The position numbers were made by a program, and so were the translations under genes. 39,405 nucleotides of DNA from Verrucomicrobiia bacterium (lineage in GTDB: Bacteria > Verrucomicrobiota > Verrucomicrobiia > Limisphaerales > UBA11358): assembly GCA_025451535.1 (NCBI GenBank), contig JANWKE010000050.1, forward strand, positions 1 through 39,405, in the 5' to 3' direction. Under the pieces are notes generated by a model that saw nothing but the letters and a program-made list of their open reading frames with translations, was not told the origin of the DNA and searched no databases. Positions 1 to 39,405 of the stretch are shown piece by piece (position 1 is the first letter of the stretch; every line of letters begins with the position of its first letter).

Positions 1-82
1 CAAACGCACGCTGGCTTGGCCCGGGACCAAAAATGCAGCAGGCGCAAACAATCAAATTATTCAGACGAACCAGCACACTCAT
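1..82 (-). other. Possible start of a gene running off the window
   Basis: Reading the minus strand from an ATG at 82 gives an open frame to the window edge: a basic start (MSVLVRLNN), then a hydrophobic, Cys-rich stretch (LIVCACCIFG). This could be the beginning of a signal peptide or membrane anchor of a gene downstream of the LolA-like gene on the same strand. Only 27 codons are visible, so it could equally be chance. Nothing else is recognised in 83-163. Confidence 0.25.
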
Positions 83-163
83 TCTGATGGGGCAAGCCTG
101 AGCCGCCGGGCCGCCAAAGTCAAGCATCGGGCCGGAGGACTTATTGATGACTTATTCCCAGGC

Positions 164-979
164 TCAGTCCGGCTGCTTCAAATTGAATTCCAGCCGCGTG
201 CGCGAACCGGTTTGGTCGTTCCGGATTTCCATTTCCTGAAGTTCCCATTGACCGTTCACCTTTTTGAACGATTTCGGATAAAATTCCTTCAGCCGGTTCC
301 CTTTCGTGTCGTAAGCCTCGGCCTGGACGATGCCGAGTGTTTCATTGTCAATCCACGAGACCACGCGCGAGTAACCATTCGGGGACGGATGCGGATTCGT
401 GCTTTCCAGGACCTTGCATGCCCGGCCGCGCCGCATCTCGTAGGACTTCAAAATTTTTTGCACCGGCCAATGGAGAAATTCCAGGCGCAAGTCATCCAGG
501 GAAAAATCTGACCCTGCGAAAGTGTTGCCAGTTTTGCCATAGTCATGCTGATATGTGTCGAACGGTTCAATACGGTCGTTTATGTTTCCAGCGATTTTGG
601 GCAAATCGTCAGGTGATTTGGGCAGATCATTGGGTAAACCAGGCGCAATCAGTTGCCGGAACAACTGATTGGCCGGGTGGATGATCGTAAGAGTTTCAGT
701 GAAATTCGTAAAATAGGCTTTGTAGACAACCGACCAATTTGTAGCCGCGGTGATGACGGCGCATTGTACCGGAATCTCCGATGTTTTGCCGTTCGCATCT
801 CGAATTTTCAACACGCCGGTGTTGGTGAAGTTTTCCGTGGGCCGCTGTTCCAGGATTTGCTGTGCCAATTGACGCCCCTGAATTACCGCTGCGACGGAAT
901 CGTTCGTCGTTTTTGCCGTTGCAACAAATGCAACCAGCAAAACGGAGGCAAATAAAACGATGGCAAAAGTCTTTATCAT
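164..979 (-). CDS. LolA-like outer membrane lipoprotein-sorting protein
   Basis: Encodes 271 aa from the ATG at 979, chosen because it gives a clean signal peptide (MIKTFAIVLFASVLLVAFVATA) and has AGGCAGG immediately upstream; a longer reading from 1036 adds 19 residues before the signal. The mature part resembles the periplasmic outer-membrane lipoprotein-sorting proteins of Verrucomicrobiota, with the typical C-terminal strand pattern around 'YDTKGNRLKEFYPKSF' and 'WELQEMEIRNDQTGS'. Such proteins have the half-barrel LolA/LolB fold that holds lipid chains. The cargo here is unknown. It lies 61 bp after lon on the same strand and is probably co-transcribed with hsp20-lon. The family assignment is from memory of the pattern. 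Confidence 0.7.
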   Translation of the reverse strand: MIKTFAIVLFASVLLVAFVATAKTTNDSVAAVIQGRQLAQQILEQRPTENFTNTGVLKIRDANGKTSEIPVQCAVITAATNWSVVYKAYFTNFTETLTIIHPANQLFRQLIAPGLPNDLPKSPDDLPKIAGNINDRIEPFDTYQHDYGKTGNTFAGSDFSLDDLRLEFLHWPVQKILKSYEMRRGRACKVLESTNPHPSPNGYSRVVSWIDNETLGIVQAEAYDTKGNRLKEFYPKSFKKVNGQWELQEMEIRNDQTGSRTRLEFNLKQPD

Positions 980-1040
980 CCTGCCTGTGCTTGATTCGCC
1001 GTGATAAGGCAAGAACGGAAGTGGAGCAAGAACCAAGAAT

Positions 1041-3434
1041 TTACTTCGGTTCCAATGCCAGTCGCAGCACGTCCGAGATGTGCTGGACGAAATGGACCTT
1101 CAATTTCGCCCGCGCCTCCGCCGGCACGTCCAGCCAGTCTGCCTTGTTCTGTTCCGGCAGAATGATTTCCCTCATGCCAAAGCGCACCGCGGCCAGAACC
1201 TTTTCCTTGATGCCGCCGACGCGCAACACCCGGCCGCGCAGGCTGATTTCGCCGGTCATCGCGAGGCGGGAGCGCACCAGTCGCTTGGTCAGCAGCGACG
1301 CCAGCGCCGCCACGAGTGGCACCCCCGCGCTGGGGCCGTCCTTCGGCGTCGCGCCGGCCGGCACGTGAATATGAACGTCGAATTTGCTGTAATTGCTCAA
1401 ATCCAGGTCAAGCAGCTTGGCCTGGCTGCGCAGATAACTCACCGCCGTTTGCGCGCTCTCCTTCATCACTTCACCCAACGAGCCGGTCAAAAGCAGGCTG
1501 CCCTTGCCGCGCATCCGCGTGGCTTCGATGAATAAAACATCGCCGCCGACCGGCGTCCAGGCCAGACCGGTCGCGATGCCGTATTCGGTGATCCGCTCCG
1601 CCGTTTCCGAAACGAACGGCGCGTGGCCCAGATAGTTCTTCAGACCGTTGGCGTCGAGTTTGAGCGTCACCGCTGCGCCGTTACGGGAAATAATCTTGCG
1701 CGCGGCCTTGCGCGAGAGCGCGGCGATTTCACGCTCCAACTGCCGCACGCCCGCTTCGCGGGTGTATTCGCGGATGAGTTTGCGCAGCGCGGCGTCGGAG
1801 AATTTAATGTCCTGTCGCGTAAGGCCATGCTCCTCGATCTGACGGGGAACGAGATACCGTTTCGCGATTTCCAGTTTTTCCGATTCGGTATAGCTGGGCA
1901 ATTCGATGACCTCCAACCGGTCGCGCAGGGCGGCGTGAATCGGCTCCAGCCAGTTGGCGGTGGCGACGAACAGCACGCGCGAGAGATCGAATTGTAAATC
2001 CAGGTAATGGTCGGTGAACGTGTGGTTCTGCGCCGGATCCAGGACTTCCAGCAACGCCGCCGCCGGGTCACCGCGGAAATCCGCGCCCACCTTGTCCAGC
2101 TCATCGAGCAAAATCACCGGGTTGCGACTTTCGATGCGGCGCAACGTTTGAATGATTCTTCCCGGCATCGCGCCGACGTACGTCCGCCGGTGGCCGCGGA
2201 TTTCCGCTTCGTCCCGCATACCGCCGAGGGCGATGCGCGCAAACTTGCGCCCCAGCGCATCGGCCACGCTTTTGCCGAGCGAGGTTTTGCCCACGCCGGG
2301 TGGTCCTACCAGACAGAGGATCGGCCCCTTGATTTGTTTCCGGCGCTTGATGACCGCGAGAAATTCAAGCAGGCGCTCTTTGATTTTCCTCAATCCGAAG
2401 TGTTGTTCATCCAGGATGCGCTCGGCTTCCTTCAAATCAATCTTGTCCTCGGTTTCCTTTTCCCACGGCAGGTTCAGAATCCAGTCGAGGTAATTGCGCG
2501 CGACGGCGTATTCGGCGGCGGCGGGCGGTGTCAATTGCAACCGCTCCAGTTCCTGCAACGCGGCCTTGCGGGCCTCATCGGGCATCGGCGTCTGGTCGAT
2601 TTTCTCGCGCAGCGACCGGGCTTCGCCGCTGCCGGGTTCGCCTTCGCCCAGTTCACGCTGGATGGCGCGCATCTGTTCGCGCAGGAAAAAATCACGCTGG
2701 GTCTTGGCGATGGACGACGCGACATCGTTCTGGATTTTGGAGCTGAGCGTGAGCACCTCCTGCTCGCGGTTGAGCATGGGCAGCAATTTTTGCAGGCGTT
2801 CACGGACGGAAATGGTCTCCAGCAGTTTTTGCCGGTCTTCGAGGCTGAGATTCAAATTCCCGGCAATCAGGTCGGCGAAATGACCGGGGTGTTCGGTGTT
2901 CAAGGCGGCAATTTTGACCTGATCCGAGAGCGCCGGCGACAATTTGGCGATTTCCTCGAATTGCTTGTGCGCATTGCGCAGTATGGCCTGCAATTCGACG
3001 GAATCCTCAGTTTCGTCGCGGAGCAGATCGAAGCGCGCGGACAAATAAGGCGAGGACGCCGCAAACTCCCTGATATGAATTCGCCACAATCCTTCGACCA
3101 GCACGCGCGCGGTGCCGTCGGGAAATTTCACCATTTTTACCAGGCGCGCTACGCAACCGACATCGTACAGGTCTTCCGGCTTGGGCTCGACGATCTCGGG
3201 TTGGCGCTGCAACACCACGCCCAGCAACCGGTCGCCGGCCACCACATCGTCAATCAACTTCAGGCTGGGCCCGGTTTCGACGAGGAGCGGCACCAGGGCG
3301 CTGGGAAAGATGACGATGTCCGACAAGCCCAGGATCGGCAGGGCTTCGGGTAGCGACCGCGAAGAAATTCGCGGGGGCGGTCCGGAACTTTCGGTGCCCA
3401 AAATGCTGACAAATTCTGTCTCCGGCGATGTCAT
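1041..3434 (-). CDS. lon: ATP-dependent protease Lon (endopeptidase La)
   Basis: A 797-aa cytoplasmic AAA+ serine protease that degrades misfolded and regulatory proteins. Visible in order: the LON substrate-binding domain (about 30-230, starting 'LPILGLSDIVIFP'), a helical linker, Walker A GPPGVGKT (377-384), Walker B 'VILLDELDKVG' (about 434-444), and the protease domain with catalytic Ser702 in PKDGPSAG and the Lys of GGIKEK (743-745). Length matches bacterial LonA. An AGGAA-type site stands about 8 nt before the ATG. It follows hsp20 by 60 bp on the same strand, so the two are likely one heat-stress unit. No CIRCE element was noticed. Confidence 0.97.
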   Translation of the reverse strand: MTSPETEFVSILGTESSGPPPRISSRSLPEALPILGLSDIVIFPSALVPLLVETGPSLKLIDDVVAGDRLLGVVLQRQPEIVEPKPEDLYDVGCVARLVKMVKFPDGTARVLVEGLWRIHIREFAASSPYLSARFDLLRDETEDSVELQAILRNAHKQFEEIAKLSPALSDQVKIAALNTEHPGHFADLIAGNLNLSLEDRQKLLETISVRERLQKLLPMLNREQEVLTLSSKIQNDVASSIAKTQRDFFLREQMRAIQRELGEGEPGSGEARSLREKIDQTPMPDEARKAALQELERLQLTPPAAAEYAVARNYLDWILNLPWEKETEDKIDLKEAERILDEQHFGLRKIKERLLEFLAVIKRRKQIKGPILCLVGPPGVGKTSLGKSVADALGRKFARIALGGMRDEAEIRGHRRTYVGAMPGRIIQTLRRIESRNPVILLDELDKVGADFRGDPAAALLEVLDPAQNHTFTDHYLDLQFDLSRVLFVATANWLEPIHAALRDRLEVIELPSYTESEKLEIAKRYLVPRQIEEHGLTRQDIKFSDAALRKLIREYTREAGVRQLEREIAALSRKAARKIISRNGAAVTLKLDANGLKNYLGHAPFVSETAERITEYGIATGLAWTPVGGDVLFIEATRMRGKGSLLLTGSLGEVMKESAQTAVSYLRSQAKLLDLDLSNYSKFDVHIHVPAGATPKDGPSAGVPLVAALASLLTKRLVRSRLAMTGEISLRGRVLRVGGIKEKVLAAVRFGMREIILPEQNKADWLDVPAEARAKLKVHFVQHISDVLRLALEPK

Positions 3435-3494
3435 CGTCGTTCCTGCCTGTTATTCTATTAGATGCCCCAGCGCTGGAAAAGTTCGCGCGGGCGG

Positions 3495-3914
3495 CTAGTT
3501 CCCCTCGGCAATCGGCACTTTGGTCGTCTTGGAATGCGGTTGTGCCATGGGCACGTCAATCCGCAGAAAACCGTTCACATAGATGGCTTTGGCCTGGCTG
3601 AGATCGTAACCGGGTGGCAATTCGAGCACACTCTCGAACGGCCCGTAACTGATCTCCATCACCAAAAAATTACACTTATTGGCCCGACAGCCATCCGGCC
3701 GGGTGCCGGCAATGCGGAGGCGGTTGCCTTCCACTGTGATCTCCAAGCTATCACTTTTCATGCCAGCCAATTCCACCTTGATGACCAGGCTGCCGTCGGT
3801 GGCATAAACATCGGTGTTGGGCACCCAATGGCCGCTGGCTGTTTCGTCGCGTCCGCCCACCGTCGCGCCACGTGAAATGAAGTGTACCGTCGAACTAACT
3901 TTCGTTAAAGCCAT
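3495..3914 (-). CDS. Small heat shock protein, Hsp20/alpha-crystallin family
   Basis: Encodes 139 aa. An alpha-crystallin domain spans about residues 28-122 (starting 'WVPNTDVYATDGSLVIKVELAG', ending 'GFLRIDVP'), followed by a short tail with VPI, which fits the IxI-type motif used for oligomer assembly. It acts as an ATP-independent holdase for unfolding proteins in the cytoplasm. It is the first gene of a minus-strand run into lon, pairing a holdase with the protease that removes aggregation-prone proteins. A 'CNFLVMEISYGPFE' stretch matches the 'eR.yG.F.r' strand of the family in altered form. There is no obvious Shine-Dalgarno before the ATG. Confidence 0.93.
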   Translation of the reverse strand: MALTKVSSTVHFISRGATVGGRDETASGHWVPNTDVYATDGSLVIKVELAGMKSDSLEITVEGNRLRIAGTRPDGCRANKCNFLVMEISYGPFESVLELPPGYDLSQAKAIYVNGFLRIDVPMAQPHSKTTKVPIAEGN

Positions 3915-4063
3915 GATGGAAACAGTATCTCAAAAAGTTCAATACGCAAGTGCCTGACACAAAATGTCCACACCCGTGTCACGCCAACATAACCCCAAAG
4001 CCGGTTCGCGCAACGGGGATTTTTTGCCATATTTTGGCCAAAAAACGGGTGATGCCGTCGTTG

Positions 4064-4130
4064 TAGCGGCGTTTCGGCAGAGCGCCGCCTTCTTAAAAGT
4101 AACAAAAGACCGGCTTTCTGCCGAAAAGCC
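4064..4130 (-). terminator. Inverted-repeat hairpins, probable terminator of the beta-helix gene
   Basis: On the minus strand, GGCTTTTCGGCAGAAAGCC forms a hairpin followed by GGTCTTTTGTT, placed 18 bp past the stop of the beta-helix gene. The 10-mer TTTCGGCAGA (near 4070) recurs as its exact inverse, TCTGCCGAAA, near 4117, and a second hairpin (GGCG...CGCC) surrounds the left copy. The block starts with GTAGCGGCG and may also be a degraded copy of the GTAGC-type repeats found elsewhere in this window. Confidence 0.45.
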
Positions 4131-4147
4131 AATACGGACTCTCGGTT

Positions 4148-5209
4148 TTATTGTTGCACGCCGACACGGTAGAAGAACGGGCCGTTGCCAACCGCGTTGG
4201 TGTCCGTGTAACCGATCGTGCCAATCTGGCCGGTGATATTGCTTTGGATGGTGGAGAACGCCGGTTGCGCTCCCAAATTGGTGCTGCTTTGCAGGAAATA
4301 GGTTCGGTTGCTCACACTCTGCCAGCTTACCATGAGGCCCGTAGGATTGTTTGTCGGAATGGGCGGCAACATTGCCAAAACCGACACGGCGTTGGTGGGA
4401 TTCAAGCCGGCAATCCAATCCTGATAGACGTTAAATCCGGTACCGTCCAAATCCATGTAATCTACCGAGCCTTTAACGGGCAAACCATACTGTTGGAGCC
4501 AGGCGTAGGAGATAACGGAAGTGGGCGTTTGATACTCATAAGCGCCGATGTCCACAGTGCCGCCCACGATGCGCGGATTGCCATCCGAATCAGTGGCGCT
4601 GGTGAGGTACGCATTGTTGCCGGAATTGACGCACGGGGAACTGGTTTGCAGATGATAGTCACCACCGGCCAAATTCACAAAATCAGGTTCGTTGGTGATG
4701 TCACCGAGGCCATCGGTTGGAAGGGGTGTGGTGCAGCTGAAACCGGGAGTGGTCGTTTGATAGATCTGGTAATTTGGATTTTTGGGTGAAAAATTGTAAT
4801 AAATTACTGAATTACTGGCGCCTCCCCAAAACGTTCCTCCGCCCCAACTGCCCGCATAATTGCTGACGACCGTGCAATTTACCAGGGCGCTGCCATAAGC
4901 ACCGCCGCCGGCCGAGGTGGCAAAATTATTCTGCAGGATGCAATTGTTCAAAACATTTGAGTAAGCGCCGCCGCCGTTGGCGGCGTTATTGCTGGAAATC
5001 AGCGAATGGTCGGCAACTCCAAAGCTTACACCGCCACCCCAGACAGCGCTATTGTTGCTGACCACACAACCGCTCAAGGTGCTGAAATTTGCGGCGCCGC
5101 CGGAGCTGGCGCTGCTGTTGGCGACCAGCTGGCAATTGCTCAAAGTGGAATATATCGCGCCGCCACCGCTGCCAGGGCCTCCCAGCGGCGTGGAATTTCT
5201 TACCAGCAT
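4148..5209 (-). pseudogene. C-terminal fragment of IS-interrupted choice-of-anchor Q beta-helix protein
   Basis: This 353-codon piece is the downstream part of the gene whose 5' part lies at 6952-7683. Its first Met is an internal codon of the original gene. It has repeated right-handed beta-helix turns (GGGAxxxxLxNCxxxxN), then the choice-of-anchor Q signature 'DSDGNPRIVGGTVDIGAYEYQ', a linker 'LDGTGFNVYQDWIAGLNPTN', and a C-terminal module ending 'GNGPFFYRVGVQQ' typical of verrucomicrobial secreted proteins. Removing 5209-7004 plus one target duplication joins both parts in frame (NVLINC|MLVRNS) into about 579 aa. Without its signal peptide this fragment is probably not functional, although it is still open. 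Confidence 0.9.
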
Positions 5210-5240
5210 ACAATTTCGGATTTATCCCCTAGGCATAGGG
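5209..5240. repeat. Left target duplication and terminal inverted repeat of the IS1595-family element
   Basis: The 8-bp target duplication TACAATTT lies at 5209-5216 and recurs exactly at 7005-7012. The left inverted repeat follows at 5217-5240, beginning CGGATTTATCCCCT and ending CATAGGG. It matches the right end at 20 of 24 positions, differing at position 5 and positions 15-17. Confidence 0.93.
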
Positions 5241-5287
5241 AAATTAGAAATTGACGGTTTTTGGGGTTGGGTTCATCATTTTAGAGT

Positions 5288-5956
5288 ATGGGCACTCCAG
5301 AGCCAAACGAACCACACAAAATCGGACACCCTTGGAATCCGGTTGAAATATGGAGAAGGGAGTGGCCAATTGTGAGAGCTTCTCCTACCGCATCAGTATG
5401 TTGTTTTGCTGCCGGGTGTGGTCTCGTTCTATTTTTGTTCAGTTTTTTCATTTTGCCGGGAAAAGACGCGACAATTCAGAGCCTACAAACAAAATTAGGC
5501 GAAAGCCAGAATCTAGCTCCTATTACAAATACCATCTTTTTAACCACCACAAATTTCGCCGAGCACCCCCGCTGGGTTATTCGGGTTCTAAATGTAATTC
5601 TTCACACGACTGGAGCTAATACGCCGGGCCCTGCGTTGGCTTACAAGATTCTCATTCATGTCAATGGCCAATTATACACTATACCAAGTCATGCAACTGT
5701 GATTCAGGATAGATTTCCACCTGTGGAAGGGTTTGAGATTGCCGACAACTCAACATTTAGAATAAATTTTGATGCGGATTTATACAACACTGATGCCGAC
5801 CTACTAGTCCCTTACAAGACCCTTAGCGGTGAGGATCAGATAATAAGGGCTGACGACCTTCCGACACTTTGCACAAATGAATTGGTTCAAACGGTTAGAC
5901 CGAACCCCTATGGATATACGAAATTTGATTTAATATATCAAATCACCAAAGAATGA
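5288..5956 (+). CDS. IS passenger gene: single-pass membrane protein of unknown function
   Basis: Encodes 222 aa and resembles no family I can name. Residues 1-32 are polar with several Trp, residues about 35-56 form one transmembrane helix (VCCFAAGCGLVLFLFSFFIL), a short helix follows (DATIQSLQTKLGES), and the remaining about 160 residues look like a beta-rich domain facing outward. It lies wholly inside the IS, opposite in strand to the transposase, and its stop overlaps the start of the next small gene as ATGA, so the two are translationally coupled. Composition is more AT-rich than nearby chromosomal genes, which fits acquired cargo. It is not needed for transposition as known for the family; a role in regulation or host benefit is speculation. 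Confidence 0.7.
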   Translation: MGTPEPNEPHKIGHPWNPVEIWRREWPIVRASPTASVCCFAAGCGLVLFLFSFFILPGKDATIQSLQTKLGESQNLAPITNTIFLTTTNFAEHPRWVIRVLNVILHTTGANTPGPALAYKILIHVNGQLYTIPSHATVIQDRFPPVEGFEIADNSTFRINFDADLYNTDADLLVPYKTLSGEDQIIRADDLPTLCTNELVQTVRPNPYGYTKFDLIYQITKE

Positions 5957-6126
5957 ACCTTAAAGAAGCCAGAGAAAAAGGGAAGATGAGTGAGTTCATC
6001 AAAGAGCACGGCGGCAAATATCCACCGGCCAATAAAAAACGCCTTCACCGCGTCCTAAAGTCTATGGCTTTGGGAACTGCGAAACCAAAGCGGGGAACAT
6101 CGCGGAGGGGTTCTCGCGCTGGTTGA
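5953..6126 (+). CDS. IS passenger gene 2: small basic protein (57 aa)
   Basis: A short ORF starting at the ATG inside the ATGA overlap with the preceding stop. The product begins MNLKEAREKGKMSEFIKEHG and is strongly basic, ending in a Lys/Arg/Ser-rich tail (KPKRGTSRRGSRAG). From memory, small proteins with this kind of N-terminus recur beside IS1595-type transposases in other genomes, but I could not check this. Its last 65 bp overlap the 3' end of the transposase gene on the opposite strand, so passenger transcripts would be antisense to the transposase mRNA. It might bind nucleic acid; no function is established. Confidence 0.6.
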   Translation: MNLKEAREKGKMSEFIKEHGGKYPPANKKRLHRVLKSMALGTAKPKRGTSRRGSRAG

Positions 6127-6955
6127 AACGAAACTCAAATTCCTTCGCATATTTATGAAGATGCTTTTTGGAAACGTGAATGTGGGTGCTCTTGATGCTC
6201 CCTTTCAAATGCTTCCAGAAATTTTCCAGCCCGTTTACATGCGTGCCGTCCAGAACATATTCATGGACGCCGTGGTTGACCGTCTTGTGATTGTAGCCAG
6301 CCTTTTTCAGTCCCTTGTAGGAAGTGAGTTCGTCGGTGTGAACCGTAGAACCGTCCAGAACATTTTCCTCAATGAGAGGTTGAAGCGTCTTGCGTTTGCA
6401 GTTCGGGACAATCTTTGTCATCACTTGACCGTTCCGTTGCAACATGCCGAACACAATAGTCTTGTTCGCTGCCCCACGGCCACGAACGCCGGGGCGTTCT
6501 CCGCCGACATAAGTCTCATCAATTTCGACTTCACCATAGAGCGGAAGTTCGTCGTCAACCGTTGCCATGTGGTTGCGAATTTGATGGCCCATGCGCCAAG
6601 CCGTCTTGTAAGTCACGCCAAGTTGCCGTTCCAATTCCTTTGCCGGAACACCGTGACGGGAAGTGGTGAACAAATAAATTGCAAGGAACCAAGATTGCAA
6701 CGAAGTGCGGCTGTCTTCAAACAGAGTGCCAACTGTCGGGTGAAGATGATGCCCGCAGATGCCACAGCAAAAGGCGCGCTCGGCCTGAATCCGATACCAC
6801 TTGGCTTTGCGCTGGCACTTCGGACATTTGTAACCTTGACCAAAGCGCACGTCGAAAAGGTGTTTCAGGCAGGATTCGTCGTCAGGGAATTGGGCAAGAA
6901 ATTCCTTCAGAGTGATACTGGCTTTGGCGTCTTCTTTGGTTGGCGTTCTTTTCAT
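6062..6955 (-). CDS. IS1595-family (ISXO2-like) transposase
   Basis: Encodes 297 aa. An N-terminal zinc ribbon has CPKC (44-47) and CGIC (64-67) for DNA binding. A helix-turn-helix-like segment lies around 105-128 (ELERQLGVTYKTAWRMGHQIR). The ISXO2 catalytic domain follows: Asp146 in VEIDETYVGG, Asp208 in VHTDELTSYKG, then HVNGLENFWKHLKGS (about 239-253), which supplies the Asn/Lys of the DDNK-type site. Length is normal and there is no frameshift, so it should be active. Its ATG overlaps the stop of the interrupted host gene (ATGA), which is open from its own start through the IS end, so the transposase may be translated by coupling from the host transcript. Confidence 0.95.
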   Translation of the reverse strand: MKRTPTKEDAKASITLKEFLAQFPDDESCLKHLFDVRFGQGYKCPKCQRKAKWYRIQAERAFCCGICGHHLHPTVGTLFEDSRTSLQSWFLAIYLFTTSRHGVPAKELERQLGVTYKTAWRMGHQIRNHMATVDDELPLYGEVEIDETYVGGERPGVRGRGAANKTIVFGMLQRNGQVMTKIVPNCKRKTLQPLIEENVLDGSTVHTDELTSYKGLKKAGYNHKTVNHGVHEYVLDGTHVNGLENFWKHLKGSIKSTHIHVSKKHLHKYAKEFEFRFNQRENPSAMFPALVSQFPKP

Positions 6956-7683
6956 GCCCCAAATATACGCCTAAACCCTCCCCTATGTAAAGGGGATAAT
7001 TCCGTACAATTTATCAAAACGTTGGAATATGCGCCGCCGCCGCCGCGAAAGGCCGAATTATTCGTCAGCACGCAATTATTCAATATGCCGCCCAACGCGC
7101 CGCCGGCGTATTGATCGGCGTTGTTGTTCGCCAGAATGCAGTTCAAGAGAGTACCCTGATAGGCCCCTCCCGCGTTTTGGTAGGCGAAGCCGTGGACGAT
7201 GACACAATTGGACACGGTCGCGCTTGCATCCTCACACCAGATACCACCGCCACTTTGCTCGCGCATTATATCTCCGGAAGCAATCGTGCCCCCATTGGTC
7301 AGCGTGAACCCGATGCATGACGCGCCATTTGTCAAATACACGCAACGAATGGAGGAGCTCCGGAATGAATATCCCTGAATCATCGTATTCAGCGGCCCAT
7401 TGACGCTTTGAACTGTGACAGGTTTGTCCACGGCGACACGATTCGTCGAATTCCCATAAATGACCCGACCGCCGGTCGCGTAAACACCGTTCGTTACCAA
7501 TATCAAATCACCATTGTTTGCCGCATCAATCGCATCCTGAATGTTGGTGGCGGCGGTGCTCCAATCAGCGTAGGGCGGCACGAGGTTGGTGCTGGCCAGG
7601 CTCACAAAGAGCGTCGCCGCCGGAGCATGGATATTGAAAAACGCCAGAAGCGCCGCTGCCCACAGTGCGTAACGAACCTTCAT
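6952..7683 (-). pseudogene. N-terminal fragment of IS-interrupted choice-of-anchor Q beta-helix protein
   Basis: Residues 1-226 belong to the original gene: a signal peptide (MKVRYALWAAALLAFFNIHAPAA), the typical opening 'WSTAATNIQDAIDAANNGDLILVTNGVYATGG' of Pmp/choice-of-anchor Q proteins, and beta-helix turns with GGG and NC motifs. After Cys226 the frame enters the IS and adds 17 foreign residues (TELSPLHRGGFRRIFGA) before a stop that overlaps the transposase start. The truncated product would be secreted but lacks the anchor and C-terminal modules. The downstream half is at 4148-5209. The original role was probably an extracellular or surface beta-helix protein, possibly polysaccharide-related. 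Confidence 0.88.
6981..7012. repeat. Right terminal inverted repeat and target duplication of the IS1595-family element
   Basis: The right inverted repeat occupies 6981-7004 (read on the minus strand: CGGAATTATCCCCT...CATAGGG). The second copy of the 8-bp duplication TACAATTT follows at 7005-7012, identical to 5209-5216. Confidence 0.93.
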
Positions 7684-7755
7684 AGCTGCCTTCTTTTGAA
7701 CTTCTATTGTATATCATTAGTTTTACTGGTGGGTCAAGGATAAAAGGCCGGCCCA

Positions 7756-7855
7756 AAAGCGGTGGAGGGCCACCGCACTCCATGACGCTTCGCGCAAACG
7801 GCAACCCTGGAACAACGCGGTAGCGTCTTGGACTCCGCCAGCCCTCCGGCGCTTT
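7756..7855. repeat. 100-bp imperfect inverted repeat in the 7684-8002 intergenic region
   Basis: The left arm (from 7756, AAAGCGGTGGAGGGCCACCG...) and the reverse of the right arm (to 7855, AAAGCGCCGGAGGGCTGGCG...) are diverged copies of one ~40-bp unit, so the block could fold into one long hairpin. The left arm also has its own perfect GCGGTGG/CCACCGC stem. It lies between the divergent beta-helix gene and purF, in a 319-bp gap where I see no coding sequence. It resembles dispersed verrucomicrobial intergenic repeats. Confidence 0.7.
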
Positions 7856-8002
7856 GTTCAAGCCGGACAATCCGGCGGCTTCAGTAGAGGCTCCGCTGTT
7901 TTCGCTTCTTCATTCTGCCTTCTTCCTTCTTCATTCGTTTCGCTTCCACCTTGCGCGCGGCGGTTATGTCTGCGACAATTCAGCGGCGGGCGCGAGTAAA
8001 CG

Positions 8003-9472
8003 ATGCAACAAAATTACCCCAAACATTATTGCGGTGTGTTCGGCATTTTCGGCCATCCGAATGCCGCGGAACTCACCTACTACGGTCTCTACGCCCTCCA
8101 GCATCGCGGCCAGGAAAGCGCCGGCATCGTCACCTGCCACGACGGGAGGTTTTTCAAGCACCACGGCATGGGACTGGTGTCGCAGGTGTTTAATCCGCGG
8201 CTGCTCCACGATCTGGTCGGCAACATGGCCATCGGTCACACGCGCTATTCAACGACGGGTACTTCCAATCTCCGCAACGCGCAGCCGCTCACGGTGGATT
8301 GCACGCGCGGCCAGATTGCCATCGCCCACAACGGCAACCTGACCAACGCGGCGCAGCTCCGCGACGAATTGGAAAATCACGGGCTGGTGTTTCAAACCAG
8401 CGTGGACAGCGAAATCATCATCATGATGCTCGCACAACCGTCGCTCAATGGCGTCGAGAACACGCTGGTGCAGACGCTCCGCCGCATCGAAGGCGCGTAT
8501 TCGCTGATCATCATGACGGAAAAGGAATTGATCGGCGCGCGGGACCCGTTCGGGTTTCGTCCGCTGGCGCTGGGCCGGGTGAACGGCTCCTGGGTGCTGG
8601 CCAGCGAATCCGTGGCCCTGGACCAGATTCAGGCGGAATTTGTACGCGACGTGGAGCCGGGCGAAATCATTATTATCAACGAAAAAGGGTTGGTCAGCCT
8701 GCAGGCGTTTCCCGAACACAAGCGCCGGGCGTTTTGCATTTTTGAATACGTTTACTTTGCGCGGCCGGACAGCAACATCGGCGGACGCAGTGTCTATGAC
8801 GTGCGCAAGGAAATGGGCCGCCAGCTCGCGCGCGAACATCCCGTGCAGGCCGATCTGGTGATTCCCGTTCCGGACAGCGGCGTTTGCGCGGCGCTCGGTT
8901 ATTCCGAGCAATCCGGCATCCCGTTCGAGATGGCCTTCATCCGCAATCACTATGTCGGACGCAGTTTCCTTCAGCCGTCGCAACTCATCCGGGACTTCGA
9001 CGTGCGCGTGAAATTGAATCTCATCGCCTCGCTGGTGAAGGACAAACGGGTGGTTATCGTGGACGATTCCATTGTGCGCGGCACGACCTGCAAAGCGCGG
9101 GTAAAGACGCTCAAGGAAGCCGGCGCCAGGGAGGTTCACGTGCTGGTGAGCTGTCCGCCGCACATGAACCCATGCGTCTATGGGATTGATTTTCCCGACC
9201 GCAGCAAACTCATGGCGGCCAACCACAGTGTGGACGAAATCCGCCGCTATTTGAATGCCGATTCACTCTACTACCTTTCGCAAGCCGGCATGGTCAAGGC
9301 GACGGGTTGGCCGAAGGAATCCTTTTGCATGGCCTGTTACGACGGAAATTATCCCGTGCCGAACGATCCGGTGCTGGACAAGCACATCATCGAACACCGC
9401 CGCCGTCACGCGCAAACGCTCGGCGAAGCGGTGGAGAAGGACAACGAACAAATCAAGTTGTTGCAGCTCTAA
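8003..9472 (+). CDS. purF: Amidophosphoribosyltransferase (glutamine PRPP amidotransferase)
   Basis: Encodes 489 aa. It catalyses the first committed step of purine synthesis, PRPP + glutamine to 5-phosphoribosylamine. Cys10 in KHYCGVFGIFG is the expected N-terminal nucleophile after removal of a nine-residue propeptide, which supports this start. The glutaminase domain fills the first half (RGQESAG, HTRYSTTG, HNGNLTNA). The PRPP motif VVIVDDSIVRGTT lies at about 350-362. Cys245, Cys391, Cys442 and Cys445 match the four [4Fe-4S] ligands of the Bacillus-type enzyme, so an oxygen-sensitive cluster is likely. It is a single gene with no other pur gene in the window. Confidence 0.98.
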   Translation: MQQNYPKHYCGVFGIFGHPNAAELTYYGLYALQHRGQESAGIVTCHDGRFFKHHGMGLVSQVFNPRLLHDLVGNMAIGHTRYSTTGTSNLRNAQPLTVDCTRGQIAIAHNGNLTNAAQLRDELENHGLVFQTSVDSEIIIMMLAQPSLNGVENTLVQTLRRIEGAYSLIIMTEKELIGARDPFGFRPLALGRVNGSWVLASESVALDQIQAEFVRDVEPGEIIIINEKGLVSLQAFPEHKRRAFCIFEYVYFARPDSNIGGRSVYDVRKEMGRQLAREHPVQADLVIPVPDSGVCAALGYSEQSGIPFEMAFIRNHYVGRSFLQPSQLIRDFDVRVKLNLIASLVKDKRVVIVDDSIVRGTTCKARVKTLKEAGAREVHVLVSCPPHMNPCVYGIDFPDRSKLMAANHSVDEIRRYLNADSLYYLSQAGMVKATGWPKESFCMACYDGNYPVPNDPVLDKHIIEHRRRHAQTLGEAVEKDNEQIKLLQL

Positions 9473-9629
9473 TTTCAAAGTCGGACGCCTGTCTTCACAA
9501 AAAGTGAGCGGGTAATTACTCGCTGTTAACCGTTTGCCTTGCGGTAGATTTTCAAACGGCGTGGTGGCTCGGCCATTTATTCAAGATTCCGGCTTGAGTA
9601 GGCGCCTGAGATAAGGCATCTTAAACATC

Positions 9630-12266
9630 ATGCGCCCGTTGTTTCAAGGGACTGCTTTGGGCCTGCGGTCCTTAAAAGTCGCGATTCTCGCCATCTTTTC
9701 AATTTGCGTTGCGGCTCAAATCCATGCCCAGGGCACCTATCCGAAAATCGAGGCATCATTCATGGTCAGCACCCCGATTGCCGACCCGTTCGATTACAGC
9801 AATGACGTGCGGGTGCTGGTGGTTCAGCCGGATGCAAGCACGATTTCCCTGCCCGCTTTCTTCGACGGCGGCACCACCTGGCGCGTGCGGCACACCCCGA
9901 CCATGGCCGGGGTCTACAGCATCAGCAACATCACGCTGAATGGTTCGCCACTGTCGTTCAGCAGTTTGTCGCCGGCTTCCTGGACCGTGACCGGCTTTCC
10001 CACCGGCCCCGGTTTCGTGCGCGTGGACCCCGCCAACCCGCGCCGCTTCATCACCAGCAATGGCCAGCGCTATTTTCCCGTGGGACAGGATGTCGCCTGG
10101 GGTTACAGCAATAGTCCCAGCGCCGATTACCGGGTCACGACGATTTTTCCCAAAATGGGCGCCGCCCACGAGAACTGGTCGCGGGTGTGGATGACCCATT
10201 TCTATGATTGGCAAGGCTTGGGGCTGAACCTGGACTGGCCCAAGGTCAATAATACCTTAGGTCAATTAAGCCTGCCCAATGCGCGGAACTGGGACGCCAT
10301 CGTTGCCGCCGCCGACCAGGCTGGCATCCATTTCCAGATGACCTTGCAGTATCACGGGCAGTATTCGAGCACCAACGGGAGCAACGTCAACCCGAACTGG
10401 GAACAGAATCCTTACAACGTCGCCAACGGCGGGTTCCTTTCCAATGCAACGAACTTTTTCACGGACGCGACCGCCAAGGTGTTGACCAAACGCAAGCTCC
10501 GTTACATTGTGGCGCGTTGGGGTTATTCGCCCGCCATCATGGCTTTTGAGTTGTTCAACGAAGTTCAATTCACCGATGCCGCTTACGCGAACCAGTGGAG
10601 CAATATCGAGGCCTGGCATAATGAAATGGCCCGGTTCATTCGCACGAACGACGTCTATCATCACCTGATAACCTCCAGTTCCGAACTAAACGAGCCCATC
10701 TGGGACCAGACGGATTACTATCAGCACCACGATTATCCGTCGGATCTGATCACCGGAATTCGAGATGCCCAGGACATCACCGCGTCACAACCGGTCGCGC
10801 CTGATTTCAGCAGAGAGTGCGGCATCGATTACACACCGCATGTCGGGGTCAGCCCGCCGATCTGGGCCGGTCTGATGGCCGGTCAATCCGGCGGCGCGCA
10901 ACCGTGGTGGTGGGACACGATTGATCCGGACAACGACTATTATTTGATCCGGGCCGCAGCTGATTTCGTTACCGTGTCCGGACTGGCCGATGAGAACGCC
11001 TTGACCAAATCCATCCCGCAAGTTGCCGGTGGTGCTCTCGGCCCGCTGGCATTTTCACCCGGCGGTGGTTGGTCTACGGCCACGCAATCCACGTTTACGG
11101 TGGGAGCCTCCGCCCCCGCGGGCATTGGGTCCGCCCCCAGCTATCTCCAAGGCGTCTATCATCTTTCCATGACACCTTACGGATACACATTCCTGGTTAA
11201 TTATCCCCAAAGCGGAACCTTTTCAGTTCAGGTGACTCAAATTGCCTCCTCCGGGGCCGGGTTGCAGATGTTTCTCGATGGCAATCTGCGAACGAACATT
11301 GCTTTTCCTTCCAACACGAACGGCGACACTTCCACGAATTTCACCGCGACAATTCCGGTCTCGTCCGGCGCGCACAGCTTGGTTATCACTAACAATCGCA
11401 ACGATTGGATTCTGCTGGGCAACATCACGCTCAATCCTTATGTGTCCGGACTGGGCGCCTATGCCATCGGTACCAACAACTGGCAGGCGCTCTGGATTTG
11501 GAACCGTACCAACGTCTTCGCCGCTACGCCGGGGCCGAGTGTTACCGGTACTGTGGCTGTTGCCGGCCTGGATCCGGGCACTTACACCGGCACGTGGTGG
11601 GACACGTTCGGAGCCGGCGCGCTCAGCAATTTCACTTTTACCGTCACCAGCGGCAACGTGCCGGTCACACTGGCCACGCCGCCGGTTTTGCGTTCCGTGG
11701 CGCTCTATGTCGGCATTCCCGCGCAGGCCGGAATCACTGCTCCCAACTTGAGCCAGACGGCCGTCTCCAACGCGCCGTCTTTCAATGTCCCATTAGTGAT
11801 AACCAACGGTGGTGGCTTGCCGTTGGCCTACTCACTTTCTACCACCAGCGCGATTCCGGCCTGGTTGAGCTTTTCGTCCACCAACGGGTACGTGTCGAAG
11901 GCGAGCGCCTGGACAATCTACCTGGCCTTCAACCCGGCGGGTCTTGCACCCGGCACTTATACCTTCACGCTCTTCGTCAACACCAGCGATCCGCTTTTGC
12001 CGGTGACCACCCTGCCCATTTCCTTCACGGTTTCCTCGGGTACCCCCGCGGCGCCCCGGCTGCAGGTTGTGTCCGGGTCGGCGGGCCAGTTTGTCTTCCA
12101 ACTGCAGGGCGGCACAAATGTCCCGTACGTGGTCCAGACTTCGCCCGACCTGATGACGTGGGTTCCGGTCTCAACCAACCTGCTGCCGGGCGGCGTTTTG
12201 AATTTTACCAATCCAATCCCGCCCGGGGCGCCTCAGCAATTCTGGCGTGCCCTTTGGCAGCCGTAA
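9630..12266 (+). CDS. Secreted DUF5060 / GH5-like glycoside hydrolase
   Basis: Encodes 878 aa with a signal peptide ending near residue 34 (AAQIHAQG). Residues ~36-120 form a DUF5060-type beta domain, followed by a TIM-barrel-like region about 130-440 with the clan GH-A features 'FELFNEVQF' (Glu311 after Asn310, likely acid/base) and 'FSRECGIDY' (Glu396, candidate nucleophile). A carbohydrate-binding-like jelly-roll region follows, then an Ig/BACON-like segment (~710-800) and the terminal 'VQTSPDLMTWVPV...FWRALWQP' module common in this phylum. It probably cleaves a beta-linked plant or algal polysaccharide outside the cell. The substrate cannot be told. No transporter or sugar-use genes are adjacent. 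Confidence 0.8.
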   Translation: MRPLFQGTALGLRSLKVAILAIFSICVAAQIHAQGTYPKIEASFMVSTPIADPFDYSNDVRVLVVQPDASTISLPAFFDGGTTWRVRHTPTMAGVYSISNITLNGSPLSFSSLSPASWTVTGFPTGPGFVRVDPANPRRFITSNGQRYFPVGQDVAWGYSNSPSADYRVTTIFPKMGAAHENWSRVWMTHFYDWQGLGLNLDWPKVNNTLGQLSLPNARNWDAIVAAADQAGIHFQMTLQYHGQYSSTNGSNVNPNWEQNPYNVANGGFLSNATNFFTDATAKVLTKRKLRYIVARWGYSPAIMAFELFNEVQFTDAAYANQWSNIEAWHNEMARFIRTNDVYHHLITSSSELNEPIWDQTDYYQHHDYPSDLITGIRDAQDITASQPVAPDFSRECGIDYTPHVGVSPPIWAGLMAGQSGGAQPWWWDTIDPDNDYYLIRAAADFVTVSGLADENALTKSIPQVAGGALGPLAFSPGGGWSTATQSTFTVGASAPAGIGSAPSYLQGVYHLSMTPYGYTFLVNYPQSGTFSVQVTQIASSGAGLQMFLDGNLRTNIAFPSNTNGDTSTNFTATIPVSSGAHSLVITNNRNDWILLGNITLNPYVSGLGAYAIGTNNWQALWIWNRTNVFAATPGPSVTGTVAVAGLDPGTYTGTWWDTFGAGALSNFTFTVTSGNVPVTLATPPVLRSVALYVGIPAQAGITAPNLSQTAVSNAPSFNVPLVITNGGGLPLAYSLSTTSAIPAWLSFSSTNGYVSKASAWTIYLAFNPAGLAPGTYTFTLFVNTSDPLLPVTTLPISFTVSSGTPAAPRLQVVSGSAGQFVFQLQGGTNVPYVVQTSPDLMTWVPVSTNLLPGGVLNFTNPIPPGAPQQFWRALWQP

Positions 12267-12454
12267 CCGCTTGTACCTCTTTTTGTTCGTCCGGGCCCCG
12301 GCAATGGATTCTTGTATGCCGGGACATTAAGTTTCCACCCGATTCTCTTAACCTTGCGGGCAATTTAATATTCACAATTTCCTCCGGTCGGGTTAAAGCT
12401 TCGGTATGCCCGGGTGGAGAGGATCCGGCGCGGAAATTCAACTTGAAAGAGTTT

Positions 12455-12655
12455 ATGCAGAAACTGATCGGTGTGATTTGTCTCGTCGTCGGCCTGTTGC
12501 TGCTCTTGCAGGGGCACGACGTGGCCAATTCAATTGGCTCGCAATTTACCAGGGCGTTTACCGGCGAGCCGCTGGGCAAAGCCATCCACTATTACATCGC
12601 CGGCGTGGCGGTGGGGTTGTTCGGCTTGTTTCTGATTTTTTGGAAGCGGAAATAA
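12455..12655 (+). CDS. DUF3185 family small membrane protein
   Basis: Encodes 66 aa. Two hydrophobic helices (about 4-19, IGVICLVVGLLLLLQG, and 46-62) flank a conserved polar middle 'HDVANSIGSQFTRAFTGEPLGKAIHY' that matches the DUF3185 pattern (S-x-x-SRAFTG-x-P). The function of the family is unknown. It is the only plausible gene in the 390 bp between the glycosidase and pyrB. The ATG at 12455 is preceded by a weak AAAGAG. A long open frame that runs into it from 11405 is a shadow of the glycosidase gene. Confidence 0.8.
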   Translation: MQKLIGVICLVVGLLLLLQGHDVANSIGSQFTRAFTGEPLGKAIHYYIAGVAVGLFGLFLIFWKRK

Positions 12656-12658
12656 AAG

Positions 12659-13603
12659 TCAGTTTCCCGCCACTTCCTGTGGTCCTTTTCCGCCATTGGC
12701 CAGAAAAAGGACGGCCATGCGCACCGCCAGGCCGTTGGTCACCTGTTCCAGGACCAGGGACCGGCCTGAGTCGGCAATGTCGCTGTCAATCTCCACGCCG
12801 CGGTTGATCGGGCCGGGATGCATGATGAGTGCATCGGGTTTCGCCCGCGCGAGACGTTCCTTGTTGAGGCCGAACAGCTGGATGTACTCATTGATGCTGG
12901 GAAACATCGTCTTGCGTTGGCGCTCGTGCTGGATGCGCAGCAGGTTGATAATGTCCGCGCCGCGGATCGCCTCGTCCACGTCGTAGGTGACGCGACAACC
13001 CATTTGCTCGAAGGTTTTCGGCACCAGCGTGGCTGGACCGCAAAGGGTCACGGTCGCCCCCAATTTCCGCCGGGCCCAGATGTTTGAGCGCGCCACGCGG
13101 CTGTAAAGAATGTCGCCCAGAATAGTGATATTCAGTCCGGCAATTTTCCCCTTGTGCTCGCGAATGGTGAACACGTCCAGCAACGCCTGCGTGGGATGTT
13201 CGTGCGCGCCATCGCCGGCGTTGATGACGTGGGCGTCGAGCACGCGTGCCAGGAAATGCGGCGCGCCGCTCGCGCTATGGCGGATGACGATGAAGTCGGC
13301 ATTGAGTGCTTCCAGGTTGCGTGCCGTGTCCTTGAGCGTCTCTCCCTTCTTGAACGACGACGCCTCGGTGGAAAAGTTGATGACGTCGGCCGACAACCGC
13401 TGTTCGGCCAGCTCAAAGCTGATGCGCGTCCGGGTGGACGGCTCGATGAACAGATTGACAACGGTTTTACCACGCAGCGCGGGGACCTTTTTGATGGCGC
13501 GTTTGCCGACCGCCTTGAATGCCCGCGCCGTGTCGAGCACGGTGACAATCTCGTCCGGCGTGAGCGATTCGATGTCGAGCAAATGTTTGCGAGCCCAGGT
13601 CAT
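12659..13603 (-). CDS. pyrB: Aspartate carbamoyltransferase catalytic subunit
   Basis: Encodes 314 aa. It makes N-carbamoyl-aspartate from carbamoyl phosphate and aspartate in pyrimidine synthesis. PSTRTR (55-60) binds carbamoyl phosphate; the '[10 protein letters not shown]' and '[12 protein letters not shown]' signatures are intact. The start overlaps the pyrR stop as ATGA, so the two are translationally coupled in a pyrR-pyrB operon. No pyrI regulatory subunit or pyrC is seen next to it: the next gene beyond its stop points the other way and ends 4 bp away. The unlinked arrangement of the remaining pathway genes is inferred. Confidence 0.97.
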
Positions 13604-14136
13604 TGCAGCCTTTCCAGCACAACTTCATCCACGCCGTCGTTTTCGACCAGGCGCACCCGGATCTTTTCATTGTCGGCCGTCGGCACGTTTTTACCGACAA
13701 AATCCGCCTTGATCGGCAGTTCGCGGTGGCCACGGTCAATCATCACCGCCAGTTGAATTTTTTTGGGCCGGCCAAAATCGTTGAGCGCGTCCATCGCGGC
13801 GCGCGTGGTGCGGCCGCTGAACAGCACGTCGTCCACCAGCACAACCGTTTTGCCGGTCACATCAAAGGGAATGACGGTCGGATGGATTTTCGGCGCGGCG
13901 CGGCGATCCAGGTCGTCACGGTGCATGGACACGTCCAGAATGCCGACCGGGATGGGCTGCGACCAGATTTCGGAGAGAATTTTGCCCAGCCGTTTGGCCA
14001 GATGGTCGCCACCCACGGGAATGCCGGCCAGGACGACCTCCGCGCTGTTTTCATTGCGCTCAACAATTTCGTGCGCGATGCGGGTAAGCGCCCGTTGCAT
14101 CGCGGCGGCATCGACAATGACGTTGGCTTCAGCCAT
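13600..14136 (-). CDS. pyrR: PyrR: pyr operon attenuator / uracil phosphoribosyltransferase
   Basis: Encodes 178 aa. A PRTase-fold protein which in Bacillus senses UMP, binds the pyr leader RNA and promotes termination; it also has uracil phosphoribosyltransferase activity. The PRPP signature [21 protein letters not shown] (about 93-113) and '[22 protein letters not shown]' are characteristic of PyrR rather than of other PRTases. It is coupled to pyrB by ATGA overlap. A strong hairpin with a U-rich tail lies about 40 nt before its start (14164-14208), a reasonable place for attenuation, although the Bacillus binding-loop consensus was not found. Confidence 0.94.
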
Positions 14137-14163
14137 AAATCGGGATCAAAGAACCGGCGCCGG

Positions 14164-14208
14164 AAATAAGAAACCGCGAACCGCTCCGCCCGGCGGAGTT
14201 GATTCGCG
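14164..14208 (-). terminator. Leader hairpin before pyrR, candidate attenuator or upstream-gene terminator
   Basis: On the minus strand CGCGAATC-AA-CTCCGC, loop CGG, GCGGAG-C-GGTTCGCG forms a 14-pair stem (one G-U pair, small internal bulge) and is followed by GTTTCTTATTT. It sits between the small gene at 14289-14495 and pyrR, 28 nt before the pyrR ATG counting from the tail. It may simply end the upstream transcript, or be the regulated terminator of pyrR-pyrB. Confidence 0.6.
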
Positions 14209-14288
14209 TCACGCAATATACCTTCATGTTTCGCCTTGGCGACCTCACCGGGCCGCCTTAAAGGAACATTCTATCTTCCAATCTTCTG

Positions 14289-14495
14289 TCAGTGGCTGGC
14301 GTTTTGCCGTGCCCGACGCCAGTTCGCCCGGTGCTTGATGATCCAATCTGTCAACGCCCGTTCGAATCCGATATCGTGCCCGGCCTTTTCCGACTCAATC
14401 CACTTGTGCTTGAGAATTTCCTCGCGCTCCGCCTGGAATTCGCGGTAAAGCGAGGAATTCTTCAGCAAATCGTCCGCTGGAGATGCAGCTTTCAT
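14289..14495 (-). CDS. Conserved small hypothetical protein
   Basis: A 68-aa product from the ATG at 14495; in-frame alternatives are an ATG at 14507 and a TTG at 14540, and none has a clear ribosome site. The sequence 'LYREFQAEREEILKHKWIESEKAGHDIGFERALTDWIIKHRANWRRAR' is charged and helical and, from memory, matches a short protein family of unknown function found in several phyla with the same ALTDWI-KHR-NWR ending. It precedes pyrR on the same strand but is separated from it by the leader hairpin. Confidence 0.65.
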   Translation of the reverse strand: MKAASPADDLLKNSSLYREFQAEREEILKHKWIESEKAGHDIGFERALTDWIIKHRANWRRARQNASH

Positions 14496-14609
14496 AGCGA
14501 TCGACATAGAAAATGTGACGCAGAAATTACGGTTTTTCAACCGGATTGCAACAAAAAACTTGCCGCCAGCTTACAACCGGCCAGGACCAAACAGGTTGCG
14601 TAACGTCAA

Positions 14610-15650
14610 TTATTCCAGAGACTTGCGTAAAGACGCGGCAATCTGAATGAATACCTTGGCCGCCGGGCCATCCGGTGCCGACACCACCACCGGCACGCCC
14701 AGGTCGCCGCCTTCGCGGATTTCTGTAAAAATGGGCACCTCGCCGAGGAACAGTACGTTTTGCCGCCCTGCCTCGGCCTGGCCGCCGCCATGACCGAAAA
14801 TCTCCACCCGGTCACCATTCGGCGTGGTGAAATAGCTCATATTCTCCACGATACCGAGAATCGGCACGTTCACCTTGTTGAACATCGCAATCCCTTTGCG
14901 CACGACGCCAAGCGACGCCTCCTGCGGTGTGGTCACGATCACGCCGCCGTCGAGCGGCACCGTCTGGCAGAGCGATAATTGCGCATCGCCCGTGCCCGGC
15001 GGCAAATCGACGAGCAGGAAATCCAGTTCACCCCATTCCACCGCCATAAGAAATTGCTGGATGGTCTTGGTAATCATCGGCCCGCGCCAGATCACCGGCT
15101 GTTCGTCCGTGAGCAGCAGACCAATGCTCATCACCTTCACGCCATGCCCCAAGGGAGGTACCAGTTGTTCCTGCGCACTGATGGTTGGCCGTTCGTGGAC
15201 GCCCATCATCAGCGGAATGCTTGGCCCGTAAATGTCGCAATCCAGCAACCCGACCTTTGCGCCGAGATGTTTGAGCGTGCACGCGAGGTTGACGGCCACC
15301 GTGGATTTGCCAACGCCGCCTTTGCCGCTGGCGATCGCGATGACGCGTTTCACGCCCGGCACATGGTTTTGGTTCGCAAACGGATTGCTTGACGCGACCT
15401 GACCGCCAGCGGGTTGTCGTACTTCGACCTCGACGCGATTCACACCCGGCAGCGCCTCCAGGACACGTTCGGATTCCTCCTTGATTTGCCGTGCCGCGTC
15501 GGGATTTTGCGAAGTGAGTTGCAGCGCAACGCTCACCGTGCCGTTCGCAGCGGAAATTTCCGTCACCAGTCCGAACGAGACGATGTCGCGCGAATAGCCG
15601 GGATATTTGACGGCCTTCAGCGCGTTTTGGATGTCTGCTTGCGTGAGCAT
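14610..15650 (-). CDS. Mrp/ApbC P-loop iron-sulfur carrier ATPase
   Basis: Encodes 346 aa from the ATG at 15650, which begins the MIP18/DUF59-like domain (MLTQADIQNALKAVKYPGYSRDIVSFG); 21 extra codons upstream look non-coding. The deviant Walker A GKGGVGKST lies at 109-117, followed by 'LLDCDIYGPSIPLMMG' and 'DFLLVDLPPGTGDAQLSL'. The family delivers Fe-S clusters to target proteins. The CxxC usually found after 'VENMSYF' is missing: the sequence reads VENMSYFTTPNGDRVEIFG. It diverges from sufD across a 112-bp gap, so both may share regulation. The role in cluster transfer is inferred from family and neighbourhood. Confidence 0.93.
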   Translation of the reverse strand: MLTQADIQNALKAVKYPGYSRDIVSFGLVTEISAANGTVSVALQLTSQNPDAARQIKEESERVLEALPGVNRVEVEVRQPAGGQVASSNPFANQNHVPGVKRVIAIASGKGGVGKSTVAVNLACTLKHLGAKVGLLDCDIYGPSIPLMMGVHERPTISAQEQLVPPLGHGVKVMSIGLLLTDEQPVIWRGPMITKTIQQFLMAVEWGELDFLLVDLPPGTGDAQLSLCQTVPLDGGVIVTTPQEASLGVVRKGIAMFNKVNVPILGIVENMSYFTTPNGDRVEIFGHGGGQAEAGRQNVLFLGEVPIFTEIREGGDLGVPVVVSAPDGPAAKVFIQIAASLRKSLE

Positions 15651-15762
15651 GTGCCAACAAAGTGCCAGCTTCGTGGGCGAAAACAAGCGCGCTCCAGACT
15701 TGCGCGGTGGCAAATGGCATGGGAGATTGAGGGTCTAATTTTTGGCATTGGACAACTGAATC

Positions 15763-17115
15763 ATGACGCAAACGCTACCAACGGCCCCCCACAAAGGCGC
15801 CGAACCGTTTTTGGAAAAATTCCGGCGCTTCGAATTGGAACTGCAACCGCCGGCCTGGCTGCTGCCGCTCCGCAAGGCCGGCCTGGCGCGATTTGCCGAA
15901 CTCGGCTTTCCCACGGTTCACGACGAAGACTGGCGTTTTACCAACGTTGCGCCGCTGGCCAAATTGCCGTTTAAACCGGCGGTGGCATCGGTGGATGACA
16001 CTGCCGCCAAAGCCATCCTGGAGAAACACATCTTTGCCATCCTGCCCGGTTCAAAGCTGGTTTTTGTAAACGGACATTTTAATGCCGCGCTTTCATCCGT
16101 GGGAAGACTCCCGGATGGAGTGAAGGTCGCCAGCCTTGCGGCTGCGCTGGCCACGGATTCCGCCTTCATCGAACAGCAACTCGGCCGGTCCGCGTTGACG
16201 GACGATAATTCATTCGCCGCGTTGAACCAGGCGTTTTTTCTCGACGGCGGGTTCGTCCACATTCCGGCGGGCAAGGTTGTGGAAGAACCGATCCAGCTCA
16301 TTTTCGTCTCCACGGCGAAGCACCACGGCGACACGATTCAGCCGCGCAACCTGATCCTGGCCGGGGCCGGCAGCAGGGCAACGGTCATTGAAAGCTACCT
16401 GGCCGCGGACCCGGCCGCGTATTTCACCAATGCGGTCACGGAGATTGTCGCCGGTGACAACGCGGCGCTGGAGCATGTGAAATTCCAGGACGAGGCGCTG
16501 GACGCGTTTCATCTGGCGACAATTGCCGCCCGGCTTGGCCGCACGAGCAATACCAGCATCCATTCCTTTGCCCTCGGCGCGAAGCTCTCGCGCACCAATA
16601 TCCGTACCCGGCTCGCGGGCGAAGGGCTGGAATGTATTTTGAACGGTCTTTACCTCACACGCGGCGAGCAGCTTGCCGATCACCATATGATTGTCGAACA
16701 CGCGCAGCCGCATTGCGCCAGCCACGAGTATTTCAACGGCATCCTCGACGACAAATCCAAGGGCGTTTTCCACGGGCGGATCTACGTTCATCCCGTGGCG
16801 CAGAAAACCGACGCGAAACAAACGAACAAGAACCTGCTGCTCTCCGACGACGCGACGGCCGACACCAAGCCGCAACTGGAAATTTACGCCGACGACGTGA
16901 AATGCACGCATGGCGCCACGGTCGGCCAATTGAACGACGAATCCATTTTCTACCTGCGCTCGCGCGGCCTGGGCAAGGACACCGCGCGGCGGATGCTGAT
17001 TCATGCCTTTGCCGGCGAAATCATCGCGCGCGTGAAACACGAGGCAGTCCGCGAACAACTGGACAAGGTCATCTGGGACCGGCTGGAGGCCAATCCGCAT
17101 TTGCAGGGGAAATAA
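15763..17115 (+). CDS. sufD: Fe-S cluster assembly scaffold protein SufD
   Basis: Encodes 450 aa, with an N-terminal helical part ('DEDWRFTNVAPLAKLPF') and the SufB/SufD beta-helix core ('LYLTRGEQLADHHMIVEHAQPHCASHEYFNGIL', 'GVFHGRIYVHP', 'KTDAKQTNKNLLLSDDA', 'CTHGATVGQL'). His383 in CTHGAT corresponds to the conserved His at the SufB-SufD cluster-building interface. SufD normally works as SufBC2D, yet no sufB or sufC is seen here; the gene before it is mrp in the opposite direction, so those genes must lie elsewhere. The gene is followed, after a 65-bp gap holding a palindrome, by sufU. Confidence 0.94.
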   Translation: MTQTLPTAPHKGAEPFLEKFRRFELELQPPAWLLPLRKAGLARFAELGFPTVHDEDWRFTNVAPLAKLPFKPAVASVDDTAAKAILEKHIFAILPGSKLVFVNGHFNAALSSVGRLPDGVKVASLAAALATDSAFIEQQLGRSALTDDNSFAALNQAFFLDGGFVHIPAGKVVEEPIQLIFVSTAKHHGDTIQPRNLILAGAGSRATVIESYLAADPAAYFTNAVTEIVAGDNAALEHVKFQDEALDAFHLATIAARLGRTSNTSIHSFALGAKLSRTNIRTRLAGEGLECILNGLYLTRGEQLADHHMIVEHAQPHCASHEYFNGILDDKSKGVFHGRIYVHPVAQKTDAKQTNKNLLLSDDATADTKPQLEIYADDVKCTHGATVGQLNDESIFYLRSRGLGKDTARRMLIHAFAGEIIARVKHEAVREQLDKVIWDRLEANPHLQGK

Positions 17116-17119
17116 TTTT

Positions 17120-17173
17120 GTAGCCGCGTTTGTGAAAACGCGGATTCATTCGCCGATTCACATCGGCGGCTAC
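17120..17173. repeat. Three-way-junction palindrome between sufD and sufU
   Basis: The ends GTAGCCGC and GCGGCTAC are exact inverses. Inside are two further hairpins: CCGCGTTT/AAAACGCGG with a GTG loop, and CGCCGAT/ATCGGCG with a TCAC loop, giving a Y-shaped fold of 54 bp. It occupies almost the whole gap within the operon, ending 7 bp before the sufU start. Confidence 0.8.
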
Positions 17174-17180
17174 GCGAAAT

Positions 17181-17636
17181 ATGTTCGACGAACTGAACGA
17201 CCTTTATCAGCAGGTCATTCTTGACCACTGCAAGCAGCCGCGGAATTTCCACGAAATGCCCGCAGCGACCCGTTTTGCGCAGGGTCACAATCCGCTCTGT
17301 GGCGACCAGTTGAAGCTCTTTCTGGCGCTGGATGGCGACAGAATCACCGATATCAGTTTTGTTGGCTCCGGTTGCTGTATTTCCAAGGCGTCGGCGTCAT
17401 TGCTCACGGAATTTGCCAGGGGCAAAACGAAGGCGGACGTGGAAACGATGTTCGAGCGGGTCCATGAGATGGTCACGACCGGCAACGTCCAGGGTGACGT
17501 GGGCAAGCTGGCCGTGTTCGCGGGTGTGCACAAATTTCCCGCGCGCGTCAAATGCGCCATCCTCGCGTGGCACGCGGCCATGGCGGCGTTGAAAGGCGAC
17601 GCCCAGCCGGTGACGACGGAAAACGAACAGACCTGA
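17181..17636 (+). CDS. sufU: SufU-type Fe-S assembly / sulfur-transfer protein
   Basis: Encodes 151 aa. IscU-like fold with the zinc/cluster ligands of SufU: Cys40 and Asp42 in NPLCGD, Cys66 in GSGCCISKASAS, Cys125 in VKCAILAWH. The ~18-residue insertion between the second and third Cys that sets SufU apart from IscU is present ('LLTEFARGKTKADVETMF' region). In Firmicutes SufU carries persulfide from SufS to SufB, and sufS is three genes on. The ATG lies 7 bp after a palindrome, so translation start could be influenced by it. Confidence 0.94.
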   Translation: MFDELNDLYQQVILDHCKQPRNFHEMPAATRFAQGHNPLCGDQLKLFLALDGDRITDISFVGSGCCISKASASLLTEFARGKTKADVETMFERVHEMVTTGNVQGDVGKLAVFAGVHKFPARVKCAILAWHAAMAALKGDAQPVTTENEQT

Positions 17637-17694
17637 TTGATTTCAACCGTGTTTGCGGCGATGATACCTGAAGTGAATTTAACTTAAGTGTGCT

Positions 17695-18243
17695 ATGAAT
17701 TCTGAACCAAAAACTTTGACCCGCGACGTCGAGGCCGCCGTCGTGCCCGTCGGCACCAAGGTCACCCTGCAAAAGGGCGAGCAGGCTTACATTACCCAAT
17801 CGCTCGGCGGCAGCTACACCGTCGTCGTCAACGGCAACATGTTTCGCATCGAGGCCAAGGACGCCGACGCGCTGGGTGTGCAGGTGGAAACCAAATCGGT
17901 GGCGGCGCCAGCCGGGCCCATCACGCAGGAGCAGTTGGAAAAGCAGGTTTGGGAGGCGCTCAAGACGTGTTACGATCCGGAGATACCCGTCAACATCGTG
18001 GACCTCGGCCTGATTTACGATTGTCACCTCGCCCCTGCCGGCGAAAACAGTTTCAAGGCCGACGTGAAAATGACGCTGACCGCCCCCGGCTGCGGCATGG
18101 GGCCGATGCTTGCGCAGGACGTGCAAAACAAACTGCTGAATCTCGAACCGATTGACGAGGCGAACGTCGAACTCGTCTGGGACCCGCCGTGGAACCAGGG
18201 CATGATGACCGAGGCAGCCAAGCTGCAACTGGGTTTGATGTAA
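17695..18243 (+). CDS. sufT: Putative Fe-S cluster assembly protein SufT (DUF59)
   Basis: Encodes 182 aa. The N-terminal ~65 residues ('TKVTLQKGEQAYITQSLGGSYTVVVNGNMFRIEAKDADALG') and the C-terminal MIP18-like domain ('CYDPEIPVNIVDLGLIYD', 'MTLTAPGCGMGPMLAQDV', 'VELVWDPPWNQGMMTEAAKLQLG') are the two parts of SufT. Family members help mature Fe-S proteins, with effects seen under high demand in Staphylococcus. The conserved Cys of TAPGCGM is present. It lies between sufU and sufS on the same strand, with gaps of 58 and 89 bp. Confidence 0.93.
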   Translation: MNSEPKTLTRDVEAAVVPVGTKVTLQKGEQAYITQSLGGSYTVVVNGNMFRIEAKDADALGVQVETKSVAAPAGPITQEQLEKQVWEALKTCYDPEIPVNIVDLGLIYDCHLAPAGENSFKADVKMTLTAPGCGMGPMLAQDVQNKLLNLEPIDEANVELVWDPPWNQGMMTEAAKLQLGLM

Positions 18244-18247
18244 TTTC

Positions 18248-18321
18248 AACCACGGATGGACACGGAAGGACACGGATGAATTCCGCCTTTTATCTGTGTC
18301 CATCTGTGTTTATCCGTGGTT
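18248..18321. repeat. Palindromic repeat between sufT and sufS
   Basis: AACCACGGAT at the left end is the exact inverse of ATCCGTGGTT at the right end, and an inner GGACAC/GTGTCC pair continues the fold. The 74-bp block lies 4 bp after sufT and ends 11 bp before the sufS ATG. The wording (CACGGATGGACACGG...) is like intergenic repeats known from this phylum, and is unrelated to the palindrome in the sufD-sufU gap. Confidence 0.75.
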
Positions 18322-18332
18322 AAATTTTTCGG

Positions 18333-19571
18333 ATGACTGACGCGAAGACAATTGACTGGGCTGCGCTGCGAAAGGATTTCCCCATCCTCGACCAACAGGT
18401 CCACGGCAAGCCGCTGATTTACTTCGACAATGCCGCCACGTCGCAAAAACCGCGCGCGGTGATTGAGGCATTGGAGCATTACTACGAGCGCGATAACGCC
18501 AATGTGCACCGCGGCATCCACGAACTGAGCAACCGCGCCACGTCGGCTTACGAAGCGGCCCGGGCGCGGGCCGCGAAATTCATCCATGCCCGGAGCGCTG
18601 AAGAAATCGTCTTCACGCGCGGCACCACCGAGGGCATCAATCTGGTTGCGAGTTCCTGGGGCGCAAAAAATTTAAGATCCGGTGACGTGATTCTCCTCAC
18701 CGAGATGGAACACCACAGCAACCTCGTGCCGTGGCAATTGCTCGCCCAGCGTACCGGTGCAAAAATCACCTACGTGCCTGTCACCGGTGACGAAGGCATT
18801 CTCGATTTGTCCAAGCTCGACTCGCTGCTGACGAAGCAGGTGAAGATTTTTTCGATGGTGCACATTTCCAATTCGCTTGGGACGGTGAATCCCGTGGCCG
18901 ACCTTTGTGCCCGTGCACGCAAGCTCGGCATCGCCACGCTCGTGGACGGCGCACAGAGCGCCGGGCACATGCCCGTGGACGTGCAGGCCATTGGTTGCGA
19001 TTTCTTCGTGTTCTCCGGCCACAAGATTTGCGGGCCGACCGGCATTGGCGTGTTGTGGGGCAGGCAGGAACTGCTCGATGCCATGCCGCCGTACCAGGGC
19101 GGCGGCGAAATGATACTCTCGGTGGAATACCAGAAGACCGAGTTCAAGAAAGCGCCGCACCGGTTCGAGGCCGGCACGCCGGACATCTCCGGCCCGATAG
19201 GACTGCACGCGGCGATGGATTATCTCGATAACCTCGGGCGCGAAAACATCTGGAAACACGACCAGGAACTCGCGCATTACGCCTACGAAAAGCTGGCTGC
19301 GATAAAAGACATTCGCCTGTTCGGCCCGAAACAAAATCGCGGCGGCCTCGTGAGTTTTCTGCTCAAGGACGTTCACGCGCACGACGTGGTGACGTTGGCG
19401 GACCAGGCGGGTGTGGCGTTGCGCGGCGGCCATCATTGCACCCAGCCGCTCATGCACAAGCTCGGCGTGGAATCAACCGCCCGCGCGAGCTTCTACTTCT
19501 ACAACACCAAAGCCGAAGTGGACCGGTTTGTGGAAGTGGTGAAGGAAATCCGGAAATTTTTCGGGCAGTGA
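18333..19571 (+). CDS. sufS: Cysteine desulfurase SufS (group II)
   Basis: Encodes 412 aa. A PLP enzyme that takes sulfur from cysteine and passes it on as persulfide, here most likely to SufU. Lys231 in 'FSGHKICGPTGIGVLWG' binds PLP; Cys369 in 'RGGHHCTQPLM' is the persulfide residue, in the short-loop form of group II enzymes. 'YFDNAATSQKP' and 'TEMEHHSN' are also typical. It is the last gene of the sufD-sufU-sufT-sufS run; a new secreted-protein gene starts 72 bp later. A palindrome sits just before its start codon. Confidence 0.97.
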   Translation: MTDAKTIDWAALRKDFPILDQQVHGKPLIYFDNAATSQKPRAVIEALEHYYERDNANVHRGIHELSNRATSAYEAARARAAKFIHARSAEEIVFTRGTTEGINLVASSWGAKNLRSGDVILLTEMEHHSNLVPWQLLAQRTGAKITYVPVTGDEGILDLSKLDSLLTKQVKIFSMVHISNSLGTVNPVADLCARARKLGIATLVDGAQSAGHMPVDVQAIGCDFFVFSGHKICGPTGIGVLWGRQELLDAMPPYQGGGEMILSVEYQKTEFKKAPHRFEAGTPDISGPIGLHAAMDYLDNLGRENIWKHDQELAHYAYEKLAAIKDIRLFGPKQNRGGLVSFLLKDVHAHDVVTLADQAGVALRGGHHCTQPLMHKLGVESTARASFYFYNTKAEVDRFVEVVKEIRKFFGQ

Positions 19572-19643
19572 ACCGAATCCAAATTTCGATTCAACCAAAC
19601 GATTGACGTCGGGGCTGTCGGCAAGCCAAAGTCAATCACCCGC

Positions 19644-22046
19644 ATGAAAAATCTGAGGCCGATCTTGCTGTTTGTTCTGACCGCTTTTGTTCTGTGCGCA
19701 CGCTCTGCCATGGCGCAAGACAGCGTCAAGGGCCATGCCGAACCCACCGTTAACTCAATCGATCCCGCCAGGCTGACCTATGACTATTTGGTGGATGGCA
19801 ACCTGCCCCAGGACGACCCGCCCGCCAGGAAATTCAAGACGTTGCAGGCCGCATATGCCGCCGCCCCCGCGGGAACAGAAGCCAGGCCGACCGTCATCGG
19901 GATCAAGCCGAACGTGTACCAGCTTCCGAACCCGGCCCCGCGAGGTCCAAGCCTGAGCATCACGAAGAACTACATTACCTTGCTCGGATTGACCGACAAC
20001 CGCCGCACGGTGGTGTTGGCGGACAATCGCGGCCTGATGCAGGGCGCCGACGACGACGGGTACATCATCGATGTCAACGCCACCGGATTCACCGCGAAAA
20101 ATCTGACTATTATCAATTATTGCAATGCCGATTACGAGTATCCCGGCGATCCGGGCAAGAATCTGACTAGGCGATCGGATGTCATCACACAGGGCGTGGC
20201 CCTGCAGGATGCCGGAGACAAGCACGTCTATGAGAATGTCGCGCTCCTGGGCCGGCTGGACACGATGTTTCTGAGGACCACGCGTTCCTACTTCAAGAAT
20301 GTGTATATCGAAGGCACGGACGATTGGATGGGCGGCGGCCAGATCAGCGTCTGGGAAGATTGCACGCTGGTCTTCCCGACCGGGAGCGGGGTGATGTCGG
20401 CTTCGGAAGTTGTCTTCTTCAATTGCCGGTTCGAAGCCACCCACGGCATGCGGTTCTACAAAGCCGAGTTTCGCAGCGCCAGCCGGCCGAATGTCCTGAT
20501 TAACTGCGTGTTGCCGGTCGATTCGCCGCAGGCGCACGTCGCCTGGGTCCGAGGCCCCGCCGCGCCCCGGCCCAATCAACTTTCCCTTACCTGGCACAAT
20601 AAGGATGCCGACGGCCATCCGGCGGTTATCTACGACAGCACCGTGGGAGCGCCCGCGTTTACGTACTCGAGAGAGTTGTCCGATCGGGAACTCCCGGCCT
20701 TCAACGCCTGGAACCTGCTCCGGGCAGCGCCGAACGCGCCGGCCGATGACTGGGACCCGGCCGGGATCAGCAACATATATGAATCGGCCGGACTGGGAAA
20801 TCTGCCGTTCCGCATCGCGTTAACAAACGGCTCGCCGTCCATTCGCACGGGCGGACCCGGTGCCACCATCGGCGCGACAGTTACGCCAGCCCGTGCCGAC
20901 CAGACCATTACCTGGTCAACCCAGTCCGACCTGATTTCACTCAGTCGAACGACGGGCCCGACTGTCGTGGTGACAGGTCGAAACACAACCAGTTCGGCGG
21001 AGTGGGTTGCCGTTCGCGCCACCGCGACCAACGGCATTTACGTCACGGCCTATGTCTATGTGGAACCCAAATATACCGATCCACCGGCGGTGACTGCGGG
21101 TCCCACCATCCATCTGTCGGCCAACGGAATGGCCGCGGTGGATTACACGCTCGATTTGCGCGGCAAGGAGGACCAGTCGCTCGTTTCGTGGTATCTCTGC
21201 GACGACGCCTCGGGAACCAATCCGAGGAAAATTGCTGTCAGCCGTGGTAACCAGCCCTTGAAAACGCTCCCCCTGACACCGGGTTATGTCGGCAAATATC
21301 TCAAGGTGACGGTTCAGCCCAAACACAACATCAGCGATCCCGGTCCGGAGGTACAGGCGGTGAGCGCGAAACCCGTTGCGGCGGCGGACGTCCCATCCAC
21401 CGCAGTTTCGCCCGATTTCAGGAATTTCGTGCCGGACACAAACGACACGTATGTGAGCGGCTTGTGGACGGTGCAGGGCACCTGGGCCGTCGTGTCCGGG
21501 GATGACTTTGTGCATGGGTACGGAATTCGGCCGAGTACCCGCGCATATCTTCTCTACCAGCAGGATGCGGACTGCGGCGACATGCAGGTTGACCTGGTGA
21601 TGGCGTCCGAAAAGGCCGGCCAGGGCTTTTCAGTCCCGGGTTCGCCCGCGGAGAGCGGCCCACGCAATCTCCACGCCGACATGTATATCAAGTATGATCC
21701 GCGCACCCGGAATGGCTACGCCCTGCGGTTTTGGAGAACGACCCGGTCCGCCGACAAGTGCCTGTTTCAGCTCTACAAGATCGAAAACGGCGCCGGATCG
21801 CCGCTCAACGACCGGCAGGTATTGAGCGGCGTATTCAAGACGACCACCCACATGACCCTGAAGGTCACGGGCACCACCCTGACGGTCAGCGCGTCCAACG
21901 ACGTGGACCAGGAAACGCTGGCCCTGGAAGGAACCATTGCGCCCAATCGCTTTGGCGGAGCGGGTGTCTACTGGCCCGGAGGGGGCAGCAGCACGATTTA
22001 CAGCCAAATTGAGATATCCTACCTAGGCACAGCGCCCGCAAAATAA
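19644..22046 (+). CDS. Secreted pectinesterase-like (CE8) multidomain protein
   Basis: Encodes 800 aa with a signal peptide cleaved near residue 25 (ARSAMAQDS). A CE8-like beta-helix spans about 40-310: 'GVALQDAGDKHVYENVALLGRLDTMFL...YIEGTDDWMGGGQISVWEDC' aligns with the family's 'QDT' and 'VDFIFG' blocks, with Asp206 and Asp227 at the catalytic Asp positions and the right 21-residue spacing. However, the Gln before Asp206 is Leu, and GRPW is not seen. An Ig-like region (~380-470), another beta region and a concanavalin-like C-terminal domain (~610-797) follow. It could act on pectin or another methyl-esterified glycan; activity is uncertain. It is an isolated gene. Confidence 0.8.
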   Translation: MKNLRPILLFVLTAFVLCARSAMAQDSVKGHAEPTVNSIDPARLTYDYLVDGNLPQDDPPARKFKTLQAAYAAAPAGTEARPTVIGIKPNVYQLPNPAPRGPSLSITKNYITLLGLTDNRRTVVLADNRGLMQGADDDGYIIDVNATGFTAKNLTIINYCNADYEYPGDPGKNLTRRSDVITQGVALQDAGDKHVYENVALLGRLDTMFLRTTRSYFKNVYIEGTDDWMGGGQISVWEDCTLVFPTGSGVMSASEVVFFNCRFEATHGMRFYKAEFRSASRPNVLINCVLPVDSPQAHVAWVRGPAAPRPNQLSLTWHNKDADGHPAVIYDSTVGAPAFTYSRELSDRELPAFNAWNLLRAAPNAPADDWDPAGISNIYESAGLGNLPFRIALTNGSPSIRTGGPGATIGATVTPARADQTITWSTQSDLISLSRTTGPTVVVTGRNTTSSAEWVAVRATATNGIYVTAYVYVEPKYTDPPAVTAGPTIHLSANGMAAVDYTLDLRGKEDQSLVSWYLCDDASGTNPRKIAVSRGNQPLKTLPLTPGYVGKYLKVTVQPKHNISDPGPEVQAVSAKPVAAADVPSTAVSPDFRNFVPDTNDTYVSGLWTVQGTWAVVSGDDFVHGYGIRPSTRAYLLYQQDADCGDMQVDLVMASEKAGQGFSVPGSPAESGPRNLHADMYIKYDPRTRNGYALRFWRTTRSADKCLFQLYKIENGAGSPLNDRQVLSGVFKTTTHMTLKVTGTTLTVSASNDVDQETLALEGTIAPNRFGGAGVYWPGGGSSTIYSQIEISYLGTAPAK

Positions 22047-22109
22047 CGGGCGGGTAATTGCTTTAGGGCTTTGATTCGACAGGAAAATTTATTCGAGTTA
22101 ATTTGAGCT

Positions 22110-22658
22110 GTGGCTATTGAAACCAAAATTGGCGCGAACTCACTGATGCGCGAGGTGCTGGAGGTTTTTCCCGGCGCGCAGCGGGCGTTGTTCCGGCGAT
22201 ATCACATCGGCGGGTGCAGCAGTTGCGGGTTCAGCCCGGAAGAGACGCTGGCGCAGGTTTGCGCGCGAAACGGCAACCTGGACGTGGCCGAGGTGCTGGC
22301 GCACATCCAGTCCAGCCACGAGCAGGACGCGAAAGTTTTAATTTCAGCCGGAGAGCTCGCTGAATTTTTGCAGAAAGACAGATCGGTAAAACTGGTGGAC
22401 GTGCGGTCGCGCGAGGAATTTGAGGCGGTCAACATTGCCGGTTCAGTGTTGCTGTCGCAGGACGTGATGCGGGAGCTCATGGCGAGCGGCTCGAACACAA
22501 ATCCGATTGTCGTCATTGATCACGCGGGCAAAAACGGCCTGGATGCGGCGGCGTATTTCATGGGACACGGTTTGCAGAACGTGCGCTGTCTGCGCGGCGG
22601 CATTGATGCCTGGGCGCAGGAAGTGGATTTGAAGATGCGGCGGTACAAATTGGGGTAA
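22110..22658 (+). CDS. DUF1858 and degenerate rhodanese-domain fusion protein
   Basis: Encodes 182 aa from a GTG start. Residues ~8-65 form a DUF1858 (hybrid-cluster-associated redox disulfide) domain with the CSSC pair in 'HIGGCSSCGFSPEETLAQVC'. Residues ~75-178 form a rhodanese-like domain ('LVDVRSREEFEAVNIAGSVLL', 'CLRGGIDAWAQEV'). The usual active-site loop with catalytic Cys (VVYCxxGxRS) reads 'VVIDHAGKNGLDAA', so it should not transfer sulfur by the standard route. The role is unknown; the CxxC suggests redox or metal binding. It converges on ychF, with a palindromic repeat filling the gap. Confidence 0.8.
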   Translation: MAIETKIGANSLMREVLEVFPGAQRALFRRYHIGGCSSCGFSPEETLAQVCARNGNLDVAEVLAHIQSSHEQDAKVLISAGELAEFLQKDRSVKLVDVRSREEFEAVNIAGSVLLSQDVMRELMASGSNTNPIVVIDHAGKNGLDAAAYFMGHGLQNVRCLRGGIDAWAQEVDLKMRRYKLG

Positions 22659-22662
22659 ATTT

Positions 22663-22730
22663 TTCGGAGGGACGAGCTCTGCGAGTCCCAAACTTATAAT
22701 TCGGGGGCTTGTGTAACTCGCCCCTCCGAA
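22663..22730. repeat. TTCGGAGGG palindromic repeat, copy 1
   Basis: Starts TTCGGAGGGACGAGCTCTGC and ends CTCGCCCCTCCGAA, its near-exact inverse. The first 27 bp are identical to those of the copy at 35775-35847, and the ends match too, while the middle differs. It fills the 72-bp gap between two convergent genes and stops right at the ychF stop codon, so it could work as a two-way terminator. Confidence 0.85.
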
Positions 22731-23834
22731 TTACACGTTAAACTTGAACAGCATCACGTCGCCGTCCTGGACGACGTATGCCTTGCCTTCCATCCGATAA
22801 AGTCCCTGCTCGCGCGCGGCGGCGACAGAACCGCATTTTACGAGGTCATCATAGGCAACTGTTTCTGCCTTGATGAAGCCGCGCTCGAAATCGGAGTGGA
22901 TGACGCCGGCCGCCTTGGGGGCAGTATCGCCGACATGAATCGTCCAGGCGCGGACTTCCTTTTCGCCGGCGGTCAGGAAGGTGCGCAAACCCAGCAGATG
23001 ATACGTGGCGTGGATGAGCGCGCCGACACCGGATTCCTCCACGCCAAGTGCCTTGAGAAATTGGTTTGCCTCGTCCGGCGCCAAGTCCATCAAGTCGCTC
23101 TCAATTTGTGCACTGATGACGACGGCTTCGCAGGCGAGATGGGTTTTCACATAATCGCGCACTTTCCGGACAAACGGATTTTTGTCGGCAGTGGCGAGGT
23201 CGGATTCTTTCACGTTACAGGCGAAGATGGTGGGTTTGTCCGTGAGCAGGAAAAAGTTTTTGGCGATTTGTTTTTCCTCGGGCGTGAGTTGCACGGTCAA
23301 TGCGAGTTTGCCGGCGTTCAGCACTGGTTCAAATTTGGCCAGCACGGCGTCTTCAACCACGGCGCCTTTGTCACCGCGTTTCACGTCCTTGGCCAGTTTA
23401 TCCCGGCGTTTCTTCACGTTTTCAAGGTCGGCGATGGCCAGTTCGGTATTGATGATTTCGATATCGCGGACGGGGTCGATCGAGCCGGCGACATGGTGAA
23501 TGTCCGCGTCTTCGAAGCAGCGCACCACCTGGACGATGGCGTCCACTTCGCGGATGTGGCTGAGGAACTTGTTGCCGAGACCTTCGCCCGCGCTGGCGCC
23601 TTTTACGAGGCCGGCGATGTCCACGAACTCAATCGCGGCCGGGATGATGACGGTGGTTTTGGCGATCCTGGCCAGCGGTGCGAGCCGGGCGTCAGGCACG
23701 GTGACGACGCCGACGTTCGGGTCAATGGTACAAAAGGGATAATTTTCCGCCGCGGCCTTGCGGGTGTGGGTGACTGCGTTGAACAGAGTGGATTTGCCCA
23801 CATTGGGTAGTCCGACGATTCCAGTTTTAAGCAT
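22731..23834 (-). CDS. ychF: Redox-regulated ATPase YchF (OLA1 family)
   Basis: Encodes 367 aa. An Obg-related P-loop protein that binds ribosomes and prefers ATP. G1 loop GLPNVGKST (8-16), '[21 protein letters not shown]' (G3 region), a coiled coil in the middle, NVKE in place of NKxD (the change that gives ATP specificity), and a C-terminal TGS-like domain ending '[13 protein letters not shown]'. Length is normal. It stands alone on the minus strand; the lysE gene upstream ends 69 bp before its start. Confidence 0.97.
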
Positions 23835-23903
23835 ACGAGATGGTTACCGCAAAGGGGAAAAACTAACCACGAAACCGCCGGCGGACAAAGCATTTTGTCA
23901 GGT

Positions 23904-24596
23904 TTAAATCCTGTGTCTGGCCAGTTGCCACACGATGTGCCCTCCATCAAAAAGCCCCACCGCAATCAGGCAAAGGCCGGAAATATGCTGCATCCGGACC
24001 AGGGTGCCTTCGCTGAACCGGCCTTGTCCGCGCGATACGCCGTAACTCAATGTGCAGAACCACAGGTTGGTGCCCAGACCCACGCCGACGACACACGCGG
24101 TTTTGGCGACCAGGGTGTCGGTAACCCAATCATGCGACATGAAATTGGCCGCGAGCACGATCCAGAACAACAGGACGCCGACGTTGCCCAATACCCGCAC
24201 AAAGCCGGTCATAAAGGCCGAATGCGGATTGAACTTTTCTTCGACACGCGCCTCGATTCTTCCGGCAGCGGCGCCAAGCGGAGTGGCAGCGGCGACAGTC
24301 TTGGCCAAAAGAAATTTCATGCCCAGAAACAGGAGAAATGCGAAGCTGAAAACCTCCATTGAAGCCTTGACGACGCGATGATCGAAAAAGGACGAAAATC
24401 CCGTGAACGCGATGGCACAGTAAATCAATTCCATCGCTGACGCGCCGAGTCCGACCAGCATGCCCTGGGTGAACCCGCGCCGGGCGCTTTCATTGATGAT
24501 GGTGAGGTTGACCGGGCCAATGTTGGGCATGGACAGCAACAGTCCGCTGATCGAGCCCGTGAGTGCGGCAAACAAGATGGTTGACAGGGGTGACAT
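23904..24596 (-). CDS. LysE-family amino-acid exporter-like membrane protein
   Basis: Encodes 230 aa with about six hydrophobic segments and a family-like start ('LFAALTGSISGLLLSMPNIGPVNLTIINESARRGFTQGMLVGLGAS'), in which GPVNL takes the place of the usual GP. LysE/RhtB proteins export amino acids or related small solutes. It follows pssA by 3 bp and is probably the last gene of psd-pssA-lysE. The substrate is unknown; export of serine or a phospholipid-related amine would suit the neighbours but is a guess. Confidence 0.8.
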   Translation of the reverse strand: MSPLSTILFAALTGSISGLLLSMPNIGPVNLTIINESARRGFTQGMLVGLGASAMELIYCAIAFTGFSSFFDHRVVKASMEVFSFAFLLFLGMKFLLAKTVAAATPLGAAAGRIEARVEEKFNPHSAFMTGFVRVLGNVGVLLFWIVLAANFMSHDWVTDTLVAKTACVVGVGLGTNLWFCTLSYGVSRGQGRFSEGTLVRMQHISGLCLIAVGLFDGGHIVWQLARHRI

Positions 24597-24599
24597 CTT

Positions 24600-25451
24600 T
24601 CAGTGTGCCTCGGATTCGTCCTCGTCCTCCTCGATCTCCCGGCGCCAGGCGCGGGAAAGCCGCGGTCGAACGAAACCATAGACGAGGTAGAGAGTAAAGA
24701 ATGCCGGCAGCACGTAATACAGGACCCGTTCCCGCAGCACCAGCAAACAGCCCAGGAACAGCGCCGCGCCAATGGCTTTCATGAAGGTGCTGGTCGAACG
24801 CAGGCCCAGTGATTTGAAGCTCGGATAGCGCACCGTGCTCACCATCATCCACGATAAAAACACCAGTACCACGGCCAGCAGATAATTCCAGTGGCCGAGA
24901 CTTCTTTCGTTTTCGTGAAAGTGGATGATCAGCAGGGTGAGCGATGCGACCAGACCCGCCGCCGAGGGAATGGGAAAGCCCAGAAAATCCTTGCTGCCGC
25001 CGGACGCGTAAGCGGACAAGACATTGAACCGCGCCAGCCGGAACGCGCCGCAAAGCAGGTAAATGGAAGCGATGAACCAACTGATTTGCCGGTATTCGCC
25101 AAACACGTCCGCCAGCACGACCCGTTGCACCAGAAACGCCGGCGCGATGCCGAACGAAACCAGGTCGGCCAGCGAATCGAATTCACGCCCGAAGGGGCTG
25201 TCCGTGCCGCCCAACCGCGCCACCCGGCCGTCGAGCAGGTCAAAAATGCAGGCGAGCAAAATGTACGCCAGGGCGAGTTTAATCTGGGCAAAGTAGAAAT
25301 CACTTGCCGGATCGGCCTCGACAATTTTGGTCAACGCCACAAAACCGCAAAACAGATTACCCGCCGTTAACAGGTTCGGCAGGAAATAAATTTTCAATTG
25401 GCCGTTGTCATGGTGCTCCGCCGGCGGGGTTTGGGGATGGGTCACGTTCAT
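24600..25451 (-). CDS. pssA: CDP-diacylglycerol-serine O-phosphatidyltransferase
   Basis: Encodes 283 aa. An integral membrane enzyme that joins CDP-diacylglycerol and serine to make phosphatidylserine. The CDP-alcohol phosphotransferase motif is complete: Asp71, Asp74-Gly-Arg-x-Ala-Arg79, Gly88 and Asp92, Asp96 in 'FDLLDGRVARL...FGREFDSLADLVSFG'. Several transmembrane helices follow, then an acidic C-terminal tail (EIEEDEDESEAH). It starts 9 bp after the psd stop, so product and next enzyme are encoded together. Confidence 0.95.
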   Translation of the reverse strand: MNVTHPQTPPAEHHDNGQLKIYFLPNLLTAGNLFCGFVALTKIVEADPASDFYFAQIKLALAYILLACIFDLLDGRVARLGGTDSPFGREFDSLADLVSFGIAPAFLVQRVVLADVFGEYRQISWFIASIYLLCGAFRLARFNVLSAYASGGSKDFLGFPIPSAAGLVASLTLLIIHFHENERSLGHWNYLLAVVLVFLSWMMVSTVRYPSFKSLGLRSTSTFMKAIGAALFLGCLLVLRERVLYYVLPAFFTLYLVYGFVRPRLSRAWRREIEEDEDESEAH

Positions 25452-25460
25452 AAACGGAAT

Positions 25461-26150
25461 TCAATCAAAGGCGGCAATGACGGTTTGGCCGCCGACCACC
25501 CGGTCGCCGGGCTTCACCTTGATTTTGGCGCGGCGCGGCAGGTAAACCTCCACCCGCGAACCGAATTGGATCAGGCTGATGCGTTCGCCGCGCTGAACGA
25601 TGTCGTTTTCCTTGAGCCACGGCACGATGCGGCGGGCGATGAGGCCGGCGATGAGGCGTACGCCGATTTTTTCACCGCGCGGCTCGGCGGCCTCAAGGCC
25701 GAGGAACAGATTTTCGTTGAACTGCGCGGATTCGGTCTTGAGCGCGCTGAGAAACTGGCCGGTGGTGTATTTGTAAAACGCGACCCGGCCGGTCAGCGGC
25801 GCGCATTGCACGTGAATGTCAATCACGGAAAGGAAAATGGAAATACGCTGGCATTCGCCACCGGGGTATTCCGGCCCGGTCGTGATGTCAACCACATCCA
25901 CCCTGCCGTGGGCGGGGGAAATCACGAGGTTGGGTCCGCCGGGCACGAGTGGATCGGGGTCGCGAAAAAAATAGAACGTGAATACGGCAAACAGGCCCCA
26001 AACTGCGACCAGCGCCCACGTCAAATAGTTCAGGATGAAGAAGGCGGCCCATTTGGCCAGAAAGGCGACGACCAGCAACACCAGGACCGCCGCGCCCGCC
26101 AGGCCGATGAGCCGCAACGCGGCGAGCGAGGCTTTGCCAGAGTGTTTCAC
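25461..26150 (-). CDS. psd: Phosphatidylserine decarboxylase, short form
   Basis: Encodes 229 aa from a GTG start; the nearby ATG at 26158 is out of frame. It decarboxylates phosphatidylserine to phosphatidylethanolamine at the membrane. Two N-terminal transmembrane helices (about 11-33, 42-61) precede the catalytic part with 'FFRDPDP' and the self-cleavage site 'ISLIQFGSRVEVYLP', Gly197-Ser198, which yields the pyruvoyl group. His113 fits the conserved His. The usual SPADG reads SPAHG, with His81 in place of the Asp of the cleavage triad. It is the first gene of psd-pssA-lysE. Confidence 0.93.
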   Translation of the reverse strand: MKHSGKASLAALRLIGLAGAAVLVLLVVAFLAKWAAFFILNYLTWALVAVWGLFAVFTFYFFRDPDPLVPGGPNLVISPAHGRVDVVDITTGPEYPGGECQRISIFLSVIDIHVQCAPLTGRVAFYKYTTGQFLSALKTESAQFNENLFLGLEAAEPRGEKIGVRLIAGLIARRIVPWLKENDIVQRGERISLIQFGSRVEVYLPRRAKIKVKPGDRVVGGQTVIAAFD

Positions 26151-26274
26151 GCCGCCATGATAAAAATTTTGTGCCCCGCTTGCAATTCGGCATTTTCACG
26201 GCAACTTAGGCTCACGTTGCAAAATCCGGCAAGGGGCCGGAGGCGCAACGGGACCGAACAAATTCAAAACGATT

Positions 26275-26718
26275 ATGTCACTGAACACACCTGATTTGAC
26301 GAAGTTTCCGCCGCGCAGTCCGCGCGTGCGGCTGGGCGGCTACGTGATTTTGCCGCGCATGTTGGACAAGGGCCGGGCGACGGTTGCCGGCAAAAACGGC
26401 GAGTATCATTACGCCTGCCCGCTCGACCAGGGTTTCCTTGAATTCGTGGGCCTTGACCCGGAAGTCCTGAAAAAACAACTGAATAAGAGCGACTCGGAAG
26501 TGCTGGAATGGATCAACCAGAATGCCAAATTTAAGCGCACCATGCCGGAAATTCTTGCCTGGTCAGCGTGGCAGGAGCAGGCCGCGCCGGACAATCCCGA
26601 ATCGCGCGACCATTTCAATGAAATCCAAAAGGCCGCCGCTCCCAAGCGCGAAGACATCGCCACCTGGTTTGACGTGCTGGACGTGGATGATTACGTGAGT
26701 TTCGGCGGCAAAGCGTAA
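26275..26718 (+). CDS. DUF5069 domain-containing protein
   Basis: Encodes 147 aa. The opening 'DLTKFPPRSPRVRLGGYVILPRMLDKGRA' and 'YHYACPLDQGFLEFVGLD' are characteristic of DUF5069, a soluble family common in Verrucomicrobiota with no known function. There is no signal peptide or membrane segment. It stands alone between the divergent psd and the convergent greA-like gene, and ends in 'TWFDVLDVDDYVSFGGKA'. Confidence 0.88.
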   Translation: MSLNTPDLTKFPPRSPRVRLGGYVILPRMLDKGRATVAGKNGEYHYACPLDQGFLEFVGLDPEVLKKQLNKSDSEVLEWINQNAKFKRTMPEILAWSAWQEQAAPDNPESRDHFNEIQKAAAPKREDIATWFDVLDVDDYVSFGGKA

Positions 26719-26806
26719 AACTTTCAATTTTGAATTCTGAGTTGTGCGTCAACGCCATCAGCCTCGGGACGCACTCAAAAAAACAAGAATTAAGAACGCA
26801 AAATTT

Positions 26807-28681
26807 TCAAGCCTGCGGCTGTGGCGCCGGAACCGGTTCCGGTGCTTCGGCCAGCGGCGTGCCCGGGATTTTCCACGAGTCGATTTTTTCGATGCGATGC
26901 CGGTGGATGGCGCCGTGAAATTCAAATTCCACCTCCTCGCCGACCTTGCGATTCAGCAACGATTGCGCGACGGGTGAAAGATAACTGATGACGCCCTTCT
27001 CCGGATCGGAATCCCAGGCGCCCAGGATGGTAAAACTCTCCGCCTGGTTGGCGCCCAGGTCGGTGGCCAGGACGATGGTGCCGATGCCGACGGCATCGGT
27101 CTTGGCGTTGGAAAAATCCGTGCCGCGGGCGCGCGCCAGTTGCGCTTCCAGCTCCTCTTTGCGGCGCATGAGAATTTTCTGCATTTCCTTGGCCGCCTTG
27201 TATTCGTGGTTTTCGCTGAGGTCGCCGTAACTCCGGGCGACGGCGATTTCTTTTGAATTGGCCGGAATCTTTTTCTGTACGAGTTCCTCATACTCAGCGC
27301 GGCGGCGTTCGAGGCTTTCCCACGAAACCAGGAGTGCGCTGTCCTGCCGGGTCTGTTCACCGCTGACGAGCGATTGCACGGCGGGATGGGCCTTGACCAG
27401 CCGCGCCAGCAGCGAGCGTTTGTCCATGTCGTCGAATACGGGCGAGAATTGCAGAGCGCGCGTCAGATCCTTGACGACATCAATATCGGCGGACGCGGTC
27501 AGCTCGGCGAGCAATTCGTGGTCGTCGAGGATGAATTCGCGCAGGCGGTTGGAGCGTTTCTCATTAAACTGGTCGCGTTCCATGGCCGTGAGCATGGCGC
27601 GGAACACCTCCGGCCCGAGAATGTCGGCATAAGCGTCGCTGCGGTCGCGGCCCAGCCAGAGCAATAGTTCGCTGCTGGCCGTGTGCTGATTGATGAGGCG
27701 CGCGAGCGTTTCCTTGAGCACATCCATTTTGCCCTCTTGAATCAGCAGGCTGGCAAATTCACGGCACAGCTTGGCCGTGACAATGTTCAGCGAGCCGCGC
27801 AGAATTTCGTGCCAACGCTCGGGGTTCGCGGTCTTGTACGATTCCAACGCGCGATGATGTTTGGCGGCCGGAACCAATTCCAGCACCGGACCGAATTTGA
27901 CGTTTTCCTGCGACCAGATTTGGGTGTCGGTGATTTCGTCGGTGCCCGGCGGCAACCCGGCGACGGCGCGGAGTTCATCGCGAACGAAGACCGCTTCGAG
28001 CGCAACCGCGGGTTGGGTGCGCTGATGGGTGGCAATGTCCGTGTTGAGCGCCAGAAGGATTTCGTTGGCCGCCGACTGTTTGTCCGTCAAATCGGCTGCA
28101 TTTTTGAGGACTTCGCTGACCACGCCCACGCGTGCTTTCAAACCTTTCGCCGCCCGAAAATCCGCCAGCAACCGGTTTTGCAGGGTCGTTTCCTGCTCTT
28201 GAAAGACAACCGGTTCCGTTTTTTTCAGCGGCACGACAAAATGCCCGTCTTTCTTCATTTCGCGCCTGGCGGTTTCCCACCACTTCCGCCAGTCATCGCG
28301 AATGACATCGGGCACCAGCGCCTGCTGAATTTGGTCCGCCGTTGCCCTGCCACCATAACTGTTCAGCACCAGCTTGATTAAATCCAGATGCCGCGCCGCC
28401 ATTTGGTGCAGGCCTTCAAGGTCCATGGCTTTGCGCGCCAGGATATGGTCCTTGGAAATCGGCTTCAGTGATTCGGCGGCGAACGCCAGATCCATCGTGT
28501 GTCCTGGTTTGCCCGGAAAATCAATGGTGAACCGCGCGAACACCGTGTCCACGGTCTTGATCCGGCCAAAACCCCAACTGCGGTGCATGCAAAAACCGCC
28601 GGTAGCCAGTTGCGTCAATGGCTCGACGTGGCGGCCTTCAATCTTGCCCGCCGCCGCCAGTTTCTCAAATTCCTCTCTCAT
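26807..28681 (-). CDS. GreA-family transcript cleavage factor with long N-terminal extension
   Basis: Encodes 624 aa, about four times the length of ordinary GreA (~158). The last ~155 residues (451-605) are a complete GreA: a coiled-coil arm with the acidic tip 'YGDLSENHEYKAAKE' (Asp487 and Glu490 match the catalytic Asp and Glu), then the C-terminal globular domain ('VGIGTIVLATDL...ISYLSPVAQSLLNRKVGEEVEF'). The first ~450 residues are mostly helical with an N-terminal 'HRSWGFGRIKTVD' segment of possible SH3/CarD-like type, and end in a Pro-rich tail. It rescues backtracked RNA polymerase by stimulating transcript cleavage. Chlamydial GreA is also greatly extended, so this is probably a superphylum trait. 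It diverges from rsmB. Confidence 0.9.
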   Translation of the reverse strand: MREEFEKLAAAGKIEGRHVEPLTQLATGGFCMHRSWGFGRIKTVDTVFARFTIDFPGKPGHTMDLAFAAESLKPISKDHILARKAMDLEGLHQMAARHLDLIKLVLNSYGGRATADQIQQALVPDVIRDDWRKWWETARREMKKDGHFVVPLKKTEPVVFQEQETTLQNRLLADFRAAKGLKARVGVVSEVLKNAADLTDKQSAANEILLALNTDIATHQRTQPAVALEAVFVRDELRAVAGLPPGTDEITDTQIWSQENVKFGPVLELVPAAKHHRALESYKTANPERWHEILRGSLNIVTAKLCREFASLLIQEGKMDVLKETLARLINQHTASSELLLWLGRDRSDAYADILGPEVFRAMLTAMERDQFNEKRSNRLREFILDDHELLAELTASADIDVVKDLTRALQFSPVFDDMDKRSLLARLVKAHPAVQSLVSGEQTRQDSALLVSWESLERRRAEYEELVQKKIPANSKEIAVARSYGDLSENHEYKAAKEMQKILMRRKEELEAQLARARGTDFSNAKTDAVGIGTIVLATDLGANQAESFTILGAWDSDPEKGVISYLSPVAQSLLNRKVGEEVEFEFHGAIHRHRIEKIDSWKIPGTPLAEAPEPVPAPQPQA

Positions 28682-28715
28682 AAAAGCATCGTTTTTATTG
28701 CATTATGGAAGCACA

Positions 28716-30065
28716 ATGCCTCCATTAAACGTGGTGAACGACCAAAATCCAAGACAAATTGCAGCGGAAGTTTTACGGCAACAACGCGCCGGCGGCAGCT
28801 TTATCGAGGATTTGCTGGAACGCGCGTTGGCTGGAGCCAGGCTTCCCTCCGTTGATCGCGCGTTGTGCCAGGAACTCGTTTATGGCGTTGTCCGCTGGCA
28901 GGCCGCGCTCGACTGGCTCATCGCCCGAAAGACCGATGGCCGGGAACAAAAACCCGGCCTGCAAAACCTGCTGCGACTCGGCCTCTACCAGATCTTCTGG
29001 CTCAACCGGATTCCCGACCACGCCGCGGTGCATGAAACCGTCGAACTTGCCAAACGCAACGGATTCGGCTCACAAACCGGTTTTGTGAACGCTGTTTTGC
29101 GCGGTTATTTGCGCGAGGTCGAGGCCACCCAAGGGCGGCTGGCTGAACTTAAAGGTTCGCAACCGGCACTCGGCTGGTCGCACCCCGAATGGCTGGTGAC
29201 CCGCTGGCAGAAAAATTTTGGCGTGGGAAAGACGGCACAGCTTCTGGAATGGAACAACACACCGCCGAAAACATTCGCCCGCGTCAACCCGTTGAAAGCC
29301 GACGCCGGCAAACTGGTGGAAAAGTGGCGTGAGGAAAATGTGGACTACGATTTCGCCCGGCGCGGTTGGCTCGAAGAAAACCTGGTCTTCGAGTTGAAAT
29401 CGCATCCTCCCCTGGCGGCGCTGGATAGTTTCCGGCGGGGCTGGTTTTACGTTCAAGACCCCAGCACGCTGCTGGCCGCCGGCGAACTGGGTCCGTTGCC
29501 CGGCGAAACGATCCTGGATTTTTGTGCCGCGCCCGGCGGCAAGACTACCTTCCTCGCGCAGCTGATGAACAATCAAGGCCGCATCGTGGCGCAGGATGTT
29601 TCGGAAGAGCGATTGAAATTAATCCGGGAAAATTGCGTCCGTCTTGGCGTAATGTGTGTGGAGACGGTCATTAACGATTGGAACCGCCCTCACCCCGACC
29701 CTCTCCCCGAGGGAGAGGGTCGGGGTGAGGGAAAACGGTTCGATCGCATTCTGGTCGACGCGCCCTGCTCCAACACCGGCGTGATGCGCCGGCGCGTGGA
29801 TTTGCGCTGGCGGATTCAGTTGGAGGAAATTCTGCGGCTGCAGCGAACACAACTGATTTTACTCGAACAGGCCGCGTCGGGATTAAAGCCCGGCGGCGTT
29901 CTGGTTTACAGCACGTGCAGCCTGGAACCGGAGGAAAACCAGGAAGTCGTCAAAGAATTTTTGCACAGGCACAAGGAGTTCAGGCTGGAATCCGAGCGCG
30001 AATTGTTGCCATTTATCGATGGTGTTGACGGCGCGTTTGTTGCACGCCTGAAGCGGTTGCCGTAA
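28716..30065 (+). CDS. rsmB: 16S rRNA m5C967 methyltransferase RsmB with REP-derived insertion
   Basis: Encodes 449 aa from the ATG at 28716; the open frame before it overlaps greA antisense and is not family-like. An N-terminal NusB-like RNA-binding domain (about 10-145) precedes the SAM methyltransferase ('VQDPSTLLAAGELGPLPGETILDFCAAPGGKTTFLAQ'). Cys351 in VDAPCSNTG and Cys401 in YSTCSLEPEEN are the two catalytic Cys, spaced 50 apart as in E. coli. Residues ~324-339 (RPHPDPLPEGEGRGEG) come from a perfect palindrome inserted in frame just before the 'FDRILVDAPC' strand. The enzyme is otherwise complete and probably active. Confidence 0.95.
   Translation: MPPLNVVNDQNPRQIAAEVLRQQRAGGSFIEDLLERALAGARLPSVDRALCQELVYGVVRWQAALDWLIARKTDGREQKPGLQNLLRLGLYQIFWLNRIPDHAAVHETVELAKRNGFGSQTGFVNAVLRGYLREVEATQGRLAELKGSQPALGWSHPEWLVTRWQKNFGVGKTAQLLEWNNTPPKTFARVNPLKADAGKLVEKWREENVDYDFARRGWLEENLVFELKSHPPLAALDSFRRGWFYVQDPSTLLAAGELGPLPGETILDFCAAPGGKTTFLAQLMNNQGRIVAQDVSEERLKLIRENCVRLGVMCVETVINDWNRPHPDPLPEGEGRGEGKRFDRILVDAPCSNTGVMRRRVDLRWRIQLEEILRLQRTQLILLEQAASGLKPGGVLVYSTCSLEPEENQEVVKEFLHRHKEFRLESERELLPFIDGVDGAFVARLKRLP
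29687..29731. repeat. Perfect 45-bp palindrome (REP-like) inside rsmB
   Basis: Two exact 21-bp inverted arms separated by CGA; the left arm begins CCCTCACCCCGACCC. This is the widely dispersed 'CCTCACCC..CCCTCTCCC' type of repeat. It is 15 codons long and keeps the frame, giving PHPDPLPEGEGRGEG. Confidence 0.93.
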
Positions 30066-30076
30066 TTTCCCGCGGT

Positions 30077-30679
30077 ATGGAACTCGACCTGGAAAAACAA
30101 TTTGCCGACCGCGCGTATCAGCTGCTCGTCAGCCTCGTCACGCCGCGCCCGATTGCGCTGGTCACGACCCTCAGCCCGGACGGCAAGGTAAACGCCGCGC
30201 CGTTCAGCTTCTTCAATGTACTGGGCGCACAGCCGCCGATTGTCGCCTTCGCTCCCGGCGACCGCGACAACGGCACGCCTAAAGACACTGCCTTGAACGT
30301 ACGCGCCACGCACGAATTCGTTGTCAACCTCGTGGACGAAACCATTGCCGAAGCGATGAACCAATGCGCCGCGTCGCTGCCTTACGGCGAAAATGAACTG
30401 GCGCGCGCGGGCCTGACGGCGGCGCCGTCGTCACTGGTGAAACCGCCTCGCATCGCCGAATCACCGGCGAGCCTGGAATGCATGGAATGGGGCACGCTGC
30501 AAATCGGCAACAACCGGGTCGTTATCGGCATCGTGAAACGCCTGCACTTGCGCGATGAGTTGTTCGACCCGGAGAAAAAACGGATCCACACGGACAAGCT
30601 GTTCCTGATCGGCCGCATGGCCTCACCGCACTGGTACTGCCGCACCCGCGACCGGTTTGAAATGATCCGGCCGAAGTAA
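30077..30679 (+). CDS. Flavin reductase family protein (FMN-binding split barrel)
   Basis: Encodes 200 aa. 'TPRPIALVTTLSPDGKVNAAPFSFFNVLGAQPPIVAFAPG' and 'TALNVRATHEFVVNLVDE' are the FMN-binding split-barrel signatures. 'ESPASLECMEWG...NNRVVIGIVKRLHLRDEL' fits the C-terminal strands of the flavin reductase family. It probably uses NAD(P)H to reduce FMN, or binds FMN as a small oxidoreductase; the partner is unknown. It starts 11 bp after rsmB and may be co-transcribed with it. Confidence 0.88.
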   Translation: MELDLEKQFADRAYQLLVSLVTPRPIALVTTLSPDGKVNAAPFSFFNVLGAQPPIVAFAPGDRDNGTPKDTALNVRATHEFVVNLVDETIAEAMNQCAASLPYGENELARAGLTAAPSSLVKPPRIAESPASLECMEWGTLQIGNNRVVIGIVKRLHLRDELFDPEKKRIHTDKLFLIGRMASPHWYCRTRDRFEMIRPK

Positions 30680-30845
30680 TTGCGGTAGCGCCCGCGTCTT
30701 GCGGGTCAAATTTGGCGTCCCGCCGAATTTCGAGCATGGAGGAAATTTTCTCTTCCAAGAAGAATTTCGAGCGCTGGTTGTCTGCTGCAATTCGATTTCG
30801 GGCGCGACGCCCGAAACGACAGGCCGGAGGCCTGTGCTACCGCAA
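30680..30845. repeat. 166-bp multi-hairpin element filling a convergent gap
   Basis: The outer ends TTGCGGTAGC and GCTACCGCAA are exact inverses. Inside are several hairpins: CCCGC/GCGGG, AATTTGGCG/CGCCGAATT (one mismatch), TTCGGGCG/CGCCCGAA and ACAGGCC/GGCCTGT. It begins on the base after the flavin reductase stop and ends 3 bp before the fabI stop. No coding sequence is seen inside. Confidence 0.8.
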
Positions 30846-30848
30846 AAT

Positions 30849-31619
30849 TTACATCCCCATGATCTGGTAGCCGCAATCCACGTAAATGGTCTGGCCGGTG
30901 ATGGCGGCGGCACCGGGGCTGACCAGGAAAACTCCGGTGGCGCCCAGCTCTTCGGGTAAAACATTCCGTTTCAGCGGCGACTTGGCTTCGTAATGCTTGA
31001 GCATTTCGGTGAATCCGGCGATGCCGCGCGCCGCCAGGGTGTTGACCGGCCCGGCACTGATGCAATTGACGCGGATTTTTTTCGGGCCGAGGTCGTAAGC
31101 GAGATAGCGCGTGCTGGCTTCCAGCGCGGCCTTGGCCACGCCCATCACGTTGTAATGCGGCACGACTTTTTCCGCGCCGTAATAGCTCATCGCCACGACG
31201 CTGCCGCCGTCGGTCATCAGCGGCGCGGCGGCGCGCGCGAGCGCCACCAGCGAATAGGCGCTCACGTCGTGCGCCACGCGGAACGCCTCGCGGCTCGTGT
31301 TCACAAATTCACCTTCCAACGCGTCCTTGGGCGCAAAGGCGACCGAATGCAGGAGCAGGTCCAGCTCCCCGAATTTTTCACCGACGGTTTTAAAGACGGC
31401 GGCGATTTCCTCATCGTTGGTCACGTCGCACGGCAGGATAAGCGTGTCGGCGCCGAAGGTGGTGACGAGTTCGGTGACGTTGTCTTTGAGACGCTCGCCC
31501 TGATACGTGAACGCAAGTTTCGCGCCTTCGGCCGCCCACGCCTGCGCAATGGCCCAGGCAATGGAACGTTTGTTGGCGACACCAAAGACGAGTCCAATTT
31601 TTCCGTCAAGTAATGGCAT
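30849..31619 (-). CDS. fabI: Enoyl-[acyl-carrier-protein] reductase (NADH), FabI type
   Basis: Encodes 256 aa from the ATG at 31619 (MPLLDGKIGLVFGVANKRSIAW); 16 further codons upstream do not fit the family. A short-chain dehydrogenase fold that reduces the enoyl-ACP double bond, the last step of each fatty-acid elongation round. 'GVANKRSIAWAIA' is the FabI-type cofactor loop, and Tyr156 and Lys163 (Y-x6-K) are in the same numbers as in E. coli, with Tyr146 also present. It is the target of triclosan-type inhibitors in other bacteria. No other fab genes are nearby. Confidence 0.96.
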   Translation of the reverse strand: MPLLDGKIGLVFGVANKRSIAWAIAQAWAAEGAKLAFTYQGERLKDNVTELVTTFGADTLILPCDVTNDEEIAAVFKTVGEKFGELDLLLHSVAFAPKDALEGEFVNTSREAFRVAHDVSAYSLVALARAAAPLMTDGGSVVAMSYYGAEKVVPHYNVMGVAKAALEASTRYLAYDLGPKKIRVNCISAGPVNTLAARGIAGFTEMLKHYEAKSPLKRNVLPEELGATGVFLVSPGAAAITGQTIYVDCGYQIMGM

Positions 31620-31682
31620 AAGCTCGTTAAGGCGTCGGAGCGTAGAAAAAACGCCTCCCCGCTTCAACTCTTAAACACAGCC

Positions 31683-33488
31683 TCAATGCTTGAAGTAAAG
31701 CTCCTCGGCGTTCCAGGTGACGCGGTAATAGCTCAAAGGCGTCGGACGGACGTTACCGATGTCGGAGCGGATGGCGGCATAATACATCGGGGTTACCGTG
31801 AAAATCATCGGCACCTGCTCGGCGAGAATTTCCTGGACTTCATCAAAGTATTTTTTCCGCTGGTCCAAATTCAACGTTTGCATCTGCGCGTCCATCAGGT
31901 GATCCATTCGCGCTTCCCAATCGGTCGAAGGGCTTTTCTGGCGCGGAAACCACTGGTGGGTGTAGCCGCTGGACTTGAGGTTATTCATGCTGCTACCCGG
32001 ATCCGTGCCCATGTCGGAATAGAGTCCCAGGAGAACGCAGTCGTAATCGTAGGTGTCGTCAATTTTGGTGATGAGCGTGTTGAACTCGATCGGCTGGAAA
32101 ATGGCCTTCATTCCGAGTTTCTGCAAATCCGACGCGATGAGCACCGCCGTTTTCCCCCGCGCGCTATTGCCGGTATTGGTGTTCAGCACAAATTCAATTT
32201 TATTTCCATTGGCGTCGGTCAGAAAATCGTCGCCATTCCGCGTTTCAATCCCGATTTCCTTCAATAATTCCAGCGCCTTGGCCGGATCGTAAGGATATTG
32301 TTTAATGTTCGGGTCGTACCAGAATCCATAGCCCGGCGTCAGAAAACCGTAGGCGGGAATCCCGCGGCCGGAAAAGACGGATTTGATGATGGCTTCGCGG
32401 TCAATCGCGTAGGAACAGGCCTGGCGGAATTTCACGTTGCGAAACCACTTTAACTTGACCGGATCCACGTACGGTTTGCCGGTCTTGGCATTCACATCGG
32501 TATTTTCGTTGAACCAAAAGAAACTGTTTTCCAGCCCGATGCCCGGTTCGAGCAAACGAAAACGGCCCTTGGCCGACTCGGCTTTGAACTGCTCGTATTC
32601 GTACGGATAGATAAAATCGTCCGCGTCGCTCTCGCCGCTCAGGAAGCGCAGTGACATCGCATTCATATCCGGCACCACAGTAAAAATCATGTTGTCGAAA
32701 TAAGGTAGCCGCTGGCCGTTGCTGTCCACTTCGCAAAAATACGGATTGCGCTCCAGCATGGTATATTGCGCCGCCTTGTATTCCTTGAGGCGATACGGTC
32801 CGCTGCCAACGATGTCCTCCGGTTTCCAATTCACGCCGTACGCCGATGAGAAGGTTCCGTTGGCAACGTATTTCTCCAAAACATGCTTTGGGTAGATGGC
32901 CACGCCTGCGCCGAAAGCCGCCAAAAACGGCGCATACACTTCCGGTGTTACGACTTTGATCGTCAGGTCATCTACTTTGGTCACGGTAAATTCTTTCCCG
33001 TTCACAATAAAAGGGTCTTTGATAGCGCTGGGAATCGCCGGATTGTAAATCACCTCGTTCCAGGTGAAGATCACGTCATCTGCCGTCAACGGCGCACCGT
33101 CGCTCCAGCGCAGATTTTTTCGCAGCGTGAAAGTCCAGGTTTTGCCGTCCGGTGAATTGGTCCATGACTCCGCCAGACCGGGTTTTACCGTTTGCGTCGG
33201 CACATCGAAATTCAACAGTCCCCAGAACATGAGCCGGCCGATATCCATGGACGACGATTCGTTGGCGATGAGGTAATTGAAAGTCTTTGGATCACCCAGC
33301 TCGGCCACCACAAACTTTCCTCCGGGAACACCCGGCGTGCACTTCACCACCACCGGCGGCTCGGGCAGCGGATAATTCGTTACGGAACCGGCCGACGAAG
33401 TGGTTTCGGATTTTTTGCCGCAGCCGGAAAGGCAGGCGATGACTGTGCCCAGGGCCACGGAGCTCCAAGCGAATTGTTTAATGTTCAT
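31683..33488 (-). CDS. Peptide ABC transporter substrate-binding lipoprotein (SBP family 5)
   Basis: Encodes 601 aa with a lipobox LSGC (Cys23) after a hydrophobic signal, so it is a membrane-anchored lipoprotein. The SBP_bac_5 fold is recognisable from 'GLAESWTNSPDGKTWTFTLRKNLRWSDGAPLTADDVIFTWN', 'SGPYRLKEYK', 'RFRQACSYAIDREAI'-like text and the C-terminal 'VRPTPLSYYRVTWNAEELYFKH'. It captures oligopeptides or similar solutes and hands them to the OppBC channel. It is divergent from oppBCDF across a 209-bp region, an unusual layout since it is commonly the first gene of the operon. Confidence 0.93.
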   Translation of the reverse strand: MNIKQFAWSSVALGTVIACLSGCGKKSETTSSAGSVTNYPLPEPPVVVKCTPGVPGGKFVVAELGDPKTFNYLIANESSSMDIGRLMFWGLLNFDVPTQTVKPGLAESWTNSPDGKTWTFTLRKNLRWSDGAPLTADDVIFTWNEVIYNPAIPSAIKDPFIVNGKEFTVTKVDDLTIKVVTPEVYAPFLAAFGAGVAIYPKHVLEKYVANGTFSSAYGVNWKPEDIVGSGPYRLKEYKAAQYTMLERNPYFCEVDSNGQRLPYFDNMIFTVVPDMNAMSLRFLSGESDADDFIYPYEYEQFKAESAKGRFRLLEPGIGLENSFFWFNENTDVNAKTGKPYVDPVKLKWFRNVKFRQACSYAIDREAIIKSVFSGRGIPAYGFLTPGYGFWYDPNIKQYPYDPAKALELLKEIGIETRNGDDFLTDANGNKIEFVLNTNTGNSARGKTAVLIASDLQKLGMKAIFQPIEFNTLITKIDDTYDYDCVLLGLYSDMGTDPGSSMNNLKSSGYTHQWFPRQKSPSTDWEARMDHLMDAQMQTLNLDQRKKYFDEVQEILAEQVPMIFTVTPMYYAAIRSDIGNVRPTPLSYYRVTWNAEELYFKH

Positions 33489-33510
33489 TTTGCTTTCAAC
33501 AGTTTGAACG

Positions 33511-33565
33511 ACGAAGAAACAAAGTAACGAAGACGGAGGATTTCAACAACTTTTCGTTTCTTCGT
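33511..33565. promoter_or_regulatory. Inverted repeat in the divergent SBP/oppB intergenic region
   Basis: ACGAAGAAAC (33511-33520) is the exact inverse of GTTTCTTCGT (33556-33565), and AACGAAGAC lies between them. The position between two divergent genes would suit an operator, but the sequence also resembles repeat debris of this genome. No promoter hexamers were convincing. Confidence 0.3.
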
Positions 33566-33570
33566 TGCCT

Positions 33571-33632
33571 GCAGCAACCGACGCAAGTCGGCTCACCTTC
33601 AGAAAATGGAGCGAACTGACGTTCGCTGCTGC
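33571..33632. repeat. Y-shaped palindrome upstream of oppB
   Basis: Outer arms GCAGCA and TGCTGC enclose two perfect hairpins, CCGAC-GCAA-GTCGG and AGCGAAC-TGAC-GTTCGCT. The layout is the same as in the elements at 17120-17173 and 39355-39405. It ends 65 bp before the oppB start. Confidence 0.65.
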
Positions 33633-33697
33633 CGACGCTCTTTCTTTTCACTCGCCAAGCGCGCCGGGTTTTTGCCACGTTGCCGGGCGTTATTGCA

Positions 33698-34663
33698 ATG
33701 TGGTCCTATCTGTTCAAGCGGCTGTTGCACATGATCCCGCTCCTGCTGGGCGTGTCGTTGCTCACCTTCCTGCTTATGGCCTTGTCGCCGGGCAATTATT
33801 TTACCGCGCTCCTGCAAAACCCGCAGATTTCACCCGACACCGTCGCCCGTCTCAAAGCCCAATTTCATCTGGATCGGCCATGGTACGTCCAATATGTCTA
33901 CTGGCTCGAAAACGTCCTGCGCGGCAACTTTGGTTATTCCATGGCCTACCATATTCCCGCCACGTCGCTCATTTTTCAACGGCTCTGGAACACATTCCTG
34001 CTTTCGTTTTCCGCGCTGATTATCGCCTGGGGCGTGGCTGTCCCGTTGGGTATCTGGGCGGCCGTCAAAAAAGATTCGTGGGTGGATCGCGCCTGCTCGC
34101 TGTTCGCCTTTGTCGGCTTGTCCGTGCCCGACGTGTTGTTGTCGTTGTTGGCGTTGTGGTTCGCGGCGGCCACCGGCTGGTTTCCCGTCGGCGGTGCGCA
34201 AAGTCCGCTTTACGATTTTTTGTCGCCGGCACAACAGTTATGGGACCGAACGCATCATCTCATTCTGCCGGCCATCGTGCTCGCCGCATCAGACCTGGCC
34301 GGCATCATGCGCCGGATGCGTTCCTGTCTGCTCGACACGCTTCGGGCCGAATATGTTACCGCCGCCCGCGCCCGCGGCCTCGGCGAAGGCTGGGTGGTTT
34401 ATAAACATGCGCTCCGAAACGCCATCAACCCGCTCCTGACCATTTTCGGCTATTCGCTCGCCGCGCTGTTGAGCGGCGCGTTCATCGTGGAAAACATCAT
34501 GGCCTGGCCCGGTCTCGGTCGGCTCACGATGGAAGCCTTCTTCGCCAAGGACTCGTATCTGGTTGTAGACTGCGTGGTCATGGCCACGGGGTTGCTGGTC
34601 ATTGGCAATTTTGTCGCCGACCTGCTGCTCGCCTGGAGCGATCCGCGCATACGGCTCAAATAA
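33698..34663 (+). CDS. Peptide ABC transporter permease (OppB/DppB type)
   Basis: Encodes 321 aa from the ATG at 33698; a TTG 18 bp upstream is less likely. N-terminal 'MWSYLFKRLLHMIPLLLGVSLLTFLLMALSPGNYF' is the classic first helix of OppB-type permeases. About six transmembrane helices are seen, with the EAA-type loop 'EYVTAARARGLGEGWVVYKHALRNAINPLLT' that docks on the ATPases. First gene of oppB-oppC-oppD-oppF. It forms the channel with the next gene product, whose ATG follows directly after its stop. Confidence 0.95.
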   Translation: MWSYLFKRLLHMIPLLLGVSLLTFLLMALSPGNYFTALLQNPQISPDTVARLKAQFHLDRPWYVQYVYWLENVLRGNFGYSMAYHIPATSLIFQRLWNTFLLSFSALIIAWGVAVPLGIWAAVKKDSWVDRACSLFAFVGLSVPDVLLSLLALWFAAATGWFPVGGAQSPLYDFLSPAQQLWDRTHHLILPAIVLAASDLAGIMRRMRSCLLDTLRAEYVTAARARGLGEGWVVYKHALRNAINPLLTIFGYSLAALLSGAFIVENIMAWPGLGRLTMEAFFAKDSYLVVDCVVMATGLLVIGNFVADLLLAWSDPRIRLK

Positions 34664-35752
34664 ATGAACGAAATCGCGCCCATACAAAATCCGACAGGAG
34701 AACAACCGCTCTCGCCGTGGCAGTTGTTCTGGCGGCGATTGAGACAGCGGCGCATTGCGATGGTGGGCGGCGTGATTTTGATTGTGCTTTACCTGGTGGC
34801 CTTGTTCGCCGGCTTCGTCGCGCCTTACAGTTACAGCCGGCAGGACCGCGACCGCTTTTTCCATCCGCCCACCTGGCCCCGGCTGGCTGGCTTTCACCTG
34901 GTCGTGCCACGATATGCACAACTGCCGGGCGATTTCAATTATCGTGCCGCCGCGAATGACACCCGGTCGATCCATTTTTTCGTGCGCGGCGACGAGTACA
35001 AATTATTCGGTCTGATTCCGGCCACGCTTCATCTGTTCGGCACCGGCGATGGAAATTATCCGGTCTACCTGTTCGGTACGGACCAGTTCGGACGCGATGA
35101 ATTTTCGCGCCTGCTTTACGGTTCGCAAGTTTCGCTGTCCATTGGCATCGTTGGCATACTGCTGTCGTTTACGTTCGGTATGATCATCGGCGGCATTTCC
35201 GGCTATTTCAGCGGCTGGACGGACACCATCATCATGCGGCTGTGCGAGCTCATCATGTCCATCCCCGCGCTTTATCTCATCATTTCGCTGCGTGCCACGT
35301 TTCCGCCCAGCATGAGCTCGGCGCAGGTTTATGCCATGATCATCATCATTTTGAGTTTCATCGGCTGGGCGAGCATGGCCCGGGTGATTCGCGGGATGAC
35401 ACTGTCCTTGCGTGAACAGCAATTCGTCCTTGCCGCGCGTTCGCTCGGACAGTCGCATCTGAAAGTCATCGTCCGTCATATTTTGCCAAATACGTTTTCC
35501 TACGTCATCGTGGCGGCGACCTTGAGTGTGCCGTATTACATCCTGGGCGAGGTGGTGCTGAGCTTTCTCGGTGTGGGTATTCAGGAGCCGAATGCCAGCT
35601 GGGGCAACATGCTGACCGCGGCGCAAAACACCCAGTATCTGCGGAATTTTCCCTGGTTGCTGGCACCGGGCGCGGCGATTTTTATCACCGTTCTCGCTTT
35701 CAACTTCCTCGGCGATGGATTAAGAGACGCCGCGGACACGAAGTCGTTATGA
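34664..35752 (+). CDS. Peptide ABC transporter permease (OppC/DppC type)
   Basis: Encodes 362 aa, longer than typical OppC (~300). 'SPWQLFWRRLRQRRIAMVGGVILIVLYLVALFAGFVAPY' is the family N-terminal region, and 'FGTDQFGRDEFSRLLYGSQVSLSIGIVGILLSFTFGMIIGGISGYFSGWTDTIIMRLCELIMSIP' and 'QFVLAARSLGQSHLKVIVRHILPN' are conserved core and EAA loop. The extra length is a ~70-residue periplasmic insertion between the first helix and the 'FGTDQFGRDE' block (about 55-130). It starts on the base after the oppB stop, so translation is coupled. Confidence 0.95.
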   Translation: MNEIAPIQNPTGEQPLSPWQLFWRRLRQRRIAMVGGVILIVLYLVALFAGFVAPYSYSRQDRDRFFHPPTWPRLAGFHLVVPRYAQLPGDFNYRAAANDTRSIHFFVRGDEYKLFGLIPATLHLFGTGDGNYPVYLFGTDQFGRDEFSRLLYGSQVSLSIGIVGILLSFTFGMIIGGISGYFSGWTDTIIMRLCELIMSIPALYLIISLRATFPPSMSSAQVYAMIIIILSFIGWASMARVIRGMTLSLREQQFVLAARSLGQSHLKVIVRHILPNTFSYVIVAATLSVPYYILGEVVLSFLGVGIQEPNASWGNMLTAAQNTQYLRNFPWLLAPGAAIFITVLAFNFLGDGLRDAADTKSL

Positions 35753-35774
35753 GGACTGAAGTTACGAATCCATT

Positions 35775-35847
35775 TTCGGAGGGACGAGCTCTGCGAGTCC
35801 CCATTTTTCCCTTTGCGCCAGGGACTCGTATAACTCGCCCCTCCGAA
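35775..35847. repeat. TTCGGAGGG palindromic repeat, copy 2, inside the opp operon
   Basis: The first 27 bp are identical to the copy at 22663-22730, and the end (TAACTCGCCCCTCCGAA) also matches. Here an extra inner pair, CGAGTCCC/GGGACTCG, is present. It sits in the 103-bp gap between oppC and oppD, ending 8 bp before the oppD start codon. Confidence 0.88.
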
Positions 35848-35855
35848 TCTGATTT

Positions 35856-36821
35856 ATGACGCCGCTGCTCGAAATCAAGAATCTGAAGATGGACTTCGGT
35901 AAAAATGCCGACGCCTTGCGTGCCGTGGACGGCGTGTCGCTTGCCGTCGGTACGGGCGAAACCGTTTGCCTGGTTGGCGAAAGCGGCTGCGGGAAGACCG
36001 TCACCGCGCTGTCCATCGCGCGGTTGGTGCCGACGCCGCCGGCCAATTACGTCGGCGGGGAAATTTTGTTGAACGGCCAGGACGTATTAAAGATGTCAAA
36101 CGGCGAATTGCGTTCCATCCGTGGTGGCGTGGTCAGTTACGTTTTTCAGGAACCGGGCGCGTCGCTGAACCCGGTCTTTCGCATCGGCAACCAGATCAAG
36201 GAATCGCTGAAGCTGCATCGCCCGGAAAAGGCGACCAACGAGGAAGTCATCCGGCTGCTGAAGCTCGTCGGCATTCCCGCGCCGGAATCGCGCATCCGCA
36301 ATTACCCGTTCGAGATGTCCGGCGGCATGCAACAGCGCGTGATGATTGCCATGGCCCTGGCGAGCGAACCGAAACTGCTCGTGGCGGACGAACCGACCAC
36401 CGCGCTCGATGTGACCATCCAGGCGCAGATTCTCGATTTGTTGAGCGAACTCAAGCAGCGGCTGGGCATGGCCATCCTGCTGATTACGCACAACCTTGGC
36501 ATTGTCGGCGACATGGCCGACCGCGTGGCCGTGATGTATGCCGGGCAAATTGTCGAACTGTCCCCCGCCAAGGAACTCCTGCGCCGCCCGCTGCATCCCT
36601 ACACGAAAGCATTGATGGCGAGCGTGCCGAAATTGCGCGGCGATGCCGATCGGCTTTCGGCCATTCCCGGTAATGTCCCGCGCATCGGCAACTTCCCGCC
36701 CGGCTGCCGCTTCGCTCCCCGTTGCGTGATGGCCAGGCCGGAATGTTCAAATGCCATCCCCGAACTGGTCGAGGTCGAAGCCGGACGTTTTGTGAGATGT
36801 CCGTTTTGGAAAACATCATGA
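35856..36821 (+). CDS. Peptide ABC transporter ATP-binding protein (OppD/DppD type)
   Basis: Encodes 321 aa. Walker A GESGCGKT (41-48), signature '[40 protein letters not shown]', and the C-terminal oligopeptide-transporter domain with the spaced Cys of '[15 protein letters not shown]...RCPFW'. It powers import together with the next gene product; the two form a heterodimer in this family. Its stop overlaps the oppF start as ATGA. Its own start is preceded closely by a palindromic repeat, which could tune its level relative to oppBC. Confidence 0.96.
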
Positions 36822-37831
36822 GCCTGCTCGAAGTCAAAAGCCTGAAGGTGCATTTCCCCGTGAAGCACGGGATGTTCGGCGGAGTCCACGAATTTGTGAA
36901 GGCGGTGGACGACGTGAGTTTTAATCTTGAGCCGGGCGAAACGCTCGGCCTGGTCGGCGAAAGCGGCTGCGGCAAGACGACGTTGGGCCGCGCCATCGTC
37001 CGGCTGGTCGAGCCGACGGCGGGCAGTGTTCTGCTCGACGGCGAGGACATCACGCAGATGGGCGGCGCGACCCTGCGCGCTCGGCGGCGCAAGTTCCAGA
37101 TGATTTTCCAGGACCCCTACGGCTCGCTCAACCCGCGTATGACGGTCGAGCAAATCGTCGGCGAGGCGCTCGACATCCATAAACTGACGGACAGCAAACC
37201 CGCGCGCCAGAAACGCATCACGGAATTGCTCAAGGCCGTCGGTCTGGATGCGGTTTATGCGCAGCGTTATCCGCACGAATTCAGCGGCGGCCAGCGTCAG
37301 CGCATCGGCATCGCCCGCGCGCTGGCGGTCGAGCCGCAATTGATCATCTGCGACGAACCGGTGAGCGCGCTGGACGTTTCGGTCCAGGCACAAATCATTA
37401 ATCTGCTCCGTGATTTGCAGCAGCAGCGCGGCCTCGCCTACCTGTTCATCGCGCATGATCTCGCGGTGGTTGAACACATCAGCCGCCGGGTGATGGTCAT
37501 GTATCTCGGCAAGATTGTGGAAACAGCCGACGCCAGGACCATCGTCCGCGAACCGCAACATCCCTACACGCAGGCACTGATTTCCGCCGTGCCGGAGGTG
37601 GACCCGGAAACGAAACATCGGCGCATCATCCTGCCGGGCGACGTGCCGTCGCCGATTCATCCGCCGAGCGGCTGTCCGTTCCATCCGCGCTGTCCGATCG
37701 CACAACTCCCGAAGTGTGCGGAAGCATTCCCCGAATTCCGCGAAGTGGCAAAAAATCATTTCGCTTCCTGCCACCTGGCCGGGACAAAAATTGAATCGCC
37801 CCGTAACCCGGTGCGGGGCGAAACCGTCTGA
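36818..37831 (+). CDS. Peptide ABC transporter ATP-binding protein (OppF/DppF type)
   Basis: Encodes 337 aa from the ATG at 36818 that overlaps the oppD stop; open codons upstream are the shadow of oppD. Walker A GESGCGKT (47-54), '[17 protein letters not shown]', signature '[43 protein letters not shown]' and the C-terminal '[17 protein letters not shown]' region are all typical. Last gene of the operon. It is convergent with a small minus-strand gene 10 bp further on. Confidence 0.96.
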
Positions 37832-37841
37832 GCCAAGACAG

Positions 37842-38309
37842 CTAGCGGTTCGGGGACGTGGCCGGTGGCCGTCCACCCAGTTGAAAGTCGCACTGGCCTT
37901 TGAGGGAACCCACCCGTAACCAGAGCCGGTAGGTGACGTTGGTTTTTAACGCTTCGGGATGCGAACCGGGCACGGCGGGTTTCATGCCGGGAAGGTTCTG
38001 GCCATAGGTGAAAAATTCCACCGGCGCAGACCGCGAATCGGAAATCAAATGCCAGACGGGGACGGCGGCGGGATTGATTTGCCCGGCGTCGAGCGGGACA
38101 ACTTTCACTTCTGAAAGCTGGTACGGCTGCCCCCCAAAGCCGAAAAGGATTATCGGCTGGTCTGGCCGGGAAAGGGTGCGCGACCGGAAGGACCGTTCGG
38201 TGTAGGAAATTTGGATGTTTTTTGGTTGGAACCAGCCCGTGAAATGATAAACATATAGGCACGCCAGCAAGAGCGCGATGACGATGAACAGCCAGTTCCG
38301 CTTGGTCAT
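37842..38309 (-). CDS. Hypothetical membrane-anchored protein
   Basis: Encodes 155 aa from the ATG at 38309 (MTKRNWLFIVIALLLACLYVYHFTGWF), chosen because the basic start and hydrophobic helix fit a membrane anchor; a longer frame from 38372 adds 21 unlikely residues. The remaining ~125 residues look like a small beta domain outside the membrane. No family is recognised. It is divergent from the pseudopilin gene with 74 bp between starts, so a link to type II secretion or pilus-like machinery is possible but unproven. Confidence 0.7.
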   Translation of the reverse strand: MTKRNWLFIVIALLLACLYVYHFTGWFQPKNIQISYTERSFRSRTLSRPDQPIILFGFGGQPYQLSEVKVVPLDAGQINPAAVPVWHLISDSRSAPVEFFTYGQNLPGMKPAVPGSHPEALKTNVTYRLWLRVGSLKGQCDFQLGGRPPATSPNR

Positions 38310-38383
38310 AAGTAAAAATTGAATGTACGGGGCGTGGTGCCCGTCCAACCATGCAACCAGACGCACCGACAAATCGAATGGTT

Positions 38384-39184
38384 ATGAAAATAACAGGCCG
38401 GGGCCGATTGGCCAGCCCTGAAAAACCCGGGTGTGGCTTTGGTGCGTTTACGTTGATCGAACTGCTCGTCGTCATTGCCATCATTGCGATTCTGGCGGCC
38501 ATGCTGTTGCCCGTCTTGGGCAGCGCCAAGGAAGCGGGCCGCCGCATCGCCTGCCTGAACAATATGCGGCAATTAAGCCTGGCCGCCCAAATGTACGTCG
38601 ACGACAACCAGGGCTTTTATCCGCCGCGCAGCAACACCAACCGCTGGCCGAACCAGTTTTACGCCAACTACGGCAAAAATGTGAAACTATTGCTCTGTCC
38701 CACGGACATTGCCTTCTTCCCAAGACCTGAGACAGTCGGTCTATCGCCGTCAAACAACGTTGCCGATGCTTCATGGCGCAGTTATATCATCAACGGCTGG
38801 GATGATTATTTTTACGACACTTTGAGTGCGAGTGATTTCACGACGTACATGAACGGCACCTATCCCGGCGGCTTGAGACAAAGTGCCATTGTGCATCCCT
38901 CCCAAACGGTCGTGCTGGGAGAGAAGCGCCACGATGCCGGTGACTTCTACATGGACTTGAGGGAAAACGGCGGCAACGACTTCACCGGCATTCTTGAGCA
39001 GGGCCGCCACGGCAACAATGGCCGTACCAGCAGTCAGGCCAAAGGCGCCGGCAGTACCGGCGGATCCAATTACGCCACGGCGGACGGGAGCGCGCGGTTT
39101 ATCAAGTTCCCCCAGGCGGTGGATCCCTTGAGCATGTGGGCGATCAGCGAGGCCGATCGGGTGGCTTACGCCATCATTTATTAA
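38384..39184 (+). CDS. Type II secretion-like pseudopilin (prepilin-type cleavage/methylation domain)
   Basis: Encodes 266 aa from the ATG at 38384; ATGs at 38378 and 38351 are also in frame and none has a clear ribosome site. '[37 protein letters not shown]' is a prepilin leader and helix, with Ala rather than Gly before the Phe, as is common in this phylum. '[19 protein letters not shown]' and the C-terminal '[14 protein letters not shown]' (H-X9-DG-like) place it in the large verrucomicrobial/planctomycete pseudopilin group, present in many copies per genome. It is expected in the periplasm or cell envelope; its job is unknown. Confidence 0.92.
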
Positions 39185-39276
39185 CCGGGTGGCAAACTGG
39201 AGCATCTCTACGACTGCACTCGAACTTTCTTTCAAGGACAAGGCTCGTAAACTGCCTGGTTTAGGGTATCCCCACA

Positions 39277-39298
39277 CCCTTCCCCACATGGGGAGGGG
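39277..39298. terminator. Hairpin after the pseudopilin gene
   Basis: CCCTTCCCC-ACAT-GGGGAGGGG forms a GC-rich stem about 90 bp past the pseudopilin stop. There is no T-run, so it may instead be a worn copy of the CCTCACCC-type palindrome seen inside rsmB. Nothing else is recognised in 39185-39354. Confidence 0.3.
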
Positions 39299-39354
39299 TA
39301 ACCAAGTGCATTCCGTCCTTTCTGTGCCTGCGTTTTGTCGTGATTTGGGCGCTT

Positions 39355-39405
39355 GCCCGCATCCCCGACTTCGGTCGGTTTTTGCCGCTCACGCGGCTTG
39401 CGGGC
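39355..39405. repeat. Y-shaped palindrome at the window end
   Basis: Outer arms GCCCGCA and TGCGGGC enclose CCGAC-TTCG-GTCGG, a TTTTT spacer, and GCCGC-TCAC-GCGGC. The first hairpin with its T-run would also serve as an intrinsic terminator on the plus strand. The element may continue past the window edge. Confidence 0.7.

Follow-up and report, generated by a model that had tools for sequence, protein, structure and literature searches.

A perfect 45-bp palindrome is translated in frame within rsmB, the gene for a 16S rRNA methyltransferase, in a Verrucomicrobiia bacterium, and it belongs to a repeat family with further in-frame copies in other conserved genes. The palindrome probably descends from a REPIN-like element that entered rsmB before the source species (G000) separated from its sister G010, later collapsed in frame, and left behind a peptide that the enzyme carries as tolerated baggage. 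It lies in a stretch of 39,405 nucleotides (the window, contig JANWKE010000050.1) from a 4.4-Mb draft genome of 188 contigs. This genome was compared with 48 others of the same genus, giving a set of 49. The closest named RsmB relatives were Verrucomicrobiota, several of them with Limisphaerales or Pedosphaera titles, and the titles of their records point to bog, lake, groundwater and similar sources.

The two arms of the palindrome are 100% complementary around a central CGA, as a preliminary description of this DNA had noted. No further arm match (up to three mismatches) was present in the rest of the window, and none of 100 shuffles of the window held two arm matches (shuffle mean 0.00). 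The whole palindrome is read within a single frame running from ATG to stop (Table 1). At 45 bp it corresponds to 15 codons, yet its phase spreads it over 16 residues. The predicted RNA fold of positions 29660–29760 reached −66.3 kcal/mol (z −7.3), with none of 200 shuffles as low, in keeping with the very strong mid-gene mRNA stem that had been proposed. Three other imperfect inverted repeats were found in the window, at 22663–22730, 4063–4135 and 18248–18311, the first two directly past the stop codons of minus-strand ORFs; all three may be other repeat families or terminators.

The host gene was identified from its domains and nearest homologues. The protein matched Pfam PF01029, PF01189 and PF22458 (NusB, RsmB/F methyltransferase and ferredoxin-like domains) and exceeded the cut-offs of the rsmB equivalogs NCBIfam PRK14902 and TIGR00563. 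Its closest solved structure was E. coli Fmu (1sqf), at E = 8.4e-58 by sequence and TM 0.85 by fold. Cys351 and Cys401, the catalytic cysteines of this family, were invariant across 48 aligned RsmB sequences (the window protein and 47 of the 80 RsmB loci listed), and the earlier claim that the insert leaves both in place holds. With a NusB-like domain, a methyltransferase domain and two conserved cysteines, the product is, on sequence grounds, RsmB, the 16S rRNA (cytosine-967-C5)-methyltransferase.

Table 1. Features of rsmB and its palindrome, in window coordinates.
Feature	Position	Strand	Basis
rsmB, 16S rRNA (cytosine-967-C5)-methyltransferase, insertion host, 449 aa	28716–30065	+	domains, equivalogs, structure match
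Perfect palindrome, 45 bp, probably a collapsed family A element	29687–29731	+	arm search, inverted-repeat search, collapse model
Left arm, 21 nt: 12-nt tag and hairpin arm CCCTCTCC	29687–29707	+	arm matches, inverted-repeat search
Right arm, 21 nt, reverse complement of the left arm	29711–29731	-	arm matches, inverted-repeat search
Codons 324–339, RPHPDPLPEGEGRGEG	29685–29732	+	translation; residues 329–338 pLDDT <50
Left flank, 18 of 19 letters common with the G010 insertion (window TCATTAACGATTGGAACCG; G010 TCATGAACGATTGGAACCG)	29668–29686	+	flank comparison
Codons of the strand preceding the loop, residues 315–319	29658–29672	+	model
Codons of the strand that follows the loop, residues 342–348	29739–29759	+	model
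Cys351 codon, invariant	29766–29768	+	alignment
Cys401 codon, invariant	29916–29918	+	alignment

In an AlphaFold model of the window RsmB (mean pLDDT 93.1), the low-confidence residues of the insert form a loop between the two strands listed in Table 1, which agrees, at the level of a model, with the surface loop suggested earlier. Alignment with relatives also behaved as expected for an insertion. From Gly311 to Phe342 the loop has 30 residues in the window, against 16–19 in 37 of the 45 usable RsmB sequences of the genus (three of the 49 genomes gave none, and one row ends at a contig edge). Without the insert the window loop would have about 15 residues, slightly below the range of most relatives. 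Among 69 other homologues, some from other phyla, six had a loop of at least 28 residues and one was broken there. Unrelated peptides of equal length are thus not the rule at this site across the phylum; the few exceptions include inserts of another family, F, in G006 and G001 (30 and 31 residues), which are repeat-derived themselves. The loop is hypervariable, and no empty RsmB site could be demonstrated in it at the nucleotide level.

The arm recurs throughout the source genome and the genus. In the source genome 53 arm matches (up to three mismatches) were found, against 4 for a reversed control pattern, so that about four of the 53 at most may be due to chance. Grouping of these matches gave 40 elements, here called family A. 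Twelve consist of two inward-pointing arms (+ then −) spanning 131–191 bp, each end combining a 12-nt tag with an approximately 8-bp hairpin, and a variable spacer lying between the ends; single-unit elements are also common. At up to two mismatches the arm occurred in 46 of the 49 genomes, with a maximum of 92 matches per genome (controls 0–1), and at up to one mismatch in 21 of 288 genomes sampled across the phylum. Copy number and scattered sites suggest that family A is mobile; no target-site duplication was established for it. Read in its three phases, the palindrome meets a TGA in one and is open in the other two. The recurrent peptides are of the PHPDPLP / GEGRGEG type, and the second frame reads an LTPTLSP type.

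At least 10 of the 40 elements in the source genome are read in frame in ORFs, with conserved domains flanking or spanning the insert. Besides RsmB, the hosts are HypF (L007), a zinc alcohol dehydrogenase (L008), PurL (L016), the glutamyl-tRNA reductase HemA (L020), PheS (L024), anthranilate / aminodeoxychorismate synthase component I (L025), a TIGR00275 flavoprotein (L028), a DpnI-like protein (L165) and 6-phosphogluconolactonase (L173). The preliminary description had proposed a search of the genome for the same repeat in other ORFs, and these copies answer it. In HemA (L020, approximately 1440–1560) a second, degenerate arm in the opposite direction seems, by eye, to lie just ahead of the listed one, also in frame.

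The same RsmB site is occupied in the sister species. The G010 insert there is of family A, measures 132 bp (44 codons) and keeps the frame; it lies on contig JAJXYT010000006.1 (L068; identical protein), and the flanks preceding the two insertions are nearly identical (Table 1). A tree built on four proteins of 46 genomes placed G000 and G010 as sisters (support 0.955) with G009 adjacent, and G009 has no family A element in this loop. A single entry ahead of the G000/G010 split would explain this most simply. A separate family A element of 150 bp occupies this loop in G007, which branches elsewhere on the tree.

Given the G010 element at the same site and the nearly identical flanks, the best reading of the 45-bp form is that a longer element collapsed in frame: the change from 132 to 45 bp would be a loss of 87 bp, or 29 codons, and would keep the frame. 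Both units of the long elements carry CCCTCTCC, or a close variant of it, as a direct repeat. Thirteen long elements, namely the 12 of the source genome and the G007 RsmB element (the G010 copy was not among them), were joined at this 8-mer with one mismatch allowed, giving 44 bp in 10 cases and 45 bp in three. The G007 element was among the latter, its loss of 105 bp being a multiple of three; another 45-bp product (L172) came from a looser 8-mer and was poorly palindromic (0.53). In the G010 copy as it now stands no 8-mer pair, exact or with one mismatch, is available for such a collapse, and the arms of that copy are decayed. An arm-correcting step may also be needed, as the self-complementarity of the window palindrome (0.93) is above that of the best product (0.91, L009).

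We propose that a short, non-autonomous REPIN-type repeat, comprising two inverted hairpin units and a spacer, entered rsmB in the common ancestor of the G000 species and G010, later than the G009 split. It would have survived because the frame was kept, the phase was free of stops, and the site fell, within the methyltransferase domain, in a disordered loop joining two strands. Slippage or recombination at the 8-bp direct repeats is the most likely way in which the element would then have collapsed in the window lineage, with removal of the spacer leaving the 45-bp palindrome. The peptide would be tolerated, rather than a working part of the enzyme. The preliminary description was right to see a REP-type repeat inserted in frame in a tolerant loop, but the 45-bp form it took for the insertion is probably the relic of a longer two-unit element and not the form that inserted.

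Family A is not the only repeat in RsmB. In-frame inserts assigned to a palindromic family were carried by nine of the 45 sequences, over three loops. The loop near residues 321–339 holds A in G000, G010 and G007 and F in G006 and G001; that near 194–198 holds B in G001 and G003, C in G010 and G in G009; and that near 217–220 holds E in G008 and B in G046. Beside its long family A element, the G010 gene (L068:1501–3024) thereby has a second in-frame palindrome of another family after residue 194, GCAGCCGACGTGAGGAGGCTCTGA and its complement. Family letters were given by eye, with copy-number searches for A, B, F and I. Each insert was taken from one open frame, and any out-of-frame insert would have escaped notice. 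The two other sites also lie between predicted elements of the model: helix 197–206 starts just past the first, and strands 210–213 and 224–229 border the second. Fold z scores of the inserts, from single-base shuffles, ranged from −8.6 (window) to −1.6 (family G of G009, the weakest assignment), and two loops without an insert gave 0.8 and 0.3. Pattern F was found in seven of the 49 genomes and was commonest in G001 (61) and G006 (29), both of which have F in an RsmB loop, with their RsmB copies within the pattern hits. Pattern B was found in 36 of the 49, its hits including the copies in the RsmB of G001 and G003.

Further inserts were seen outside the nine counted, in G034 (B-like by eye), G021, G014 and G019. 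In the RsmB of L078 (JACRJY010000134.1), a family A palindrome is, by eye, nested in frame in a family B element in the loop near 194–198. Where a loop has no palindrome, it is often made up of short tandem motifs (TTCAACC, AATTCGC, AACTCAA), as in L040, L041, L053, L057, L259 and L263, and these may themselves be repeat-derived.

A loop of PheS was read in 43 genomes from QDTFYL to LLRTHTS (L024, L238–L280), a procedure with no open-frame bias. In all 43 its length was a multiple of three and it was free of stops. The loop had six residues, mostly NTTDKR, in 17 genomes; it carried an assigned insert in 13; and in another 13 it was longer and left unassigned. The assigned inserts comprised seven of family A (G000, G003, G010, G015, G020, G031 and G034; by pattern in six, by eye in G031), three of family I (G007 in the pattern hits, G036 and G046 by eye), two F-like (G001 in the pattern hits, G006 by eye) and one of family J (G048, by eye, fold z −8.9). 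A, I and F each have a pattern match in a PheS gene. Most being single units, the family A inserts in this loop generally folded no better than their shuffled counterparts (z −3.0 to 0.7). Family I, which starts with GTAG, was found in 34 of the 49 genomes. It has 47 matches in the source genome (up to three mismatches), against the 53 family A arms, and in relatives often occurs as inverted pairs about 30–50 bp apart.

Fitch counts, in which a change is a gain, loss or replacement on hand labels and one tree, gave at least 11 state changes for PheS (shuffled mean 12.5) and 4, 3 and 2 changes for the three RsmB loops (shuffled means 4.9, 4.0 and 2.0). Values so near the shuffled means indicate that related species rarely share a state. 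Two proteins from the same window served as controls in searches of the 49 genomes, using near-full-length hits and leaving partial hits out. None of 42 SufB/D relatives and none of 43 YchF relatives was more than two residues longer than the matched query; one split SufB/D hit (G001) was ruled out as an insert, being a run of N. Not every gene in these drafts therefore has such inserts, with the proviso that two genes are a small control.

It had been supposed that palindromic repeats rarely survive in conserved enzymes. This genus departs from that expectation, with inserts in nine of 45 RsmB and 13 of 43 PheS sequences, partly assigned by eye. Particular surface loops of core enzymes are probably recurrent landing pads here. 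A, I, F and probably J have entered one PheS loop, and A and F one RsmB loop, always in frame, so that repeats would add, nest and trim peptides in essential proteins.

No candidate for a mobilising enzyme emerged from the source genome. It has seven Y1 transposase loci, three strong, two marginally above the Pfam cut-off and two below, and no family A arm (up to five mismatches) was found in the stretch examined around any of them; a RAYT link of family A was rejected on this result. For family I, only L033 matched, at six mismatches, and L035 has a bare GTAGCGGCG. A family C arm with two mismatches lies at L031:512, about 0.9 kb ahead of a strong Y1 transposase frame. Membership of the GTAG/CGTC superfamily was likewise rejected, on the tags: CGTC lay within 10 nt of 2 of 42 source-genome arms, close to the 4% expected per 10-mer from background, and with one mismatch, over a narrower stretch, at 13 of 42, while GTAG was absent from column counts around the 42 arms. 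A weak AACGnCCG-like consensus remains near family A arms. Rfam gave no match at the gathering score, and nine sub-threshold matches were taken as chance likenesses of a strong hairpin.

Other accounts of the palindrome were weighed against entry followed by collapse. It might have entered in its present 45-bp state, a short form in its own right, making the long element of G010 a second event. Single-unit elements are indeed common in the source genome, and the full short palindrome (exact pattern) exists once more, in G015, outside genes by inspection. However, that copy and the window's are the only ones in the 49 genomes, and the sister's element sits at the same codon position behind a nearly identical flank, so that short-form entry is unlikely. 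At the other extreme, chance self-complementarity, low-complexity coding sequence or an assembly artefact might be suspected in a draft of 188 contigs. The shuffles, the 53 copies against 4 in the control, and the occupied site in the separate assembly of G010 reduce this to a negligible probability.

Whether the palindrome was kept for a function, either through an mRNA hairpin that paces translation or folding, or through a loop by which the enzyme binds RNA, is a different matter. The predicted hairpin is very stable, and an element has been retained at the site through speciation. Yet the same loop in relatives holds other repeats or none, similar peptides occur in unrelated proteins, the arms of the long G010 form have decayed and the loop has low model confidence; we consider a function very unlikely. 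A preference at the DNA level, by target choice of an enzyme or insertion into older repeats, has a small but real chance of explaining the sites, in place of random entry and selection. The several families in one loop would fit it, as would the nested elements of L078. Against it, no motif common to the RsmB and PheS sites could be seen by eye, the model shows loops at all three RsmB sites, and selection after random entry predicts the same pattern. Entry of a REPIN-like element, later collapse and tolerance of the peptide remain the preferred account.

Protein-internal palindromic repeats are best known from Rickettsia, an intracellular genus, whose Rickettsia palindromic elements (RPEs) were reportedly described by Ogata and colleagues in 2000 and 2002. 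Family A resembles RPEs in lying in frame in unrelated conserved genes with a recurrent peptide. It differs in phylum and in that several families use the same loops, and the likeness is one of kind. According to one review, RPEs are palindromic repeats in frame in unrelated protein genes, with a conserved peptide per family (PMC10969869). REPs of the GTAG/CGTC type and REP dimers within ORFs are described in BMC Genomics 2013 (PMC3733652), where the most intragenic GTAG repeats were those of O. terrae (Verrucomicrobia) and different REPs were found at about the same recB site in two Xanthomonas. Unlike those repeats, most family A copies lack either tag; compared with the recB case, there are here more families per loop, two proteins (RsmB and PheS), and filled and empty states within one genus. 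In-gene REPs are thus already published, from Rickettsia and O. terrae (genus Opitutus), and the window case is of the same kind.

REPINs are described as two inverted REPs around a variable spacer, and the paper on them mentions, as unpublished data, that deletion between REPs leaves a long palindrome; it places the doublets in extragenic space and beside RAYT genes (PLoS Genet 2011, PMC3116915). The two-unit elements of family A, 12 of the 40, share this layout, and the window copy is without the spacer. Family A differs in having copies inside genes and no RAYT link at the seven Y1 loci of its own genome. Perfect inverted repeats within translated genes are also described for Nematomorpha mitochondria (PMC6649704); there both arms encode conserved parts of the protein, whereas the window palindrome encodes an added peptide. 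A literature search, which most subscription journals lay beyond, found no published description of family A or its peptide. Nor did it find a genus-wide record of several families using the same loops, the nearest being recB of two Xanthomonas.

These data place in-protein repeats in Verrucomicrobiota, in genes for a tRNA synthetase, an rRNA methyltransferase and biosynthesis enzymes. The presence of several repeats in the same loops of RsmB and PheS suggests that core enzymes repeatedly gain peptides from selfish DNA. The 49 related genomes include empty, filled, nested and apparently collapsed states, and with them it can be asked how often such repeats enter, which loops tolerate them, and whether the peptides are ever put to use.
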